DNA from: Halobaculum rubrum
GTDB lineage: Archaea > Halobacteriota > Halobacteria > Halobacteriales > Haloferacaceae
Length of the DNA stretch: 64,000 bases
Assembly (NCBI RefSeq): GCF_019880225.1
Contig: NZ_CP082284.1
Span: 1,178,001 to 1,242,000 of the forward strand
Direction of reading: 5' to 3'
Shown: piece after piece, positions 1 to 64,000 of the stretch
Layout of the letters: each line of letters starts with the position of its first letter
Position numbering within the stretch: the first letter of the stretch is position 1
Program-made: the position numbers and the translations under genes
Notes under the pieces: generated by a model
What the model saw: only the letters and a program-made list of their open reading frames with translations
What the model was told of the DNA's origin: nothing
Database searches by the model: none

Positions 1-4
1 GGGT

Positions 5-247
5 ATGCGAATCGAGTACGACCGCGATACGTGTGTCGGGATGTTCCAGTGTGTGGCCGAGTGGGACGCCTTCGAGAAGGACATGAACGCCGGGAAGGCG
101 ACGCTCGTCGACGCCGAGGAGACCGACGAGGACGTGTTCTCGCTGGAGGTTCCCGACGGCGAGGAGCTGGACGCGAAGTTCGCCGCCCGAACCTGCCCCG
201 TCGACGCGATCCGGCTGTACGACGACGACGGCGAACAGGTGATCTGA
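5..247 (+). CDS. small ferredoxin, single Fe-S cluster type
   Basis: An 80-residue acidic protein with the pattern C-V-G-M-F-Q-C near residue 10 and R-T-C-P-V-D-A-I near the C terminus. This spacing (CxxxxxC ... CP) is that of small single-cluster [3Fe-4S]/[4Fe-4S] ferredoxins, which carry electrons in the cytoplasm. The ATG at 5 is in frame and the length is complete for the family. It lies upstream of carotenoid genes in the same direction, but a 176-bp gap with its own promoter-like box separates them, so a shared function is only a guess. The electron-transfer partner is unknown. Confidence 0.85.
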   Translation: MRIEYDRDTCVGMFQCVAEWDAFEKDMNAGKATLVDAEETDEDVFSLEVPDGEELDAKFAARTCPVDAIRLYDDDGEQVI

Positions 248-350
248 CGGGACCGCGGCCGCGAACCCTCGACCCCGGGGCAACGCATGAGGGGAGGCCG
301 GTGCGCTCACCCGAGTGCGCGCTCTCACGAGTGATTCGCGCGGGCCCGAC

Positions 351-358
351 CTTATGAT
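351..358 (+). promoter_or_regulatory. TATA-like box of the crtY leader transcript
   Basis: An AT-rich box (CTTATGAT) in a GC-rich gap, centred about 26 nt before the ATG at 380. In haloarchaea this spacing places the transcript start at or next to a start codon, giving a leaderless mRNA. It points to the ATG of a 15-codon leader ORF rather than to the crtY GTG. Confidence 0.5.
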
Positions 359-379
359 GCTTCGATCCGTCCATCGGAT

Positions 380-427
380 ATGATTCGGGAGCGCCGGAAG
401 GACGCCAGCGCGGGTGGACACCGGTGA
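380..427 (+). CDS. leader mini-ORF overlapping the crtY start
   Basis: A 15-residue ORF, MIRERRKDASAGGHR, beginning at the predicted leaderless transcript start. Its TGA (425-427) shares three bases with the crtY GTG (424-426), a GTGA overlap. A terminating ribosome could therefore reinitiate on crtY. No database family can be claimed for a peptide this short. The evidence is purely positional and matches the arrangement in front of amtB, polC and cheB in this window. Confidence 0.4.
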   Translation: MIRERRKDASAGGHR

Positions 428-1290
428 CGCTTACCTACCTCGGCGTGCACGCCGTGTTCCTGCTTCCGGTGCTCGCGCTGTTGCTGTGGCGGCGGCCGAC
501 GCTGCCGGTCGAACGTCGTCGGACCGCGCGTATCGGCCTGCTGCTCATGGGGACCGTCGCGTTCGCGTACACGACGCCGTGGGACAACATCCTCATCGAG
601 CGCGGGGCGTGGGCGTACGGGGAGGGTCGCGTCCTCGCACGGGTCTGGGCGGCACCGGTCGGCGAGTACCTCTTTTTCGCGCTTCAGACCACGCTGGTCG
701 GCCTGTGGCTCTACCGCGTCGGGTTCGACCCGACGCCCGTCGAAGGCGATACGGCGCGCGTGCCACGAGCGCTCGGCGCGCTCGCGTTGCTCGGTCTCGC
801 CGGCGTCGGCGGCTGGCTCGTGCTCGCGGGCCCGACGCGGTTCCTCTATCTGGGCGCGATCTTCGCGTGGGCGTGCCCGGTGCTGGCGCTCCAGTGGGGC
901 GTCGGCGGCGCGTTCCTCCTTCGCCGTCTCCGCCCGGTCGCCGTCGCCGTCGGCGTCCCGACGCTGTACCTGTGGGTCGTCGACCGCCTCGCGATCGCCG
1001 ACGGCGTGTGGACCGTCGCCGCCGAGACCTCGACGGGTGTCCACCTCATCGGGCTCCCGATCGAGGAGGCCGTGTTCTTCCTCGTCGCCAGCGCGCTCGT
1101 CGTCAACGGGCTCGTGCTGTTCGAGTGGGCGCTGTTACGCTTCCGCCCGCAGTCCGCGGGAAGCACGAAACGCGATCGCCTTCGGACCCTCGACGACGGC
1201 AACGGTCCAGCTCCCGGAGCCGCCCTCGGTGCCGACGACGGCGCCGACGACACCACAACTGACCACGATCCGACCCCGATAGCCGACTGA
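424..1290 (+). CDS. crtY: lycopene beta-cyclase, membrane type
   Basis: A 288-residue hydrophobic protein of the CrtYcd-type lycopene cyclase family, which cyclises the ends of lycopene to give beta-carotene in the membrane. Two homologous halves are visible, each with a conserved acidic motif: APVGEYLFF near residue 80 and GLPIEEAVFF near residue 210. Several membrane spans are evident, beginning with the first 20 residues. The C-terminal 50 residues are polar and look like a cytoplasmic tail. The GTG start at 424 places the first helix at the N terminus and overlaps the leader ORF stop. The TGA overlaps the ATG of blh by one base, so the two genes are translationally coupled and together lead from lycopene to retinal. 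Confidence 0.93.
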   Translation: MTLTYLGVHAVFLLPVLALLLWRRPTLPVERRRTARIGLLLMGTVAFAYTTPWDNILIERGAWAYGEGRVLARVWAAPVGEYLFFALQTTLVGLWLYRVGFDPTPVEGDTARVPRALGALALLGLAGVGGWLVLAGPTRFLYLGAIFAWACPVLALQWGVGGAFLLRRLRPVAVAVGVPTLYLWVVDRLAIADGVWTVAAETSTGVHLIGLPIEEAVFFLVASALVVNGLVLFEWALLRFRPQSAGSTKRDRLRTLDDGNGPAPGAALGADDGADDTTTDHDPTPIAD

Positions 1291-2333
1291 TGGGGGTGTC
1301 GGATCGCTCTCGGTCGGGAACGGCCCTCGGCGGCGCTCTACACCGCTGGGGCGTCCGCGCGCCGTGGATCGCGCTGGCGCTCGCGGTCCCGTTCGGGCTG
1401 CTCGCGCCGTCGCTTCCGCCCACGGTCCGCTACGCGCCGTTTCTCGCGTCCGTGCTGCTGTTCGGGTTCCCGCACGGCGCCGTCGACCACCTCGTTCCCG
1501 CGCGTCTCGCGGGGATCGACCTCGGGCGGTCCGTGGGTGCCGTCGTCGCGGTCTACGCGGTGCTCGGCGTCGGCTACGGACTCTGGTGGCTGCTCGCCCC
1601 CGCCTCGGCGTTCGTCGCGTTCATCGCGATCACGTGGGTTCACTGGGGGCAGGGCGACGTGTACGCGCTCCTCGCGCTCGCGGACGCCGAACATCTCCCG
1701 ACCCGAGCCGAACGCGCGCTGTCGCTCGTCGTCCGCGGCGGCCTGCCGATGCTCGTCCCGCTGGTCGGCCATCCGGAGGCGTACCGTCGGGTCGCGGCCG
1801 CGCTGGTCGGGCTGTTCGCCGGCGACGCGGCCGCCCTCGACGCGGCGTTCACCCCGACCGCTCGCGCCGGCGTCGCCGCCGCGTTCGGGATCGTCACGCT
1901 GCTCGCGCTCGCGGCGGGCGCGCGACGGGTGCGCCGCGACGACGCCGCCCGGCGACCGTGGCTCGTCGACGCCGGCGAAACCGTGGGCCTGTGGGCGTAC
2001 TTCCTGCTCGTGCCGCCGATCCTCGGCATCGGGCTGTACTTCTGTTTCTGGCACGCGCTTCGCCACGTCGCCCGGCTGGAACTGCTCGACCCGGACGCGC
2101 GCGCGGCGCTCGCGGAGGGCGATCTGTCCGGGACGCTCCGTCGGTTCGCGCGCGACGCCGCGCCCGCGACCGTCGGCGGCCTCCTCGTCGTCGCCGGCGT
2201 GTGGGCGCTCGCACCCCGCCCCTCGGCCGGGCCGGAGGGCCTGCTCGCGGTGTATCTCGTCGCCATCGCGGTGTTGACGCTGCCGCACGTCGCCGTCGTC
2301 ACGTGGATGGACGCGCGGCAGGGCGTCTGGTGA
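1290..2333 (+). CDS. blh: Brp/Blh family beta-carotene 15,15'-dioxygenase
   Basis: A 347-residue polytopic membrane protein of the Brp/Blh family, which splits beta-carotene into two retinal molecules, the chromophore of bacteriorhodopsin, halorhodopsin and sensory rhodopsins. Conserved histidine motifs expected to bind the active-site iron are visible: PHGAVDHLV near residue 55, WVHWGQGD near residue 115 and FWHALRHVARL near residue 255. The ATG overlaps the crtY stop (TGATG). No rhodopsin gene lies in the window, but the pair implies that the organism makes retinal proteins. Confidence 0.93.
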   Translation: MGVSDRSRSGTALGGALHRWGVRAPWIALALAVPFGLLAPSLPPTVRYAPFLASVLLFGFPHGAVDHLVPARLAGIDLGRSVGAVVAVYAVLGVGYGLWWLLAPASAFVAFIAITWVHWGQGDVYALLALADAEHLPTRAERALSLVVRGGLPMLVPLVGHPEAYRRVAAALVGLFAGDAAALDAAFTPTARAGVAAAFGIVTLLALAAGARRVRRDDAARRPWLVDAGETVGLWAYFLLVPPILGIGLYFCFWHALRHVARLELLDPDARAALAEGDLSGTLRRFARDAAPATVGGLLVVAGVWALAPRPSAGPEGLLAVYLVAIAVLTLPHVAVVTWMDARQGVW

Positions 2334-2407
2334 GCCGCGAGGGGGTCCCCCGACCGTCCCCCTAAGAAGCGACCGTCCACGCCCGAGCGAGTGAGAACGC
2401 GAGAAAC

Positions 2408-2414
2408 AATTATC
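2408..2414 (+). promoter_or_regulatory. TATA-like box upstream of a 38-residue ORF
   Basis: AATTATC stands out from the surrounding GC-rich DNA and is centred about 29 nt before the ATG at 2440. This is close to the spacing expected for a leaderless haloarchaeal transcript. Confidence 0.35.
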
Positions 2415-2439
2415 AGGGACTCCCGTGTTGAGTCGACCG

Positions 2440-2556
2440 ATGCCTGTATCCGAGCGCTGTCACATCACGGAGTGGGCCGCGCTCCTCGAGGAATCCGTGC
2501 CCGAGACGGCGTGCGACGAGCGTCGACTCGAGTTCCGGCCGCGTGGGGAGCGCTGA
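2440..2556 (+). CDS. possible 38-residue small protein
   Basis: ATG at 2440, stop at 2554-2556. The peptide begins MPVSERCHITEWAALLEE and contains two cysteines. It is preceded at leaderless spacing by an AT-rich box and lies in a 309-bp gap between blh and hef that otherwise holds only the hef promoter region (a GTTTAC box near 2611-2616, about 29 nt before the hef ATG). No family is recognised. It could be a real small protein or a chance open frame. Confidence 0.35.
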   Translation: MPVSERCHITEWAALLEESVPETACDERRLEFRPRGER

Positions 2557-2642
2557 ACTGTCCGGTTGAGTCGGGACACGGTTGGTTTCACTTCCGCCGC
2601 GGTTCGCGAAGGTTTACCTCGCGTGAGGCGCAAGTGTGAGCG

Positions 2643-5225
2643 ATGGCCGAGGCCGCCGCGAAGACCGAGTACGTCGATCATCCCCTGCTCGTCGAGGGGT
2701 TCATCGAGGACCGCCGCTACCAGACGGAGCTGGCGGCGACTGCCCGCGAGGGCCACACGCTCGTGTGCCTCCCGACCGGCCTCGGAAAGACGACCGTTTC
2801 GCTGCTCGTCACCGCCCACCGGCTGTACGAGACCGGGGGCAAGGCGCTGTTCCTGGCGCCGACGAAGCCGCTGGTGCAACAGCACGCCGACTTCTACCGC
2901 GAGGCGCTGGACATCGCCGACGAAGAGATCGTCGTGTTCACCGGGGAGGTCCGGCCCGACGACCGCGCCGAGCTGTGGGAGGGCGCGAGCGTCGTCATCG
3001 CCACGCCGCAGGTCGTCGAGAACGACCTCGTCGGCAACCGCATCTCGCTTTCGGACGTGACCCACCTGACGTTCGACGAGTGCCACCGCGCGAGCGGCGA
3101 CTACGCGTACGTCTACATCGCCGAGCGCTACCACGCCGACGCCGAGAAGCCGCTCGTCACCGGGATGTCCGCCTCGCCCGGCGGCGACCGCGAGGAGATC
3201 ACGGCGGTGTGTGAGAACCTCGGCATCGACCAGGTCGAGGTGATGACCGAGGACGACGCCGACGTGGGCGAGTACACCCACGACACCGACGTGCAGTGGG
3301 AGCGCATCGACCTCCCGGAGCCGATCGTCGAGATCCGCGACGCGCTCAACGAGGTGATCACCGACAGGCTGGAGAGCCTGAAGGAGTTGGGCGTCACGAA
3401 CACCACCCAGCCGGACGTCTCCCAGAAGGACCTCAACAGGATGCGCGGGGAGCTCCAGCGCATGATGGACGGCGGCGACTCCGACGCCTACACCGGGATG
3501 TCGGTGCACGCGGAGGTCATGAAGCTCCGGCGGGCGGTCGAACTCGTCGAGACACAGAGCGTCGAGGCGCTGCGCCGCTACTTCGAGCGCCAGCGCAACG
3601 CCGCGCGCTCGTCGGGCGCCTCGAAGGCGAGCCAGCGGATGGTCTCCGAGCCCAAGGTCAGAGAGGCGATGCGCAAGGCAGAGAGCTTCGACGACCTCCA
3701 CCCGAAGTTCCGGCGCACGCGGGTGCTGCTCGCGCAGACGCTCGGCATCGGCGGCGGCGAGCGCGTCATCGTGTTCACGGAGTCCAGGGACACCGCCGAG
3801 GCGCTGACGGAGTTCCTCTCGGCCTCCTTCGACACCCGACGATTCGTCGGGCAGGGCGACAAGGAGGGCTCCGACGGGATGACCCAGAAGCAACAACAGG
3901 AGACGCTCGACGCCTTCCGCGCCGGCGAGTTCGAGGTGCTCGTCTCCACCAGCGTCGCCGAGGAGGGGCTGGACGTGCCGGAGGTCGATCTGGTTCTCTT
4001 CTTCGAGCCGGTGCCGACCGCGATCCGCTCCATCCAGCGGAAGGGCCGGACCGGCCGGCAGGCGGAGGGCGAGGTGGTCGTCCTCCTCGCCAACGACACG
4101 CGCGACGAAGCCTTCTTCTGGATCTCGCGGCGGCGCGAGCAGGAGATGGAGGACGAGCTTCGGAAGCTGAAGGGCGTCGCCGACGAGTTGAGCGACGAAC
4201 TCGACGACGGACAGTCCGGGCTCGAGGAGTTCGACGGCGAGGCCGAGCGAAGCGAGGCCTCGAAAGGACGAGCGGGGAGTGAAACGACCCGCGAGACGGG
4301 CGAGGCCGATCGAAGCGCCGGCGGCGGAGGCGGCGCCGACGGCGACGAAGACGGCGATCCCGACTCCGCGACCGACTCGACGTCCGCGGCCGCCGCCACG
4401 AACGGCCAGCCCGGGTTGACCGACTTCGAGCCCGACGACGACTCGTCGGAGGCTGACGCCGACGGCGACACGACCGAGCGCGACGACGAGGCGACGGCGG
4501 ACGACCCAGGCGAGGACGAGGACGAATCCGACGCCGACGACGGCGTCGTCGCCGCCGCAGGCACCGACGCCGACGGCACCGAGATCGTCATCGACCAGCG
4601 CGAGCTCGAGTCGACCATCGCGCGCGACCTCTCCACCCGCGAGGGGATCACCACCCGGCTGGAGACGCTGGCGGTCGGCGACTACGTGCTCTCCGACCGC
4701 GTCGCCGTCGAGCGCAAGTCGGTCGCGGACTTCCTCGACACGCTCGTCGGCGGCGACCGCTCGATGTTCGAGCAGATCCGCGACACTGCGCGGGCGTACG
4801 CCCGGCCCGTCGTGATCATCGAGGGCGAGGACCTGTACGGCGAGCGCAACGTCCACCCGAACGCGGTCCGTGGCGCGTTGTCGTCGCTGGCGATCGACTT
4901 CGACGCGAGCGTCCTCCGGACCGAGGACGAGGCCGACACCGCCGACCTGCTGGAGGTGATCGCCCGACGCGAGCAGGAAGAGAACGACCGCGAGGTGTCC
5001 GCACACGGCGAGAAGGGCGCGAAGACGCTCGCCGAGCAACAGGAGTACGTCGTCTCGTCGATCGCCGACATCGGCCCGGTCACCTCGCGGGCGCTGCTGG
5101 AGCACTTCGACACCGTCGAGGCGGTGATGTGCGCCCGCGAGGAGGACCTGCTGGAGGTGTCCGGCGTCGGGCAGGTGACCGCCGAGCGCATCCGCGAGGT
5201 CGTCGGCAGCGACTATCCCAAATGA
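2643..5225 (+). CDS. hef: Hef helicase/nuclease for forked DNA (FANCM/XPF-like)
   Basis: An 860-residue protein with an N-terminal SF2 helicase and a C-terminal XPF-type nuclease, acting on stalled replication forks. Visible helicase motifs are PTGLGKT (Walker A, near residue 45), DECHRASG (motif II), SASPGG and, further on, FTESRDTAE and QRKGRTGRQ. An acidic low-complexity linker covers about residues 500-645. Then comes the ERCC4 nuclease with VERKSVADFLDTL near residue 690, followed by a helix-hairpin-helix pair at the end. The linker includes a palindromic insert near residues 533-545. An AT-rich box about 29 nt upstream suggests a nearly leaderless mRNA. Length and domain order match haloarchaeal Hef. 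Confidence 0.95.
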   Translation: MAEAAAKTEYVDHPLLVEGFIEDRRYQTELAATAREGHTLVCLPTGLGKTTVSLLVTAHRLYETGGKALFLAPTKPLVQQHADFYREALDIADEEIVVFTGEVRPDDRAELWEGASVVIATPQVVENDLVGNRISLSDVTHLTFDECHRASGDYAYVYIAERYHADAEKPLVTGMSASPGGDREEITAVCENLGIDQVEVMTEDDADVGEYTHDTDVQWERIDLPEPIVEIRDALNEVITDRLESLKELGVTNTTQPDVSQKDLNRMRGELQRMMDGGDSDAYTGMSVHAEVMKLRRAVELVETQSVEALRRYFERQRNAARSSGASKASQRMVSEPKVREAMRKAESFDDLHPKFRRTRVLLAQTLGIGGGERVIVFTESRDTAEALTEFLSASFDTRRFVGQGDKEGSDGMTQKQQQETLDAFRAGEFEVLVSTSVAEEGLDVPEVDLVLFFEPVPTAIRSIQRKGRTGRQAEGEVVVLLANDTRDEAFFWISRRREQEMEDELRKLKGVADELSDELDDGQSGLEEFDGEAERSEASKGRAGSETTRETGEADRSAGGGGGADGDEDGDPDSATDSTSAAAATNGQPGLTDFEPDDDSSEADADGDTTERDDEATADDPGEDEDESDADDGVVAAAGTDADGTEIVIDQRELESTIARDLSTREGITTRLETLAVGDYVLSDRVAVERKSVADFLDTLVGGDRSMFEQIRDTARAYARPVVIIEGEDLYGERNVHPNAVRGALSSLAIDFDASVLRTEDEADTADLLEVIARREQEENDREVSAHGEKGAKTLAEQQEYVVSSIADIGPVTSRALLEHFDTVEAVMCAREEDLLEVSGVGQVTAERIREVVGSDYPK
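4238..4262 (+). repeat. small palindrome inside the hef linker
   Basis: Seven-base arms (CGAGGCC / GGCCTCG) surround an 11-nt loop of the form gagcgaagcga. The palindrome lies in frame inside the disordered acidic linker of Hef and encodes residues reading AERSEAS. It belongs to the palindrome family described under the findings. Confidence 0.6.
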
Positions 5226-5253
5226 ACTGAGCCGTCCCGGAGTTCGGTCGCCG

Positions 5254-5994
5254 TCAGCGACGCAGCGCCGCCAGCGCCTCGGCCGCCTCGCGGGCGGCTT
5301 CGAGATGCGTGGTCGCCGTCCGTGGGTCAGTCGCGTCGCGAGCGGCCTCGGCGTGCTGCCGGAGTGCCGTCGCCAGCGCGTCGCCGGCGGCGGCGACCGC
5401 GTCGTCCCCGGTGCCGGTGGCGGCAGACGTCGTGGCAGCCGCTCGGTCGACCGCTCGGGTCGCCTCCGCTGACCCTGCCTTCCCTGTCGATCCCGTCGCT
5501 TCCGTCTGCCGCGTCGTGTCCGCGGTCGAGCGTGGCTCCGCGCTCGGGTCATCCCGAGCAGCAGATGTGTCGGCGACGGTCGTGTCCGCGGTCGCATCGG
5601 CGGGGGCCGACTCGTCCGTCGGAGCGGTCGGCGTCGACCGATCGGTCCCGGCGGTTGCGGCGTCGGTTGCGTCGGCCCCGACGGTTGTGGCACCGACTTC
5701 GGCATCGGAATCGTCCGGCGCCGAGGGCTCCCCCTCACGCGACGCGGCGGCACCCTCGCCGGAGCCGCCGTCGCCGCCGGCACACTCCGGACAGAACTCC
5801 TGTCCGTTCTGTCGGAAGATGGGCGACCCGCAGGCGTCGCAGTGGGAGTTCGTCATCGTCGCGCCCTTGAGCAGGAGTTCGCTCATCCGGCGGGTGGACT
5901 CGCGCTTTCGCTCGTCGCGGGCGAACTTCTCGCGAAGCTTCTCGCGTTCGGCCTCCTTGTCGAAGCCGGAGTCGTCCTCGGCGGTGTCGCTCAT
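5254..5994 (-). CDS. zinc-finger protein of the autoantigen p27 (Sjogren/scleroderma) family
   Basis: A 246-residue protein. Residues 1-75 hold a conserved charged helix (KEAEREKLREKFARDERKR) followed by SELLLKGATMTNSHCDACG and FCPECAG, a C4 zinc ribbon of the CxxC...CxxC form. This is the archaeal version of the Sjogren's syndrome/scleroderma autoantigen 1 family, whose biochemical role is unclear. Residues 80-190 are Ala/Thr/Asp-rich and probably disordered; the last 45 residues form an Ala-rich helical segment. The internal ATG at 5994 is chosen over the longer frame because the conserved block begins there and a T-rich promoter-like box lies about 27 nt upstream. It sits tail-to-tail with hef. 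Confidence 0.75.
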   Translation of the reverse strand: MSDTAEDDSGFDKEAEREKLREKFARDERKRESTRRMSELLLKGATMTNSHCDACGSPIFRQNGQEFCPECAGGDGGSGEGAAASREGEPSAPDDSDAEVGATTVGADATDAATAGTDRSTPTAPTDESAPADATADTTVADTSAARDDPSAEPRSTADTTRQTEATGSTGKAGSAEATRAVDRAAATTSAATGTGDDAVAAAGDALATALRQHAEAARDATDPRTATTHLEAAREAAEALAALRR

Positions 5995-6133
5995 GTCCGA
6001 GGGGTGGGCACGAGCGGCGAAAAAGTCAGCGGCGGCGGTCGACGCGGCGGCGACACCCACGTCGCGAGCGGGCGTCGGTTCGTCCGCACCGCGGCACCCG
6101 TAGGTTCAAAGCCGATGAGGCGAAAGACCGGGT

Positions 6134-8329
6134 GTGTCGACGACGGACGGCTACCTGCGCTTCTTCCCGTACGACGAGCCGTATCCGAACCAGGAGGAGG
6201 CGATGGACCGGATCTCCAACTCGCTGGAGCGCGGGCAGGACGTGCTGTTCGAGGGCGCGCCCGGGACCGGAAAGACGCTCTCGGCGCTGGTGCCCGCGCT
6301 GCAGCACGCCCGCGATCACGACCGCACCGTCGTCATCACGACGAACGTCCACCAACAGATGCGACAGTTCGTCGAGGACGCCCGCGCGATCAACGAGACG
6401 GAGCCTATCCGCGCGACGGTGTTCAAGGGAAAGTCGTCGATGTGTCACATCGACGTGGACTACCAAGAGTGCCAGACGCTCCGAGACACCACGCGCTCGC
6501 TCGTCGAGGACCGGTCCGACAGAGAGCAGTTGGAGCAGCGGCTGGACGACCTCACCGACGAGATGCGCGAGGGCGCGGAGGGCACCGACGAGAGCGGCAG
6601 TGCCGGAAGCGCCGCCGAGGCCAGACAGGCCGTCCAAGAGGAGTTGGAGCGACTCGACGACGAGATCGACGACGAGGCCGCGAACACCTGCGACTACTAC
6701 CTCCAGAACCTCACCGGCGACACGGGCGAGTTCTTCTCGTGGCTGTTCGACGACGTTCGAACCCCCGACGAGGTGTACGAGTACGCCGGCAGCCGCGGCT
6801 TCTGTGGCTACGAGCTGCTGAAGGAGGGGATGGAGGAGGTCGAGCTGGTCGTCTGCAACTACCACCACCTGCTCGATCCCCAGATCAGAGAGCAGTTCTT
6901 CCGCTGGCTCGACCGCGACCCGCAGGACGTGATCACCGTCTTCGACGAGGCGCACAACGTCGAGGACGCCGCCCGCGATCACGCCTCGAAGGCGCTCACC
7001 GAGAACACGTTGGAGTCGGCACTCACCGAGTTGGAGGAGAGCGACGACTCCCGCGCCGAGCCCGCCGAGAACGTTCTCCGAGCGTTCATCGAGGCGCTGC
7101 GCGACACCTACGAGGACACCCTCGGCTTCGGCGCGCGCGAGGGGGTCGGCGAGAGCTGGGAGGACGTGAGCATCGCGAACGACGACCGCCGCGACGACCT
7201 CACGCTCGCGTTCCTGGAGCGCTACGAGGGGAGCGGGATCCGGGCTGAGTGCGACCTCGCGCTCCAGCTCGGCAAGCGCCTGGACGAGGAGTACGAGGAG
7301 GCGTACCGCGAGGGCGAGACCACCACCCGACGCGAGTGTCAGACCCTCCAGGCCGCCGCGTTCGTGTCGGCGTGGATGGACGGCGGCGGCGAGTTGGGCC
7401 AGCATCCGGTCGTCTCGGTGCGCCGCGACGCGGGCACCGACGAGGTGTACGGCCGCGCGGAGCTGTACACCTGCATCCCGCGGGAGGTGACCGCGGAGCT
7501 GTTCGACGAGGTGTACGCGAGCGTCCTCATGTCCGCGACCCTCCGACCGTTCGACGTGACCGAGGACGTGCTCGGCCTCTCGAACCCGGCGACGCTCGCG
7601 TACGGGCTGGCGTACCCCGAGGAGAACCGCCGGACCTTCTCGGTGGCGACGCCCGCGCTGTTCGCCTCCGAGCGCGACGACCCCGCCACCCAGGAGACGA
7701 TCGCGGCGACCCTGTCGGATGTCGTACGGTTCACGCCCGGCAACAGCCTGCTCTTCTTCCCGTCGTACGCCGAGGCCGAGCGCTACCACGAGCTCCTCTC
7801 GGGCGACCCGAACCTCGGCACGCTCCTGCTCGACGGCTCCGAGCCCGATACCGAGCAACTGCGTCGGCGGCTCGTCGACGGCGATAGCTCGACCCTGTTC
7901 ACGTCGCTGTGGGGCACCCTCGCGGAGGGCGTGAGCTTCGACGGCGACGACGCCCGGACGGTCGCGGTCGTCGGCGTGCCGTACCCGCACCTCTCCGAGC
8001 GGATGGAGGCGGTGCAGGACGCCTACGACCGCGCGTTCGCCGAGCGCTCGCGCGACGCCGGCTGGGAGTACGCCGTCGAGATCCCGACGGTCCGCAAGAC
8101 GCGACAGGCGCTCGGGCGGGTCATCCGCTCGCCGGACGACTTCGGCGTGCGCGCGCTGCTGGACAAGCGCTACACGTCCGCCGACATGGGGAAGTACTCC
8201 GTTCGCGACGCCTTCCCGCCGGAGGAGCGCGAGGAGCTGATCGACATCGGTTCCGAGAAGCTGAAGTTCGCGATGCTGAACTTCTTTACCGACCACGCGG
8301 CGTACGACGGGTCGCCGCCGGAGCCGTAG
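6134..8329 (+). CDS. XPD/Rad3-like ATP-dependent DNA helicase
   Basis: A 731-residue superfamily 2 helicase related to XPD, DinG and Rad3. Visible features are GAPGTGKTLSAL (Walker A, near residue 42), four cysteines between the A box and motif II (MCHID, YQECQ, NTCDYY, GFCGY) that should hold the 4Fe-4S cluster, VVCNYHHLLD, FDEAHNVED (DEAH box) and, near the end, QALGRVIRSPDDFGVRALLDKRY (motif VI). XPD-type helicases unwind 5'-to-3' in repair. The GTG at 6134 is used because the conserved FFPYDEPYPNQEEAM motif follows directly and an AT-containing box lies about 26 nt upstream. A long charged helical insert covers residues 125-185. Confidence 0.92.
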   Translation: MSTTDGYLRFFPYDEPYPNQEEAMDRISNSLERGQDVLFEGAPGTGKTLSALVPALQHARDHDRTVVITTNVHQQMRQFVEDARAINETEPIRATVFKGKSSMCHIDVDYQECQTLRDTTRSLVEDRSDREQLEQRLDDLTDEMREGAEGTDESGSAGSAAEARQAVQEELERLDDEIDDEAANTCDYYLQNLTGDTGEFFSWLFDDVRTPDEVYEYAGSRGFCGYELLKEGMEEVELVVCNYHHLLDPQIREQFFRWLDRDPQDVITVFDEAHNVEDAARDHASKALTENTLESALTELEESDDSRAEPAENVLRAFIEALRDTYEDTLGFGAREGVGESWEDVSIANDDRRDDLTLAFLERYEGSGIRAECDLALQLGKRLDEEYEEAYREGETTTRRECQTLQAAAFVSAWMDGGGELGQHPVVSVRRDAGTDEVYGRAELYTCIPREVTAELFDEVYASVLMSATLRPFDVTEDVLGLSNPATLAYGLAYPEENRRTFSVATPALFASERDDPATQETIAATLSDVVRFTPGNSLLFFPSYAEAERYHELLSGDPNLGTLLLDGSEPDTEQLRRRLVDGDSSTLFTSLWGTLAEGVSFDGDDARTVAVVGVPYPHLSERMEAVQDAYDRAFAERSRDAGWEYAVEIPTVRKTRQALGRVIRSPDDFGVRALLDKRYTSADMGKYSVRDAFPPEEREELIDIGSEKLKFAMLNFFTDHAAYDGSPPEP

Positions 8330-8362
8330 CGGATCGGGAGAACGGGAACGGCGTGCGGATGA

Positions 8363-9298
8363 CTACTCCAACAGTTCCACCAGCAGCCCCTTCTGTGCGT
8401 GCATCCGGTTTTCCGCCTGCTCCCACACGAGCGAGCGCTCCGACTCCAGCACCGCGTCGGTCACCTCCTCGCCGCGGTGGGCGGGCAGACAGTGCATGAA
8501 CGCCGCGTCGGTGCCGTCGAGGAGCGCATCGTTCACCTGGTACCCCTCGAAATCGGGGAGTTTCACCTCGCGGCGGTCCTCCTCGCCCATACTCACCCAC
8601 ACGTCGGTGTACACCACGTCCGCGTCGGCGACCGCCTCCTCGGCGGTATCGGCGACAGTCGGCTCGGTTCCCAGTTCCGCACACCGCTCGTACACGTCGT
8701 CACCGAGGCCGTAGCCGTCGGGCGTGGCGACCGTGAGATCCAGGCCCGCGAGCGCGGCGCCGACGGCGAACGAGCGCCCGACGTTGTTGCCGTCGCCGAC
8801 CCACGCCGCCTGCACTTCCGAGAGGTCGCCGACCGACTCGCGGATCGTGAGCAGGTCCGCCAGCGTCTGGCAGGGGTGGGCGTCGTCGGTGAGCCCGTTG
8901 ATCACCGGGACCTCCGCGTACTCCGCGAGTATCTCGGCGTTCTCGTGAGCGAACGTCCGCACCATGATGGCGTCGGCGTAGCCGCCGAGCGCGCGGGCGG
9001 TGTCCTTCAGGGGCTCGCCGTGACCCAGTTGGATCGCGTCGGGCCCGAGGAACATCGCGTGGCCGCCGAGTTGGGTCATCCCCGTCTCGAAGCTCGCGCG
9101 CGTCCTGGTCGAGGGCTTCTCGAACAGCATCGCCAGCGTCGTCCGCGGGAGCTGCGTGAGGTCCTTGCCCGCCTTCAGGTCGGAGGCGCGAGCGAGGACG
9201 CCCGCGAGTTGGTCGGTCGTCAGGTCGTCGATGTCGAGGAAGTCGCTCGGGAACTCGTCGGGTTCGTCGATCGCTGTCGATGTCGTGTGGGTGCTCAT
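8363..9298 (-). CDS. argF: ornithine carbamoyltransferase
   Basis: A 311-residue enzyme forming citrulline from ornithine and carbamoyl phosphate. The carbamoyl-phosphate motif KPSTRTRASFE is at residues 55-65 and the ornithine-binding motif MHCLPAHRGEEV near residue 270. The first 20 residues are an acidic extension. It is the last gene of the minus-strand lysW-argX-argC-argB-argD-argE-argF series. A 106-bp gap with short direct repeats separates it from argE, so it may have its own promoter or a processed leader. Confidence 0.96.
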   Translation of the reverse strand: MSTHTTSTAIDEPDEFPSDFLDIDDLTTDQLAGVLARASDLKAGKDLTQLPRTTLAMLFEKPSTRTRASFETGMTQLGGHAMFLGPDAIQLGHGEPLKDTARALGGYADAIMVRTFAHENAEILAEYAEVPVINGLTDDAHPCQTLADLLTIRESVGDLSEVQAAWVGDGNNVGRSFAVGAALAGLDLTVATPDGYGLGDDVYERCAELGTEPTVADTAEEAVADADVVYTDVWVSMGEEDRREVKLPDFEGYQVNDALLDGTDAAFMHCLPAHRGEEVTDAVLESERSLVWEQAENRMHAQKGLLVELLE

Positions 9299-9313
9299 CG
9301 TGATCGTGGGTCG

Positions 9314-9349
9314 TGGAGTAGTGTCGTGTGTGGCGAGTGGTGTCGTGTG
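9314..9349 (-). repeat. direct repeats in the argF 5' leader
   Basis: Two near-copies follow one another: on the minus strand CACACGACACCACTCGCCA and then CACACGACACTACTCCA. They lie 16-51 nt upstream of the argF ATG. The leader is pyrimidine/CA-rich and looks unstructured, unlike the other tight junctions of this operon. Confidence 0.5.
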
Positions 9350-9404
9350 AGGGTACGTGAGAACGGGGGCGGGCGACGGTCGGAGCCGCCGGGTCCGCCG
9401 TGGG

Positions 9405-10499
9405 TCAGTCGTCCGTTCGACCTCGCAGTCGTTGTGAGGCGTCCGTCAGCACCTCGATCGCGCGGTCGAACTCCTCCAGCGGGAGGCGTTCGTCGGGCGC
9501 GTGGTCCAGCGAGGAGTCGCCGGGGCCGTACGTCGCCATCGGCACGTCCCACGCGCCGGCGAAGACGTTCACGTCGGCGGTGCCGGTCTTGCGGAGCAGG
9601 CGTGGGTCGCCGCCCGCGCGACGGATCCCGCCGCGGAGCGCCGTCGCCACGGGGTCTCGGGGGTCGCCCATCACGGGGGGGATCGGCTCGTTCCAGTGGA
9701 CCGTCCCGACGTCGAGTTCGGCGTCGGCGCGCTCGCGGACGTCCTCCGGGTCGAGCGACGGCGGCACGCGGAACTGCACGTCCATCGTCGCCTCCATCGA
9801 GAGGCCGTCCTCGGAGAGGCCGCCCTCGACCGCGACGGGCTTGGTCGTCACCTGCTCGAAGACGGCCCCGTAGTCGTAGTAGTCGAACGCGCCCTCGACG
9901 CGCTGCCACCAGTGCATCGCGTGCTGGACCGCGTTGGAATCCGGGCGGGAGGTGTGTCCCGACTCGCTGGTCGCGACGTACGTGCCCGAGATGAGTCCGC
10001 GGTAGCCGAGCGTCACGGCGTCCCAGCCGGACGGCTCGCCGTTGATGACGGCCTCGGGCGCGTCGCGGCTTTCGACGAGGTGACGGGCGCCGCGGGAGTC
10101 GGTCTCCTCGCCGGTCACGCCGACGAACGAGACGCCGGCTTCGACGGCCGCGACGGCCATCGCCGCCAGCGACCCCGTGGCGTCGACGCTGCCGCGGCCC
10201 CACAGCACGGGGCCGTCGGCGCCCAACTCCTCGTCGCCGTCGGCGATCTCGACCGGGATGTCGCCCGGGACGGTGTCGACGTGGGAGGTCAAGAGGAGCG
10301 AGTCGTCGCCGGGCGCGCGAACGTTCCCGACCTCGTCGGTGTACGTCTCGCGGCCGTGGTCCTCGAGGAACTCCACGAGCACCGCCGCGGCGTCGGCCTC
10401 CTCGCCGGAGACGGACGGCGTCGACACCAGATCGTACAGCAGTCGGCGGCCCTCCGTGTCGAGCGCCTCCGTCAGGTCCAGCGGATTCGACACCGCCAT
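9405..10499 (-). CDS. argE: [LysW]-ornithine/lysine hydrolase (M20 peptidase family)
   Basis: A 364-residue zinc peptidase of the LysK/ArgE group that releases ornithine (or lysine) from the LysW carrier protein. Expected metal-binding pieces are LLTSHVDTVPGD near residue 72, GRGSVDATG near residue 100, TGEETDSRGARH near residue 130 and NGEPSGW. The ATG at 10499 is chosen; a GTG directly before it (10502) would add one residue. A GGGAG sequence lies just upstream. It follows argD with a short gap. The gene context (arginine enzymes and LysW) favours ornithine as the product. Confidence 0.9.
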   Translation of the reverse strand: MAVSNPLDLTEALDTEGRRLLYDLVSTPSVSGEEADAAAVLVEFLEDHGRETYTDEVGNVRAPGDDSLLLTSHVDTVPGDIPVEIADGDEELGADGPVLWGRGSVDATGSLAAMAVAAVEAGVSFVGVTGEETDSRGARHLVESRDAPEAVINGEPSGWDAVTLGYRGLISGTYVATSESGHTSRPDSNAVQHAMHWWQRVEGAFDYYDYGAVFEQVTTKPVAVEGGLSEDGLSMEATMDVQFRVPPSLDPEDVRERADAELDVGTVHWNEPIPPVMGDPRDPVATALRGGIRRAGGDPRLLRKTGTADVNVFAGAWDVPMATYGPGDSSLDHAPDERLPLEEFDRAIEVLTDASQRLRGRTDD

Positions 10500-10518
10500 C
10501 ACGCGATCTCCCCCATGC

Positions 10519-11682
10519 TCACAGCACCTCCGCCAGCGCGTCGACGACCTCGCGGGCGTGCCCCTCGTTGATCACGAGCGGCGGGAGCAGGCGAAGCACC
10601 GAGCGCCCCGCCGGCAGCGCGAGGATCTGGTGGTTCAGCGCCAACTCGCGCAGGTAGCGGTTCGCCCCGCGCTTCACCTCGATGCCGATCATCAGCCCCT
10701 CCCCGCGCACCTCGCGCACGGGGAGGTCGTGCTCCTCGATCGCCGCTTCGAGTTGGGTGGTGAGGTAGTCGCCGACCGTCGCCGCGTGGCCGGGCACGTC
10801 GTTGGCGACCAGCTCCTCCAGGGTCGCGTTGGCCGCGGCGGCGACGACCGGGTTGCCCGAGAACGTCGACCCGTGGCTGGCGGCGCCGTCGGCGATCCAG
10901 TCGGCACACAACGTCGCGCCCAGCGGGAGACCGGAGGCGACGCCCTTCGCCGTCGTGAGGATGTCCGGCTCGACGCCCGCGCCCTCGCAGGCCCACAGGT
11001 CTCCCGTGCGGCCCATCCCGGTCTGGATCTCGTCGAACACCAGCGCCGCGCCGGCGTCCTCGGTCAGGTCGCGTGCGGACTGGAGGTACTCGGGGTCGGC
11101 GGGGTTGATCCCGCCCTCGCCCTGCACGGGTTCGAGGAACACCGCGGCCGTCTCGTCGTCGACGGCCTCGGCGAGCGCCTCGCTGTCGCCGTAGTCGACG
11201 AACTCGACGCCGCCGGCGACGGGCTCGAAGGGCGCGCGGTACTTCTTCTTCCACGTCATCGCCAGCGCGCCCAGCGTCCGACCGTGGAAGCCGCGCTTCG
11301 TCGCCACGATCTTCTCGCGGCCGGTGGCCGAGCGCGCGAACTTCATCGCCGCCTCGTTCGCCTCCGTCCCGGAGTTACAGGGCCACACCTTCGAGATGTC
11401 GCCGGGGGCGACCGCGCCGAGGCGCTCGTACAGCTCCGTGCGGGCGGCGTTGGGATACGACGCCTGCACGTACAGCAACTCGGCCGCCTGCTCTTGCACC
11501 GCATCGACGACGGCGGGCGGGCAGTGACCCAGCGGCGTACACGCGTAGCTGGCGCCGAAGTCGAGATACTCGGTTCCGTCGGCGGCGGTGAGGTGGACTC
11601 CCTCCCCGGACTCCAACTGGATGGGTTTCTCGGAGAAGACGAACCCCTCGCCGGCGTCGCTCAGGTCCTCGAACGCGGTCAT
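10519..11682 (-). CDS. argD: [LysW]-amino-semialdehyde aminotransferase (acetylornithine aminotransferase family)
   Basis: A 387-residue class III PLP aminotransferase of the ArgD/LysJ type, converting the carrier-bound glutamate semialdehyde to ornithine. Visible motifs are NSGTEANEAAMK near residue 110, FHGRTLGALAMTWK near residue 135, VFDEIQTGMGRTG near residue 215 with the PLP-contacting Asp, and TTAKGVASGLPLGA containing the Schiff-base lysine near residue 245. Its ATG overlaps the argB stop (ATGA), indicating translational coupling. Confidence 0.93.
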   Translation of the reverse strand: MTAFEDLSDAGEGFVFSEKPIQLESGEGVHLTAADGTEYLDFGASYACTPLGHCPPAVVDAVQEQAAELLYVQASYPNAARTELYERLGAVAPGDISKVWPCNSGTEANEAAMKFARSATGREKIVATKRGFHGRTLGALAMTWKKKYRAPFEPVAGGVEFVDYGDSEALAEAVDDETAAVFLEPVQGEGGINPADPEYLQSARDLTEDAGAALVFDEIQTGMGRTGDLWACEGAGVEPDILTTAKGVASGLPLGATLCADWIADGAASHGSTFSGNPVVAAAANATLEELVANDVPGHAATVGDYLTTQLEAAIEEHDLPVREVRGEGLMIGIEVKRGANRYLRELALNHQILALPAGRSVLRLLPPLVINEGHAREVVDALAEVL

Positions 11683-12608
11683 CCGTCCACCTCCGCGTCG
11701 GCGGCGGCGTCGGCGTGGCGATCTTCGTCGACGACGGCAGAGCGCTCGATGCGCGTCCCCGCCCCGTCGAGCGCGGCGACGACGGGGTCGCGGACGTTCG
11801 CGTCGGCGACTGTCACCGCGCTGGCGCCGGATTCGAGGGCCTCGGTCGCCGCCATCACCTTCCGGGTCATGAACCCCTCGGCCGCGTCCGTGAGCGCGTC
11901 GTACTCCTCGCTCGTGACGACCGACTCGATCAGGGTGTCGGGGTCATCCGGGTCCGCATACACGCCGGAGACGTCCGTGAGGACGACCAACTCCGCGCCG
12001 AGCGCACCAGCGACCGCCGCGGCCGCGCGGTCGGCGTCGGTGTTCACCGGGGTCCCCTCGCTCTCGGACTCCGTGCCGAACATCGGCGGGGAGACGACCG
12101 GCGTGTAGCCGTCCGCGAGCAGCGTATCGAGCAGGCCGTCGTTCACCTGCTTGGGGGTGCCCGAGTGGTCGCCGCGTCTGATCTTCTTCTTGCCGTCCTC
12201 GACGACGCGCACCGCAGACTTGCGCGGCCCGGTCAGGAGGCCGCCGTCGACACCCGACAGCCCCACGGCGTCGACGCCGGCGTTCTTCATGGCCGTCACG
12301 AGGTCCGTGTTCACTCCCCCTGCCATCGCCATCGTGAACGCCTCCATCGTTTCGGCGTCGGTGAAGCGGCCGGTGACGCCCGAGGGCGTCTCGACGTACT
12401 CCGACTCGATGCCGAGCCGATCCAGCAGGTCGTCGACGGCGGTCGAGCCGCCGTGGACGACGACCACGCTGCGCCCGTTAGCGACGAGGTGGGCCACGTC
12501 GCCGACGGCGCCCGCGGGGTCGACCGCGCGCGCGCCGCCCAGCTTCACGACGACCGGCGGAACGTCGCCGGAGCCGTCGGTCAGCGGCGTCGATCCGAAG
12601 CCGGTCAC
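11679..12608 (-). CDS. argB: [LysW]-aminoadipate/glutamate kinase (acetylglutamate kinase family)
   Basis: A 309-residue amino acid kinase of the LysZ/ArgB family that phosphorylates the side-chain carboxylate of the LysW-bound substrate. VVVKLGGARAVDP near residue 18 is the nucleotide-binding start of the fold, VVVHGGSTAVDDL near residue 50 is the glycine-rich substrate loop, and MTRKVMAATEA near residue 260 fits the C-terminal ATP motif. The GTG at 12608 overlaps the argC stop (GTGA); the longer open frame upstream is only a shadow of argC. The C-terminal 20 residues are acidic. Confidence 0.92.
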   Translation of the reverse strand: MTGFGSTPLTDGSGDVPPVVVKLGGARAVDPAGAVGDVAHLVANGRSVVVVHGGSTAVDDLLDRLGIESEYVETPSGVTGRFTDAETMEAFTMAMAGGVNTDLVTAMKNAGVDAVGLSGVDGGLLTGPRKSAVRVVEDGKKKIRRGDHSGTPKQVNDGLLDTLLADGYTPVVSPPMFGTESESEGTPVNTDADRAAAAVAGALGAELVVLTDVSGVYADPDDPDTLIESVVTSEEYDALTDAAEGFMTRKVMAATEALESGASAVTVADANVRDPVVAALDGAGTRIERSAVVDEDRHADAAADAEVDG

Positions 12609-13660
12609 GGCGATCCCACGGGGTGGAGCCCCTGGAACTCCAGACCGGCCGTCTCCTCGAGCCCGAGCGCGACGTTGGCGGCGTGGACCGCCTGCCCCGC
12701 CGCGCCCTTCATCACGTTGTCGATGGCCGAGAACGCGACCACGCGGCCGTTCTCGGGGTCGAGTTCGAAGCCGACCTCGGCGTGGTTCGTCCCGGCCACG
12801 GCCTTCGGCTCGGGGTAGCGGTACACGCCGCCGCCGCCCGCGACGAGGCGGACGAACGGCTCGTCGTCGTACGCCTCGCGGTAGGCGCCCCACAGATCGC
12901 CCGTGGTGACGCGCTCGCTCGGGAAGGCGTGACACGTCGCCGCCGCCCCGCGGGTCATGTCGACCGCGTGGACGGTGAACGACAGCGAGAGGCCCAGCTC
13001 CTGCTTGATCTCCGCCTCGTGGCGGTGCCCCGTCGGCGCGTACGGGCGCACGACGCCCGAGCGCTCGGGGTGGCTGGAGGCGGCGCCGCCGCCGGCGCCC
13101 CCCTCCGAGGAGCCGACCTTCAGGTCGGCGACCACCTGATCGTCGGGCGTGATGACGCCCGAATCGACCAGCGGCTTCAGCGCCAGCATCGTCGCCGTCG
13201 CGTTGCAGCCGCCGGAGGCGATGAGGTCCGCGCCCTCGAGTTTCTCGCGCCCCAGCTCGGGGAGCGCGTAGGCGGCGTCCGCGAGGTGCTCGGGCGCGAC
13301 GTGGCCGTCGTACCACTCGTCGTAGTCCGCCTCCTCGCTGAGCCGGAAGTCCGCCGAGAGGTCGACCACGGTGCCCGCGGCGTCACGGAAGGCGTCGATA
13401 TGCTCCATCGAGACGCCGTGGGGCGTCGACGCGAACAGCACGTCCACCGAGTCCAGGTCATCGGGCGAGGAGAACCGCACGTCGACGCCGCGGAGGTTCG
13501 GGTGGACGTAGCCGAGCGTCTTGTTCTCGTACTCACGGCTGGTCGCCTGCACGAGTTCGAAGTTCGGATGCCCGGTCAGCAGGCGGCACAGCTCGCCGCC
13601 CGCGAAGCCGGAGGCGCCGACGACGGCGGCGGTGAGTGTCGCGTTCTCGCCCGCACTCAT
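12605..13660 (-). CDS. argC: [LysW]-glutamyl/aminoadipyl-phosphate reductase
   Basis: A 351-residue NADPH-dependent semialdehyde dehydrogenase of the ArgC/LysY family. VVGASGFAGGELCRLL near residue 13 is the Rossmann nucleotide loop, and IASGGCNATATML near residue 150 contains the catalytic cysteine. HAVDMTRGAAATCHAF near residue 230 is a typical late motif. The ATG overlaps the argX stop (ATGA). It reduces the acyl phosphate made by ArgB to the semialdehyde used by ArgD. Confidence 0.94.
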   Translation of the reverse strand: MSAGENATLTAAVVGASGFAGGELCRLLTGHPNFELVQATSREYENKTLGYVHPNLRGVDVRFSSPDDLDSVDVLFASTPHGVSMEHIDAFRDAAGTVVDLSADFRLSEEADYDEWYDGHVAPEHLADAAYALPELGREKLEGADLIASGGCNATATMLALKPLVDSGVITPDDQVVADLKVGSSEGGAGGGAASSHPERSGVVRPYAPTGHRHEAEIKQELGLSLSFTVHAVDMTRGAAATCHAFPSERVTTGDLWGAYREAYDDEPFVRLVAGGGGVYRYPEPKAVAGTNHAEVGFELDPENGRVVAFSAIDNVMKGAAGQAVHAANVALGLEETAGLEFQGLHPVGSP

Positions 13661-14586
13661 GCCGTCATCACGGCTTCGTTCGCCGCCTCCGCCTTCAGTT
13701 CGAGCCAGTCGACGACCGCCGCGGGCACGTCGACCTCGCTGGCCTCGTTCAGCGCCTTGAACTCGACGGTGTGGTTCACCTCGTGAACGGTGTACCTCGA
13801 CTCGCCGTCTCGCGGGTCGCTCCGCTCCCCGCTCGATTCCGAGGCGCTACGCGCCTCGCCCGTCTCCATCAGGTCGACGCCGAGCAGGCCGCCGCCGACG
13901 GCGTCGCTCGCCTTCCGCACCAGCTCCGTCGCCTCGTCGTCGAGATCGAAGGTGTCAGTCTCGCCGCCCTTCGCGGCGTTGGTGAGCCAGTGCTCGGAGG
14001 TACGCGTCATCGCGGCGACGGGCTCGCCGTCACACGCCAGCACGCGGATGTCGCGGCCGGGCTTGTCGACGTACTCCTGCACGTAGAACACCTTGTGCTC
14101 GTAGTGGCCGAGCGTCGCCTTGTGTTCGAGGATCGCCTCGGCGGCGTTCTCGGTGTCGAGCTTGGCCATCAGCCTGCCCCACGAGCCGACGACCGGCTTG
14201 ATCACGCACGGGTAGCCGAACTCCTCGATGGCCTCCATCGCGGCCTCCGTCGTGAACGCGACCTCGGTCGCCGGCGTCGGCACGCCCGCGCTCTCCAGCG
14301 CGAGGCTGTTCTTCACCTTGTCGGCGCAGACCGCCGCGGTCTCCGGACTGTTGATCACGGGGACGCCGTACGCCGAGAGGAGCCGCGTGGCGTACAGCGA
14401 GCGCGAGGTGGCGAGACAGCGGTCGATCACCAGATCGCAGTCGGCTATCTCGGCGGTCGTCTCGTTCAGGCCGAACCGCTGCTTGCGCACGTCGATCTTG
14501 GCGACCTCGTGGCCGCGGTCGCGAAGCTCCGACAGGAGGAGCTTCTCGTCTTTTCGGATCCGGGAGTAGAGCAGGCCGAGCTTCAT
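13657..14586 (-). CDS. argX: LysW-glutamate/aminoadipate ligase (ATP-grasp, LysX/ArgX)
   Basis: A 309-residue ATP-grasp/RimK-like ligase that joins the amino group of glutamate (or aminoadipate) to the C-terminal glutamate of LysW. MKLGLLYSRIRKDEKLLL opens the protein and fixes the start at 14586; the longer frame to 14679 is overlap with lysW. NSPETAAVCADKVKNSL, PCVIKPVVGSWGRL and VHEVNHTVEFK are family motifs. Between GVDLMETG and YTVHEVNH there are about 20 extra Arg/Ser/Glu-rich residues encoded by a GC-rich palindrome; other ligases of this family have only a short turn there. lysW ends 1 bp upstream. Confidence 0.92.
   Translation of the reverse strand: MKLGLLYSRIRKDEKLLLSELRDRGHEVAKIDVRKQRFGLNETTAEIADCDLVIDRCLATSRSLYATRLLSAYGVPVINSPETAAVCADKVKNSLALESAGVPTPATEVAFTTEAAMEAIEEFGYPCVIKPVVGSWGRLMAKLDTENAAEAILEHKATLGHYEHKVFYVQEYVDKPGRDIRVLACDGEPVAAMTRTSEHWLTNAAKGGETDTFDLDDEATELVRKASDAVGGGLLGVDLMETGEARSASESSGERSDPRDGESRYTVHEVNHTVEFKALNEASEVDVPAAVVDWLELKAEAANEAVMTA
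13800..13864 (-). repeat. palindromic element inserted in frame in argX
   Basis: The core 13840-13858 is CGAGGCGC, a 3-nt loop, then GCGCCTCG. Read on the coding strand it gives EARSASES and continues as an Arg/Ser/Asp stretch to about 13800. The core differs at one loop base from the copies in hemC (18932-18950) and in the argH-lysW gap (15113-15131), and it is read in the same frame as the hemC copy. Confidence 0.7.
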
Positions 14587-14587
14587 C

Positions 14588-14758
14588 TCACTCCCCCCAG
14601 TCCTCTTCGAGCTCCGGGGCTCGATCGAGGACCGGCGGGGAGACGTCGACGACCTCCAGCTCGGCGCCGCATGTTTCACAGTCGACGATCTCTCCGACCT
14701 CCAGGTCGTCGTGCAGGGCCACCGTTCCCCCGCACTCGACGCATTCGGATTCGGTCAT
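14588..14758 (-). CDS. lysW: LysW/ArgW amino-group carrier protein
   Basis: A 56-residue acidic zinc protein. It begins MTESECVECGG, has a second pair CETCGAE, and ends in EEDWGE. The EDWGE terminus is the hallmark of LysW/ArgW: the final glutamate is the attachment point for the amino acid during arginine/lysine synthesis, and the four cysteines hold a zinc. It is the first gene of the lysW-argX-argC-argB-argD-argE-argF series, with argX starting 1 bp after its stop. A TATA-like box (minus-strand ATTAAA, 14789-14794) lies about 33 nt upstream. Confidence 0.96.
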   Translation of the reverse strand: MTESECVECGGTVALHDDLEVGEIVDCETCGAELEVVDVSPPVLDRAPELEEDWGE

Positions 14759-14788
14759 GGCGTACTCATCTCTATCGGGGAAGACACC

Positions 14789-14819
14789 TTTAATCCGTCG
14801 ATTTTGTCAGCGAAAAATA
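14789..14819 (-). promoter_or_regulatory. lysW-arg operon promoter with possible operator
   Basis: On the minus strand ATTAAA (14789-14794) is a TATA-like box. Just upstream lies ATTTTTCGCTGACAAAAT (14801-14818), with ATTTT/AAAAT arms. The region upstream of argG has a similar layout with a TTTTC...ACAAA...TCGA sequence before its TATA box, so one regulator could serve both arginine units. Confidence 0.4.
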
Positions 14820-15186
14820 CTGTCGGAGTCGCCGCTATCGAGCGGGAGCGGGCGATTCGGCGCGGATCTCGAATCCGATGTTCGAAATCTGAGTAGTGTT
14901 GGCCCCGAGGGGGGCCGGCGGGGCCACCGCCGCCGGCGGTCGCGGGGCGGCGGCCGGGACCGGTCGAGGTCGGGTCCCCGGTCGCGGTCGGCCGCCCCGC
15001 GGTCGTCGCGGAACTCGGAGCGGTCGTGGATGTCGCGGAAGCCGGCCGCCCGCCGGAGCCGTCGCTCGCGGTCGGGCGAGCGGTCGTCTCGCGGCTTCGC
15101 CGCTCGACTGTCCGAGGCGCTCCGCGCCTCGCATTCGTCGGGTCGTCGGGCGTCCGGTCATGAGTGGACTCCAGGTCGGTCGGTGA
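14820..15186 (-). other. argH-lysW gap with a palindromic element and no clear gene
   Basis: This stretch separates the argGH and lysW units. A palindromic element occupies 15091-15132. Downstream of it a minus-strand frame without an ATG stays open for about 110 codons and is rich in Arg, Asp and Pro; it reads through the element in the same frame used in hemC. It may be a decayed coding end or an open frame created by GC bias. No family is recognised. Confidence 0.4.
15091..15132 (-). repeat. palindromic element, 32 nt identical to one in hemC
   Basis: Hairpin CGAGGCGC-TCC-GCGCCTCG at 15113-15131, next to a second small hairpin GCGGC-TTC-GCCGC at 15091-15103. The 32 bases 15101-15132 are the exact reverse complement of 18931-18962 inside hemC, so this is the same mobile or recombining unit in an intergenic position. 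Confidence 0.75.
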
Positions 15187-16698
15187 TCAGGTGTACGATT
15201 CGACCGCATCGGTCAAGTCCGTTTCGGCGGCCGCGAGCGCGTCGCGGCGGGCGTCGACGGCGGCCTCGTGGTCGTCGTACGTCTCGGTCATGCGCGCGAG
15301 GGAGGCGGCCACGGCGTCGGGCGCCGGGCCGCCCCGCGACGCGCGGGAGGCGACGCTCCCGACGGGGTCGAGCGCGGCCTCGAGGTCCTCGCGGCTCACG
15401 TGCTCGTAGAGGGACTCCCCAAGGACCTCCTGTGCGGCCGCGTCAAGATTTGCAGCGAGCGTCTCCGGGTCCGCGTCGTCGGGCACGGTCGCGGCCGCCT
15501 CGGCGACGACCTCGTGGGCCGTCCGGAACGGGATCCCCGCCGAGGCCAGCGCGTCCGCGACGCCCGTAGCCGTCGAGAAGCCCGCGCCCGCGTCGGCCGC
15601 GCACGCCGACTCGTCCCAGTCGCCGGTCGCGACCGCGCCGGCGACGACCTCGGTCGCCTCGGTCGCGTCGTCGACGGCGTCCCACGCGTGCGGCGTCGCG
15701 CGCTGAAGGTCGCGGTTGTACGCCCGCGGCAGCCCCTTCAGCGTCGTGAGCAGCCCGGTCAGGTCGCCGGATACGTCGCCCGCGACCGCGCGGACCAACT
15801 CCAGCGTGTCCGGGTTCACCTTCTGGGGCATGATCGACGAGGTGGACGCGTAGTCGTCCGAGGGGAGGAAGTAGCCGTCCGTGGCGTGCTCGATGAGGTC
15901 GGTCGAGAGCCCCGACAGCGTCGCCGTCAGGGTCGCCAGCGCGGCGGTCCCCTCCACGAGGAAGTCCCGCGCGGACGCGGCGTCGGTGGCGTTCTCGACG
16001 ACGCCGTCGAACCCGAGCAGGTCGGCCGTCCGCTCGCGGTCGATGTCGAAGGTGGTGCCGCCGAACGCCGCGCCGCCCAGCGGCGACTCGTTCGTCCGGT
16101 CGAACGCCGCGAGCAGCCGGGCGGTGTCGCGCTCGACCGCGCCCGCGTACGACGACAGGAAGTGTCCGACGGTGACGGGCTGGGCGTACTGCCGGTGGGT
16201 GAACCCCGGCATGACGGTGTCGGCGTGCTCGGCGGCCGCGTCCAGCAGCGCCTCGCGCAGGACGAGCGTCGCCTCGGCGGCGTCGAGCAGATCCTCGCGG
16301 TAGCGGCGGCGGATGCAGGCGGCGACCTCGTCGTTGCGCGAGCGCGCGGTGTGCATCTTCCCGCCGACCGGTCCGACCTCGGCGACGACCGCCGACTCGA
16401 TCGCCTCGTGCACGTCCTCGCCGTCGGGGAGCGCGCCGTGGCCCGCGTCCTCGACGGCCGCGAGCCCGGAGAGGATCTCGGCGGCCTCGTCGTCGCCGAC
16501 GATCCCCTGTTCGGCGAGCATCACCGTGTGCGCGCGGTCGACGGCGAGGTCGGCCGCGAAGATGCGCTCGTCGGCCGCGAGGCTCGACATGAAGCCGCGG
16601 GCCGGGCCCCCGGCGAAGCGGTCGCGCCGGACGACCGTCTCGGTGTCCGCGTCAGTATCGTCCGCGTCGTCGCCGCCGGCGCTCCCGTGGTCAGTCAT
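15187..16698 (-). CDS. argH: argininosuccinate lyase
   Basis: A 503-residue member of the fumarase/aspartase superfamily that splits argininosuccinate into arginine and fumarate. The signature TSSIMPQKVNPDTLE is near residue 290, with MHTARSRNDEVA near residue 105 and PGFTHRQYAQPVTVGHFL near residue 165. An acidic extension of about 20 residues precedes the conserved RRDRFAGGPA. The ATG at 16698 directly abuts the argG stop, so the two final steps of arginine synthesis form one unit. It is slightly longer than most bacterial ArgH because of acidic inserts. Confidence 0.96.
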   Translation of the reverse strand: MTDHGSAGGDDADDTDADTETVVRRDRFAGGPARGFMSSLAADERIFAADLAVDRAHTVMLAEQGIVGDDEAAEILSGLAAVEDAGHGALPDGEDVHEAIESAVVAEVGPVGGKMHTARSRNDEVAACIRRRYREDLLDAAEATLVLREALLDAAAEHADTVMPGFTHRQYAQPVTVGHFLSSYAGAVERDTARLLAAFDRTNESPLGGAAFGGTTFDIDRERTADLLGFDGVVENATDAASARDFLVEGTAALATLTATLSGLSTDLIEHATDGYFLPSDDYASTSSIMPQKVNPDTLELVRAVAGDVSGDLTGLLTTLKGLPRAYNRDLQRATPHAWDAVDDATEATEVVAGAVATGDWDESACAADAGAGFSTATGVADALASAGIPFRTAHEVVAEAAATVPDDADPETLAANLDAAAQEVLGESLYEHVSREDLEAALDPVGSVASRASRGGPAPDAVAASLARMTETYDDHEAAVDARRDALAAAETDLTDAVESYT

Positions 16699-17991
16699 CT
16701 ATTCGTCTGCCTCGCCGCTCCCGTCGGCTGCCAGCGTCTCCCCGCCCTCGCCGGTCTTCACGTTCTCGAGGACCTCGTTCGCGAGGCGCTCCTGGAAGCC
16801 GTGGTACTTCGCGACGCCCGTCGCGTCGGCCTGCTCGATGCCGTCGACCGTCTCCGTGTTGAACGAGGCGGCCGACTCGGAGTAGACGCCGTACTCGGAG
16901 TCGCGTGCGACGGGGCGGCACTGGCCGCCCTGCAGCTTGACGGTGACCGTGCCGGTGACCTTCTCCTGGCCGGCGTCGAGGTAGCCCTCCAGGGAGTTCA
17001 CGAGCGGGGAGTTCACGAGGCCCTTGTACCCCTGCTGGGCCCACTGGTCGTCGATCTGTTGCTTGAAGTCGCGCTCGGACTTCGTGAACACGAGTTGTTC
17101 GAGCGCCTCGTGGGCCGTCAGGAGGACGGTCGCCGCGGGGTGCTCGTAGTTCTCGCGCACCTTCAGGCCGAGCATGCGGTCCTCCATCATGTCCGTGCGG
17201 CCGACGCCGTACGCGCCCGCGATCTCGTTCAGCTCCTCGATGAGCTCGACGGAGTCGACCGCCTCCCCGTTCTCGGCCGACAGCCGAGAGCCAGTCGAGG
17301 TCTCCTCGACGATGTTCAGCGTCACCGGGTAGCCCATCTCGAAGCCGATCTCCACCAGCTCCTCGCCCTCCGCGTCGCCGGGCGTCGTCGTCCAGTCGTA
17401 GATGTCCTCCGGCGGGACGTACGTCGGGTCCTCGAGGTCGTCGCCCTCGACCGAGCGCGACCAGAGGTTCGTGTCGATCGACCACGCGCCCTCGTTGCCG
17501 CCCTCGACGGGGAGGTCCTTCTCGTCGGCGTACTCGATCTCCCACTCGCGGGTGAGGCCGAGCTCGCGCACGGGCGCGATGACCTCCTTGTCGGAGCCGC
17601 GCCACACCGTCTCGAAGCGCAGTTGGTCGTTCCCCTTGCCCGTGCAGCCGTGGGCGAGGGCGTCGCAGTCGTGTTCCTCGGCGACGCCGAGGATGGCTTC
17701 CGCGATCACCGGACGCGCGAGCGCCGTCCCGAGCGGGTAGCCCTGATACGTCGCGTTCGCGCGCACGGAGTCGAAACACAGCTCCGCGAACTCGGTCTTC
17801 GCGTCGACGACGTAGTGCTCCAGATCGAGCGCCTCGGCGGTCTCCTCGGCCTCGTCGAACTCCTCGGCGGGCTGGCCCACGTCGACGGTGACGCCGACGA
17901 CCTCGTCGTAGCCGTACTCCTCCTCGAGGAGCGGGACGCAGACGGTCGTGTCGAGTCCACCGCTGAATGCGAGCGCAACGCGTTTCGTCAT
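16699..17991 (-). CDS. argG: argininosuccinate synthase
   Basis: A 430-residue ATP-dependent ligase joining citrulline and aspartate. The N-terminal PP-loop motif ALAFSGGLDTTVCV is at residues 6-19, followed by HGCTGKGNDQLRFE near residue 115 and VGRTDMMEDRMLGLKVRE near residue 265. The C-terminal 20 residues are acidic and nonconserved. The ATG at 17991 is preceded by a TATA-like box 28 nt upstream, giving a short leader. argH follows without a gap. Confidence 0.96.
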   Translation of the reverse strand: MTKRVALAFSGGLDTTVCVPLLEEEYGYDEVVGVTVDVGQPAEEFDEAEETAEALDLEHYVVDAKTEFAELCFDSVRANATYQGYPLGTALARPVIAEAILGVAEEHDCDALAHGCTGKGNDQLRFETVWRGSDKEVIAPVRELGLTREWEIEYADEKDLPVEGGNEGAWSIDTNLWSRSVEGDDLEDPTYVPPEDIYDWTTTPGDAEGEELVEIGFEMGYPVTLNIVEETSTGSRLSAENGEAVDSVELIEELNEIAGAYGVGRTDMMEDRMLGLKVRENYEHPAATVLLTAHEALEQLVFTKSERDFKQQIDDQWAQQGYKGLVNSPLVNSLEGYLDAGQEKVTGTVTVKLQGGQCRPVARDSEYGVYSESAASFNTETVDGIEQADATGVAKYHGFQERLANEVLENVKTGEGGETLAADGSGEADE

Positions 17992-18016
17992 ATCTCACGC
18001 TCGCACGCCGACGCCC

Positions 18017-18046
18017 ATAAATTCGACGTTTGTAAACTTTGAAAAT
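18017..18046 (-). promoter_or_regulatory. argG promoter with possible operator
   Basis: The minus strand carries ATTTAT (18017-18022) as TATA-like box, preceded by TTTTCAAAGTTTACAAACG (18028-18046). GTTTACAAAC has GTTT/AAAC arms. The spacing of ACAAA, TCGA and the TATA box resembles that upstream of lysW. Confidence 0.4.
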
Positions 18047-18050
18047 TAAT

Positions 18051-18371
18051 CGCGGACTGCACGCTACCCGGAGAAAGGCGAGCGGATCGAGTCGATGAGA
18101 AGTGGTGTTGATGGGCCTAGCGGCCCGGTCGTCGCGGCGCGGGGACTCGGCTCCGAGCCGCGGCACCGCGGACGCGTCGCTCGAATGAGGCGCGAACGTG
18201 AGCGACGGCGTCCGCTGTCATACGCGAAGCTACACCCTCGATCGGTAAAAACGGTACCGGTCCGGCGAAGGTTGCGACGGTGCCGAACAGGGAGCGACTG
18301 TGCACCGGTGCCGTATCCCGCCGTATCGGCGAAGCGAACCCGTTTTCCCCGGCGGCGACGGAGTTTCGGGC
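18051..18371. other. argG-hemC divergent gap
   Basis: The gap holds the argG promoter on its left, a small hairpin CGGCT-CCG-AGCCG at 18148-18160, and on the right a TTTTCC box (18343-18348) about 27 nt before the hemC ATG. No convincing gene is seen between them. Confidence 0.45.
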
Positions 18372-19613
18372 ATGACAACCGGGACGCTGCGGCTCGCAAC
18401 CCGCGGCTCCGACCTCGCGCTCCGACAGGCGGCCGGCGTCCGAGACGAGCTCTCGACGCGCCGCCGCGACGTGGAGCTGGTCGAGGTCGAGACGCGCGGC
18501 GACCGACTCGACGAGGATCTCATCACCGAACTCGGCCGCACCGGCGCGTTCGTTCGCGCGCTCGACGAGGAGGTGCTGTCGGGCGAGGTCGACGCCGCGG
18601 TCCACTCGTTGAAGGACATGCCCACCGACATGCCCGACGGCCTCGTCGTTGCCGCCGTCGGCGAGCGCGCCCCCGCCGGCGACGCGCTCGTCACTCGCGA
18701 GGGCGGCGACCTCGCTGACCTCCCGCGCGGCTCGGTCGTCGGCACCTCCTCGCTGCGGCGGAAGGCGCAGGTGCTCGCCGAGCGCCCCGACCTGGAGGTG
18801 CGCCCCCTCCGCGGCAACGTCGACACGCGGCTCCAGAAGCTGATCGCGCCCGCGCTTCAGGCCGAGCACGAGCGCCGCGTCGAGGCCGAGGCCGACCACA
18901 AGGGGGATCCCGGCGCACGCGAGGAGGATAGCGAGGCGCGGAGCGCCTCGGACAGTCGAGCGACGGAGTCGTCCGAGACGGCGAAGCCGTCTCGTGATGA
19001 CGGAAGCCGCGACGCGGCTTCCGAACCATCGCGAGACCGCGAGTACGAACGCACCGTCGAGGAGTGGTTCGACGACCGCACCGAGTTCCAGCGCGCCGCG
19101 TTGGAACACGAGGTCGACCACGAGTACGACGCCATCGTGCTGGCGGAGGCCGGCCTGCGTCGCTCGGATCTGTTCTACCGCGACGAGTACGAGGTCGAGC
19201 GCCTCGACCGCGCGGACCACGTCCCCGCGCCCGGCCAGGGCGCCGTCGCCGTCACCGCGAGCGACCCCGACGTGATCGACGCGATCCGGTCGGCGATGGA
19301 CCACGAGCCGACCCGCGTCGCCACCAGCGTCGAGCGCACGATCCTCGCCGAGTTGGGCGGCGGCTGTATCGCCCCGATCGGCGTCAACGCGCTCGTCCAG
19401 GGCGAGCACGTCAGCGCCCGCGTTCGGGTGCTGTCGGCCGACGGCGACACCGAGGTGAAGGCGAACCGCGACCTCCCGCTGCGTACCTACCGCGAGGGCG
19501 CCGCCGAGTTCGCCGGGTCGCTGCGCGATCAGGGCGCCGCCGAACTCATCGAGGCCGCGAAGCGCGCCGCGGACACGGAGACCGCGAAACGCGTCGAGGA
19601 GGGTGACGAGTAG
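18372..19613 (+). CDS. hemC: hydroxymethylbilane synthase (porphobilinogen deaminase)
   Basis: A 413-residue enzyme that joins four porphobilinogens into hydroxymethylbilane. It opens with LRLATRGSDLALRQA, has VHSLKDMPTDMPDG near residue 80 and GTSSLRRKAQVL near residue 125. LGGGCIAPIGVNA near residue 335 contains the cysteine that should hold the dipyrromethane cofactor. Between NVDTRLQKL and EYDAIVLAEAG there are about 100 residues, against roughly 10 in bacterial HemC; part is a haloarchaeal insertion, and about 30 residues come from three tandem palindromes. The ATG at 18372 fits the conserved start and a leaderless promoter. It heads hemC-sumT-hemD. Confidence 0.95.
   Translation: MTTGTLRLATRGSDLALRQAAGVRDELSTRRRDVELVEVETRGDRLDEDLITELGRTGAFVRALDEEVLSGEVDAAVHSLKDMPTDMPDGLVVAAVGERAPAGDALVTREGGDLADLPRGSVVGTSSLRRKAQVLAERPDLEVRPLRGNVDTRLQKLIAPALQAEHERRVEAEADHKGDPGAREEDSEARSASDSRATESSETAKPSRDDGSRDAASEPSRDREYERTVEEWFDDRTEFQRAALEHEVDHEYDAIVLAEAGLRRSDLFYRDEYEVERLDRADHVPAPGQGAVAVTASDPDVIDAIRSAMDHEPTRVATSVERTILAELGGGCIAPIGVNALVQGEHVSARVRVLSADGDTEVKANRDLPLRTYREGAAEFAGSLRDQGAAELIEAAKRAADTETAKRVEEGDE
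18931..19023 (+). repeat. three tandem palindromes inserted in hemC
   Basis: CGAGGCGC-GGA-GCGCCTCG (18932-18950), CGAGACGGC-GAA-GCCGTCTCG (18974-18994) and CGGAAGCCGC-GAC-GCGGCTTCCG (19001-19023). Each has an 8-10 bp perfect stem and a 3-nt loop beginning with G. All are read in frame and encode Ser/Arg/Glu/Ala-rich sequence inside the haloarchaeal insertion of HemC. The first 32 nt recur exactly at 15101-15132 in inverted orientation. Confidence 0.8.
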
Positions 19614-20468
19614 ATGAGCGACGAGCGCGACGCGACCCGCGACCGCGACGGCATCGACCGCGACGGCGGCTTCGTCTCGCTGGTCGGCTCGGGCCCCGGC
19701 GACCCCGAACTGCTCACGGTGAAGGCACGCCGCCGACTCGATGAGGCGGACGTGGTGCTGCACGACAAGCTCCCCGGCCCCGAGATCCTCGGATCCATCT
19801 CCGAGGACAAACGCGAGGACGTGGGCAAGCGCGCCGGCGGCGAGCGCACCAGTCAGGAGTACACGAACGACCGGCTCGTCGAACTCGCGGAGGCCGGTGA
19901 GCACGTGGTCCGCCTGAAAGGCGGCGACCCGTTCGTCTTCGGACGCGGCGGCGAGGAGGCCGAACACCTCGCCGCCAACGGCGTCCCGTTCGAGGTCGTC
20001 CCGGGCGTCACCTCCCCCATCGCCGCGCCGGGCGTCGCGGGCGTCCCCGTGACCCACCGGGACCACGCCTCCTCCGTCTCGTTCGTCACGGGCCACGAGG
20101 ACCCGACAAAGGACGAATCCGTGGTGGACTGGGCGGCGCTCGCGGCCACCGGCGGCACCATCGTCGTCCTGATGGGCGTCGGGAAGCTGCCGCTGTACAC
20201 CGCCGAACTGCTCGACGCCGGGATGGACCCCGCTACGCCCGTGGCGCTCGTCGAGCGCGGCACCTGGCCCGACATGCGCGTCGCGACCGGCACGCTCGCC
20301 GACATCGTCGACGTGCGTGACGAGGCGGGGATCGAGCCGCCCGCGATCACCGTGATCGGTGAAGTCGCCGGCGCTCGCGAGCGAGTGGTCGAGTTCCTGC
20401 GCGGACGCGGCGACGCGGCCGCGACCGTCGACACAGCGACCACAGCCCGCACGGAGGAGGACGAATGA
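19614..20468 (+). CDS. cobA: uroporphyrinogen-III C-methyltransferase
   Basis: A 284-residue SAM-dependent methyltransferase (SUMT) converting uroporphyrinogen III to precorrin-2, the branch point to siroheme, cobalamin and the archaeal siroheme-dependent heme route. Motifs are VSLVGSGPGDPELLTVKA near residue 22, VRLKGGDPFVFGRGGEE near residue 100 and VPGVTSPIAAPGVAGVPVTHR near residue 125. An acidic 18-residue extension precedes the core. It starts directly after the hemC stop and overlaps the hemD ATG (ATGA). Confidence 0.94.
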   Translation: MSDERDATRDRDGIDRDGGFVSLVGSGPGDPELLTVKARRRLDEADVVLHDKLPGPEILGSISEDKREDVGKRAGGERTSQEYTNDRLVELAEAGEHVVRLKGGDPFVFGRGGEEAEHLAANGVPFEVVPGVTSPIAAPGVAGVPVTHRDHASSVSFVTGHEDPTKDESVVDWAALAATGGTIVVLMGVGKLPLYTAELLDAGMDPATPVALVERGTWPDMRVATGTLADIVDVRDEAGIEPPAITVIGEVAGARERVVEFLRGRGDAAATVDTATTARTEEDE

Positions 20469-21253
20469 GCGACGACGACCGCCCCCGCGTCGCGGTGTTC
20501 CGGCCCGACGACGAGCGCCTGACAGAGGCGGTCGAGACGCTCGACGCGCTCGGCGTCGACGCCCTCGCGGACCCGATGCTGGAGATCCGCCCGACCGGCG
20601 CGGTGCCGGAGGGCGCCGGCTGGATCGTGTTCACCTCGAAGACGGGTGTCGAGTTGGCCGACGAGGCCGGCTGGTCCCCCGCCGACGCCGGCGGCGACGA
20701 GCGAGACGGAGCAGCCACCGAGGAGCGTGACGGCCCCGCGATCGCGTGTATCGGCCCGTCGACCGCCGACGCGGTCCGCGAGGCCGGCTGGCCGGTGGAC
20801 CTGATCCCCAACGAGTACTCCTCGACGGGCCTCGTCGCCGCGTTCGACGCGCTGGGCGTCGACGGCGTCCGTATCGAGGTCGCCCGGTCGGACCACGGGA
20901 GCCAGGTGCTGCTCGACGGCCTCCGCGACGCCGGCGCGACCGTCCACGAGACGGTGCTGTACGAACTCGTCCGACCGGAGGGAAGCGGCGACTCGGCCGA
21001 GGCGGCCGCCCGGGGCGACCTCGCGGGCGCGTGCTTCACCTCCTCGCTCACGGTCGAGCACTTCCTCGACGCCGCCGACGAGCGGGGCGTCCGCGACGGG
21101 GCGCTCGCGGGGCTTGACGACGCCGTCGTCGGCTGTATCGGCCACCCGACCCGCGAGACGGCCGAGTCACACGGCGTCGCCGTCGACGTGGTGCCCGCGG
21201 AGGCGTCGTTCGAGGCGCTCGCGGAGTCTGTCGTCGCCGAGTTGGACGGCTGA
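20465..21253 (+). CDS. hemD: uroporphyrinogen-III synthase
   Basis: A 262-residue protein of the poorly conserved HemD family, closing hydroxymethylbilane to uroporphyrinogen III. Two similar alpha/beta domains are visible; typical pieces are GWIVFTSKTGVE near residue 50, IACIGPSTADAVREAGWPVD near residue 95 and CFTSSLTVEHFLDAA near residue 190. Position after hemC and sumT with an ATGA overlap strongly supports the call. An acidic loop lies near residues 70-90. Confidence 0.9.
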   Translation: MSDDDRPRVAVFRPDDERLTEAVETLDALGVDALADPMLEIRPTGAVPEGAGWIVFTSKTGVELADEAGWSPADAGGDERDGAATEERDGPAIACIGPSTADAVREAGWPVDLIPNEYSSTGLVAAFDALGVDGVRIEVARSDHGSQVLLDGLRDAGATVHETVLYELVRPEGSGDSAEAAARGDLAGACFTSSLTVEHFLDAADERGVRDGALAGLDDAVVGCIGHPTRETAESHGVAVDVVPAEASFEALAESVVAELDG

Positions 21254-21461
21254 TCGCGCCTCCGCGCAGCGAGTTCTCTTTCTCGCACTCGTTCACGTCG
21301 CCACCGTCCCGAACGGGAAGCGCGCGCGAGCGAACTCGCCCGAAACGCCGGATATCCGTGTTAATATACCAAATTCAGTATACTATGTACGTCTACGTCG
21401 CTCGCAACACTTGCCCAGCGTGCGGCGATGTTACAACCTTATATGACCTATATTCACTCCA

Positions 21462-21484
21462 ATATTCGACGCGTATCCGAATAT
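21462..21484. promoter_or_regulatory. inverted repeat upstream of the amtB promoter
   Basis: ATATTCG (21462-21468) and CGAATAT (21478-21484) are perfect 7-bp arms around a 9-nt spacer. The site ends 7 bp before the TATAAT box of the amtB leader, the usual place for an activator or repressor next to the archaeal BRE. The surrounding 250 bp (21340-21600) are markedly AT-rich compared with the rest of the window. Confidence 0.5.
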
Positions 21485-21490
21485 CCACAG

Positions 21491-21496
21491 TATAAT
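21491..21496 (+). promoter_or_regulatory. TATA box of the amtB transcript
   Basis: TATAAT, centred about 27 nt before the ATG at 21521. This is the spacing for a leaderless haloarchaeal mRNA and marks that ATG, not the amtB GTG at 21619, as the 5' end of the message. Confidence 0.55.
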
Positions 21497-21520
21497 TCCG
21501 TATTGTCAACTCCAGGGTTT

Positions 21521-21622
21521 ATGTGGTTCCAAATCGGGTCTTCTCGCGTGGAGATGTACCAGAACGACACGGAATACGCTGAAGGGCTGAACGAATGCGG
21601 AACTATTGAGGTGGCACTGTGA
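21521..21622 (+). CDS. 33-residue leader ORF overlapping the amtB start
   Basis: Begins [20 protein letters not shown] and ends at a TGA (21620-21622) that overlaps the amtB GTG (GTGA). The start coincides with the expected leaderless transcript start. Codon use is less GC-biased than in the main genes. It may be a leader peptide through which ribosomes reach amtB, perhaps linking transporter output to nitrogen or amino acid status. No family is recognised. The same frame stays open upstream to 21428. Confidence 0.45.
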
Positions 21623-23301
21623 GTCCCCTGCAGGTCGACCCGGCGGTCCTGGCGGAGGGGATAAACCTGATGTGGGTGCTGGTGGTCACCTTCCTCATCT
21701 TCTTCATGCACGCCGGCTTCGCGATGCTGGAGGCCGGGCAGGTGCGCTCGAAGAACGTCGCCAACCAGCTGACGAAGAACCTCCTGACGTGGAGCGTCGG
21801 CGTGACGGCGTTCTTCCTCGTCGGCGCGGGGGTCTCCTCGCTCGTCGGCGGGCTCACCGGCGGCGGCGGCTACTCGATGGCCGAGGCGTTCGGCGTGTTG
21901 ACGACCGGGAACTCCGCCGACTGGGTCGGCTGGCTCTTCGGCGCCGTCTTCGCGATGACGGCGGCGACCATCGTCTCCGGCGCCGTCGCCGGGCGCATGA
22001 AGCTGCGCGCGTACGTGAGCTACACGATCCTGCTCGCGGCGGTCATCTACCCGGTCGTCACGGGGCTGACGTGGGCGGGCGGCTTCCTCGCGTCGCTCGG
22101 CTTCGCTGACTTCGCGGGCGGCATGATCGTTCACGGGATGGGCGGCATCGCGGGCCTGACGGCCGCCTACATGGTCGGTCCGCGTCTCGGCCGCTACAAC
22201 GAGGACGGGTCGTCCAACGTCATCCCCGGCCACTCGCTGACGTTCGCGGTGCTGGGCACGCTCGTGCTCGCGTTCGGCTGGTACGGGTTCAACGTCGGCA
22301 CCGCCGCTTCCGTGTTCGCCGTCGAGAACGGCGAACTCACGCTCGGGGCGTTCTCGTACGTGGGTCGCGTCGCGCTGACGACGACGCTCGGCATGGCCGC
22401 CGGCGCCATCGGCGCGGGCGCGCTGTCACTGTACAAGACCGGGAAGGTCGACACGCTGTACGTCGCGAACGGACTGTTGGCGGGGCTCGTCGGCGTCACC
22501 TCGAACACGGACGCGATCATCTGGCCCGGCGCGCTGGTCATCGGTCTGCTCGCCGGCGCCCAGCTCCCCATCGTCTTCGAGTTCGTCGAGAAGCGCCTGA
22601 AGATCGACGACGTGTGCGCGGTGTTCCCGGTTCACGGCTCCGCCGGCGTGCTCGGCGCGGTGCTGTTGCCGTTCTTCGCCGTCGACGGCTTCACCGTCGG
22701 CGCGCTCGTGTCGCAGGTCGTCGGCGTCGGCGTCATCGCCATCTGGACCGTCGCCGCCACCGCCGTGGTGTTCGGCGTCATCAAGCTCCTCGGTGAGATC
22801 CGCGTCGACCGCGACCACGAGATCGAGGGGCTCGACGCCTCCGAGCACGGCGTCGACACCTACCCCGAGTTCGGGAGTCCGGACACGGCCGTGACCGACG
22901 GCGGCACCGTCGACGGGAACGGCATCGTCCGCGCCGACGGCGGCGAGGCCAACGACGGCGGCATCAAGCTGGTGACCGCCTTCATCCGCCCGGACAAGCT
23001 CTCGGACGTCAAGACCGGGCTCGCGGAGGTCGGCGCGCCCTCGCTGACGGTGACGAACGTCTCCGGCCGCGGCAGCCAGCCCGCCAAGAAGGGCCAGTGG
23101 CGCGGCGAGGAGTACACGGTCGACCTCCACCAGAAGGTGAAGATCGAGTGTGTCGTCGCCGACATCCCCGCGGGCGACGTCGCGGAGGCGATCAGCGACG
23201 CCGCGACCACGGGCGAGAAGGGCGACGGCAAGGTGTTCGTCCTGCCCGTCGAGAACGCCTACCAGATCCGGACCGGGGAGGTGGGGCGCAGCGCGGTATA
23301 G
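21619..23301 (+). CDS. amtB: ammonium transporter fused to a PII (GlnK) domain
   Basis: A 560-residue protein. Residues 1-400 are an Amt/Rh ammonium channel with eleven expected helices; it shows [13 protein letters not shown] near residue 32, [16 protein letters not shown] near residue 170 and [13 protein letters not shown] near residue 335, which contain conserved pore histidines. The Amt tail [17 protein letters not shown] is present. After an acidic Gly/Asp linker (about 420-445), residues 450-555 form a PII domain: VSGRGSQ and [13 protein letters not shown] (T-loop with the tyrosine) and [11 protein letters not shown] (ATP-binding signature). Most organisms encode GlnK separately. The GTG overlaps the leader ORF stop. 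The fused PII domain probably gates the pore in response to ATP/ADP and 2-oxoglutarate. Confidence 0.92.
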
Positions 23302-23662
23302 CTCCCCCGACCGGATCGCCGGTTCGGCGGTCCGGCGCTTACGGATCCGACTCGCACCGCTCGCCCACCGACCTCGGTCCGCACCCCGCACGCGGCGCGG
23401 ACGCGGCCGCCGGGGGCACGCGACGGAGGACCCCACTGGTACTGGTGCTCACCTCCTCGCGCCCGCCACCGTGCCACGTTCCGTGTCACCGCCCCCGCGG
23501 CCGCCGCAGCCGCCTGCCGGGTGACGCGTCCGGCTACGCCCGCGACGGTCCGCCAGCCCGTCGCGGGTCGTCACCCGATTCTGCCGGATACACGACGCCG
23601 ATAGCGGCGGCGCCCGCCGCGACCCAGTAACTACTTTCGGGGTCACACTCGAAGGGCGGCGT
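23302..23662. other. amtB-hemL gap with a nested hairpin
   Basis: No gene is seen in this 361-bp stretch. It contains nested inverted repeats at 23519-23576 and, close to the hemL ATG, an AT-containing box (CTACTTTCG) that could be its promoter element. Confidence 0.4.
23519..23576. repeat. nested inverted repeat, 10-bp and 8-bp stems
   Basis: Inner arms CCCGCGACGG (23539-23548) and CCGTCGCGGG (23558-23567) are perfect with a 9-nt loop. Outer arms GGGTGACG (23519-23526) and CGTCACCC (23569-23576) are also perfect. This is a large stable hairpin 86 bp before hemL. It could be a terminator of amtB, a member of the dispersed palindrome family, or an operator. Confidence 0.6.
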
Positions 23663-25006
<1,344 letters not shown>

Positions 25007-25041
25007 GCCGGCGTTCGTCGCGAACCCCTCCCCGACGACGG

Positions 25042-25908
25042 CTATCCCCGAATCCGGCGGAGGAGTCGCGAGACGAGCCCGCCGCCGTGCCGCTCGGGCA
25101 CGTCGTCCCACAGCGCGAACGCGGCGACGACGTCCGCTTCGCGGCTGGCGACCCCCTCCTCGCGGTCGGGCGCGACGACGCCGAGGTTGATCTCGTAGTG
25201 GCCGTAGTAGCCGAGCTTCAGCAGCTGGCGCTCGCGGAAGCCGACGACGAACTCCCGGACGTCGTCGGGGATCTCCGGGGCGACGATGACGAATGAGAAG
25301 TCGGTCCCGAAGTGCTCCTCGTCGGCGTCGACCAGATCGTCGGCGAGGGCGTGACCCAGTTCGACGAGCCGCTCCAGGTCCCGGACGGTCACCGAGTCGA
25401 CCCGGCGGGCGAACAGGTGCTCGTCGCTGTGGTGGTTCGCATAGTCGAGCGACGGGTGGAAGAACTCCTTCTGTGAACGGATCTGCATCGACGCGTACAG
25501 ATCGAACGGCTCGCCCCGGGCGCGGTAGTCGCGTTCGAGGTCGTAGTTGAACATGAGCCGGTCGCTGACGCGGTCGAGGTACCTGTCGTCCCACGTGGGT
25601 ACGTCCTCGTAGGCGTCGCCGTCGAGGATCCGCCCCTGCTCGTCGGTGCGGGGCTCCTCGCCGGGGGCGGAGTCGGCGGCGCGCTCCGGGTCGGTCCCGC
25701 TTCCGTCGGCTCGAACGGCGTGTTCACGGGTCGATCTCCCGGCTCGCGGGTCGCATCGCTTGCGGGTCGCGTTGCTCGCGGGTCGCCTCGCGATCTCGCT
25801 CCGCTCGACCGCGCACCGCTCCCCGCTCGACGGTCCGGGGCGCTCGCTTCGCTGGCGCCCCGCACTCCTCGCTCGCTTCGAGGACTCCCTTCGGTCGTCC
25901 TCGCTCAT
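25042..25908 (-). CDS. uncharacterised haloarchaeal protein with a repeat-derived N terminus
   Basis: A 288-residue protein. The apparent conserved core is residues 90-288, with DVPTWDDRYLDRVSDRLMFN, QIRSQKEFFHPSLDYANHH and FSFVIVAPEIPDDVREFVV; no known domain is recognised. Residues 5-75 are an Arg/Ser-rich stretch encoded by tandem and palindromic repeats and are unlike a normal acidic halophilic protein. The ATG at 25908 is the only ATG before the core, so either the insert is translated or a non-ATG start lies downstream of it. It follows the cupin gene by 1 bp and probably shares its transcript. Confidence 0.65.
   Translation of the reverse strand: MSEDDRRESSKRARSAGRQRSERPGPSSGERCAVERSEIARRPASNATRKRCDPRAGRSTREHAVRADGSGTDPERAADSAPGEEPRTDEQGRILDGDAYEDVPTWDDRYLDRVSDRLMFNYDLERDYRARGEPFDLYASMQIRSQKEFFHPSLDYANHHSDEHLFARRVDSVTVRDLERLVELGHALADDLVDADEEHFGTDFSFVIVAPEIPDDVREFVVGFRERQLLKLGYYGHYEINLGVVAPDREEGVASREADVVAAFALWDDVPERHGGGLVSRLLRRIRG
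25741..25902 (-). repeat. palindromes and tandem repeats at the 5' end of a coding region
   Basis: Three tandem units of the form GCGGGTCGC plus 5-6 nt lie between about 25745 and 25787. A palindrome GGGGCGC ... GCGCCCC with an 11-nt loop is at 25837-25861, and GAGGAC ... GTCCTC at about 25880-25902. The loops again contain TCGCTTCGC- or CCTTCGG-type cores. This is the densest cluster of such elements inside a reading frame in the window. Confidence 0.65.
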
Positions 25909-25909
25909 C

Positions 25910-26284
25910 TCACGCCTCCGGCTCGTACGGATGGACGTCGTCGACGGCGGGGGCGCCGATCGCCAGCGCGGCCACGCGCCCGTCGGCGTCGGCGGGGTTG
26001 TGGGCGCGCTGGGGGCTGTCGGGTTCGACCGCGAACAGCGATCCCTCGGGCACCTCGAACGTCCCCTCGGGCGTCTCGACGTGGAGCGTGCCCTCGATCA
26101 CGTAGAACAGCTCCTCCTGATCGTCGTGGTAGTGGTACGCGAGCGGGAGATCCTCGCCCGGTTCGGCGCGGAACAGGTTAGCGGCCATCTGCTCGAAGCC
26201 CACGGCGTCGCTCACGCGACGGAGCTCGCAGGGCCGGTCCGGCACTTCCGACAGATCGTCGGGGTTCACGGCGTGATATCCCAT
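25910..26284 (-). CDS. small cupin-domain protein
   Basis: A 124-residue single-domain cupin. AYHYHDDQEELFYVIEGTLHVETPEG near residues 50-75 has the two histidines and glutamate of cupin motif 1, and FAVEPDSPQRAHN near residue 90 supplies the motif 2 histidine, so a metal site is likely. The substrate is unknown; such proteins include sugar-binding, isomerase and sensor types. The start MGYHAVNPDDL at 26284 is preferred over an upstream non-ATG start. Confidence 0.8.
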   Translation of the reverse strand: MGYHAVNPDDLSEVPDRPCELRRVSDAVGFEQMAANLFRAEPGEDLPLAYHYHDDQEELFYVIEGTLHVETPEGTFEVPEGSLFAVEPDSPQRAHNPADADGRVAALAIGAPAVDDVHPYEPEA

Positions 26285-26389
26285 ACCTCGCGGGATGACG
26301 ACGGGGCTCAAAAGCCCGTCGTCCGCGTGTGCGGCGGGCCCGGAGACGAGGGTTTAATATCGTCGTCCGCCACACTGTGAACGATACCC

Positions 26390-26611
26390 ATGGGATTCGG
26401 AGAGCAAGAGACGTGCGGCCGGTGTTCGATGACGACGATCGTCGACGCGGCCGAGGACGGCGAGGGCGACGCCGACCGCGACCCCTTCGGCGACGAGCGG
26501 ATCGAGGTCGACGACGACGAGCTTCGGCGGACGTCCCCGAGCGCGTGGCTCAGCGGCGTCGTCTCGGCGCTCGACGAGATGGGAACGCGGCTCACGTACG
26601 GCCGACGGTGA
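26390..26611 (+). CDS. small acidic protein with an N-terminal CxxC
   Basis: A 73-residue acidic protein starting MGFGEQETCGRCSMTTIVDA and ending in SAWLSGVVSALDEMGTRLT. The CGRC pair could bind a metal or form a disulfide. A GTTTAATAT box lies about 35 nt upstream of the ATG, and codon use is typical of the genome, so it is probably a real gene. No known family can be assigned. Confidence 0.6.
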   Translation: MGFGEQETCGRCSMTTIVDAAEDGEGDADRDPFGDERIEVDDDELRRTSPSAWLSGVVSALDEMGTRLTYGRR

Positions 26612-26698
26612 TCCGGGCCGACGGCGACGTGAGCTGACGGACGCGCGACGACAGAGGGACCCTTATACCGCTCCGGAACATACGCGGCTGCTACTCGC

Positions 26699-27412
26699 AT
26701 GGAAGAGAGCATCTCCGGCTTCAAGATGCGCGGAGAGTGGGGGGACGCCGTCGAGCACGGCGAACGCATCACCCGCGCGCTGCAGGACGCCGGTGCGTCC
26801 GAGGAGTACTCCGAGGCGTTCGCCGCATGGGACGAGTGGCGACCCAAGGCCCACGAGCGCCTCGGCGAGGACGTGAACGAGAAGACCGCCGATCAGGCGA
26901 GCGTCGCCGAAGGGAAAGGCGAGCAGGAAGGCAAAAGTCCGGAGGAGGACCTTCAGACCGCCGGCGAGAAGCTCTCCGAGTCGTATGACCGCGTCGAGGA
27001 CGGCGACAACGGCGGCGCGCTCGACTCGTGGAAAGACTCCATCGACCACGTCGCGCGCGCGGCCGACTCGGCCGGGCGCAAGGCCGTTCGGAGGCTCGAG
27101 AACACGGTCTACCAGCGCGTGATGACCCAGATCGCGCCGTACTACTTCGACAACGAGCTCGTCTCCGCGAACATCCAGAAGTCCACGCGCGGCGAGGGCG
27201 GCCCGGAGTTCGTCTTCGAGGTGAACGTCAACGACGACGAGTTGAAGTCCGCGGTGTCCGATCGGCTCTCGTCGTACGAGGACGACATCGACCGCTGGCA
27301 CGTCGACACCCCGAAGGTCGTCGAGGCATCCGAGGCGGCGGAGGGCGCGGAGCCCCCCGTCGAGACGGTCGAAGACGGAACCGACGGGGAGTCGAATCCC
27401 ACAACGAACTGA
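26699..27412 (+). CDS. DUF5828-like haloarchaeal protein
   Basis: A 237-residue acidic, mostly helical protein. Residues 1-75 (ISGFKMRGEWGDAVEHGERI) look like a helical repeat domain. A charged linker follows, and residues 125-215 hold VYQRVMTQIAPYYFDNELVS and a beta-rich part. It resembles haloarchaeal proteins grouped as DUF5828, whose function is unknown; that name is from memory. A TTATAC box 33 nt upstream supports expression. The last codons and stop lie inside a repeated sequence. Confidence 0.65.
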   Translation: MEESISGFKMRGEWGDAVEHGERITRALQDAGASEEYSEAFAAWDEWRPKAHERLGEDVNEKTADQASVAEGKGEQEGKSPEEDLQTAGEKLSESYDRVEDGDNGGALDSWKDSIDHVARAADSAGRKAVRRLENTVYQRVMTQIAPYYFDNELVSANIQKSTRGEGGPEFVFEVNVNDDELKSAVSDRLSSYEDDIDRWHVDTPKVVEASEAAEGAEPPVETVEDGTDGESNPTTN

Positions 27413-27479
27413 GGGCGCTCTGTCGCCCGTGTCGGTCATTGTGGGATTCGAAGACCCCCACAACTAACTGAGGACGCTC
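27392..27479. terminator. inverted repeat plus duplicated gene end between convergent genes
   Basis: TCGAATCCCACAA (27392-27404) and TTGTGGGATTCGA (27439-27451) are perfect 13-bp arms with a 34-nt loop. In addition 27398-27420 is repeated with two mismatches at 27457-27479 (CCCACAAC.AACTGAGG.CGCTC), so the end of the DUF5828-like gene, including its stop, is duplicated. The site lies between convergent genes and could end transcription from both sides. The TCGAATCCC string resembles a tRNA T-arm, but no tRNA is present. Confidence 0.5.
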
Positions 27480-27503
27480 ACTCGCCCGACTCCGTGACGG
27501 CGC

Positions 27504-27902
27504 TCACTCGGCCGGCGCTTTCAGTTCCACGCGGTAGCCGAACGGGTCGCGGACGTACACCGCGGGCGCCTCGCCGGTCGCGCCGAGCGGACTCGCGAGT
27601 TCCTGTTCCACCTCGACTCCCGCGTCGGCGAGCCGGTCGGTCACCGCCTCGATCGCCTCGTCGACGACGAGCGCGACGTGATCGTAGTTCGTCGCCCTCG
27701 GGGCGTCGAACGCGTCGGTCGGCCACAGGTGGATCACGTGCTCGGGAGCGAGCCGCACGTCGAAGAACGGCTTGTCGCCGGCCTCGAAGCGGTCGACGCC
27801 CTCCAGTTCGAACCCGAGCGCGTCGGCGTAGAACGCGCGGGCGTCTGCCAGTCCGTCGGCTGGGATGCGGAGATTGACGTGATCGATGGTGCGGACGTTC
27901 AC
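27504..27902 (-). CDS. VOC/glyoxalase-family protein
   Basis: A 132-residue vicinal-oxygen-chelate fold protein. IDHVNLRIPADGLADARAFYADALGFE opens the first beta-alpha-beta unit with the metal-binding His, YDHVALVVDEAIEAV gives the second, and VYVRDPFGYRVELKAP closes with the typical metal-binding Glu. The substrate cannot be told; candidates are glyoxalase, dioxygenase or antibiotic-resistance-type activities. The GTG at 27902 is preferred because the fold begins immediately and a GTAATGG box lies about 33 nt upstream. Confidence 0.8.
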   Translation of the reverse strand: MNVRTIDHVNLRIPADGLADARAFYADALGFELEGVDRFEAGDKPFFDVRLAPEHVIHLWPTDAFDAPRATNYDHVALVVDEAIEAVTDRLADAGVEVEQELASPLGATGEAPAVYVRDPFGYRVELKAPAE

Positions 27903-27960
27903 ACGGGAGGTACGCGGGCGGGAGACAAGAACCATTACGGCCCACCTCCCATGCCCGGGC

Positions 27961-28203
27961 ATGACACCGCTCGAGGTCGACGCCGGCGAACTCACCGCCG
28001 AGGAGATCATCGACGCGATCCGGGAGGGGCGGCGCGTCGTCGTCACGGCGGACCTGTTCGGGAGCGAGCAGACGCTCACTCTCCGGCACGACGGCGAGAC
28101 GTTCTACTGCGACACGCCGACGCGCCTGCACAAACACGACGACGAGGCGGGGATGCTCACGTGCATCGAGAAGATGGGGTACGCGAAGGGGGACGACGCC
28201 TGA
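27961..28203 (+). CDS. small conserved-looking haloarchaeal protein
   Basis: An 80-residue acidic protein, MTPLEVDAGELTAEEIIDAI at the start and YCDTPTRLHKHDDEAGMLTC near the end. Two Cys and two His in the C-terminal half could bind a metal. The ATG at 27961 is chosen as the first acidic, well-biased start; longer frames upstream overlap the divergent VOC promoter. No family name can be given with confidence. Confidence 0.6.
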   Translation: MTPLEVDAGELTAEEIIDAIREGRRVVVTADLFGSEQTLTLRHDGETFYCDTPTRLHKHDDEAGMLTCIEKMGYAKGDDA

Positions 28204-28328
28204 GGCGGACGGGAGCGCGAGACGACGGCCGCCCCGCCGTGCTGTCGCCGCGGTGTCGCCGGGGTGTTTCTGGGGTGTCGTCGCGACCGCCGGGGTTTAT
28301 TCGCGCCGCGGCCGTCGGTCGAGTCGAC

Positions 28329-28718
28329 ATGAGCGACGCGCCGGACTTGGAGGATCTCATCGAGACGAACGACCCCAGTTTCGGGCACGTGATGGCGTGC
28401 GTCTTCGGTATCCAGGAACACGAGAGCCGGACGTACCTCCGCCTGCTCGACAATCCCGGGAGCACCGTCGAGGAACTGGCTGGCGTGCTGGAGCGCGACC
28501 GCTCGAACGTGAACCGCTCGCTCACGACGCTGCTGGAGAAGGGACTGGCGGAGCGCGAGCGGCGGCTGCTCGACCCCGGAGGCTACGTGTACCAGTACAC
28601 CGCGACGCCGCTGCCCGAGGCGAAGGAGCTGCTTCACGGGGCGCTCGACCAGTGGGCCGAGACGGTCCACGAGGTCATCGAGACGTTCGACGAGCAGCGC
28701 GACGCGGGCGACGAGTAA
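28329..28718 (+). CDS. winged-helix transcription regulator (TrmB/MarR-like)
   Basis: A 129-residue single-domain regulator. FGIQEHESRTYLRLLDNPGSTVEELAGVLERDRSNVNRSLTTLLEKGLAERE (about residues 24-75) is a winged helix-turn-helix with a clear recognition helix, and the C terminus is an amphipathic helix likely used for dimerisation. Proteins of this size in haloarchaea act as local repressors; the target is unknown. A GGTTTATT box lies about 33 nt upstream. The next gene is thrC on the same strand, 249 bp away. Confidence 0.75.
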   Translation: MSDAPDLEDLIETNDPSFGHVMACVFGIQEHESRTYLRLLDNPGSTVEELAGVLERDRSNVNRSLTTLLEKGLAERERRLLDPGGYVYQYTATPLPEAKELLHGALDQWAETVHEVIETFDEQRDAGDE

Positions 28719-28855
28719 GCGACGGCCGTCGACCGTACGGCACACCGGTTCGCGTTTCCGAGGGCTCGCTGTGTCCGCTGTGCTCACGCTCACGTCGTTC
28801 ACCGTTCGCAACGAAACCCGAACGGGGTGGGTGCCCCGCTCGACCTCGTTTTTGC

Positions 28856-28910
28856 GCGGAGCGGTCCTGTGCCGCTCCGCCGTCCGTCGAGGCCTCCCCC
28901 GGTCGGCCTC
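28856..28910. repeat. two small palindromes upstream of thrC
   Basis: GCGGAGCGG / CCGCTCCGC (28856-28880, 7-nt loop) and GAGGCC / GGCCTC (28889-28910, 10-nt loop). They precede the thrC promoter and resemble the dispersed palindromes elsewhere in the window in arm composition. Confidence 0.5.
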
Positions 28911-28938
28911 GCCGGCACTACCCGCCACGAACGGCCGA

Positions 28939-28945
28939 CTTTTAG
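28939..28945 (+). promoter_or_regulatory. TATA-like box of thrC
   Basis: CTTTTAG, centred about 26 nt before the thrC ATG at 28968, implying a leaderless mRNA. Confidence 0.5.
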
Positions 28946-28967
28946 TCCGCGAGGTCGACATCTATCC

Positions 28968-30230
28968 ATGAGCCTCTCTCTGGATGCGCCGACACAGGAC
29001 GCCCCGTCCGTCGCCGACGACGGCGTCTGGCTGGAGTGCATCGCCTGCGGCGGACAGTTCGCCCCGTTCGACGACGTCCGCTTCACCTGCGACGACTGCG
29101 ACGGCCTGCTGGAGGTCCGCTACGCCGACCCGCCGACGTGGGACGACTTCTCCGGCGAGGGCGTCTGGCGGTACTCTGCCGGACTGCCGTTCGATGAGGG
29201 CGTCTCGCTTCCGGAGGGCCACACGCCGCTGCACGAGGTGCCCCGCCTGCGCGAGGACCTGGGCGTGAACCGCCTCCGCGTGAAACACGAGGGGATGAAC
29301 CCGACGGGCTCGTTCAAGGACCGCGGGATGACCGTCGGCGTCCGCGTCGCCGAGGAGCTGGGCGTCGGCCGACTGGCGTGCGCCTCGACCGGCAACACCT
29401 CCGCGGCGCTGGCGGCCTACGGCGCCCGAGCGGGCCTGGAGACGCTGGTGTTGCTCCCGGCGGGAAAGGTCGCCGCCGGCAAGGTCGCGCAAGCGAGCCT
29501 CCACGGCGCGCGGATCCTCGAAGTCGACGGCAACTTCGACGCCTGCCTCGACATCGTGCAGGACCTCGCGAACGAGGGCGAGGTGTACCTCCTCAACTCC
29601 CTGAACCCCTTCCGGCTGGAGGGACAGAAGACGATCGGCTTCGAGATCCTCGAGGAGTTCCGCGACGACTACGGCCGCTTCCCCGACCGGATCGTCCTCC
29701 CCGTCGGCAACGCGGGCAACACTTCGGCGCTGTTCAAGGCGTTCCGCGAACTCGTCGCCGCCGGCGCGATGGACGCCGACGAGGTGCCGAAGCTGACGGG
29801 CGTGCAGGCCGCCGGCGCCGCGCCGATGGTCGAGGCCATCGAGAACGGCGCCGACGAGGTCCGCCGCTGGGAGTCCGTGGAGACGATCGCGACGGCCATC
29901 CGCATCGGAAACCCGGTGAACGCCCCGAAGGCGCTGCCGGGGATCCGCGGGACCGGCGGCACCGCGGTCGCCGTCGACGACGAGGCGATCACCGGGGCCC
30001 AGCGCGACCTCGCCCACGAGGGCGTGGGCGTCGAGCCCGCCTCCGCCGCTTCGGTCGCCGGCCTGCGGAAGCTCCGCGAGCGGGGCGTCGTCGACGCCGA
30101 CGAGGACGTCGTCTGTCTCACGACCGGCCACCTGCTGAAGGACCCCGACGCCGCCTACGAGGCCGGCGGCGACCCCGAGCCCGTGGCGAACTCCACGGAC
30201 GCGGTGCTGGAGCACATCGGCGCGAAGTGA
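28968..30230 (+). CDS. thrC: threonine synthase
   Basis: A 420-residue PLP enzyme converting O-phosphohomoserine to threonine. An N-terminal zinc ribbon (LECIACGGQF ... FTCDDCDG) precedes the catalytic domain. HEGMNPTGSFKDRGMTVG near residue 110 contains the PLP lysine, CASTGNTSAALAAYGA near residue 138 the phosphate-binding region, and LPVGNAGNTSALFKAF near residue 245 a substrate loop. A leaderless promoter fits the ATG at 28968. Length is normal for archaeal ThrC. Confidence 0.95.
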   Translation: MSLSLDAPTQDAPSVADDGVWLECIACGGQFAPFDDVRFTCDDCDGLLEVRYADPPTWDDFSGEGVWRYSAGLPFDEGVSLPEGHTPLHEVPRLREDLGVNRLRVKHEGMNPTGSFKDRGMTVGVRVAEELGVGRLACASTGNTSAALAAYGARAGLETLVLLPAGKVAAGKVAQASLHGARILEVDGNFDACLDIVQDLANEGEVYLLNSLNPFRLEGQKTIGFEILEEFRDDYGRFPDRIVLPVGNAGNTSALFKAFRELVAAGAMDADEVPKLTGVQAAGAAPMVEAIENGADEVRRWESVETIATAIRIGNPVNAPKALPGIRGTGGTAVAVDDEAITGAQRDLAHEGVGVEPASAASVAGLRKLRERGVVDADEDVVCLTTGHLLKDPDAAYEAGGDPEPVANSTDAVLEHIGAK

Positions 30231-30360
30231 GGGAGGACGGTGCGGCGAAGGGGAGTCGGAACGAGCGCGAGCGCGGAGCGAGGGCGCGACGCCGACGAAC
30301 GGCGCCCGTCACCGGTCCGTCCGACGAAGCTTTTTCCGGGTTCGTGAGGTACTGTGTAAC

Positions 30361-30630
30361 ATGGGGGATGAGCGTGCGGACCGCGGCAGCGGCGGCGTCA
30401 GCGAGGACGCCAGTGACGGCGAGCGCCCGCGTTCGATGGTCGTAACGGACCTGCGACGGGAGAACCGGCGGCTCCGCGAGCGCGTGGCCCAGCAGCAACG
30501 CGAGCGCGAGCGGATCGTCGACCACTACGAGACGCTGCTCGACGCCGCGCGGGCCGACGACGGCGGTGAGGAGGACGACACACAGGGGTCCGTCGTCGCG
30601 CGGCTGTTCGACAGGCTACGGAGAACGTAG
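30361..30630 (+). CDS. small coiled-coil protein
   Basis: An 89-residue protein: an acidic disordered N terminus (1-25), a strong coiled coil (VTDLRRENRRLRERVAQQQR, about residues 28-60) and an acidic C-terminal part ending SVVARLFDRLRRT. An AGCTTTTTCC box lies about 28 nt upstream of the ATG. Such bZIP-like helices can dimerise or bind other proteins. No family is recognised. Confidence 0.55.
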   Translation: MGDERADRGSGGVSEDASDGERPRSMVVTDLRRENRRLRERVAQQQRERERIVDHYETLLDAARADDGGEEDDTQGSVVARLFDRLRRT

Positions 30631-30678
30631 TCGGGAGACGGCAGAGCGGGCAGCGTCGGCGACGGCGCGGCCGCCGTC

Positions 30679-32277
30679 TCAGCGACCGTTCTCCGCGTCG
30701 TCGAGGACGATCCGGTCCACGGAGATGATTCGGTCGTCGTCGAGGAGTCGGTCGACGGCGTCGTCGGGAAGGCGCTCGTCGAGGTTGTACACGGTGAGCG
30801 CCTCGCCGCCGATCGTCTCGCGGCCGTTGAACATCCCGGCGATGTTGACGCCGGCCTCGCCCAGCACGGTTCCGATGAGGCCGATGACGCCCGGCTCGTC
30901 GCGGTTGCGCGCGACGAGCATCTGGCCGTACGGGCGCGCGTCGACGCGGTAGCCGTCGATGCGGACGATTCGGGGGTCGTCGCCCGCGAAGAGGGTACCG
31001 CAGACGGACAGCTCCGTGTCGCCGTCCTTCACGGTCACCGTGACGAGGCTCTGGAAGTCCTCGGCCTGTCGGGTCTTGCTCTCGGTCACCTCGATGCCGC
31101 GGTCCTCGGCGAGCTGCGGGGCGTTGACCGCGTTCACCTCGTACTCCAGCGGCGAGAACACGCCCTTCAGCGCGCTGGCGGTGACGAGGTCGACCTTCTC
31201 GCCGGCGATGTCGCCCTCGTAGTGGACCTCGACGCTCGAGATGCGCTCGCCCAACAGCTGGGCGGCGATCCGCCCGGCAGTGTCGGCCACGTCGAGGTAC
31301 GGCTCGATGCGCGGGAACGCCGACTCGTCCACCGAGGGGGCGTTGAGCGCGTTGATAACCGGTTCGTCCGCGAACGCCGCCAGCACCTGCTTGGCGGTGT
31401 CGACGGCGACGTTCTCCTGGGCGGCCTCCGTGCTCGCGCCGAGATGGGGCGTGACGATCACGTCGTCCACGTCGAGCAGCGGCGAGTCCTCGGGCAGCGG
31501 CTCCTCGGCGAACACGTCCAGCGCGGCGCCGGGGACGGGCCCGTCCTCGACGGCCTCGGCGAGGGCGTCCTCGTCGACGATGCCGCCGCGCGCGCAGTTG
31601 ATCAGGTAGGCGTCGCCCATCGCCGCCAGCTCCTCGGCGCCGATCATCCCCTCCGTCTCGGGCAGCAGCGGCGTGTGGATGGTGACGAAGTCCGAACGGG
31701 CGAGGCAGTCGGTCAGCTCGTCGACGAGTTCGGCGCCGAACTGCGCGGCGCGTTCCTCGTTGATGTACGGGTCGTAGACGACCAGATCCATGCCCAGCGA
31801 GTCGAGGCGCTTGGCGACCTCCTGACCGACGCGGCCCAGCCCGACGACGCCGAGCGTCTTGTTGTTCACCTCGCGCCCGAGGTAGTCGCCCTTGGCCCAC
31901 TCGCCGTCCTTGAGCCGGCCGTGCGCCTGCGGAATGGAGCGGGCAGCCGCGAAGGTCATCGCGACAGTGTGCTCGGCGGCCGCGCGGACGTTCCCGTCCG
32001 GGGCGTTCGCGACGACGACGCCGTGGTCGGTCGCCGCCTCGATGTCGATGTTGTCGACACCGATGCCGGCGCGCCCGACGATGACGAGCTCGGGTGCCGC
32101 CTCGAACACCTCGGCGGTCACCTCGGTGCCCGAGCGGACGATCAGGGCGTTCGCGTCCGCGACGGCGTCGAGGAGGTCCTGCCCCTCGAGTTCGTAGCCC
32201 GTGACGACCTCGTGGCCGGCGTCTCGGAGCGATTCGATCCCCGCGTCAGCGATGGGATCCGTGACGAGTACCTTCAT
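30679..32277 (-). CDS. serA: D-3-phosphoglycerate dehydrogenase
   Basis: A 532-residue long-form SerA, the first enzyme of serine synthesis. The N-terminal MKVLVTDPIADAGIESL fixes the start at 32277. LGVVGLGRVGQEVAKRL near residue 145 is the NAD-binding loop and INCARGGIVDEDAL near residue 230 a family motif. Residues 315-450 are the allosteric substrate-binding domain, and the C-terminal 80 residues an ACT domain (VIGLIGTVLGEAGVNIAGM) through which serine may inhibit. A CTTTACC box about 32 nt upstream and divergence from serB support coordinated serine biosynthesis. Confidence 0.95.
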   Translation of the reverse strand: MKVLVTDPIADAGIESLRDAGHEVVTGYELEGQDLLDAVADANALIVRSGTEVTAEVFEAAPELVIVGRAGIGVDNIDIEAATDHGVVVANAPDGNVRAAAEHTVAMTFAAARSIPQAHGRLKDGEWAKGDYLGREVNNKTLGVVGLGRVGQEVAKRLDSLGMDLVVYDPYINEERAAQFGAELVDELTDCLARSDFVTIHTPLLPETEGMIGAEELAAMGDAYLINCARGGIVDEDALAEAVEDGPVPGAALDVFAEEPLPEDSPLLDVDDVIVTPHLGASTEAAQENVAVDTAKQVLAAFADEPVINALNAPSVDESAFPRIEPYLDVADTAGRIAAQLLGERISSVEVHYEGDIAGEKVDLVTASALKGVFSPLEYEVNAVNAPQLAEDRGIEVTESKTRQAEDFQSLVTVTVKDGDTELSVCGTLFAGDDPRIVRIDGYRVDARPYGQMLVARNRDEPGVIGLIGTVLGEAGVNIAGMFNGRETIGGEALTVYNLDERLPDDAVDRLLDDDRIISVDRIVLDDAENGR

Positions 32278-32478
32278 GCGCGACCGGAGTTTCGGGGCGA
32301 GGTAAAGGCTTTCCACCTCGGCGGAACTCGCCCGGCAGTGTGATCCAAGAGTGTGGATACACTACCCCCTTATTTCGAGTGGAGAGACCACATGTGTGCG
32401 GCATTCGGCCGGAGGACACGTCGCCGCGGGGCGACGCGAACCACAGGAGTTGAAGCCGCGGCCCGCCAACGGCCGTCC

Positions 32479-33141
32479 ATGACTCGACTCGTGGCGTTCG
32501 ACTTCGACGGGACGCTCTCGGACTCGGAGATGACGGTGCTGCTGGGCGAGCAGTGCGGCGTGGCAGAGGAGATGGCCGACATCACCGAGCGCGCGATGAA
32601 CGACGAACTCAGCTACGCGGAGAGCCTGCGCAAGCGCGCGGCGCTGCTGGAACACCTCGAAGAGGAGGACGCCGAGGCGGCCTACGGCGAGGTCGAACTC
32701 CGCGAGGGCGCCGCGGACGTGATCGAGCGCCTTCGCGACCGCGGCCACTACGTCGCCATCTTCACCGGCGGCTTCGAGCGCGGCGTCGCCGCCGCGCTGG
32801 AGAAAGCCGGCGCGGAGGTCGACGAGATCGTCGCCAACCGCCTGCCGATCGAGGGCGGCCGCCTCACCGGCGAGGTCGAGGGGCCGCTGATCGAGGGAAC
32901 GAAGGACGAACAGTTGGAGCGCGTCGCCGACGAACAGGGCGTGCCGATGGGTCGGACCGTCGCCGTCGGCGACGGCGCCAACGACCTCCCGATGCTGGAG
33001 GTTGCGGGGCTGGCGGTCGGCTACGAGCCCAAGCCCGCGGTCGAGCCGTCCTGCAACGTGGTCGTCGAGTCGATGTTCGAGCTCGCGGACCTGTTCGAGG
33101 ACGAGGGGGTCCTCGTCCCCGACGTACGAAACGAGCGGTGA
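32479..33141 (+). CDS. serB: phosphoserine phosphatase (HAD family)
   Basis: A 220-residue HAD-family phosphatase for the last step of serine synthesis. LVAFDFDGTLSDSEM at residues 4-18 is motif I with the nucleophilic aspartate, AIFTGGFERGVA near residue 93 motif II, and VAVGDGANDLPMLEVAGLAVGY near residue 158 motifs III/IV. The ATG at 32479 is used because motif I must lie near the N terminus; an in-frame upstream ATG (32392) would add an Arg-rich, nonconserved extension. It is divergent from serA. Confidence 0.92.
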   Translation: MTRLVAFDFDGTLSDSEMTVLLGEQCGVAEEMADITERAMNDELSYAESLRKRAALLEHLEEEDAEAAYGEVELREGAADVIERLRDRGHYVAIFTGGFERGVAAALEKAGAEVDEIVANRLPIEGGRLTGEVEGPLIEGTKDEQLERVADEQGVPMGRTVAVGDGANDLPMLEVAGLAVGYEPKPAVEPSCNVVVESMFELADLFEDEGVLVPDVRNER

Positions 33142-33175
33142 GGTGAGCACCCCGCCGGCGGTCGTCCCATTTTAG

Positions 33176-35350
<2,175 letters not shown>

Positions 35351-35669
35351 TCAGCCGCGGTGGCGCGTGCCGGCTGCGCTCCGTCGCAGCCGCAAGCGCG
35401 CGAGGGATGAGCGAGACCGGGAGCGGAGCGACCGGGCGAGCGAATCGGCTGGGGAGGTCGTGGCTGCGGCGCGGCGCCCTGGGGTGGGACTGGAAGGGGC
35501 CGGCGGCTACGCGAACCCCGGTACCGCAAGCACCGGAACCGAGTGAGCGAAGCGAGCGAGGTGACGAGCACAGCGCGTGCCGCGGGAGCGTAGCCGCCGG
35601 GGCTTTCGAGTACCCCCGCGGCAGTCAACTGCGTCCCGACCGACGACCCGAAACCGCCGAACGCGCCGA
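35351..35669. repeat. intergenic cluster of palindromic and AGCGA-type repeats
   Basis: The ligA-permease gap has no gene. It holds CGGCTGCG / CGCAGCCG with a 6-nt loop at 35370-35391, paired ACCGGG blocks around gagcggagcg near 35416-35434, and a run of agcgaagcgagcgag near 35545-35560. These have the loop sequences of the palindromes seen in other gaps and reading frames. Confidence 0.55.
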
Positions 35670-36527
35670 CTACAGATCTGCGCCCTCGAACCGCCACAAC
35701 CCAAGCAGCGGCGGCACCAGCAGCCACGCGCCGAGCATCGCGAACGCCGCGATCTCCATTTGCGTCGCGTACCGCCCGGCCGCCTCGGTGCCGGCCTGCC
35801 CGGCCGCGAACAGGACGCCGTTGACGAACTCGCCGGAGACGATCTTGAACGAGCCGGTGGGGTTGACCAGTCGGAGGAACTCAAGCAGCGACGACCCCGA
35901 GATCGGGAGCCAGTCGGGGCCGCCCGTTCCCAGGTACAGCTGCAGCGGGAACTGGATGGCGCCCCACAGCGGGACGAACAGGAAGTACAGCCCGACGGCG
36001 CCGCCGATGGCGAGCCGGTTCGACGCCACCGCCGCCGAGAAGCCGACGGCGATGGCGACGAACGCCGCCGACAGCAGCAGCGTCAGCAGGATGTAGCCGA
36101 CGAACGTGAACGGCCGCAGCGACAGCGGCCCGATCGCGGCCACCAGCCCCGGCAGGAGGAACCCGACCGAGACGGGCACCGCGATGGCGCCCGCGCGGCC
36201 CGCGACCTTTCCGAACACCACGTCCCCCCGCGAGTGCGGCAGCGCGAGCAGCAGCTTCAGCGACCCCGACTCGCGCTCGCCGACGACCGCGTTGTACGAG
36301 ACGACCAGCGCGATGAGCGGGATGAGCGTCGTGACCAGCGCGTCCCGGATGAACACCGACCCGAGAAGCGCGCTCGTCGAGAGCGTCTGACCCTCGCCCG
36401 GGCGGACGAGGTAGACGACCACCGACACGAGCAGGACGAAGAACGCCGTCAGCCCCAGCAGCCAGCGCGAGCGCACCGCGTCCTGGAAGTCCTTGCGCGC
36501 GACGGCCTCCAAGCTCACGCGAACCAC
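35670..36527 (-). CDS. ABC-2 type transporter permease
   Basis: A 285-residue membrane protein with six predicted spans. Starting VARKDFQDAVRSRWLLGLTAFFVL is typical of ABC-2 permeases in archaea, followed by an extracellular loop and TLIPLIALVVSYNAVVGERESGSLKLLLALPHSRGDVV near residues 90-125. The substrate is unknown. Two GTG starts (36527 and 36518) are possible. The ATP-binding partner lies just upstream on the same strand; 196 bp of palindromic repeats separate the two genes, unusual for a two-gene ABC operon. Confidence 0.88.
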   Translation of the reverse strand: MVRVSLEAVARKDFQDAVRSRWLLGLTAFFVLLVSVVVYLVRPGEGQTLSTSALLGSVFIRDALVTTLIPLIALVVSYNAVVGERESGSLKLLLALPHSRGDVVFGKVAGRAGAIAVPVSVGFLLPGLVAAIGPLSLRPFTFVGYILLTLLLSAAFVAIAVGFSAAVASNRLAIGGAVGLYFLFVPLWGAIQFPLQLYLGTGGPDWLPISGSSLLEFLRLVNPTGSFKIVSGEFVNGVLFAAGQAGTEAAGRYATQMEIAAFAMLGAWLLVPPLLGLWRFEGADL

Positions 36528-36540
36528 CCCCAGTGAGTGT

Positions 36541-36715
36541 GAGCACGGGAGTCGCAGCCCGCGAAGCGAGCGGTGCGAGGTCGAACGGGATGAGACCTCA
36601 GTGGCGAACGGGGAGCGAGCGCGGTCGAACGGAGTGAGACCGCGACAGCGAGCGGCGACCGAAGCGAGCCGTGAGCGGAGCGACCCGTGAGCGACGCGAG
36701 CGAGCAGGACCGTCT
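36541..36715. repeat. palindromic repeats between the ABC ATPase and permease genes
   Basis: Two related palindromes share the core GGTCGAACGGrrTGAGACC: 36577-36599 with GAGGTC/GACCTC arms and 36621-36643 with GCGGTC/GACCGC arms. Further AGCGA-rich segments (agcgaagcgagcggt, cgaccgaagcgagccg, gagcggagcgacccg) follow to 36715. They fill the gap between two genes that normally touch. Confidence 0.7.
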
Positions 36716-36723
36716 CCCGAAGC

Positions 36724-37680
36724 TCATTCGGCCACCTCCGTACCCGTGGCGTCGCCGCCGGTTCCGGCGCCCGAACCGTCGTCCGTCGCGTACGTGAGGA
36801 ACAGGTCCTCCAGGCTCGCCTCCTCCGTCGAGAAGTCCTTCACCGTGACGCCGGCGTCCTCCAGCGCGCCGATCACACCCGTCTTCGCGTCGCTTTCACA
36901 CGAGACGGTGACGGTGCCGCCGTCGGTCGCCGCCGAGGAGACGCCAGAGAGCGCGCGAACGCCCTCCAAGTCCTCCTCGGCGGCTGTGTCGACGGTGACG
37001 ACGAGTTGCTCCTCGCCGCCGACGGCCTCGCGTAGGCCCTCGATGGAGTCCTCGGCGACCAGTTCTCCCTCGCGCATGATGCCGACGCGGTCGCAGACCG
37101 GTTCCACCTGACCGAGCACGTGGCTGGAGAAGAACACCGTCGCCCCCCGATCAGCCTCCTCGCGGACGATCTCGCGCATCTCCTTGGCGCCGGCGGGGTC
37201 CAGTCCCGAGGAGGGCTCGTCGAGGATGAGGATGTCGGGCTCGCCGACAAGCGCCATCCCGAGGACGAGCCGCTGGCGCATCCCCTTGGAGTAGCCGCCG
37301 GCGCGGCGGTCGGCGGCATCGGCGATCCCGACACGCTCCAGTACGGCGTCGACGTCGCCGTCGAGCTCCTTCGAGCGCATGGCGAACTCGACGTGCTGGC
37401 GGCCGGTGAGCCGCTCGTACACGTCGTACCCCTCGGGGAGGACGCCAGTGTGGCGGCGCACCGCAACCGACTCCGCCTGCGCGTCCCGCGAGAGCACCCG
37501 AACGCTGCCGCTCGTGGGGCGGACGAAATCGAGCAGTATGTTGATCGTCGTCGACTTGCCCGCCCCGTTGGGACCGAGGAAGCCGAACACTTCGCCCTCC
37601 TCGACGGTGAGGTCGAGGTCGCGGACGGCCGTTACGTCGCCGTACCGCTTCGTGACGCCGTCCAACTCGATGGCGGCCAT
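36724..37680 (-). CDS. ABC transporter ATP-binding protein
   Basis: A 318-residue ATPase. FGFLGPNGAGKSTTINILLD near residue 34 is Walker A, GYSKGMRQRLVLGMALVG near residue 130 the signature motif, ILILDEPSSGLDPAGAKEM Walker B and TVFFSSHVLGQVEPVCDRV the switch histidine. A C-terminal domain of about 90 residues follows, ending in a Gly/Thr-rich tail. It energises the downstream permease, probably for export; the substrate is not evident. The ATG at 37680 opens directly on the conserved IELDGVTKRYG. Confidence 0.92.
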   Translation of the reverse strand: MAAIELDGVTKRYGDVTAVRDLDLTVEEGEVFGFLGPNGAGKSTTINILLDFVRPTSGSVRVLSRDAQAESVAVRRHTGVLPEGYDVYERLTGRQHVEFAMRSKELDGDVDAVLERVGIADAADRRAGGYSKGMRQRLVLGMALVGEPDILILDEPSSGLDPAGAKEMREIVREEADRGATVFFSSHVLGQVEPVCDRVGIMREGELVAEDSIEGLREAVGGEEQLVVTVDTAAEEDLEGVRALSGVSSAATDGGTVTVSCESDAKTGVIGALEDAGVTVKDFSTEEASLEDLFLTYATDDGSGAGTGGDATGTEVAE

Positions 37681-37793
37681 ATACCGCCCGATTCCGGCGG
37701 TCTCCGTTTTATGCTTTGGGAGTCGGTCCGTCACCCGGCAGACGTTGCCGTAACTGTCGTGCATATCCGTTTGAGTGAATATTCCCGTAGTAC

Positions 37794-39098
37794 ATGACCG
37801 ACGACGCCGACGCGCCGACGGGCGAGTGGGGCGCGCGGACGCGGGCGCTCCACACCGGCTGGACCGGCGATCCGGCGACCGGCGCTCGGGCGCCGCCCAT
37901 CTACCAGACGACATCCTACTCGTTCCCCGACGCCGACACCGCGGCCGACCTGTACGCCCTCGAGCGCGAGGGCGACGTGTACTCCCGTATTTCCAACCCC
38001 ACGACGCGGGTGTTGGAGAAGCGGCTCGCGGACCTGGAGGGCGGCGTCGACGCCGTCGCCACCGCCTCGGGAATGGCCGCCATCGACACGGCGACCAGTC
38101 TGCTCGCGCGCGCCGGCGACAACGTCGTCGCCAGCGCCGACATGTACGGCGGCACGAGCACCTATCTCGCACATATGGCTTCCCGGCGCGGCGTCGACCT
38201 TCGGACCGTCGACACCGCCGACTACGCGGCCTACGAGGAGGCCGTCGACGATGACACCGCGTTCGTCCACGTCGAGACGGTGGCGAACCCGTCGCTCGTG
38301 ACGCCCGACTTCGAACGGGTCGCCGAGATCGCCCACGAGCACGCGGTCCCGCTGGTCGTCGACAACACCTTCGGAACCCCCGTGCTGTGCAACCCCATCG
38401 ACCACGGCGCCGACGTGGTGTGGAACTCCACCACCAAGTGGATCCACGGAGCGGGAACCACCGTCGGCGGCGTCCTCGTCGACGGCGGCACCTTCCCGTG
38501 GGACCACCCGGACGCCGATTATCCCGAACTGTCGGGAGAGAACGCCGCCTTCGGCGTCGACTTCTCGGAACACTTCGGCGAGCGTGCGTTCACGCAGGTC
38601 GCGCGCCACCGCGGCGTCCGCACGCTCGGCAATCCCCAGTCTCCCTTCGACGCCTGGCAGACACTTCAGGGCCTCTCGACGCTCCCCGTCCGCATGGAGA
38701 AACACTGCGAGAACGCCCGGATCGTCGCCGAGCACCTCCGCGACCACCCCGAGGTCGCGTGGGTTACCTACCCCGGGTTCGCGGATCACCCGACTCACGA
38801 GACCGCCGCCGAGTATCTCGACGACTTCGGCGGCATGGTCGTGTTCGGGCTCGCGGACGGCTTCGCCGCCGGGAAACGCCTGTGTGAGGAGGTGGAACTC
38901 ATCTCGTTTCTCGCGAACATCGGCGACGCCCGCTCGCTGCTCATTCACCCGGCGAGCACGACCCACGCACAGCTCACCGAGGCGGAACAGGCGGCTGCGG
39001 GCGTGAGCCCGGACCTGCTGCGCCTGTCGGTCGGGATCGAGGACCCCGCGGACATCGTGACCGACCTCGACCGCGCCATCGCGGAGGCGACGCGATGA
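37794..39098 (+). CDS. metY: O-acetylhomoserine sulfhydrylase / cystathionine gamma-synthase family, copy 1
   Basis: A 434-residue Cys/Met-metabolism PLP enzyme. [20 protein letters not shown] near residue 40, [16 protein letters not shown] near residue 90, [33 protein letters not shown] near residue 190 with the PLP lysine (TKW), and [10 protein letters not shown] near residue 385. It most likely makes homocysteine from O-acetylhomoserine and sulfide. Its stop overlaps the metX ATG (ATGA), so acetylation and sulfhydrylation are coupled. A paralogue of equal length follows metX. Confidence 0.9.
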
Positions 39099-40423
39099 CC
39101 GCCGTCGAGTCGGTCGGCGAGTTCCGGTTCGAGTGCGGTGAGTCGGTCGACGACCTCGAACTCGCGTACGAGACGTACGGGGAGTTCGACGGGGGCACGG
39201 CGGGAACCGCCGCGAGCGAGCGGACGGAGTCCGCGAGCAACGCGGTCCTCGTCTGCCACGCGCTCACCGGGAGCCAGCACGTCTCGAACGCACCCCGCAG
39301 CGAGGACCACGACGCCGGCGCGGTGGACGGGAGCGACGCGGGCGACGACGGCGACACGGGCGTCCAGACGGCCGGCCAGGCCCGCGCGTGGTGGGACGAC
39401 GTGGTCGGACCGGGGAAGGCCATCGACACGACCGAGTACTACGTCGTCTGCGTGAACGTCCCCGGCTCCTGTTACGGCTCCTCCGGCCCGCCGTCCGAGG
39501 GGCCGGACGGCGAGCCGTGGGGTACCGACTTCCCGCCCGTCACCGTCGGTGACTGGACGCGCGCACAGCGGCGGCTGCTCGACCGTCTCGGCGTCGGCCG
39601 CCTACACGCCGTCGTCGGCGGCAGCGTCGGCGGCATGAACGCGCTCGACTGGGCGAAGCGCTTCCCGGACGACGTGCGCCGCGTGGCCGCCGTCGCGACG
39701 GCCGCGCGCCTCGACACGCAATGCCTCTCGCTCGACGCCATCGCCCGCCGCGCGATCACTACCGACCCGAACTGGAACGGCGGCGACTACTACGGCGCCG
39801 ACCGGCCGAACCCCGACGACGGCCTCGCACAAGCCCGTCGGATCGGCCACGTGATGTACCTCTCGAAGGCATCGATGGGCCGGAAGTTCGGCCGCCGCGC
39901 GGCGGGCCGGGGCGCCTTCGGCGACGCTCCGGCGGACCCGACGGATCGGTTCTTCCCGTATCGCGAGGTCGAGTCGTACCTCGATTACAACGCCGACTCG
40001 TTCACCGGCCGGTTCGACGCCAACAGCTACCTCTATCTCACGCGGGCGATGGACGAGTACGACCTCGGGGCGGACTACGGCTCCGACGCGGAGGCGCTGG
40101 CTGCGTACGAGGGAGAGTTGCTCGCGCTGTCGTTCACGGGGGACTGGCACTTCACCGTCGAACAGTCGCGTGCGCTCGCGGACGCCGCCCGCGACGTGGA
40201 CGTGCCGACGGCACACCACGTCGTCGAGTCGGACCACGGCCACGACGCGTTTCTCGTCGAACCCGAGTCGGTCGGACCGCCGCTGCGCGATTTCCTCGCC
40301 GACGGCGTCGGCGGACGCGCCCTCCGCGACGAGGGGGACGACCGCGACGATCGCGGTGGCTCGGGCGGCCACTCCGGCGATCCCGACCGCGCGCCGGTCC
40401 ACGCGAGCCTGTTCCCGGGGTAG
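39095..40423 (+). CDS. metX: homoserine O-acetyltransferase
   Basis: A 442-residue alpha/beta-hydrolase-fold acyltransferase. [20 protein letters not shown] near residue 10, [12 protein letters not shown] near residue 55, [20 protein letters not shown] near residue 170 with the nucleophilic serine, and [16 protein letters not shown] near residue 375 with the catalytic histidine. It acetylates homoserine for methionine synthesis. It sits between two metY paralogues and overlaps the first by four bases. An acidic insert lies near residues 70-95. Confidence 0.93.
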
Positions 40424-40519
40424 TCCTGCGGCTCGAACGGGGCGGTGGCGTCACGAACGCCGGCGAATTTCCGTGGCGACGGCAGTGCTTAGCCGTCGGC
40501 CTCGGTACGAGCGAACGAG

Positions 40520-41821
40520 ATGTCCGACGAAGACACCGACGACTACGGCTTCTGGACGCGCAGCGTCCACGAGGGCGCGGACCCCGACCCGACGACGGGC
40601 GCGCGGGCGCCGCCGATCCACCAGACGACCTCCTACGTGTTCGACGACGCCGACCACGCGGCGCGGCTGTTCGCGCTGGAGGAGGAGGGGTACATCTACA
40701 GCCGGCTGCTCAATCCGACGGTGGCACGGCTGGGCGAGCGGCTCGCGTCGCTGGAGGGGGGCGTGGGCGCCGTGCCGACGAGCTCCGGGATGGCGTCGTT
40801 CGATCTCGCGACGTTCCTGCTCGCGTCCGCCGGCGACAACATCGTCTCGTCGTCGTCGCTGTACGGCGGGACGTACACCTACCTCACGCACACGGTGGAG
40901 CGCCGGGGAGTCGAAACCAGGTTCGTCGATACCCTCGACTACGACACCTACGCGGAGGCGATCGACGGCGACACGGCGTTCGTCCACCTGGAGACGATCG
41001 GCAATCCGGCGCTCGTCACGCCCGATATCGAGCGGATCGCCGACATCGCCCACGAGCACGGCGTGCCGCTGTTCGTCGACAACACGTTCGCCACGCCGTA
41101 TCTCTGCCGGCCGATCGAGCACGGCGCCGACCTCGTGTGGGAGTCGACGACGAAGTGGATCCACGGCTCCGGATCGACCGTGGGCGGCGTGCTCGTCGAC
41201 GGCGGCTCGTTCCCGTGGGGCGAGCACGCCGAGCGCTTCCCGGAGCTGGGCGCCGACAACCCCGCATACCACGGCGTCAACTTCGCCGAGCGCTTCGGAG
41301 AGACCGCGCTCACGTACGGTGCCATCGCTCGCGGCCTGCGCGACCTGGGGAGCGCGCAGTCGCCGTTCGACGCCTGGGCGACGATGCAGAAGCTTGAGTC
41401 GCTGCCGATGCGGATGGAGCGCCACTGCGCGAACGCCCAGCACGTTGCCGAGCACCTCGCCGACCACCCGGCCGTCGAGTGGGTGACGTACCCTGGGCTC
41501 CCGGACCACGAGACCCACGCGGAGGCGTCGGAGTATCTCGACGGCGGCTACGGCGGCATGATCGCCTTCGGGCTGGCCGACGGCTACGAGGCAGCGCGCG
41601 GAACCGTGGAGAACACGGAACTCGCGTCGCTGCTGGCGAACGTCGGCGACGCCAAGACGCTCGTCATCCACCCCGCGAGCACCACTCACCAGCAGCTCAC
41701 CGAGGAGGAGCAACTGGCCGCGGGCGTCACCAGTGACATGGTTCGGCTCTCGGTCGGCGTGGAGGATCCCGCGGACATCGTGACCGACCTCGACCGTGCC
41801 ATCGCCGAGGCGACGCGATAG
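40520..41821 (+). CDS. metY: O-acetylhomoserine sulfhydrylase / cystathionine gamma-synthase family, copy 2
   Basis: A 433-residue paralogue of the gene at 37794, sharing the same motifs: [79 protein letters not shown] (PLP lysine) and HPASTTHQQLTEEEQ. The last 25 residues of the two are nearly identical ([20 protein letters not shown] here). One copy may use a different sulfur donor or acyl-homoserine; the sequence does not show which. It has its own 96-bp upstream region. Confidence 0.9.
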   Translation: MSDEDTDDYGFWTRSVHEGADPDPTTGARAPPIHQTTSYVFDDADHAARLFALEEEGYIYSRLLNPTVARLGERLASLEGGVGAVPTSSGMASFDLATFLLASAGDNIVSSSSLYGGTYTYLTHTVERRGVETRFVDTLDYDTYAEAIDGDTAFVHLETIGNPALVTPDIERIADIAHEHGVPLFVDNTFATPYLCRPIEHGADLVWESTTKWIHGSGSTVGGVLVDGGSFPWGEHAERFPELGADNPAYHGVNFAERFGETALTYGAIARGLRDLGSAQSPFDAWATMQKLESLPMRMERHCANAQHVAEHLADHPAVEWVTYPGLPDHETHAEASEYLDGGYGGMIAFGLADGYEAARGTVENTELASLLANVGDAKTLVIHPASTTHQQLTEEEQLAAGVTSDMVRLSVGVEDPADIVTDLDRAIAEATR

Positions 41822-42084
41822 CTGCTGCTCCGAAGGGGCTGACAGGCGGCCTGTGTGACTGATCGAAATCGCCCGGGGATCGATCGATTCACGTCCGCAC
41901 GCCGACGGTCGGACCGCGCACCCGCCTCGCCGTCGGCGACAGGTCTCAGCGTCGCATCGTCGGTGCTGGTCCCGGCATCGGATTTGAACCCTCGCCCGCC
42001 GGGCGGGGCGTCGGTCGGGCGCGCGCGGCCGTCTCCCCTCCCGCGGCGGCAACGTTTTACTGCCGGTCGGTCGACGAATCGGGT
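41822..42084. other. metY-PPC gap with a tRNA 3'-end-like string
   Basis: No gene is seen. On the minus strand 41967-41990 reads GGTTCAAATCCGATGCCGGGACCA when read 5'-3', the form of a T-loop followed by an acceptor strand, but the 5' T-stem and the rest of a cloverleaf are missing. It may be a chance match or a remnant of an integration site. Confidence 0.3.
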
Positions 42085-42504
42085 ATGGACTACCGGGAAG
42101 TCGAGGTCGCCGGCGAGTACATGGCGAGTCTGGACAACGGCGCCGACTGGCGCGAGGAGATCGAGTCGCTCGCCGACGAGGTGGATGCGGACGCCGCGTG
42201 GTTCAACGCCATGGGCGCCGTCCAGGACGCCGAGGTGTGGTTCTACGACCAGGACGACCAGGAGTATCAGTCGGTGACGTTCGACGAGCCGCTTGAGGTC
42301 GCCGCCTGTGTCGGCAACATCGCGCTGCTGGAGGGCGACCGCTTCGCGCACACCCACGCGGTGCTGTCGCGCCGCAGCGGGCAGGCGCTGGCGGGCCACC
42401 TGAACGCGGGGACCGTGTTCGCGGGCGAGGTGTATCTCCGCGCGTTCGAGGAGCCGCTGGAACGCGAGCACGACGCGGTGACGGACCTGGACCTCTGGCT
42501 GTAG
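42085..42504 (+). CDS. PPC/DUF296-domain DNA-binding protein
   Basis: A 139-residue PPC (DUF296) protein. The conserved HTHAVLSRRSGQALAGHLNAGTVFAGEVYL (about residues 93-122) gives the HxH...H metal-binding pattern of this family, preceded by AWFNAMGAVQDAEVWFYDQ. Archaeal PPC proteins form trimers; DNA binding is known for plant AT-hook relatives, but the archaeal role is open. Start ATG at 42085 agrees with the conserved N terminus. Confidence 0.85.
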   Translation: MDYREVEVAGEYMASLDNGADWREEIESLADEVDADAAWFNAMGAVQDAEVWFYDQDDQEYQSVTFDEPLEVAACVGNIALLEGDRFAHTHAVLSRRSGQALAGHLNAGTVFAGEVYLRAFEEPLEREHDAVTDLDLWL

Positions 42505-42540
42505 GGGGTGCGGCCGGGACCCCGCCGGCGACGACGAACC

Positions 42541-42548
42541 GCTTATCA
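42541..42548 (+). promoter_or_regulatory. TATA-like box of the polC leader transcript
   Basis: GCTTATCA in a GC-rich region, centred about 28 nt before the GTG at 42573. The spacing points to a leaderless start on the leader ORF, 179 nt before polC. Confidence 0.45.
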
Positions 42549-42572
42549 CCCTCCCCCGCACAGGAAGGTGAC

Positions 42573-42755
42573 GTGCACAGACGACCCCGACACGCGAGCC
42601 GAGGCGACGCGTTCGTCGCCGGCGTGACGCCGGCTCCGGGGCCGTCACCGACGACGCGACCGCGGTACTGGACGACGGGAGAGGCGACCGATGAGGCGAG
42701 CGGGCGGGCGACTGCCGACGGGGCGAGCGGGAAAGCGACGGAGGAGACGACATGA
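42573..42755 (+). CDS. 60-residue leader ORF overlapping polC
   Basis: A GTG-started frame at the predicted transcript start, beginning MHRRPRHASRGDAFVAGV and ending in Thr/Ala/Glu-rich sequence. Its TGA (42753-42755) overlaps the polC ATG (42752-42754), an ATGA overlap. It is not in frame with polC. It could be a leader peptide coupling translation, a small protein, or a chance frame in a long 5' leader. Confidence 0.4.
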   Translation: MHRRPRHASRGDAFVAGVTPAPGPSPTTRPRYWTTGEATDEASGRATADGASGKATEETT

Positions 42756-45700
42756 GACCGGACGACGAGCGCTACTTCACACGGATCGAGGACAGGCTGG
42801 ACGAGGCGTTCGAGCGCGCCGAGGCCGCGAAGGCGCAGGGGAAGGATCCCGAGACGGAGATCGAGATCCCCGTCGCCCGCGACATGGCCGACCGCGTCGA
42901 GAACATCCTCGGCATCCCCGGCGTCGCCGAGCGCGTCCGCGAACTGGAGGAGGAGTTCTCCCGCGAGGAGGCCGCCCTCGAACTCGTCACCGACTTCGTG
43001 GAGGGCACCGTCGGCGACTTCGACTCGCGGGCGGGCAAGATCGAGGGCGCCGTACGGACCGCCGTCGCCCTGCTCACCGAGGGGGTCGTCGCCGCGCCCA
43101 TCGAGGGGATCGACCGCGTCGAGATCCTCGAGAACGACGACGGCACCGAGTTCATCAACGTCTACTACGCCGGCCCGATCCGCTCGGCCGGCGGGACCGC
43201 GCAGGCGCTGTCGGTGCTCGTGGGCGACTACGCCCGCGCGCTGTTGGGCATCGAGGAGTACCGCGCCCGCGACGACGAGGTCGAACGCTACGCCGAGGAG
43301 ATCGGCCTCTACGACAAGGAGACCGGCCTTCAGTACACGCCGAAGGACAAGGAGACGAAGTTCATCGCCGATCACATGCCGATCATGCTGGACGGGGAGG
43401 CCACCGGCGACGAGGAGGTCTCCGGGTTCCGCGACCTCGAACGGGTGGACACCAACAACGCCCGCGGCGGGATGTGTCTCGTCCTCGCGGAGGGGATCGC
43501 GCTCAAGGCCCCCAAGATCCAGCGCTACACCCGCCAACTCGACGAAGTCGACTGGCCGTGGCTCCAGGACCTCATCGACGGCACGTACTACGACGCGAGC
43601 GATGACGCGGCCGACGACGACACCGACGGGGCCGGCAACGACACCGAGGACCGTGAGGAGGCCGCCAGCGACGGTGAGGACGGGAACGAGGGCGACGCCG
43701 ACGGGGCCGTCGAGGACGACGGACCGGACGGCCCGCTCCGCCCCGACCCCTCCAAGAAGTTCCTTCGGGACCTGATCGCCGGGCGACCCGTCTTCGGCCA
43801 CCCCTCCGAGTCGGGCGGATTCCGGCTTCGGTACGGCCGCGCGCGCAACCACGGCTTCGCGACTGCCGGCGTCCACCCGGCAACGATGCATATCGTCGAC
43901 GACTTCCTCGCGACGGGGACCCAGATCAAGACCGAGCGCCCCGGGAAGGCCGGGGGCGTGGTACCCGTCGACTCCATCGACGGGCCGACGGTCAGGCTGG
44001 CGAACGGCGACGTGCGCCGCATCGACGACCCGGCGGAGGCCAAGGAGGTCAGAAACGGCGTCGAGGAGGTGCTCGATCTGGGCGAGTACCTCGTCAACTT
44101 CGGCGAGTTCATCGAGAACAACCACCCGCTCGCGCCAGCCTCCTACGTTCGCGAGTGGTGGGAACAGGACCTCGCCGAGGCGGGAGCGGATCTCCAGGCG
44201 CTGGAGGACGACCTCACCACGGACCTCGACAACCCCGACGCCGAGCAGGCGCTCGCGTGGGTCGACGAGTACGACGCCCCGCTGCACCCCGCCTACACGT
44301 ACTGCTGGCACGACATCTCCGTCGCGGAGTACGACGCGGTCGCCGACGCGGTCGCCGCCGGCGAGGTCACCGGCGACCTGCTCGTCGTCGAGCACACCGA
44401 CACGGTGCGCCCCGCGCTGGAGACGCTGCTCGTCGAGCACACCCAGACCGAGGACGCCCTCCGTATCCCCGACTTCCGTCCGCTGCTCCGGCAACTCGGG
44501 GTCACGGACGGCCTCCGGCGCGAGTGGACGCCGGAGGATCTCTCCGATGAGGCGCGCGAGTGGGACGGCGGCGACAACGCCATCCGAGCGGTCAACGAGG
44601 TGACCGACTTCGAGGTCCGCGAGCGCGCGCCGACCCGGATCGGCAACCGGATGGGGCGCCCGGAGAAGTCCGAGAGCCGCGACCTCTCGCCGGCGGTCCA
44701 CACGCTGTTTCCGATCACGGAGCTCGGCGGCAACCAGCGCTCCATCGGCGAGGCGGCCCGGAACCGGACGGACAAGGGGAAGGGCGTCTACGACGTGCTG
44801 GTCGGCGAGCGGGAGTGCCCCGACTGCGGCGAGCACACGTTCAAACCCGAGTGTCCCGGCTGCGGCGCACACACCGAGCCCTACTACGAGTGCGACGAGT
44901 GCGGGACGCTGTGCGAGCCGGACGAGTCCGGCCGCGTCGAGTGCCCCCGCTGCGAACGCGAGGTGGAGAGCCCCGACTGGCACGAGATCGACCTCAACGA
45001 CGAGTACTGGTCGGCGCTGGAGCGGACCGACGAACGCGAGGCGAGCTTCGAGATCCTGAAGGGCGTCAAGGGGCTGTCCTCCGCGGATAAGACACCCGAG
45101 CCCATCGAGAAGGGGATCTTCCGGGCGAAACACGGCGTCACGTCGTTCAAGGACGGGACGGTTCGCTACGACATGACCGACCTCCCGGTCACGTCGGTCC
45201 GGCCGGAGGAACTGGACGTGACGGCCGACCACTTCCGGGAGCTGGGCTACGAGACCGACATCGACGGCGAGCCGCTCGTCCACGACGACCAGCTTATCGA
45301 GCTGAAGGTGCAGGACATCGTGCTCTCGGACGGCGCCGCCGAGCACATGATGAAGACGGCCGACTTCGTCGACGAACTCCTCACCGACTTCTACGGGCTG
45401 GAGCCGTTCTACGAGGTGAACGAGCGCGACGACCTCGTGGGCGAGTTGGTGTTCGGGATGGCGCCCCACACGAGCGCGGCCGTGGTCGGTCGGGTCGTGG
45501 GGTTCACGAGCGCGGCCGTCGGCTACGCGCACCCGTATTTTCACGCGGCCAAGCGTCGGAACTGCTTCCACCCGGAGACGAAGCTCTGGTACCGCGATGA
45601 GGCCGACGAGTGGCACCACGGCCGGATCGACGAGTTCGTCGAGGCGCGGCTGGATGATCTCGAGGAAGACGATTTCGGGACGCTCGTGTCTGAACTCGAC

Positions 45701-47836
45701 GGCGACGTGTTTGTCCCGTCGGTGACGGAGGACGGCGAGGAGTTACTGAAGCCGGTCGAAGCGGTGTCGAAGCACGTCGCGCCCGACCACATGGTCCGTG
45801 TGGAAACGCGAAGCGGACGGGAGATCACGGTGACGCCGGATCACGAGATGCACGTGTTCGACGGTGAAGAGATCCGGTCGAAGGCAGCGAGGGATCTAAG
45901 TGAGGACGATCACGTCGTCAAGCCGGCACACCTCGACAGCGTCAGAGCAAGTGGTACCGAGACGTTCGATCTTCTCGGGGAGTTCATCGATTCCGAGGCG
46001 GTCGGTAACGACCGGTTGATGATAAAGGGGCTGGAAAAGGACGAACTCTATGACCTGTTCACGGACCGGTTGGCAGATGAGTGGGACGGCCGGTTCTACC
46101 CGTTGAAGAGTACCGCCGAATACCTCGGGCTCTCGAAGAAGGGGCTAAGCAACTATCTCTACCGGAGAAGCCTTCCTGCGGAACTCCTGCTGGAGTTATT
46201 TGACTCGGTCGAGGAGATGCTTGATTTCGTTCCGTTCGAGGCGAAGCTCGGCGTGAAGCGAGATTCGGCAGAGGTCGACAGACACGTCGAAGTGAGCGAG
46301 CGGGTCGCGACGCTCCTCGGATACTACGCCGCCGAGGGATTCGCGCGGGAGCAGGAGACGCCCAAAGGCACGATCCATCAGACGACGATCTGTGGAACCG
46401 AAGCGCAGGCGCGTGACTTCTACGTCGATGTTCTTCGCGAGGAGTTCGGCGTCAACCCGTACTGCGAGAATGAGGCGAAGATTACGGCCTCGGGCAGGTT
46501 ACTCCGTGCGTTCTTCGACAGTATCCTCGACGCGGGAGTTCGTGCCGAGACTAAACGCGTCCCGCAGTGCGTGTTCGACGCCGACGAACGGATCGTTGAA
46601 GCATACCTCAGCGGCTACTTCAGCGGCGATGGAACTGCCGAGTGCAACGCGGCCGTCGTGTCCGCAACCACGGTGAGTCCGGAACTGAAAGAGGACCTAA
46701 TCGCGCTACTCTCGCGGCTCGGCATCGTCGGTCGTGTCGACATCGAGGATCCGGTGCCGCTTCACACGAAGTTCCCCGACTACTATGCGGTCGACGACCC
46801 CTCACGGTCGGCCCGGAGTTACGTTCTCCGTGTCAGTTCCGAAGACGCCGTTACCTTCTCCGATCGTGTCGGATTCCACCTCGACCGGAAACACGACCGA
46901 CTGCGTGAACAGATAGAAAACAGAGCGACGACACCACGGCGCGCGTTCGACGGTGGCGGAGAGGACGCGCTCGTTGAGTCCGTTGCAACGGTGGAATACG
47001 TCGATTCGAACACCGACTACACCTACTGCCTCACCGTCGAGGACACCCACTCGCTCGTTGCCAACGACCTATCACAGAAGCAATGCGATGGTGACGAGGA
47101 CTGCGTCATGCTCCTCATGGACGGCCTGCTCAACTTCAGCAAGGCGTTCCTCCCGGACCAGCGCGGCGGCCAGATGGACGCGCCGCTGGTCATGTCCTCG
47201 CGGATCGACCCCTCGGAGATCGACGACGAGGCGCACAACATGGACATCGTGCGACAGTATCCGCGGGAGTTCTACGAGGCGACCCTCGACATGGCGGACC
47301 CGGGCGAGGTCGAGGACCTGATCCGGATCGGCGAGGACACCCTCGGCACCGACGACGAGTACCGCGGCTTCGACCACACCCACGACACGACCGACATCGC
47401 GCTCGGGCCGGATCTGTCGGCGTACAAGACGCTCGGGTCGATGATGGATAAGATGGACGCCCAACTCGCGCTCGCACGCAAGCTCCGCGCCGTCGACGAG
47501 ACCGACGTGGCCGAGCGCGTCATCGAGTACCACTTCCTGCCGGACCTGATCGGGAACCTCCGAGCGTTCTCCCGACAGGAGACCAGATGTCTGGACTGCG
47601 GGGAGAAGTACCGCCGGATGCCGCTCACCGGCGACTGCCGCGAGTGCGGCGGCGACATGACGCTCACCGTCCACCGCGGCTCCGTGAACAAGTACATGGA
47701 CGTGGCGCTGCGGGTCGCCGAGGAGTTCGGCTGCCGCGAGTACACCATTCAGCGGCTGGAGATCCTCGAACGCTCGCTGGAGTCTGTGTTCGAGAACGAC
47801 AAGAACAAGCAGGGGAGCATTGCCGATTTCATGTGA
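42752..47836 (+). CDS. polC: DNA polymerase D large subunit (DP2) containing an intein
   Basis: A 1694-residue precursor; without the intein it is about 1187 residues, normal for archaeal PolD large subunit, the replicative polymerase catalytic chain. Early motifs include [20 protein letters not shown] near residue 130 and [14 protein letters not shown] near residue 235. An acidic insert (about 285-330) precedes [23 protein letters not shown]. Two zinc motifs lie at CPDCGEHTF...CPGCGAH and CDECGTLC...CPRCERE. The intein splits the catalytic block between AKRRN and [14 protein letters not shown]. A C-terminal zinc motif (CLDCGEKYR...CRECGGD) and a PIP-like end (KQGSIADFM) follow. Its ATG overlaps a leader ORF stop. 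Confidence 0.96.
   Translation: [1694 protein letters not shown]
45563..47083 (+). other. intein with LAGLIDADG homing endonuclease in DP2
   Basis: A 507-residue intein. It begins with Cys938 of the precursor ([12 protein letters not shown]) and ends with [11 protein letters not shown], followed by the extein cysteine of CDGDED. Block B is visible as [17 protein letters not shown]. Two LAGLIDADG-type motifs, [10 protein letters not shown] near intein residue 251 and [13 protein letters not shown] near residue 348, show a homing endonuclease. The last intein residue is Gln, not the usual Asn; a C-terminal Gln is known from the PolD intein at this site in Pyrococcus. Codon use is less GC-rich than in the exteins, consistent with separate mobility. 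Confidence 0.93.
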
Positions 47837-47989
47837 TCTGTCGGGCCGAGCGCTCCGATCCATCGTCGAGTCGTCCGGTGTTCTGCCGACGGTCGTCCGG
47901 CCCGAGAAGAGTTGGCGCCGCTCGAAACCGCCCCGCGGTTCCCGTCGCGCCGAACCCGTGAGATAGCTTAACACGATTCGGAGCGTACC

Positions 47990-48364
47990 GTGGCGTATGC
48001 CGGCAGAACAGAGCGGGAAAGGCGTATACAGCTGACGGATATCTCGGCCGGACAGCCGGTGTACGACGGGGGCGACAACCAGCTGGGGTCGGTTCGGGGC
48101 GTCGACGACGCCGGCTTCTACGTCCTCGCGGGCGAGGGCGCCGGCGCGGTGACGCTGGACGAGGCGCGCGATATCTTCGGCAAGGCGTACGTGATGTGGC
48201 GCTGCTGGGAGTGCGGCGAGATGGACCAGATCGACGGCGACCCTCCGGCGAACTGCCCGAGTTGCGACGCCTCGCGCGAGGAGTTGTATTACTGGGCCGA
48301 GGACTGGCTCCGGCGGCGGGCAGACCGACGGCCGACCGACCGAACCGCTCTTTTCGTCGCGTGA
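47990..48364 (+). CDS. rubredoxin-like zinc protein (DUF7130-like)
   Basis: A protein of about 110-124 residues. SAGQPVYDGGDNQLGSVRGVDDAGFYVL is a small beta domain, then MWRCWECGEMDQIDG and NCPSCDASREELYYWAEDW form a rubredoxin-like C4 zinc or iron site typical of small haloarchaeal proteins; the family name is from memory. The in-frame start is uncertain: the GTG at 47990 lies too close to the promoter box for a leaderless start, while the well-placed ATG (47997) is in another frame. See the leader entry. Confidence 0.7.
   Translation: MAYAGRTERERRIQLTDISAGQPVYDGGDNQLGSVRGVDDAGFYVLAGEGAGAVTLDEARDIFGKAYVMWRCWECGEMDQIDGDPPANCPSCDASREELYYWAEDWLRRRADRRPTDRTALFVA
47997..48035 (+). CDS. 12-residue leader ORF or original start of the DUF7130-like gene
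   Basis: ATG at 47997, about 28 nt after a CTTAAC box near 47966-47972, the spacing of a leaderless start. It encodes MPAEQSGKGVYS and stops at TGA 48033-48035, which overlaps a CTG codon of the main frame (CTGA). Either this is a leader peptide, or one base was lost or gained and the true N terminus continues in the main frame as LTDISAGQPVYD. Confidence 0.4.
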   Translation: MPAEQSGKGVYS

Positions 48365-48376
48365 CCAGCCGCAGAC

Positions 48377-49306
48377 ATGGACATCGTCGTGTTCGGCGCC
48401 GGCGCGCTGGGGAGTCTCGTCGGCGGACTGCTCGCGCGCGAGCACCACGTCACGCTCGTCGCCCGCGACCCGCACGCCCGCCGCGTCGCCGGGCAGGGCC
48501 TGCGCGTCGTCGGCGAACTCGATTCACACACCCGGCCGCGAGCGACGACCGATCCGACGCCCGCGGACCTGACCTGCGACCTCGCGCTCGTCACGGTGAA
48601 GGCGTACGATGCAGAGGCGGCCGGAAGCGCGCTCGCCGGCGGCGACCCCGAGGTGGTCTGCTCGCTGTCGAACGGCCTCTCCGAGGAGACGCTCGCCGAG
48701 GCCCTCGGCGACCGCGTCCTCGCCGGCTCGGCCACCTACGGCGCCGAGCTCGTCGGCCCGGGCGAGGTGCGCTGCACCGGAATCGGGCGGATCCACGTGG
48801 GCGAGTTCGCGGACGACCGGCTCGACGGCGACGGGGGCGACGCCGCGAGCCCTCGAGCCGAGCGCGTCGCCGCCGCGTTCCGCGGGGCCGACCTCGACTG
48901 CACGGCCGACCCGGGGATGCCGCGGCGACGCTGGGAGAAGCTCGCCGTCAACGCCGGCATCAACGCCGTGACCGCGCTCGCGCGCGTGTCCAACGGGGCG
49001 CTCGCGGACGGACCGGGCCGTTCGGTCGCTCACCGTGCCGCCCGTGAGACCGCGCGCGTCGCCCGTTCCGGGGGCGTCGACCTCGCCGACGACGAGGCGG
49101 TCGCCGCCGTCGACACCGTCGTCGCGGAGACCGGGGCCAACCGCTCGTCGATGTACCGGGACGTCGAGTCGGGGAGTCGGACCGAGGTCGACGCGATCAA
49201 CGGCGCCGTCGTGGACCACGGCGCGGCCGCGGGGATCGACACGCCGACGAACCGAACGATGGCCGACCTCCTCCGGGCGTGGGAACGGGAGCGGGTCGAG
49301 GAGTGA
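48377..49306 (+). CDS. panE: ketopantoate reductase family protein
   Basis: A 309-residue NADPH-dependent reductase of the 2-dehydropantoate 2-reductase family. MDIVVFGAGALGSLVGGLLA is the nucleotide-binding loop, LALVTVKAYDAEAA near residue 72 the conserved lysine region, SLSNGLSEETL near residue 97, and WEKLAVNAGINAVTALARVSNG near residue 192 the catalytic lysine and asparagine motif. It would make pantoate for coenzyme A, although other substrates occur in this family. It starts 13 bp after the zinc protein gene and may be cotranscribed. Confidence 0.85.
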   Translation: MDIVVFGAGALGSLVGGLLAREHHVTLVARDPHARRVAGQGLRVVGELDSHTRPRATTDPTPADLTCDLALVTVKAYDAEAAGSALAGGDPEVVCSLSNGLSEETLAEALGDRVLAGSATYGAELVGPGEVRCTGIGRIHVGEFADDRLDGDGGDAASPRAERVAAAFRGADLDCTADPGMPRRRWEKLAVNAGINAVTALARVSNGALADGPGRSVAHRAARETARVARSGGVDLADDEAVAAVDTVVAETGANRSSMYRDVESGSRTEVDAINGAVVDHGAAAGIDTPTNRTMADLLRAWERERVEE

Positions 49307-49412
49307 ACGGCTGTCGGCCGAACCACAGGATAGGCTCTGAATCCCGACTACTGTTGGCGATTATCTGATGCCGAATTTGTCAAAAAGCACAGTACGGACC
49401 CTGAACCGGCGC

Positions 49413-50978
49413 TTATTCTACGTAGCCCAGATCGCGAAGCCGCTCGGTCGCCTCCTCGTCCATCTCCGCCAGCGAGTCGTCCGTCACCTCGGCGTCGTCG
49501 GCATCCGTCCACGCGCCGCCGGCGGCCGCCTCGAACTTCCCCAGTCTGGCCTCGGCCTCGGCAACCCGATCATCCTCGCCGTCGGCGAGGTCGCTGTTCT
49601 CCTCGGGGTCCTCGTCGAGCCGGAACGCCTCGTCCGGAATCCGGTCGATGCGGACGTACTTCGCGTCCGTGGCGCGGGACGCGCGCATCCGTGAGTAAAA
49701 CCGAGAGTCCTCGGGCAACTCGATCCCCGCGCTCGACGCCTTCTCCTCCAGTTGCTTCAGTTCGACCACGGGTCGAGAGTACTCGACGAAGCCGAACTCT
49801 CCCCCGGGTGACGCGCGCTGTCCCGGGTCGCGGTCGGCCTCGTCGACGCCGGCGAACTCCCGGTAGTCGGCCGACAGCAGCGAGCGCGTGCGGTCGAGCG
49901 CGACCGCCTCCTCGCCAGTGGCGGCCGGAGCGCCGCCCTCGACGTCCAGCGTGTCGAGCACCGTGTGGTAGGTGTCGAGGAGCTCGACCGTGTCCGCGCG
50001 GCGGTCCGCCTCCAGGTCCGGGTGCTTGATCACGAGCGGGACGTTGATCAGCTGGTCGTACAGGCAGAACTCGTGGCCGTACAGGTCGTGTTCGCCGTGG
50101 AGTTCGCCGTGGTCCGCACAGACGACGACCGCGGTGTCGTCCCACCGGTCGGTCTCCTTCAGCCAGTCGAACAATCGCGTGAGCTGGTCGTCGATGTGGG
50201 CGATCTCCGCGTCGTACAGGCCCCGGATGGCCGCCCACTCCTCGTCGTCGATGTCGCGGGCGCCGGCGTTGTACTCCTTGGAGTTCTGGCACACCTTCGT
50301 CGAGTCGACGCCCGGGGCGTGCTCGTCGACGTACTCCTGGGGCGGGTGATACGGGAGATGCGCGTCCATCAGGTTGATGAACGCGAACCAGTCGTCGCCG
50401 GCGGCCTCGCTGTCGTCGATGAACGACCTCGTGCGGTCGATCACCGCGGGCGTCTTCGAGTCGGCGCCCTCGCCGCTCGCGAGGTACTCGTGGGCGACGT
50501 TGCCCAGCGAGACGAGCTTGTCGGCGACCGTCCGGAGCGCTTCGTTGTCGTTCATCGTCTTCCAGGCCTTCGCGAGCGGCCCCGACAGGAGATCGCCGGG
50601 CATCACCTCGAAGAAGTTGTCCTGGTCGTCGAAGCCGTCGGTGAGGTGGGTGTACGGCGTGATCCAGGCGTTCGAGGAGTAGCAGGCCGTCCGGTACCCC
50701 TCGGCCGAGAGGGTCTCGGCGAGCGTCGTCGCCCCCTCCAGATAGGGGTTCTCCTGGTCGGCGCCGTGGCGGTACGGGTACATTCCGGTGAACAGCGACG
50801 CGTGTACCGGGAGCGTCCACGGCGCGGGCGCGACGGCGTTCTCGAACACCGTTGCCTCCTCGGCGAACGCGTCCAGCCCCGGCGTCGTCCCCCCGTCGTA
50901 GCCATACGGCCCGAGCCGGTCTTTCCGGACCGTGTCGAGCACGACGAACAGCACGTTCTCGGGCGAATCGTCGCTCAT
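49413..50978 (-). CDS. sulfatase/alkaline-phosphatase superfamily hydrolase
   Basis: A 521-residue cytoplasmic-looking protein without a signal peptide. Metal-binding motifs of the superfamily are visible: VLDTVRKDRLGPYGY near residue 13 and VVCADHGELHGEHDLYGHEF near residue 295. At the active-site position the sequence is WTLPVHASLFTGMYPYRHGA, where a formylglycine sulfatase would have C/S-x-P-x-R; here it is T-L-P-V-H. It may be a phosphoesterase or a threonine-nucleophile enzyme. The start MSDDSPENV at 50978 is preferred; the upstream frame is Arg-rich. Confidence 0.82.
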   Translation of the reverse strand: MSDDSPENVLFVVLDTVRKDRLGPYGYDGGTTPGLDAFAEEATVFENAVAPAPWTLPVHASLFTGMYPYRHGADQENPYLEGATTLAETLSAEGYRTACYSSNAWITPYTHLTDGFDDQDNFFEVMPGDLLSGPLAKAWKTMNDNEALRTVADKLVSLGNVAHEYLASGEGADSKTPAVIDRTRSFIDDSEAAGDDWFAFINLMDAHLPYHPPQEYVDEHAPGVDSTKVCQNSKEYNAGARDIDDEEWAAIRGLYDAEIAHIDDQLTRLFDWLKETDRWDDTAVVVCADHGELHGEHDLYGHEFCLYDQLINVPLVIKHPDLEADRRADTVELLDTYHTVLDTLDVEGGAPAATGEEAVALDRTRSLLSADYREFAGVDEADRDPGQRASPGGEFGFVEYSRPVVELKQLEEKASSAGIELPEDSRFYSRMRASRATDAKYVRIDRIPDEAFRLDEDPEENSDLADGEDDRVAEAEARLGKFEAAAGGAWTDADDAEVTDDSLAEMDEEATERLRDLGYVE

Positions 50979-51007
50979 GTCTCCCGAGTTCCGCTCGCGA
51001 GTAATCC

Positions 51008-51076
51008 CTCTTCTGGTCTGCACGGCGCCGAGACGGCACCGGGATCCGGTCGGAGTTAGATTCGATATCGCGATAT
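51008..51076 (-). promoter_or_regulatory. sulfatase-family gene promoter region with a 12-bp palindrome
   Basis: On the minus strand GGATTAC near 51008-51014 can serve as TATA-like box. About 50 nt further upstream lies the perfect palindrome ATATCGCGATAT (51065-51076) in an AT-rich patch. It may be a regulator site for this gene. Confidence 0.35.
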
Positions 51077-51248
51077 ATGATTCATGATCGGCGAGCACAG
51101 TCGGCGTGCGACACGACGAGGGCGGCCGAGAGACGGGTGCACGGCTCCGGAATCACGGGTTGTCGGTCGAGACGCCCTGCGAGAAACAAGCGAGTCGCTA
51201 CGGGAGTCGAAGACGAAAGAGAGAGAGAAACCGAGACGGGTCGCCCGA

Positions 51249-51635
51249 TCAGAACGGCGCCTGCGGCCCTTCGTCGTCCTCGCCGTCCGAGGACTCGCCG
51301 GGGAACGAGGGAGACGTGCCGTCGTCGGCGTGACCCATGCCGCCGAGGTCGCCGTCGGCGCCCGACCCCATGCCCGTGTCGGCGACGACCTGCTTGATCT
51401 CGGGGATCTCCTTGGTCATCCGGGACTTGATCGCCTGGATCGTCATCGGCGAGATGCCACAGCCCGAGCAGGCGCCGCCCAGCGAGATGTGGACCTCTCC
51501 TGTCTCGCGGTCGAGATGCTGGATGGCCGCGCTGCCGCCGTGCATCTGGATCTGCGGGAAGTTGCGGCGCAGGAAGTTCGTCACGCGCTCGCGCAGTTCG
51601 TCCTCGCCGCCGTCGTCCTGAGAGTCGGCGCTCAT
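51249..51635 (-). CDS. NifU C-terminal-domain Fe-S scaffold protein
   Basis: A 128-residue protein with one Nfu-type domain. RNFPQIQMHGGSAAIQHLDRETGEVHISLGGACSGCGISPMTIQ (residues 24-66) carries the CSGC pair that holds a 4Fe-4S cluster between two monomers. The final 45 residues are Gly/Asp-rich and probably disordered. It likely transfers Fe-S clusters to target enzymes. It stands alone without other suf genes. Confidence 0.9.
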   Translation of the reverse strand: MSADSQDDGGEDELRERVTNFLRRNFPQIQMHGGSAAIQHLDRETGEVHISLGGACSGCGISPMTIQAIKSRMTKEIPEIKQVVADTGMGSGADGDLGGMGHADDGTSPSFPGESSDGEDDEGPQAPF

Positions 51636-51699
51636 TACCGTTTGCTTGGCGGCACGAGGGTTTCAACCTTGTGCTCGGCGGGGTCTCGCGGTCGTGCGA

Positions 51700-52035
51700 T
51701 CACCGATCCTCGGGCCGCTCGAGGTCGAAGACGCGGTACAGCTCCGATTCGATCTCCGCGACGTACCGATCGAGCGTCTCGGTCAGCTTCTCGTCGTCGA
51801 CGACGATGGCGGTCAGTCGCTCGGTCGGGTTCTCGGGGAGCTCGACGGTGAACGCCCCGCTGTCCGCGTCGTAGAACGGCTCGGACTCGTTGAGGATCTG
51901 CTGGTCGATGGCGTGGATCAGCTCCGAGTCGAACCGGTCGTTCATCGTCTCGAAGGCGTTCTTGTACGCCCGCTGGAGCTCCGAGAAGTAGTTCGCGTAC
52001 TTGTCCTCGAACAGCTCGGGGTCGAACTCGGCCAT
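51700..52035 (-). CDS. DUF5783-like haloarchaeal protein
   Basis: A 111-residue acidic protein: FDPELFEDKYANYFSELQRAYKNAFETMN, HAIDQQILNESEPFYD and TERLTAIVVDDEKLTETLDR. It is predicted alpha-helical with a central beta hairpin. It resembles the haloarchaeal DUF5783 family; the name is from memory and the function unknown. The ATG at 52035 has a CCTTACACC box about 28 nt upstream; the longer frame is intergenic. Confidence 0.7.
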   Translation of the reverse strand: MAEFDPELFEDKYANYFSELQRAYKNAFETMNDRFDSELIHAIDQQILNESEPFYDADSGAFTVELPENPTERLTAIVVDDEKLTETLDRYVAEIESELYRVFDLERPEDR

Positions 52036-52088
52036 TGTCGGACGATCCACGGGGTCCGGTGTAAGGGCGACGGTCGACCTCGATAAAT

Positions 52089-52113
52089 TGAATACCGCGA
52101 TACTGAATACTGC
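52089..52113. promoter_or_regulatory. direct repeat TGAATACYGC upstream of the DUF5783-like gene
   Basis: TGAATACCGC (52089-52098) and TGAATACTGC (52104-52113) are two 10-mers spaced by 5 nt in an AT-rich patch, 55-80 nt before the ATG. A 15-bp period and the position suggest a regulator site or a second promoter. Confidence 0.35.
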
Positions 52114-52291
52114 TATCGACCCGGCCGCCGCGGGTAGAGGTGTGTCCGACGTAGTTCCCAGCGTGTTCAGGTGCCGGGACTGCCGCAGGGTGGGGGCGCT
52201 GGGAGTCAAGTGTCGTAACGAAACGGATGCGCTCGGAACCGCTGAAGTCAGCGTCGGAACGAATCCGTCGCCAGCCGGAAGGAAGTCGGCG

Positions 52292-52918
52292 TCAGAACGT
52301 CGTCCACGCGGTCGCCGTCTGCGTCCGGTTTCGGACGCGGAGCTCGCGGGCGCCGTTCTCCTCGCGGGTGTTGATCACGGTGTCGAAGGGCTCGTACATC
52401 GTGTGCAGCGTCTGCTCGTCGTGCATCGTCGAGTTGATCACCGCGATGGTCGTCCACCCCTCGTTTTCGGTCTGTCGGGTGAGCACACGGACGAACTGGT
52501 AGACGTCCTGCGGATCGAGGTACATCAACAGCTCGGACAGCGAGTTGATGCCGACACCCACGGATCCCTCCGTCTCGCGGAACACCTCGTACAGGTCGGT
52601 GAACTTCATCCCGATGTCCGTGATGTTCTTCGGGGAGGACGCGTACCTGACGAGGTCGTCCTCGACGAGCTCGCCGCCCTGCTGCTTGGAGACGCAGTCG
52701 ACGACGCCGACCGATTCGGGTGCGACCCCGGCGACTTCCGCGTAGTCCGCGCGAGCTTGTTCGACGGGATCCCCGGTGGTGATGAGGACGCCGCGGTCGC
52801 CGGCTTCCGCCATCAGGCGGAGCATGAGCGCGTACTTGCCGGTCATGGGTGGACCGGCGATAAGGAGACTCTCACCTCCCCCGCCGTCATCGAGCGACAG
52901 CGGGGCGTCCTCCAACAT
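52292..52918 (-). CDS. RecA/KaiC-like ATPase (RAD55 group), small
   Basis: A 208-residue RecA-fold protein. GESLLIAGPPMTGKYALMLRL near residue 15 is a Walker A with GPPMTGKY, and SVGVGINSLSELLMYLDPQDV near residue 115 fits the Walker B region. C-terminal TIAVINSTMHDEQTLHTMYEPFDTVI is typical of haloarchaeal proteins annotated HTR-like. The ATG at 52918 is preferred because an AGTTTTAG box lies 28 nt upstream; an ATG at 52930 would be too close. It lies beside the chemotaxis genes and may act in signal processing; a repair role is not indicated. Confidence 0.7.
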   Translation of the reverse strand: MLEDAPLSLDDGGGGESLLIAGPPMTGKYALMLRLMAEAGDRGVLITTGDPVEQARADYAEVAGVAPESVGVVDCVSKQQGGELVEDDLVRYASSPKNITDIGMKFTDLYEVFRETEGSVGVGINSLSELLMYLDPQDVYQFVRVLTRQTENEGWTTIAVINSTMHDEQTLHTMYEPFDTVINTREENGARELRVRNRTQTATAWTTF

Positions 52919-53168
52919 ACGCGTCAGCATGCGTCGGACAGCTAAAACTTTTGTCCAAACCGATGGAAACGGCAGTTCGGATCGGAAGAAGCTCACAGCG
53001 TTCCTCCGTCACGGCCGATCGGAGCGCGGCGTTCGTCGCTCGCGCCCGGCGGCGCCGTTGCGGTTGAACCAGTCAACGCGGTCGGTAGGATGTACGGCAA
53101 CCGATCCGGACCGTGGTGTGCCCGTCGGTTTGGACCGGGGCGGGTCCGTCGATCCGTCCGACGCCGAG

Positions 53169-53633
53169 TCACGACTCATCATCCGGATATCCGGAGTTCG
53201 GTTCCGACCCGAGAAACCCGGGAAAGCCGAGCGCGCCGAGGTCTTCCCCACCCTCGAGCAGTCCCGCGCGTTCGAGCGCCGACGGCGACTCCGTGGCGGT
53301 GGTCGGCCGGTCGACCGGCGATCCGTTCGCGGAGCTGCCGGGGTCGGACGGCTCGCCGGACGGGCCGTCACCCTCGATCAGTTGCTTCCAGACGGCGTCG
53401 CCGTCGGTCGCCTCGCTGTCGTCGTGAATCACTTCCGCCTCGTGTTTTCCCTCCCGGTACGCGAGGTCGATGATGCTCCGGTCGTAGGACGTATCGAGCG
53501 CGTCGCGGAGCCGGTCGAACTCCTCGCGGTTCTCGTAGCCGAACGCGGCCGCGACGCCGAGCGCGTACGCCCGACGGATGGCCTCGGTTCCGGAGATGTC
53601 CTCCCAGTCGGTTCCCAGTCGTGTCTCGTACAT
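53169..53633 (-). CDS. uncharacterised haloarchaeal protein next to a KaiC-like ATPase
   Basis: A 154-residue protein. The ordered half is residues 1-75 (ISGTEAIRRAYALGVAAAFGYENREEFDRL, then YDRSIIDLAYREGKHEAEV), helical and acidic. The second half is a Ser/Pro/Gly-rich disordered tail. The ATG overlaps the stop of the KaiC-like gene (ATGA), so the two are coupled and may work together. No family is recognised. Confidence 0.65.
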   Translation of the reverse strand: MYETRLGTDWEDISGTEAIRRAYALGVAAAFGYENREEFDRLRDALDTSYDRSIIDLAYREGKHEAEVIHDDSEATDGDAVWKQLIEGDGPSGEPSDPGSSANGSPVDRPTTATESPSALERAGLLEGGEDLGALGFPGFLGSEPNSGYPDDES

Positions 53634-54328
53634 CAGTTGGTGACTGTCCGGCCGTCGCCGACGACGAGGCCGTCGCCGGTGAATCGAAGATCCTGGATGT
53701 CGGTGTCGACGTCGGCGCCGCGCATCTTCACCACCTGAACGCCGCGGCGCATCCCGTCGTCCTCCATGTAGTTGTGGAAGAACACCACGCCGTGCGCGAG
53801 GAAGTGCTCGTCGGCGTACGCCGTGGGGTCCGTCATCTCGGAGATGAGATACGTCGTCGCGTCCGTTCGCTTGAGCGCCGAGAGGAACCGCATGGTCGTG
53901 TCGTCGTCGTCGTCGAGCAGATACCGCAGCAGCATCGTCGAGTCGATGACGACCCGGTCGATGTCACGCGACTCGACGAACGAACTGATCCGGTTGGTGA
54001 CGCTGTTGACGTCACGGCGGTCCCCGGGCATGCCGAAGAAGCGCTTCCCCTCCGAGGAGAACGCATCGAGGAACGTCACCGACCCGGAATCGAGCGCCCC
54101 CTCGAAGCCGAAGTCGTAGGCGGCCATGTCCCGTTCGAGGTCGTCCTGACTCTCGTGCATGCTGATGAACAGGCAGCGCTCGCCCGCGGCGGCGCCCTCG
54201 GCGATGAACTGTGCTGAAAACGTCGTCTTCCCGCTTCCGGGCGGTCCGCAGACGACGTAGAGCCGCTCGGCTGGGAGTCCCCCGCCGACGAGGTCGTCGA
54301 ATCCCGCAACGCCGCTCGAAACGCGCAT
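53633..54328 (-). CDS. KaiC/RAD55-like ATPase
   Basis: A 231-residue single RecA domain. MRVSSGVAGFDDLVGGGLPA and VCGPPGSGKTTFSAQFIAEGA (Walker A near residue 30) are KaiC-like, IDRVVIDSTMLLRYLL near residue 125 is Walker B. TYLISEMTDPTAYADEHFLAHGVVFFHNY follows. Such proteins are common near haloarchaeal signalling genes; their clients are unknown. cheW lies 75 bp upstream on the same strand, so cheW may be cotranscribed with this gene and the next. Confidence 0.8.
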   Translation of the reverse strand: MRVSSGVAGFDDLVGGGLPAERLYVVCGPPGSGKTTFSAQFIAEGAAAGERCLFISMHESQDDLERDMAAYDFGFEGALDSGSVTFLDAFSSEGKRFFGMPGDRRDVNSVTNRISSFVESRDIDRVVIDSTMLLRYLLDDDDDTTMRFLSALKRTDATTYLISEMTDPTAYADEHFLAHGVVFFHNYMEDDGMRRGVQVVKMRGADVDTDIQDLRFTGDGLVVGDGRTVTN

Positions 54329-54403
54329 ACCACACCACGGATCGGGGGATCGGATAAGGACTACCCCCCGATACTCAACAGTGATACTTCTGTGGGAGCG
54401 TGC

Positions 54404-54856
54404 TCACTCCGTGTGCGGTTCGACCCAGACGACGAAGCGGTCGTCGCCCTTCACGATACCGCGGACGGAGTCGTCGCCCGCGGTCGTCGCCTCGTCGACC
54501 TGATCGGCGGTCACGTCGCGAACCTGGAACACCTCGTCGACGACCCAGCCGACGGTGCCGCCGTCGTCGACCTCCTCGGGATCGAACACGATGATCCGCT
54601 CGCGGGCACCCGTGCCGGTGACGCCGAGCAGCGTCTTCGGGTCGATTATCGTGGTCGTCTTGCCGCGCAGGTCCATCACGCCCTCGACGTGTCGCGGCGA
54701 GTTCGGGATGGCCGTGAGATCGCCCGCGTCGACGATCTCGTCGATGTAGGCGATGTCGAGACAGTACGTCTCGTCGCCGAGTCCGAACTCCAGCACCTGC
54801 GTCGTCTCCTCGGCGGAGACGGCGTCGTCGTCGGCCGTGCGCTGACTGCTTGCCAT
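54404..54856 (-). CDS. cheW: chemotaxis coupling protein CheW
   Basis: A 150-residue CheW domain protein linking transducers to CheA. QVLEFGLGDETYCLDIAYIDEIVD near residue 20, TAIPNSPRHVEGVMDLRGKTTTIIDPK near residue 48 and VGWVVDEVFQVRDV near residue 105 are the family's conserved strands. It is divergent from cheB with a 100-bp shared regulatory region; a CGTTAAG box (54881-54887) lies 28 nt before its ATG. Confidence 0.95.
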   Translation of the reverse strand: MASSQRTADDDAVSAEETTQVLEFGLGDETYCLDIAYIDEIVDAGDLTAIPNSPRHVEGVMDLRGKTTTIIDPKTLLGVTGTGARERIIVFDPEEVDDGGTVGWVVDEVFQVRDVTADQVDEATTAGDDSVRGIVKGDDRFVVWVEPHTE

Positions 54857-54928
54857 ACAAGCGATCCTCGAATCCGCGCGCTTAACGGTAGCGCACGAGG
54901 TATCAGCGGTGAGATTCGGGACGATGAC

Positions 54929-54937
54929 TTCAATAAC
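54929..54937 (+). promoter_or_regulatory. TATA-like box of the cheB leader transcript
   Basis: TTCAATAAC, centred about 26 nt before the ATG at 54959, marking a leaderless start on the leader ORF rather than on cheB. Confidence 0.45.
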
Positions 54938-54958
54938 GGCGTATCGGTAGGCGAGAGC

Positions 54959-55000
54959 ATGATTCGAGACGCCGCACGACCGGCTGGGGGTGCGCCGTGA
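54959..55000 (+). CDS. leader mini-ORF overlapping the cheB start
   Basis: Encodes MIRDAARPAGGAP. The TGA (54998-55000) overlaps the cheB GTG (54997-54999) as GTGA. Its first codons (ATGATTCGAGA) resemble those of the crtY leader (ATGATTCGGGA). The arrangement suggests that cheB, the first gene of the che operon, is translated by reinitiation after this peptide. Confidence 0.4.
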   Translation: MIRDAARPAGGAP

Positions 55001-56085
55001 GCGCGCGGGCGCCGCGGACAGTTGTGGTGGACGATTCGCGGTTCATGCGGGGACTCATCGCGGACATCCTGGAGTCCGACGGAGTCGAGGTCGTCGGCGA
55101 GGCCGCTGACGGGCGCGAAGCGCTGTCGGTCGTCGCCGACACCGACCCCGACGTGGTGACGATGGACGTCGAGATGCCCGAGATGAACGGGATCGAGGCG
55201 GTCGAACGGTTGATGGCCGAGAACCCGACGCCGACGCTGATGCTGTCGGCGTACACCGCCGAGGGCGCCGAGGAGACGTTCGCCGCGCTGGACGCGGGCG
55301 CGGTCGACTTCTTCGCCAAGCCCGGCGGGGAAGTGTCGATGGGCGTCTCCCGGCTGGAGGAGCAGCTCGTCGACACCGTTCGATCGGTCGCCGGCGCGGA
55401 CGTCTCGCGGGCGGGGCGACGGAACGAGGCCGCGACGGCCGCCGAGGGCGGGGCGACGCCGGCGTCGCCGGACGCGTCGTCCGCGGACGGTTCCGCCGGG
55501 GCGACAGTCGAGCCGAACACGACCCTGATCGTCGGCTCGTCGACCGGGGGGCCGGACGCCGTCGAGCGGGTCGTCTCGGCGCTGCCCGGCGACGCCGACC
55601 TCCGCGGGGTCGTCGTCCAGCACATGCCCGAGGCGTTCACCGGGCGGTTCGCGAACCGGCTCGACGACGCCTGCGAACTCTCGGTCCGGGAGGCCGAGGA
55701 CGGCATGCGGCTCGGCCGGGGCGAGCTGGCGGTCGCCAAGGGCGGGCACCACCTGGAGATCACGAACGCCCGGAACGGCCGGCTTCGCCTGTCAGTTATC
55801 GACGAGGAGCGCGGCGAGGGCGTGCGCCCGTCGGTGAACGTGACGATGCGGTCGGCCGCCGAGGCGGTGGACGACCCGCTGATCGGCGTGATCCTCACCG
55901 GGATGGGCAGCGACGGGAGCGACGGCGTCCAGGCGCTCTCGCGGGCCGGCGCCCGCGTGCTCGCGCAGGACGAAGACTCCTGTGTGGTGTACGGGATGCC
56001 CAAGCGCGCGGCCGCCACCGGGGTGGTCGACTCGATGCTGCCGCTGGACGACATCGCCGCGGGAATCACGGGTGAGAACGCGTGA
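54997..56085 (+). CDS. cheB: protein-glutamate methylesterase CheB
   Basis: A 362-residue response regulator with a methylesterase output domain. TVVVDDSRFMRGLIADIL (acidic pocket), VVTMDVEMPEMNGIEAV with the phosphorylated Asp near residue 58, and FFAKPGG form the receiver. After a linker (about 135-170) the esterase shows IVGSSTGGPDAVERV (Ser), VVQHMPEAFTGRFANRL (His) and GVILTGMGSDGSDGVQAL (Asp). It removes methyl groups (and deamidates) on Htr transducers during adaptation. First gene of the cheB-cheA-cheR unit. Confidence 0.96.
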   Translation: MSARAPRTVVVDDSRFMRGLIADILESDGVEVVGEAADGREALSVVADTDPDVVTMDVEMPEMNGIEAVERLMAENPTPTLMLSAYTAEGAEETFAALDAGAVDFFAKPGGEVSMGVSRLEEQLVDTVRSVAGADVSRAGRRNEAATAAEGGATPASPDASSADGSAGATVEPNTTLIVGSSTGGPDAVERVVSALPGDADLRGVVVQHMPEAFTGRFANRLDDACELSVREAEDGMRLGRGELAVAKGGHHLEITNARNGRLRLSVIDEERGEGVRPSVNVTMRSAAEAVDDPLIGVILTGMGSDGSDGVQALSRAGARVLAQDEDSCVVYGMPKRAAATGVVDSMLPLDDIAAGITGENA

Positions 56086-56138
56086 GCGACGACGATTCAC
56101 GTCGAGCGCACACGGCCCACCGGAGGTGGTCCGCGTGA
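56082..56138 (+). CDS. 18-residue mini-ORF bridging cheB and cheA
   Basis: GTG at 56082 overlaps the cheB stop (GTGA), and its own TGA (56136-56138) overlaps the cheA GTG (56135-56137). It encodes VSDDDSRRAHTAHRRWSA. It could pass ribosomes from cheB to cheA across the 49-bp gap. A good GGAGGTG ribosome-binding site lies 6 nt before the cheA GTG and gives an alternative explanation. Confidence 0.3.
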   Translation: MSDDDSRRAHTAHRRWSA

Positions 56139-58417
56139 GCGAGGCACACGTCCGTGCGTTCGTCCGCGAGTCCGAGGAGGGGATCACGGAGCTGAACAAC
56201 TCCCTGCTCGCGCTGGAGTCGGACCCGGACGACTCGGAGGCGATGGACGCCATCTTCCGGACCGCCCACACCCTGAAGGGGAACGCCGCGGCCATGGGCT
56301 TCGGCGACTTCTCCGGACTCGCGCACGCGATGGAGGACCTCCTCGACGAGGTCCGCGGCGGCGACATGGCGGTGTCCGGGGCCCTGATGGACCGCCTGTT
56401 CGAGGCGGTCGACCTGCTCGACGCGATGCTCGGCGAGATCGACGAGTCGGGCGACACGAGCATCGACCCGACCGGCGTGGAGGACGACCTTCGAGTGCTG
56501 GCCGAGGAGGGCGCTGACGCGCTCGACGCCGAGAACGGGGACGGCGCGTCCGAGGCCAGCGACGACGTGACGGAGTCCGACGCCGGCGATTCCGACGACA
56601 ACACGGCTGCCGACCCCGGCGGCGCCGATGGTGGAGCCGACGACGGCGGCGACGACGCGGTCGCCGTGGATCCCGAGTTCGATCACGACCTGTCCCCCGG
56701 CGACGACGAAGGGATCTACCGCGCCCGCGTCGATCTCGGCGGGGCGGACATGCCCGGCATCGACGCGATGTTCGTGTTGGAGGCCGTCGAGGACGGCTTC
56801 GGGGGGCTGTCGTGCGACCCCGACCGCGAGGCGATCGAGGAGGGCGAGTTCGACGACACCTTCGACCTGTACGTCGTCGCCGACGCGGGCGCGACCCTCG
56901 AGGCCGGCGTCGACGCGGTGAGCCAGGTCGAGTCGGTCGACGTGGACGCCGTCGACCCGGCTCCCGGTGACGATGCGACCGCCGACGCGAGCGACGATGC
57001 GACCGTCGACACGGGCGACGATGCGGGCGACGACGCGAGCGACGACGCCGGCGACACCGACCCGGAGGCGACCGACGGCGAGGCATCGGAGGCGTCGGCC
57101 GCCGCGGATGCCGGGGACGGCGATGACGGCGACGACGACGGGGACTCCTCGTCCGACTCCGGATCCGGCGGGGGCGGCGGCTCGAACACGTCGTCGTCGG
57201 ACAACATCTCGTCGGTCCGGGTCGACGTGGAGCAGCTGGACGACCTGTACGGGCTGGTCGAGCAGCTGGTGACGAGCCGGATCAAGCTCCGTCGCGAGAT
57301 GGAGGAGGCCGACATCGACTCCGACAACCTCGACGAGTTGGACAAGATCTCGACGAACCTCCAGGACACGGTGATGGACATGCGGCTCATCCCGCTGTCG
57401 GCGGTCGTCGACACGTTCCCCCGGCTCGTGCGGGACCTGGCGCGCGACCAGTCGAAGGACGTGAACTTCGACATCGACGGCCGCGACATCGAACTGGACC
57501 GCACCATCCTCACGGAGATCCGCGACCCGCTGGTCCACATCCTCCGCAACGCCGTCGACCACGGCATCGAGTCCCCCGAGGAGCGTGAGGCCGCCGGGAA
57601 GGACCCGACCGGCACCATCGAGCTGCGGGCCGACCGCGAGCGCGACCACGTCACCATCGTCGTCGAGGACGACGGCGGCGGCATCGAGGCCGACGCGCTG
57701 CGCGAGAAGGCCGTCGAGGAGGGCGTGAAATCCCGCGGAGAGGTCGAGGCGATGTCCGACGCGGAGGCGCGCGAACTCGTCTTCCACCCGGGCTTCTCCA
57801 CCAACGACGAGGTAACCGACGTGTCCGGCCGCGGCGTCGGGATGGACGTGGTCCGGACGACGGTGAAGGACCTCGACGGAAGCGTCAGCCTCGACTCGAC
57901 GCCCGGCGAGGGGACGCGCTTCGAGATCAAACTGCCCGTCACGGTCGCCATCGTCCGCGTGATGTTCATCGAGGTCGACGGCGTCGAGTACGGCGTTCCG
58001 ATCAAGAACATCGCGGAGGTGAGCCGGGCCGACGGCATCGACGTGGCCCACGGCGACGAGATCGTCCGCCACGACGGCGAGATATACCCGGTCCTCAGGC
58101 TCGGCGAGGTGCTCGATACGGCCGGCGCGGCCGGCGCGGCCGGGGGGGCCGACGACGCCCTCGCCGACGGCGGGAACGACGACGCCGACTCCCGGAACCA
58201 CGACGCCGGCGACGGGGACGGCATGCTCCTTCGGATCCACGACGAGAAGCGTCCGGTCGCGCTCCACTGCGACAACGTGCTCCACCAGGAGGAGGTCGTC
58301 GTGAAGCCGCTTGAGGGGATTCTCTCGGGGATCCCCGGGCTGTCGGGGACGGCCGTCCTCGGCGACGGCGACGTGGTGAGCATCCTCGACGTGGAGACAC
58401 TCGGGGGGCGGCGATGA
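56135..58417 (+). CDS. cheA: chemotaxis histidine kinase CheA
   Basis: A 760-residue kinase. The HPt domain (1-110) has IFRTAHTLKGNAAAMGFG with the phosphorylated His near residue 45. A P2-like domain lies at about 190-275. Two acidic linkers flank it; the second (about 275-360) contains Asp/Ala tandem repeats. The dimerisation helices begin SSVRVDVEQLDDLYGLVEQLV, and the ATPase shows HILRNAVDHGIESPEER (N box), VEDDGGGI (G1) and GRGVGMDVVR (G2). The CheW-like domain at the end has an acidic insert near 655-690. The GTG at 56135 with GGAGGTG 6 nt upstream is the chosen start; longer frames overlap cheB. Confidence 0.96.
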   Translation: MSEAHVRAFVRESEEGITELNNSLLALESDPDDSEAMDAIFRTAHTLKGNAAAMGFGDFSGLAHAMEDLLDEVRGGDMAVSGALMDRLFEAVDLLDAMLGEIDESGDTSIDPTGVEDDLRVLAEEGADALDAENGDGASEASDDVTESDAGDSDDNTAADPGGADGGADDGGDDAVAVDPEFDHDLSPGDDEGIYRARVDLGGADMPGIDAMFVLEAVEDGFGGLSCDPDREAIEEGEFDDTFDLYVVADAGATLEAGVDAVSQVESVDVDAVDPAPGDDATADASDDATVDTGDDAGDDASDDAGDTDPEATDGEASEASAAADAGDGDDGDDDGDSSSDSGSGGGGGSNTSSSDNISSVRVDVEQLDDLYGLVEQLVTSRIKLRREMEEADIDSDNLDELDKISTNLQDTVMDMRLIPLSAVVDTFPRLVRDLARDQSKDVNFDIDGRDIELDRTILTEIRDPLVHILRNAVDHGIESPEEREAAGKDPTGTIELRADRERDHVTIVVEDDGGGIEADALREKAVEEGVKSRGEVEAMSDAEARELVFHPGFSTNDEVTDVSGRGVGMDVVRTTVKDLDGSVSLDSTPGEGTRFEIKLPVTVAIVRVMFIEVDGVEYGVPIKNIAEVSRADGIDVAHGDEIVRHDGEIYPVLRLGEVLDTAGAAGAAGGADDALADGGNDDADSRNHDAGDGDGMLLRIHDEKRPVALHCDNVLHQEEVVVKPLEGILSGIPGLSGTAVLGDGDVVSILDVETLGGRR
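56966..57060 (+). repeat. GACGAYGCG-type minisatellite in the cheA linker
   Basis: Units of the type GCGAGCGACGATGCGACC and GGCGACGATGCGGGCGACGAC repeat with variations, encoding alternating Asp/Ala/Thr (ATADASDDATVDTGDDAG). The tract lies between the P2-like and dimerisation domains and probably varies in length between strains. Confidence 0.6.
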
Positions 58418-59238
58418 GCCGCGCGCGCGGCGACGACGGCGACCTGCAGGGCGTCATCGACTTCGTGGAGGACCGCGTTCCGTTCGAGCCCGGCTACTAC
58501 AACGAGGCGTACCTCGGGCGGCGGATCGCCGCGCGGATGCAGCGACGCGACGCCGACGACCACGCCGAGTACCGCGCGATCCTCGAGGACGACGACGAGG
58601 AGCGCGAGGCGCTGCTGGACGCGCTCACGATCAACGTCACAGGGTTCTTCCGCGACCCCGACATGTGGGCGGACCTGCGCCCGGTGTTGCGTGACCTCTC
58701 CGAGGAGAACGGGCGTGCCGGCGTCGACGTCTGGAGCGCGCCCTGTGCGGACGGCCGCGAGCCGTACTCGCTGTCGATGCTCGCCGACGACGACGACGAG
58801 GTGGACGAGCGCCGTCTCCGGATCACCGCCGTCGACATCAGCGAGGAGGCGCTCGACGCCGCTCGCGCGGGCGTGTACGAGACGACGCGGACGACGGACA
58901 TCGGGGAGGAGCTGTCGCCGCTGTCGGACCCGGAGACGTACGTCGAACGGGAGGAGAGCGTCTTCAGGGTTCGTGAGTCGGTCCGGTCGCGGGTCACCTT
59001 CGAGCCGTACGACCTCATCCGCGACGGGCCGAAGGCGGACATGGATCTGGTGTTCTGCCGGAACCTCCTGATCTACATCGACAGCGAGTACAAGGGTCGA
59101 CTGTTCGAGACCCTGCGCGACTCGATCCGGCCGGGCGGCTACCTCGTGCTCGGGAAGACCGAGACGGTGCCCCCCGACATGCGCGAGGAGTTCGAGCCGG
59201 TCGCGAAACGCAGTCGCATCTACCAGTACACGGGATAA
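58414..59238 (+). CDS. cheR: chemoreceptor methyltransferase CheR
   Basis: A 274-residue SAM-dependent methyltransferase. The N-terminal helical domain contains YYNEAYLGRRIAARMQRR and INVTGFFRDPDMW near residue 70. DVWSAPCADGREPYSLSML near residue 107 is the SAM site (usually WSAGC-TGEE), and DLVFCRNLLIYIDSEYKGRLFE near residue 210 and GGYLVLGKTETVP near the end are characteristic. The ATG overlaps the cheA stop (ATGA). It methylates glutamates on transducers, opposing CheB. Confidence 0.95.
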   Translation: MSRARGDDGDLQGVIDFVEDRVPFEPGYYNEAYLGRRIAARMQRRDADDHAEYRAILEDDDEEREALLDALTINVTGFFRDPDMWADLRPVLRDLSEENGRAGVDVWSAPCADGREPYSLSMLADDDDEVDERRLRITAVDISEEALDAARAGVYETTRTTDIGEELSPLSDPETYVEREESVFRVRESVRSRVTFEPYDLIRDGPKADMDLVFCRNLLIYIDSEYKGRLFETLRDSIRPGGYLVLGKTETVPPDMREEFEPVAKRSRIYQYTG

Positions 59239-60464
59239 TGTCGCTGTACACGCTCGCCCGCGACGGGGACATGGAGCAGCTCGCCGACACCGCCAAGAAC
59301 AGCGACAGCGCCGCGGTGCGCCGGCGGGCCGCCGAGATGCTCGGCGACGTGGGCGACCCCGAGGACGACCGGACCGTCGACGTGCTCATCCACCTCGCTC
59401 GAAACGACGAGGAGGACGCCGTCCGCGCGGCGGCGGTCGACGGCCTCGACGAACTGGGCGGCAACGGGCTCGAACGGCTCATCGCCAAGGAGACGGGCGT
59501 CGACCCGGACGCCGCCGACTGGGCGGCCGTCCGCGCGTTCGCGAAGGTACTCGGCGGCGCGAGTATCCCGGAGTACCGGATGGCCGCCGCGAACGCGCTG
59601 GGGCGAATGGGCGACGAGGACGCCGTCGGGCCGCTGGCGAAGCGGCTCGACGACCCCGACGCGAGAGTTCGCGAGCGGGCCTGTCTCGCGCTCGGACGCA
59701 TCGGCGACCCGCGTGCGGTCGGACAGCTGAAGCAGCGGCTGGACGACGACCACCCCGCGGTGAAGTCGGCCGCCGCCGACGCGCTCGGCTCCATCGCCAG
59801 CGGCGAGGCGCTCGCGGCGCTGTTGGACCTGCTGGACGAGGAGAACGTCAGCCTCCGGCGGCTCGCGGCATCGGCGCTCGGCAACGCGAGCTCGGCGGAG
59901 CCGGTGCCGAAGCTGGCGGGGGCGCTCGCGGACGAGCACGACACGGTGCGCCGTGCGGCGGTGTTCTCGATCATCGAACTGCTCGCGAACGCGCCGACGA
60001 AACAGAGCCACGCCGTGCGCGACGCGGTCGTCTCCGAACTCAAGGACGCCGACGACGAGACGGTGACGGGTCCGCTCGTGGAGATCCTGGAGGACGCGAC
60101 GCAGGCGCGCCAGCGACGCAACGCCGTCTGGTTTCTCGGACGGGTGACGAGCGCGGAGCCGCCCGAGGACGTGCTCGACGCGCTCGTCGACGCCCTCGAC
60201 GACGAGGACAAGATGACCGCGCAGTTCGCGGCGACGAGCATCACCAACCTGGAGGGGCTCGCGGTGGAGTCGACGCTCATCGACCTTGTGAACGACGACG
60301 ACGCGTCGGTCGACGCGCGGGCGAAGGCGGCGTACGCCCTCGGCGACGTGGGCGGCGACCGCGCGAAGGAGACGCTCGACATGATAACCGACGGCGACGT
60401 GGACAAGCAGATCCGCAAGCGCGCGTTCGCGTCGCTGTCGAAGCTCGGAGGTGTTAGACAGTGA
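59238..60464 (+). CDS. HEAT/PBS-repeat protein of the chemotaxis cluster
   Basis: A 408-residue all-helical protein with about ten HEAT/PBS-type repeats (for example VRRRAAEMLGDVGDPEDD, VRERACLALGRIGDPRAV and VKSAAADALGSIASGEAL). A HEAT_PBS protein occupies the same place in Halobacterium salinarum (OE2401F), where it interacts with CheF proteins between the Che system and the archaellum motor. It starts one base inside the cheR stop (TAATG) and overlaps cheF by GTGA, so it belongs to the operon. It is probably a scaffold. Confidence 0.88.
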   Translation: MSLYTLARDGDMEQLADTAKNSDSAAVRRRAAEMLGDVGDPEDDRTVDVLIHLARNDEEDAVRAAAVDGLDELGGNGLERLIAKETGVDPDAADWAAVRAFAKVLGGASIPEYRMAAANALGRMGDEDAVGPLAKRLDDPDARVRERACLALGRIGDPRAVGQLKQRLDDDHPAVKSAAADALGSIASGEALAALLDLLDEENVSLRRLAASALGNASSAEPVPKLAGALADEHDTVRRAAVFSIIELLANAPTKQSHAVRDAVVSELKDADDETVTGPLVEILEDATQARQRRNAVWFLGRVTSAEPPEDVLDALVDALDDEDKMTAQFAATSITNLEGLAVESTLIDLVNDDDASVDARAKAAYALGDVGGDRAKETLDMITDGDVDKQIRKRAFASLSKLGGVRQ

Positions 60465-61369
60465 GCGACAGCAGGCAGCAGAACGGCGGTGGTGGACAGC
60501 AGAGCGGCGGCGAGGAGTACAAGGTCGCGGACACCCGCGGCAAGTTCGCGCAGGCGATGAAGGCCGGGCGAAAGCTCAACGACGTCGGGTGGACCAACGG
60601 CCGGATCGTCCTCTCGAACAAGCGGATCGTCCTCGTCGGCAACGGCGGCAAGCGAACGATCGCGCTGTCGTCGGTCGAGGGGATCGGCGGCCGGTACGAC
60701 GCCAACCAGGAGATACAGCGCGTCTCCAACTACGTCAGCCTCCGGATCGGCGACGACGTGTTCCTCGTCGCCGCCGAGGAGCACGAGGAGTTTCGGACGG
60801 ACCTGTATCGCGCATTCCTCGACCGCAAGGTGATCAAGGCGCGCCATCCCGCGATCAAAGGCGGCGTCGTGCAGGACACCGAGTGGGAGCAGGCACGCCT
60901 GAAGGTGGAGGCCGACGGGATCTCGGTCGCCCAGCAAAGCGGCGCGTTCGTCCGGCTCGAACTCGACGACATCGGGACGCTGGAGGAGACAGAGCGGACC
61001 GTGATGGACGAGAAGGCGCCGGTCATCGAGGCCGAACACACCGACGACGGGGGGACGAGCGTCCAGACGTACCTCTCGGGCAAACCGTGGCTGGTCGCGG
61101 TCGTCAAGTCGTACCTCGAGCAGGGCCACGACCGCAACCGCGGCGCCGTCGAGCTGTCCGAGTCCGAACGCGAGGTGCTGATGGCGCTGTACTCGGGCGT
61201 CTCCTCGTTCGAGGTGCCGAACTTCCTCGGGATGGAGGTCGACCGGGTCGAGGAGATCTTCGATCGACTCATCGAGGCGGAGGTACTGGAGGAGGTTCGC
61301 ACCCGCCGCGAGGTCGCCCTGGAGCCCCGCGGACGCAACATCGCCAGCGAGGCGATGAACGAGCAGTGA
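60461..61369 (+). CDS. cheF1: archaellum-chemotaxis adaptor CheF, copy 1
   Basis: A 302-residue DUF439 protein. NGRIVLSNKRIVLVGNGGKRTIALSSVEGIGGRYD near residue 45, FLDRKVIKARHPAIKGGVVQ near residue 125, and a C-terminal winged-helix-like part (LSESEREVLMALYSGVSSFEVPNFLGMEVDRVEEIFDRLIEAEVL) are typical. CheF connects phosphorylated CheY and other Che proteins to the archaellum motor proteins FlaCE/FlaD (known from Halobacterium). The GTG overlaps the HEAT gene stop. A Gly/Gln-rich N terminus of about 20 residues precedes the domain. Confidence 0.92.
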   Translation: MSDSRQQNGGGGQQSGGEEYKVADTRGKFAQAMKAGRKLNDVGWTNGRIVLSNKRIVLVGNGGKRTIALSSVEGIGGRYDANQEIQRVSNYVSLRIGDDVFLVAAEEHEEFRTDLYRAFLDRKVIKARHPAIKGGVVQDTEWEQARLKVEADGISVAQQSGAFVRLELDDIGTLEETERTVMDEKAPVIEAEHTDDGGTSVQTYLSGKPWLVAVVKSYLEQGHDRNRGAVELSESEREVLMALYSGVSSFEVPNFLGMEVDRVEEIFDRLIEAEVLEEVRTRREVALEPRGRNIASEAMNEQ

Positions 61370-61634
61370 GGGAGCGCGCCCGTTCGTATATCGACATCGG
61401 TCGTCCGGCCGAGATCGCTCGTCGGCCTCCCCGGCGCGGACCTGCCCGCCCGATCGCCGTCAGCTTGCGGCTCGCGGCTCTCGCCGAGCGGGTCCAGCGT
61501 CCATCGGGAGAAGAACGCGAGCGGTCTGACCTGTTGTACGGCGGCTCGACGGATCGGCTACCGGTCTGACCGCCCCGGGTGAACCGCTCAGTGGAATCAC
61601 AACAGCTACGCGTCCGTGATCCAAAAGCGATCGT

Positions 61635-62810
61635 ATGGTTTCGGTGCTCTTACTGATCGCACTCCTGGCGGCTGTCTTTGTCGGATTTAACATCGGAGGG
61701 TCATCGACGGGCGTCGCGTGGGGGCCGCCCGTGGGGGCACGCATCGTCAGCAAAACCGCAGCGGCCGCCCTGATGACGTTTTTCGTCTTTCTCGGTGGCT
61801 GGACGGTCGGACGCAACGTCATCGATACGCTCGGTGGCGACCTCGTCCCACGGACAGTGTTCTCTGCCGAGGTGAGCATCGTCATCTTGGGGTTTATCGG
61901 ACTCGGAATGCTGCTCGCTAACCTCTACGGCGTTCCCGTTTCGACCTCGATGACGGCGGTCGGAGCGATCGCCGGTCTCGGACTCGCAACCGGGCGGCTC
62001 GATTTCGCCGTGCTCGGTTCGATTATGGTGTGGTGGCTCATTGCGCCGGTCGTCGGGTTCTGGTTCGGCGCGGTCATCGGTCGGTACTTCTACCCCTACC
62101 TCGATCAGAAGTTCGCCCTCGAACAGTCCAGCGGCCCGCTGTTCACGCTCGACCGGTCGGGGATCGTACCGACACCGGAACTGGGACCCGGAACCACCGC
62201 TCGTGAAGCAGTCAGTACGGGACTGGTACTCGCCATCGCCTGTTACATGTCGTTCAGCGCCGGTGCGAGCAACGTTGCGAACGCGGTCGCGCCACTCGTC
62301 GGTGGCGGATTGATCGGCGTCGATACCGCCGTTGTGCTCGGGACTGTCGCGATCGGTCTCGGTGCGTTCACCATCGCACGACGGACGATGGAGTCCGTCG
62401 GAAACGATCTCACTCAGCTGCCGTTACTGGCAGCCGCGATCGTGATGACCGTTGCCGCGAGCATTACGACAGTGGCGTCGGCTCTCGGTATCCCGATGAG
62501 TCTCGCACTCTCGACAGTCATGTGCATCGTCGGTCTCGGATGGGGACGGGCAACCCGTCCGACAGCAGTGACCGGTCTCGTGAAAGGGAACGTCAAAGGC
62601 GAGATCTCGGCGGGTGCGGTCGCCGCCGAGACCGGTGACGAAGTCCCTCCGGTCGGCCAAGAAGACCCCGAGAACCTGCGGGACGTCCAGCGGTTGTTCG
62701 ACCCCTCCTCCGTCGTCCGGTTCGTCGCGTTCTGGATTATCGGCCCCTCTCTCGCGACCGCACTCTCCTATGCGACGTTCGCGCTCCTCCCGATCGCAGG
62801 ACCCGTCTGA
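61635..62810 (+). CDS. inorganic phosphate permease (Pit family)
   Basis: A 391-residue membrane protein with about ten spans. Two inverted Pit repeats are visible: VGFNIGGSSTGVAWGPPVGARIVSK near residue 17 and CYMSFSAGASNVANAVAPLVGG near residue 205. The first repeat lacks the usual GANDVAN string. It probably takes up phosphate with a cation. Codon use is clearly less GC-rich than in the flanking che genes (TTA, TTT, ATT and CAA occur often). It sits between cheF1 and cheF2, which argues for insertion into the cluster. The 265 bp upstream hold no gene. Confidence 0.88.
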   Translation: MVSVLLLIALLAAVFVGFNIGGSSTGVAWGPPVGARIVSKTAAAALMTFFVFLGGWTVGRNVIDTLGGDLVPRTVFSAEVSIVILGFIGLGMLLANLYGVPVSTSMTAVGAIAGLGLATGRLDFAVLGSIMVWWLIAPVVGFWFGAVIGRYFYPYLDQKFALEQSSGPLFTLDRSGIVPTPELGPGTTAREAVSTGLVLAIACYMSFSAGASNVANAVAPLVGGGLIGVDTAVVLGTVAIGLGAFTIARRTMESVGNDLTQLPLLAAAIVMTVAASITTVASALGIPMSLALSTVMCIVGLGWGRATRPTAVTGLVKGNVKGEISAGAVAAETGDEVPPVGQEDPENLRDVQRLFDPSSVVRFVAFWIIGPSLATALSYATFALLPIAGPV

Positions 62811-62904
62811 CACCCGAGAGGACAGGTGGGTTGTGAACCGTTGTATCCCAACGCTCGGGAAGCCTCGCCCTTCAGCGCGGGTGTGTGTCAACCGCACACG
62901 TCCG

Positions 62905-63771
62905 TCAGGTGTTCACGCTCTCGATCCGTTGGCCGACGATGACCCGGCCCTTGGCGGTGAGTTTCGTCCCCTCGTCGGTGTCGACGAGCAGCTCCTCGTC
63001 GATGAGACCGTTGAGGAGCATGGTGAGCCGCTGGGGCTCGATGTCGACAACCTTCGACAGCGAGACGCTCGGTCCGGCCGAGTAGGCGGCCACGAGCACT
63101 TCCGTCTCCTCCTCGCCCAACTCGACGTCCTCCAGCTCCTCCTTCACGTCGGCGTAGCGCAGGCGGATGTACCGCCCGAGAATGTTCGTGAGCCGCCCGG
63201 AGCTCATGCCGACCTGCGAGGTGACGGCGGTGCCGCCCTCGATGTGCCGGAAGGAGATGACGGGGTGTGTGCCGTTGCCGAGGTCGCGTTGGCTGCGCTC
63301 GACCGAGACGACGCCGCGCAGGTCGACCGTGAACGGCTCGGGACAGCCCTCGAACGAGAGCGCGCCCTGGGTCACGTCGAGGCGGGCCGTGTGCGTCTCC
63401 GTCTCGACGACGCGCCCGCCGACCTTCGCCGGATGCCGAACCAGCGCCTTCGTCCCGTTGAGCAGCACCTTGAACAGCACCGTCGCGAAGCGGTCGATGT
63501 TGGTGTCGTTCCCCTCGATCGCCGCGACGCCGCGGGTATCGTCCGTGCGGTAGGCGACGGTGACGGTGTCGTTGAAGTAGCCGGCCATCTCCGGCGGCAC
63601 CTGTCCCACCTTCACGTCGAACACCGACGACAGCGGGATCGTCTCCTTGTAGCCGTCGGCCGCGAGCACGAGCCGTCGCCGACTCAGGATGATCCGACCC
63701 GTCGGCGGGTCGCCCTCGATCCCGGGCGCGAAGAACCGACCGACGAAGTCGGCGACGACCGTCTCGCTCAT
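62905..63771 (-). CDS. cheF2: archaellum-chemotaxis adaptor CheF, copy 2
   Basis: A 288-residue DUF439 paralogue of cheF1 on the opposite strand. GRIILSRRRLVLAADGYKETIPLSSVFDVKVG near residue 25, NGTKALVRHPAKVGGRVV near residue 105 and the winged-helix-like end LGEEETEVLVAAYSAGPSVSLSKVVDIEPQRL match. In Halobacterium the second CheF gene (OE2404R) also faces the first. The start MSETVVADFVGRFF at 63771 is preferred; the upstream frame is Arg-rich and nonconserved. Confidence 0.92.
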   Translation of the reverse strand: MSETVVADFVGRFFAPGIEGDPPTGRIILSRRRLVLAADGYKETIPLSSVFDVKVGQVPPEMAGYFNDTVTVAYRTDDTRGVAAIEGNDTNIDRFATVLFKVLLNGTKALVRHPAKVGGRVVETETHTARLDVTQGALSFEGCPEPFTVDLRGVVSVERSQRDLGNGTHPVISFRHIEGGTAVTSQVGMSSGRLTNILGRYIRLRYADVKEELEDVELGEEETEVLVAAYSAGPSVSLSKVVDIEPQRLTMLLNGLIDEELLVDTDEGTKLTAKGRVIVGQRIESVNT

Positions 63772-63896
63772 AGCTTTCGACAGTGAGGCGGTCGACTTGA
63801 CGGTTTCGCACCCGTGGTCAGCGGTGAAAACCGGGACGGTCCGGCGACACGCGCGGTCCGGACGGCGATCGGGGCGCCGTCCGTGACAGCGCCGGA

Positions 63897-64000
63897 TCAA
63901 CCGTCCGTCACGCCGACCAGCCGCTCGATCCGGTCGGCCTCGCTCATCGCGAGCGTGCCCGCGAACGACATCACGAGCACGTAGCCGACTGCGAACGCCG
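63897..64000 (-). CDS. membrane protein, C-terminal end only
   Basis: The last 33 codons of a minus-strand gene that continues beyond the window. It reads AFAVGYVLVMSFAGTLAMSE, a membrane helix, then ADRIERLVGVTDG and a TGA at 63897-63899. Location beside cheF2 makes an archaellum or motility protein possible, but the fragment is too short to name. Confidence 0.6.
   Translation of the reverse strand, partial: AFAVGYVLVMSFAGTLAMSEADRIERLVGVTDG

Follow-up and report, generated by a model that had tools for sequence, protein, structure and literature searches.

A short palindromic DNA repeat family of Halobacteria that lies in frame inside protein genes and is probably mobile

Halobacteria appear to carry short palindromic DNA repeats that form a non-autonomous, mobile family and insert in frame into genes, a reading to which we give a probability of about 0.85. 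Comparison of sequences supports this reading through the family itself, its single reading frame, the empty sites in relatives, the covariation within the hairpins, the decay of copies and their recurrence at the same loops. The basic unit of about 48-57 bp consists of two tandem hairpins with GNA triloops: hairpin 1 (CGAGGCGC-GNA-GCGCCTCG) is followed by a short linker ending in TCGAG or CGAG, by hairpin 2 (GCGGx..x'CCGC), which varies in stem and length, and by GAGAC. In DNA, GNA loops of the d(GCGAAGC) type show unusual stability. The window, by which we mean the whole stretch of 64,000 nucleotides of Halobaculum rubrum DNA that was analysed, contains the following units and genes (bit scores are for R1, the covariance model described below):

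15085-15132, minus strand: complete two-hairpin unit in the argH-lysW gap, containing 15101-15132 (R1 74.2 bits)
15113-15131, minus strand: hairpin 1 of the gap unit; its hairpin 2 is GCGGC-GAA-GCCGC, minus strand
15187-16698, minus strand: argH, upstream flank of the gap unit
14588-14758, minus strand: lysW, downstream flank of the gap unit
18372-19613, plus strand: hemC (porphobilinogen deaminase), host gene; an open reading frame whose orthologue has porphobilinogen deaminases as its PDB relatives
18927-19034, plus strand: in-frame insert of 108 nt in hemC, from a single-gap alignment with the empty orthologue of genome G008
18931-18980, plus strand: hemC unit, inside the 108-nt insert and containing 18931-18962
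18974-18994 and 19001-19023, plus strand: two further hairpins after the hemC unit
13657-14586, minus strand: lysX, host gene; an open reading frame matching TIGR02144 (LysX_arch) with 282 bits, its start codon being our choice
13806-13859, minus strand: third unit, in frame in lysX with the peptide EARSASESSGERSDPRD, absent from the initial annotation (R1 63.8 bits)
4237-4298, plus strand: probable fourth unit, a variant with a longer tip on hairpin 1, in frame in a long open reading frame (R1 38.7 bits, E 7e-6 in the window)

Read in the sense direction the gap unit is GCGAGGCGCGGAGCGCCTCGGACAGTCGAGCGGCGAAGCCGCGAGACG, and a GNA triloop closes both of its hairpins. The length of the hemC insert is also 108 nt in an alignment with G001, and the insert region corresponds to residues 160-214 of the empty orthologue, which have no counterpart in the best-matching solved porphobilinogen deaminase; a HemC structure prediction (mean pLDDT 42.5, from an 11-sequence alignment) was left unused. 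Folding of the DNA gave z-scores of -2.3 (gap unit), -4.8 (hemC insert) and -1.0 (lysX unit), the last not significant. An Rfam search of window positions 13000-20000 gave one sub-threshold match only, away from the units, and a known RNA family was rejected as their identity for lack of an Rfam match. A direct repeat of about 29 nt at window positions 39045 and 41768 is unrelated to the hairpin units.

As the initial annotation had stated, 15101-15132 is the exact reverse complement of 18931-18962; we confirmed this letter by letter, and the match of 32 nt, which cannot be extended at either end, forms the larger part of the longer two-hairpin unit at both sites. It is the longest inverted repeat of the window, and since the longest in 20 dinucleotide-preserving shuffles of the window reached 16-23 nt, a chance match is ruled out. 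An assembly artefact is ruled out as well, because the sister genome G009 holds decayed copies at both places, at the same codon of hemC and at the same position in the argH-lysW gap. The window's genome (two contigs, 3.06 Mb) contains exactly two copies of the 32-mer when the loop base is left free, one on each strand. The initial annotation was right that the unit is palindromic and that copying is involved. Its further proposal, that the gap and hemC exchanged this sequence by recent direct copying or gene conversion, or that the inverted copies could support inversion of the argGH segment, agrees with an exact identity within 3.8 kb and with three strong units lying within about 5 kb of one another, but we regard it as highly improbable. 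The exact 32-mer is also present in another genus, in a Halovenus MAG (L093), which makes direct exchange unneeded, and it occurs with a change only at the free loop base in five genomes of other genera. Compared over 50 nt, the gap unit has 2 differences from the units in this MAG and in a Haloarculaceae genome (L139), against 10 from the hemC unit, and the two window units differ immediately outside the 32 nt. Because the strand and relative order of argH and lysW are unchanged across all 11 genus genomes, an inversion of argGH finds no support, and no inversion polymorphism is seen across these genomes.

Eight of the ten congeners lack the gap unit, G009 has it in decayed form, and in G010 only hairpin 1 is present. 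The lone hairpin of G010 (L323, about 941-965) has its loop in the opposite sense (TTC, or GAA when the complementary strand is read), as though the palindrome had undergone a flip or an insertion in reverse orientation. A small open reading frame in the gap (14835-15209, minus strand) would make the gap copy coding; we rejected it because this sole conserved frame is broken in two genomes, G002 and G004, and the argH-lysW gap thus appears to be noncoding.

The covariance model was built on seven copies from the window's genome, and its E-values are rough. It finds 21 matches in that genome at E<=0.01 and matches in 10 of the 11 genus genomes (0 to 21 each), although weak R1 matches may be due to chance. 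Across the class, 138 of 391 Halobacteria genomes, from 41 of 86 genera, contain the 21-nt hairpin core CGAGGCGCGNAGCGCCTCGGA. The reversed pattern, used as a control, has no match in the same 391 genomes, and on this ground, together with the shorter inverted repeats of the shuffles, pure chance was rejected. A longer pattern searched in 84,980 species' genomes found 101 stretches, and all 80 of those listed are haloarchaeal. Carriage by viruses was rejected because a search of viral_contigs gave no match to the unit. At one locus (L164, around 6854-6886) two consecutive units lie in one gene (EREARSAS...EREARSAP), which suggests a tandem or nested insertion.

Empty sites were sought within the genus using the protein flanks of the units as queries, and the orthologous DNA was then compared. 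Of the 21 matches at E<=0.01 in the window's genome, ten entered this flank search, and the hemC and gap units were examined separately. Eleven clean in-frame insertion sites have empty orthologues in the genus, with housekeeping genes among the hosts (names are from NCBIfam, and "dioxygenase-like" is our own label for a gene with no NCBIfam match):

hemC: filled in 2 of 11 genomes (shorter and decayed in G009), empty in 9
rad3-like helicase gene: filled in G000 and G001, degraded at full length in G009, a remnant in G010, empty in 7
lysX: filled in 2 of 11 (G000 and G009), empty in 9
threonine synthase gene: filled in 4, empty in 7 (G010 with two extra residues)
acetate-CoA-ligase-like gene: filled in 4, empty in 7
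leuS: filled in 3 (degraded in G009), empty in 8
trpA: filled in 1, empty in 10
topA: filled in 2, eight extra residues in G010, empty in 8
dioxygenase-like gene: filled in 1, empty in 8 of the 8 relatives fetched (without G004 and G009)
glyS, first site: filled in 1, empty in 10
glyS, second site: filled in G005, degraded in G001 and G009, empty in 8, including the window's genome

The site in an Lhr-type helicase gene is too variable among the genus genomes to define an insert. Clean inserts are mostly 45-63 nt long and composites 98-117 nt. In addition to that of hemC, single-gap inserts are those of the rad3-like and dioxygenase-like genes (51 nt each), of lysX (48 nt) and of glyS in G005 against G007 (57 nt). 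For trpA the alignment gave 98 nt on account of an adjacent one-base gap, and the insert measures 33 codons when the proteins are aligned. The inserts of hemC and the rad3-like gene have a GAC/GAY triplet on both sides, which is not so at all sites. Because presence and absence are compared between species, losses could be included among these cases. At the second glyS site, G005 (L304) and its near relative G007 (L303) differ by a fresh unit of 57 nt with another stem type (AARSAARSS), and this is the best pair for an analysis of junctions.

The units in genes are read on one strand and in one frame, as (S/G)EARSAS(E/D)..SG..PRD. We scored the flanks of the 80 listed loci (of 101) in six frames with a codon model trained on nine gene stretches of the window. 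Both flanks were clearly coding and in agreement at 58 of the 80 loci, and all 58 had the unit in the EARSAS(E/D) sense frame; the remaining 22 fell outside the thresholds of the codon model. Without thresholds, the EARSAS frame scored best at 78 of 80, whereas among 1897 positions drawn at random from these loci every one of the six frames was best in 16-18% of cases. The share called coding was 58 of 80 for units versus 39% for random positions, and the EARSAS frame was open for at least 150 codons at 78 of 80 versus 44%. The listed loci are not 80 independent events, because about 35 of them form 12 groups with host and position in common (one member, L106, is possibly misgrouped). Stops do not explain the choice of frame, since only one of 24 readings (four units, six frames each) contains a stop codon. 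The peptide of the EARSAS frame is hydrophilic with a charge of +1 to -2, and most other frames give basic or more hydrophobic peptides. In the second unit of topA, the 5' arm starts in a different frame.

The uniform frame, and the recurrence of the peptide in unrelated proteins at the same loops, would also be expected if EARSAS..SG..PRD were a useful protein linker under selection and the palindrome a by-product. We consider this very improbable. A degenerate peptide pattern gave 81 matches in 59 genomes of the class; 43 of them encode EARSAS, and 38 of these 43 do so with the exact palindromic codons. Therefore the DNA, rather than the peptide, is what is conserved, and on this codon test we rejected peptide-level selection as the sole cause. 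Moreover, the peptide has been lost from shared copies (leuS and the rad3-like gene of G009), and one copy lies in noncoding DNA. The pairing within hairpin 2 points the same way. The search pattern had left the 3' side of hairpin 2 free, and the closing arm was missing in 4 of 74 distinct units; of the other 70, 60 have a Watson-Crick match at the inner pair beside GCGG/CCGC, whereas 2000 re-pairings gave 21 on average and never more than 35.

Copies also appear at different stages of decay. The palindrome is degraded in the G009 copies of hemC, leuS and the rad3-like gene, and the lysX copy carries an arm change. At some loops, units recur in separate genera. The flanks of the trpA unit in the window's genome are 98% and 96% identical to those of the empty gene of G008, and 79-85% (left) and 72-79% (right) identical to those of four Halorubrum species in which this loop also holds a unit. 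Similarly, in Salinigranum and Halolamina a unit sits at the matching place of the dioxygenase-like gene, and eight of eight congeners fetched are empty. The simplest reading of these alignments is that the trpA and dioxygenase-like loops gained units independently in other genera, although repeated loss would be a less simple alternative.

Taken together, we propose that copies insert between the codons of protein genes, in the sense direction and in the one EARSAS frame. Each insertion would add a short hydrophilic loop, and the host enzymes presumably are still active, as we assume from the open frames in glyS, leuS and topA; afterwards the palindrome would decay through point changes and deletions. 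The unit may move or be copied as a folded single strand, because the stem keeps its pairing rather than its letters. Selection probably sets most of the frame and place, with in-frame copies surviving where the loop is harmless, because the peptide of the EARSAS frame alone is hydrophilic and not strongly basic, and so could be tolerated in a loop. That the fixed sense strand, the fixed frame and the reuse of identical codons in separate genera reflect targeting besides selection is doubtful; in such a case the hairpin would be copied into transcribed genes via single-stranded sense DNA or RNA, with a codon-phased acidic target (GAC-GGC-GAG), and this would be a class-wide mobile hairpin that builds protein loops.

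The palindromes might instead arise, or be perfected, locally by template switching at quasi-palindromes, with no dispersal of a unit. This would fit stems that vary with both arms changed together, and also the excess of hairpins in 464 kb of the window's genome, where those with a GNA loop and arms of at least 8 number 13 against 1.8 in shuffles and those with other triloops 36 against 21. Local folding alone does not account for clean inserts of a common unit of about 50 nt with a shared linker and hairpin 2, and the shared cores are present at the insert junctions. We therefore judge template switching quite unlikely as the source of the family, but it may well shape the stems during or after copying of the dispersed unit.

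A serious rival for the origin of the family comes from the PATEs of Haloquadratum walsbyi, the nearest haloarchaeal elements among those described in the parts of the literature cited here. The PATEs and SMRs of this species are linked to IS605 ends or said to carry terminal inverted repeats (PMC3119063). The unit could be a terminal-only derivative of an IS200/IS605-type element of this kind, moved in trans by a Y1 transposase. PATEs have near-terminal palindromes and are as short as 52 bp in the account cited (PMC3119063), close to the length and two-hairpin plan of the unit, and like PATEs and SMRs the unit is haloarchaeal, short, palindromic and free of a transposase. However, Y1_Tnp is found in 6 of the 11 genus genomes and is absent from G009, which has 16 unit matches, and from G008, which has 8; it does not track the copy number of the unit, and a Y1 transposase was rejected as a simple driver. 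R1 reached at best 22.9 bits over 26 IS605-type loci, and near the IS605-type genes of G000 the hairpins differ in their stems and mostly have loops of four bases. PATEs are reported to lack target duplication, whereas a triplet is repeated here at some sites; and the source describes no fixed coding frame for PATEs or SMRs, such as the unit has. On balance we hold a PATE origin to be unlikely. Near IS605-type genes there are also tandem hairpins with GNA loops on either strand and quite different stems (L342 1271-1311, in G009 near a tnpB match, and L339 2075-2123). The hairpin plan may be wider than the modelled family.

In its manner of insertion the family resembles the Rickettsia palindromic elements, or RPEs (Ogata 2000, 2002), which the passages cited describe as palindromic repeats of about 150 bp in ten families, placed in frame inside unrelated genes, each with a conserved peptide, and with arms that lose identity over time (PMC10969869, PMC6649704, PMC3733652). 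The haloarchaeal unit is likewise palindromic DNA that forms stable hairpins, lies in frame in functionally unrelated genes whose orthologues in relatives are empty (11 sites) and loses its palindromic identity with age. Unlike RPEs, it is only about 50 bp long with two tandem GNA-loop hairpins, and it is archaeal, class-wide and recurrent at the same loops in separate genera. By analogy it would work like RPEs, but we do not file it as one, the comparison being of descriptions and not of sequences. REPs, the sequences that go with RAYT transposases, are defined as extragenic (PMC12306157); they are also short multicopy palindromes, possibly tied to Y1 transposases (PMC12306157, PMC3733652). 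The present units are instead mostly intragenic and in frame (58 of 80 listed loci coding). Perfect inverted repeats within coding sequence are described from Nematomorpha mitochondria (PMC6649704). According to that description they are much longer and their arms are maintained, while the present unit is dispersed, inserts and then decays.

No earlier report of such units in haloarchaeal genes was found in the open-access literature searched, and the cited passages regard in-frame invasion of genes by palindromes at such a scale as peculiar to Rickettsia. The present family, a shorter archaeal counterpart found across a class, offers many pairs of empty and filled species and genetically tractable hosts in the class, and therefore movement, choice of frame and harmlessness of the loop become directly testable. 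The unit also accounts for a recurrent odd peptide in haloarchaeal proteins, a peptide that can disturb alignments and annotation.

A separate observation concerns the region upstream of lysW. At about 14835-14945 of the window (minus strand), two GC-rich hairpins are followed by CAGATTTCGAACAYCGSATTCGAGATCCGCGCCGA. This stretch has no Rfam match. All 11 genus genomes have it in almost the same letters, whereas the remainder of the gap is variable, and its appearance suggests a conserved leader or a regulatory element of the lysW operon.

Follow-up and report, generated by a model that had tools for sequence, protein, structure and literature searches.

Small palindromes dispersed in and between the genes of Halobaculum rubrum very probably represent a short, non-autonomous element of the haloarchaea that is built of two adjacent hairpins, and whose in-frame copies are tolerated in exposed loops of the proteins they enter. 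The element, here called type-1, belongs to a separate and apparently undescribed family of haloarchaeal palindromic elements; no description of it by sequence or by peptide was found in the open-access literature. Its copies in the 64-kb window, the whole stretch of DNA that was analysed (positions 1178001-1242000 of the main contig of the 3.06 Mb H. rubrum genome), are listed in Table 1 together with their host genes and with the related hairpins.

Table 1. Palindromic elements and host genes in the 64-kb window. R1 is the covariance model of the type-1 element; hairpins are perfect triloop hairpins (T) or GA-type hairpins (GA).
Feature	Position	Strand	Hairpins	Evidence
hef nuclease/helicase, host	2643..5225	+		NF010337, 1107 bits
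Type-1 in hef	4237..4299	+	GA 4238-4262, 4272-4292	R1 48.5 bits; alignment
argX (LysX/ArgX ATP-grasp ligase), host	13657..14586	-		TIGR02144, E 2.4e-84
Type-1 in argX/lysX, peptide EARSASESSGERSDPRDGE	13805..13859	-	GA 13812-13832; T 13840-13858	R1 66.1 bits; filled only in G010 among G001-G010
Type-1, intergenic	15084..15132	-	T 15113-15131	R1 72.4 bits; codon-position test of flanks negative
hemC (hydroxymethylbilane synthase), host	18372..19613	+		TIGR00212, E 3.5e-79
Type-1 in hemC	18931..18981	+	T 18932-18950	R1 59.5 bits; empty site in H. saliterrae, H. gomorrense
Type-2 double hairpin in hemC	18974..19028	+	T 18974-18994; 23-nt palindrome 19001-19023	CGAGACGGC(GAA)GCCGTCTCG - TGATGA - 23-nt palindrome - AACCA
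GA/GNA hairpin cluster	25783..25903	-	GA 25879-25903	Weak R1 match, 23.1 bits, E 0.28
GA/GNA hairpin, between genes	35417..35435	+	GA 35417-35435	Hairpin scan
GA/GNA hairpin cluster, between genes	36619..36679	+	GA 36620-36644	Marginal R1 match, 25.4 bits, E 0.098

The two-hairpin pattern is seen in an alignment of the hemC, argX and hef copies with the intergenic copy near 15091, and the hairpins of these four are of one family. Its consensus consists of a hairpin A, GCGAGGCGC(GNA)GCGCCTCGGA, a short linker, and a hairpin B, CGAGCGGY...RCCGCGAG, the two hairpins being separate; the whole is about 45–60 bp long, with 43–54 nt separating the conserved ends. The copy in hef sits in a hypervariable acidic linker and has tandem GA pairs and a GAA loop in both hairpins. 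The intergenic copy is the top-scoring R1 match in the H. rubrum genome and shares with the hemC copy an identical 30-mer that occurs only these two times in the genome. All of the hairpins that the earlier note had listed exist, although not all belong to this family. Of its further examples, that at 15091 is type-1, the one at 28856 is a plain hairpin that belongs to neither of the families described here, and those at 25837, 35370 and 36577 fall at clusters of GA/GNA hairpins that are looser, with weak R1 matches or none. The open reading frame around 25837, a putative gene at most, has no match in a protein-family search. Within 25783-25903 one GA/GNA hairpin seems to sit inside the hairpin B loop of another element; the hand-trimmed version with the nested insert removed (w25837core) is included in alignment A1 only and was excluded from the R1 model. 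We also note two paralogous stretches close by in the window, at 38143-39096 and 40860-41819, that are 75–79% identical.

The stems of the type-1 elements contain compensatory changes, with 97% of alignment cells paired. Cells in which both partners have changed number 131 against 30.7 in shuffles in the alignment fitted to the covariance model, and 8 against 2.5 in the unfitted seed alignment, and the intergenic copy folds with z-scores of -3.05 as DNA and -3.36 as RNA. Such strong covariation and stability as RNA would also be seen in a functional structure – a regulatory hairpin, a determinant of mRNA stability or a protein-binding site – whose coding potential is incidental. We regard this as quite unlikely, because the elements are patchily distributed in unrelated housekeeping genes whose orthologues are empty in sister species, an Rfam scan of a type-2 array gave nothing credible, and the stems of an element moving as a hairpin should covary too.

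Both in the window and in 464 kb sampled from the genome, the total number of hairpins is close to the expectation of Markov shuffles; the comparison with shuffled sequence that the earlier note proposed shows no excess in the total count, but it does show one in specific loop and internal-loop classes. The 464 kb sample contains 11 stems of at least 8 bp whose loop is C(GNA)G or C(TNC)G, where about 2 are expected, and tandem GA/GA internal loops are found in 19 stems with outer arms of at least 5 in the H. rubrum sample, against 1.0 expected; at 57 haloarchaeal loci the tandem GA/GA stems number 38 against 2.3. The GA/GA internal loop is placed two base pairs below the hairpin loop, and GA/GA is the commonest mismatch pair in the H. 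rubrum set; in the 57-locus set it is so too when the complementary strand is read. Nucleic-acid chemistry in general shows that C(GNA)G triloops and tandem GA pairs confer unusual stability on single-stranded DNA, and this stability may matter for these elements. The total counts are what would be expected if the palindromes were chance products or local duplications in a genome of 70% GC; however, the model matches, the identical 30-mer, the covariation and the exclusive reading frame argue against chance, as does the absence of the element from two haloarchaea with comparable numbers of candidates (G020 and G023) and from all non-haloarchaeal plasmids, and this explanation is hardly credible. 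A further GA/GNA hairpin cluster (L085:12429-12726) recurs in tandem at an offset of 201 bp. Weak R1 matches in tandem, spaced by about 60–100 bp, occur at G000:C1:2287357-2287600 (L191, L195) and 2347337-2347583 (L192, L200, L208), and are probably a different array of GA-type hairpins.

The three hairpins in a row that had been noticed in hemC are all present, but they are of two different families, and the insert is a composite. Hairpin A of the type-1 copy is intact and is followed by the linker GACAGT, whereas hairpin B is altered where the second element joins, the type-2 piece overlapping the 3′ end of the R1 match. Hairpins 2 and 3 belong to this second family, type-2, in which the linkers are fixed and the stems change freely: 40 genomes contain 31 matches to the pattern TCGTGATGA-hairpin-GAACCACG and none to a reversed control pattern, and nearly all of the 31 matches are perfect palindromes that differ in sequence. 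The H. rubrum genome also contains four-hairpin intergenic arrays (L088, L089, L090 and L091, e.g. G000:C1:2008640-2008820) with the fixed linkers TGATGC, GCTGA, TAATGA and AACCACGAACG and variable stems, some lying just past a stop codon, and plasmids from Haladaptatus, Haloterrigena, Natribaculum, Halococcus and Halolamina carry related sequence. Between L088 and L089 the loop of the last hairpin differs, GAA in one of the two and TTC in the other on an unchanged stem, as if it had been inverted.

The covariance model that the earlier note had suggested, R1, was trained on eight copies, most of them genic, such that decayed intergenic copies are under-counted, and its matches below about 40 bits are not secure and include tandem repeats of another kind. 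It identifies 48 places in the H. rubrum genome at E ≤0.1 and has matches in 30 of 40 relatives. The family is wider than had been claimed: in a draw of 295 genomes, 40 of the 53 haloarchaea have matches at E ≤1e-5 and none of the 242 other members of the phylum does, the negative counts being taken from the listing order and many of the 242 controls probably being less GC-rich. Better controls are provided by the haloarchaea G020 and G023, where first-look candidates are comparable in number, yet there is no R1 match, and by a blastn search of 72,556 plasmids with one consensus-like copy, which gives matches in haloarchaeal records only, mostly under annotated genes. Scans of phage records and IMG/VR found no type-1 element. 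We are fairly confident that the element has spread through the haloarchaeal class, being gained and lost repeatedly.

Where the copies lie relative to genes was examined by an annotation-free codon-position test (GC content at the three codon positions over 240 nt of each flank) of the 68 R1 matches of at least 50 bits. Forty-five are genic on both flanks in frame +0, one is in frame +2 and none is antisense; a further 14 have a one-sided or discordant coding signal, several of these being known genes (PyrF, ArgX, S4e) with the insert near the 3′ end, and eight have no coding flanks. At the strongest matches, chosen by score, long ORFs run through the EARSAS-encoding frame, and all 20 host ORFs submitted are conserved genes with Pfam matches: SBP56, PurK, CarB, TrpA (two), PyrF, SufB/D, a glyoxalase, an S9 peptidase, an aminotransferase, an XPD-like helicase, leucyl-tRNA synthetase, acetyl-CoA synthetase, a chorismate-binding enzyme, deoxyhypusine synthase, an M29 peptidase, chlorite dismutase, a class II tRNA synthetase, ribosomal S4e and a glycosyl transferase family 3 enzyme. 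The in-frame position is confirmed independently by three depositor-annotated genes, encoding a P-type ATPase of Halorussus vallis (WP_253521143.1), the PEP carboxylase of Haloterrigena salifodinae (WP_204749663.1) and CobN of Halorubrum lacusprofundi (WP_012660174.1). Frame-keeping insertion into essential genes, as the earlier note proposed, is thus borne out.

The inserted peptide is a flexible one of Ser, Glu, Ala, Arg and Asp with the pattern SEARSAS(D/E)..SSG(D/E).PRD. LysX, PurK and CarB are all ATP-grasp enzymes, and judged by their sequence motifs the inserts seem to share one turn, that which precedes the catalytic N/E strand; in solved LysX structures, which have no insert, the same strand-turn-strand runs straight through. 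In HemC the insert occupies approximately residues 187–222, and the AlphaFold2 model has pLDDT <50 at 183–222, the sole long stretch under 50 in a protein with a mean of 85.5; the insert is therefore predicted to be disordered. The inserted peptide would appear to be nearly neutral in its effect and is probably harmless to the protein.

Five of the six frames of the type-1 element are nearly always free of stops. The mean net charge of the encoded peptide is -0.6 in frame +0 and between +2.8 and +4.2 in the other five frames; the earlier view that Arg-rich peptides stand out against the acidic proteome finds no support here, as the peptides are not net basic and the inserts use the only frame that is not strongly basic. 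Because the proteome is acidic, this would account for the survival of one frame and orientation, and avoidance of a strongly basic peptide is probably the explanation of the exclusive use of frame +0; we infer that selection on charge causes the frame bias, and with the pattern of frame and charge the filtering of inserted peptides by an acidic proteome can be tested quantitatively. A more doubtful alternative is that the element inserts by preference in sense orientation into genes that are transcribed, for example through an RNA or single-stranded intermediate, in which case the frame bias would be partly mechanistic. If that were true, type-1 would be a selfish element specialised for essential proteins, with a mobilising enzyme common to haloarchaea.

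Empty sites, which the earlier note proposed to look for, were found. The H. rubrum hemC is nearest to those of Halobaculum, its best segment being 88% identical to H. saliterrae, and both the argX and hemC sites are empty in nine of the ten other Halobaculum genomes (G001-G009) and filled in G010. In G010 hemC has only a decayed first part of the H. rubrum insert, and there is a second type-1 copy at the HemC C-terminus. In a FastTree phylogeny the nearest neighbour of H. rubrum is G005 (support 0.975), followed by G002, and both of these are empty at argX and hemC, so that sharing with G010 requires precise loss, interspecies exchange or repeated insertion at the same site; the two argX copies are identical at 52 of 55 positions, which argues for common descent with loss or exchange. 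The HemC C-terminus is elongated by acidic tandem repeats in other Halobaculum, DDADTSDDDTA... (L125, G004) and EAGAGTTDD... (L127, G008), and the same protein has thus been lengthened by different routes.

The sister species G006 and G009, nearest to each other in the tree and 92–95% identical over 1.8 kb, differ in both directions: PurK and CarB are filled in G009 and empty in G006, and a third gene is filled in G006 and empty in G009. At TrpA the site is filled in H. rubrum and G015 only, 2 of 30, and the 28 others have no element and unchanged flanking residues. Against this stands the observation that the same loops of TrpA, PyrF, HemC, CobN and SBP56 are filled in different genera, as would be the case if they had been filled in the haloarchaeal ancestor and then emptied in most lineages. 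The same inserts at the same places in distant haloarchaea had been regarded by the earlier note as a sign of ancestral sequence, and such sharing does occur at the TrpA, PyrF and HemC loops; but since intervening species are empty, the inserts suggest recurrent insertion or repeated exchange rather than simple ancestry. Vertical descent, moreover, leaves unexplained why the type-1 sequence is alike across unrelated genes and families, and together with the empty TrpA sites and the differences between the sister species this makes an ancestral origin very unlikely. We infer from the sequence comparisons that mobility is the cause of the pattern of empty and filled sites.

In CarB and TrpA the empty site contains a CGAG or GCGAG, which the filled site shows at each of its two junctions; this would fit either insertion at short homology or the duplication of a short target. 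Our best guess is that a mobile type-1 element would insert via folded single-stranded DNA at such short homology; a copy landing in frame in an exposed loop would add a flexible peptide to an enzyme that still works, and the acidic proteome would remove the basic frames, such that frame +0 in the sense orientation persists. The exact ends and the target site are ambiguous, and no mobilising enzyme was found, the Y1 family having been tested. An element of REP/RAYT or IS200/IS605 derivation (PATE-like), with hairpins recognised by a Y1 HUH transposase, would share dispersed copies and mismatched-stem hairpins with REPs, and IS605-related PATEs are known in Haloquadratum (PMC3119063). However, among genomes at least 90% complete ten have elements but no match to PF01797 and six have PF01797 but no element, copy number and PF01797 are related by a Spearman rho of -0.40, no GTAG or CGTC tag is conserved in the listed type-1 copies by eye, and the strong copies are mostly genic. 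Such a derivation is unlikely, and the Y1 transposase was rejected as the mover on its phyletic pattern.

The type-1 element can be compared with several known systems. The Rickettsia palindromic elements (RPEs; Ogata et al. 2000) are 105–146 bp long, form one long stem-loop from paired ends and comprise several families (PMC2229807, PMC10969869). The resemblance to RPEs that the earlier note suggested holds in organisation: both are palindromes dispersed in and between genes, encoding in-frame peptides in conserved genes, with no known mover, and type-1 has clean empty sites. By that organisation, and not by sequence comparison, type-1 would work like an RPE. It differs, as far as RPEs can be compared by description, in its length and its two hairpins, in being GC-rich, in forming one family across an archaeal class, in being almost confined to a single frame, and in that its strongest copies are mostly genic. 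How small palindromes enter essential genes has been asked since the description of the RPEs, which come from obligate intracellular Rickettsia that are hard to manipulate; the question becomes testable with a multicopy family in free-living haloarchaea, of which some are named and cultured (e.g. Halorubrum lacusprofundi with its CobN insert), and with sister species that differ at defined sites.

GTAG- and CGTC-tagged REPs are likewise small palindromes, some of them intragenic, including in repair genes, and several in a row (PMC3733652). They are mainly extragenic, whereas 45 of the 68 strong type-1 matches are genic and eight have no coding flank, and type-1 has neither the conserved tag nor a positive correlation with Y1 transposases. 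The coding palindromic repeats of Methanocaldococcus jannaschii (Suyama et al. 2005, cited in PMC2229807), as outlined in that citing paper, are fused into protein genes; they are also archaeal and have coding potential, but by this description are of a different group. The nearest haloarchaeal mobile repeats are the PATEs and SMRs of Haloquadratum, which have near-terminal IS605-type palindromes or inverted terminal repeats and often lie inside other elements (PMC3119063). Like type-1 they are small and transposase-free; they are described as lacking a target duplication, and they are set apart by description, since the part of the account consulted does not present them as in-frame gene inserts. 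MITEs have terminal inverted repeats shared with a transposon, whereas the two type-1 ends, GCGAGG and CCGCGAG, when compared with each other do not form an inverted repeat. The kind of element is thus already known, from RPEs, intragenic REPs and the M. jannaschii repeats; what sets type-1 apart is the two-hairpin build, the near-restriction to a single frame, the conservation of sequence across a class and the predominance of genic positions among its strong copies.
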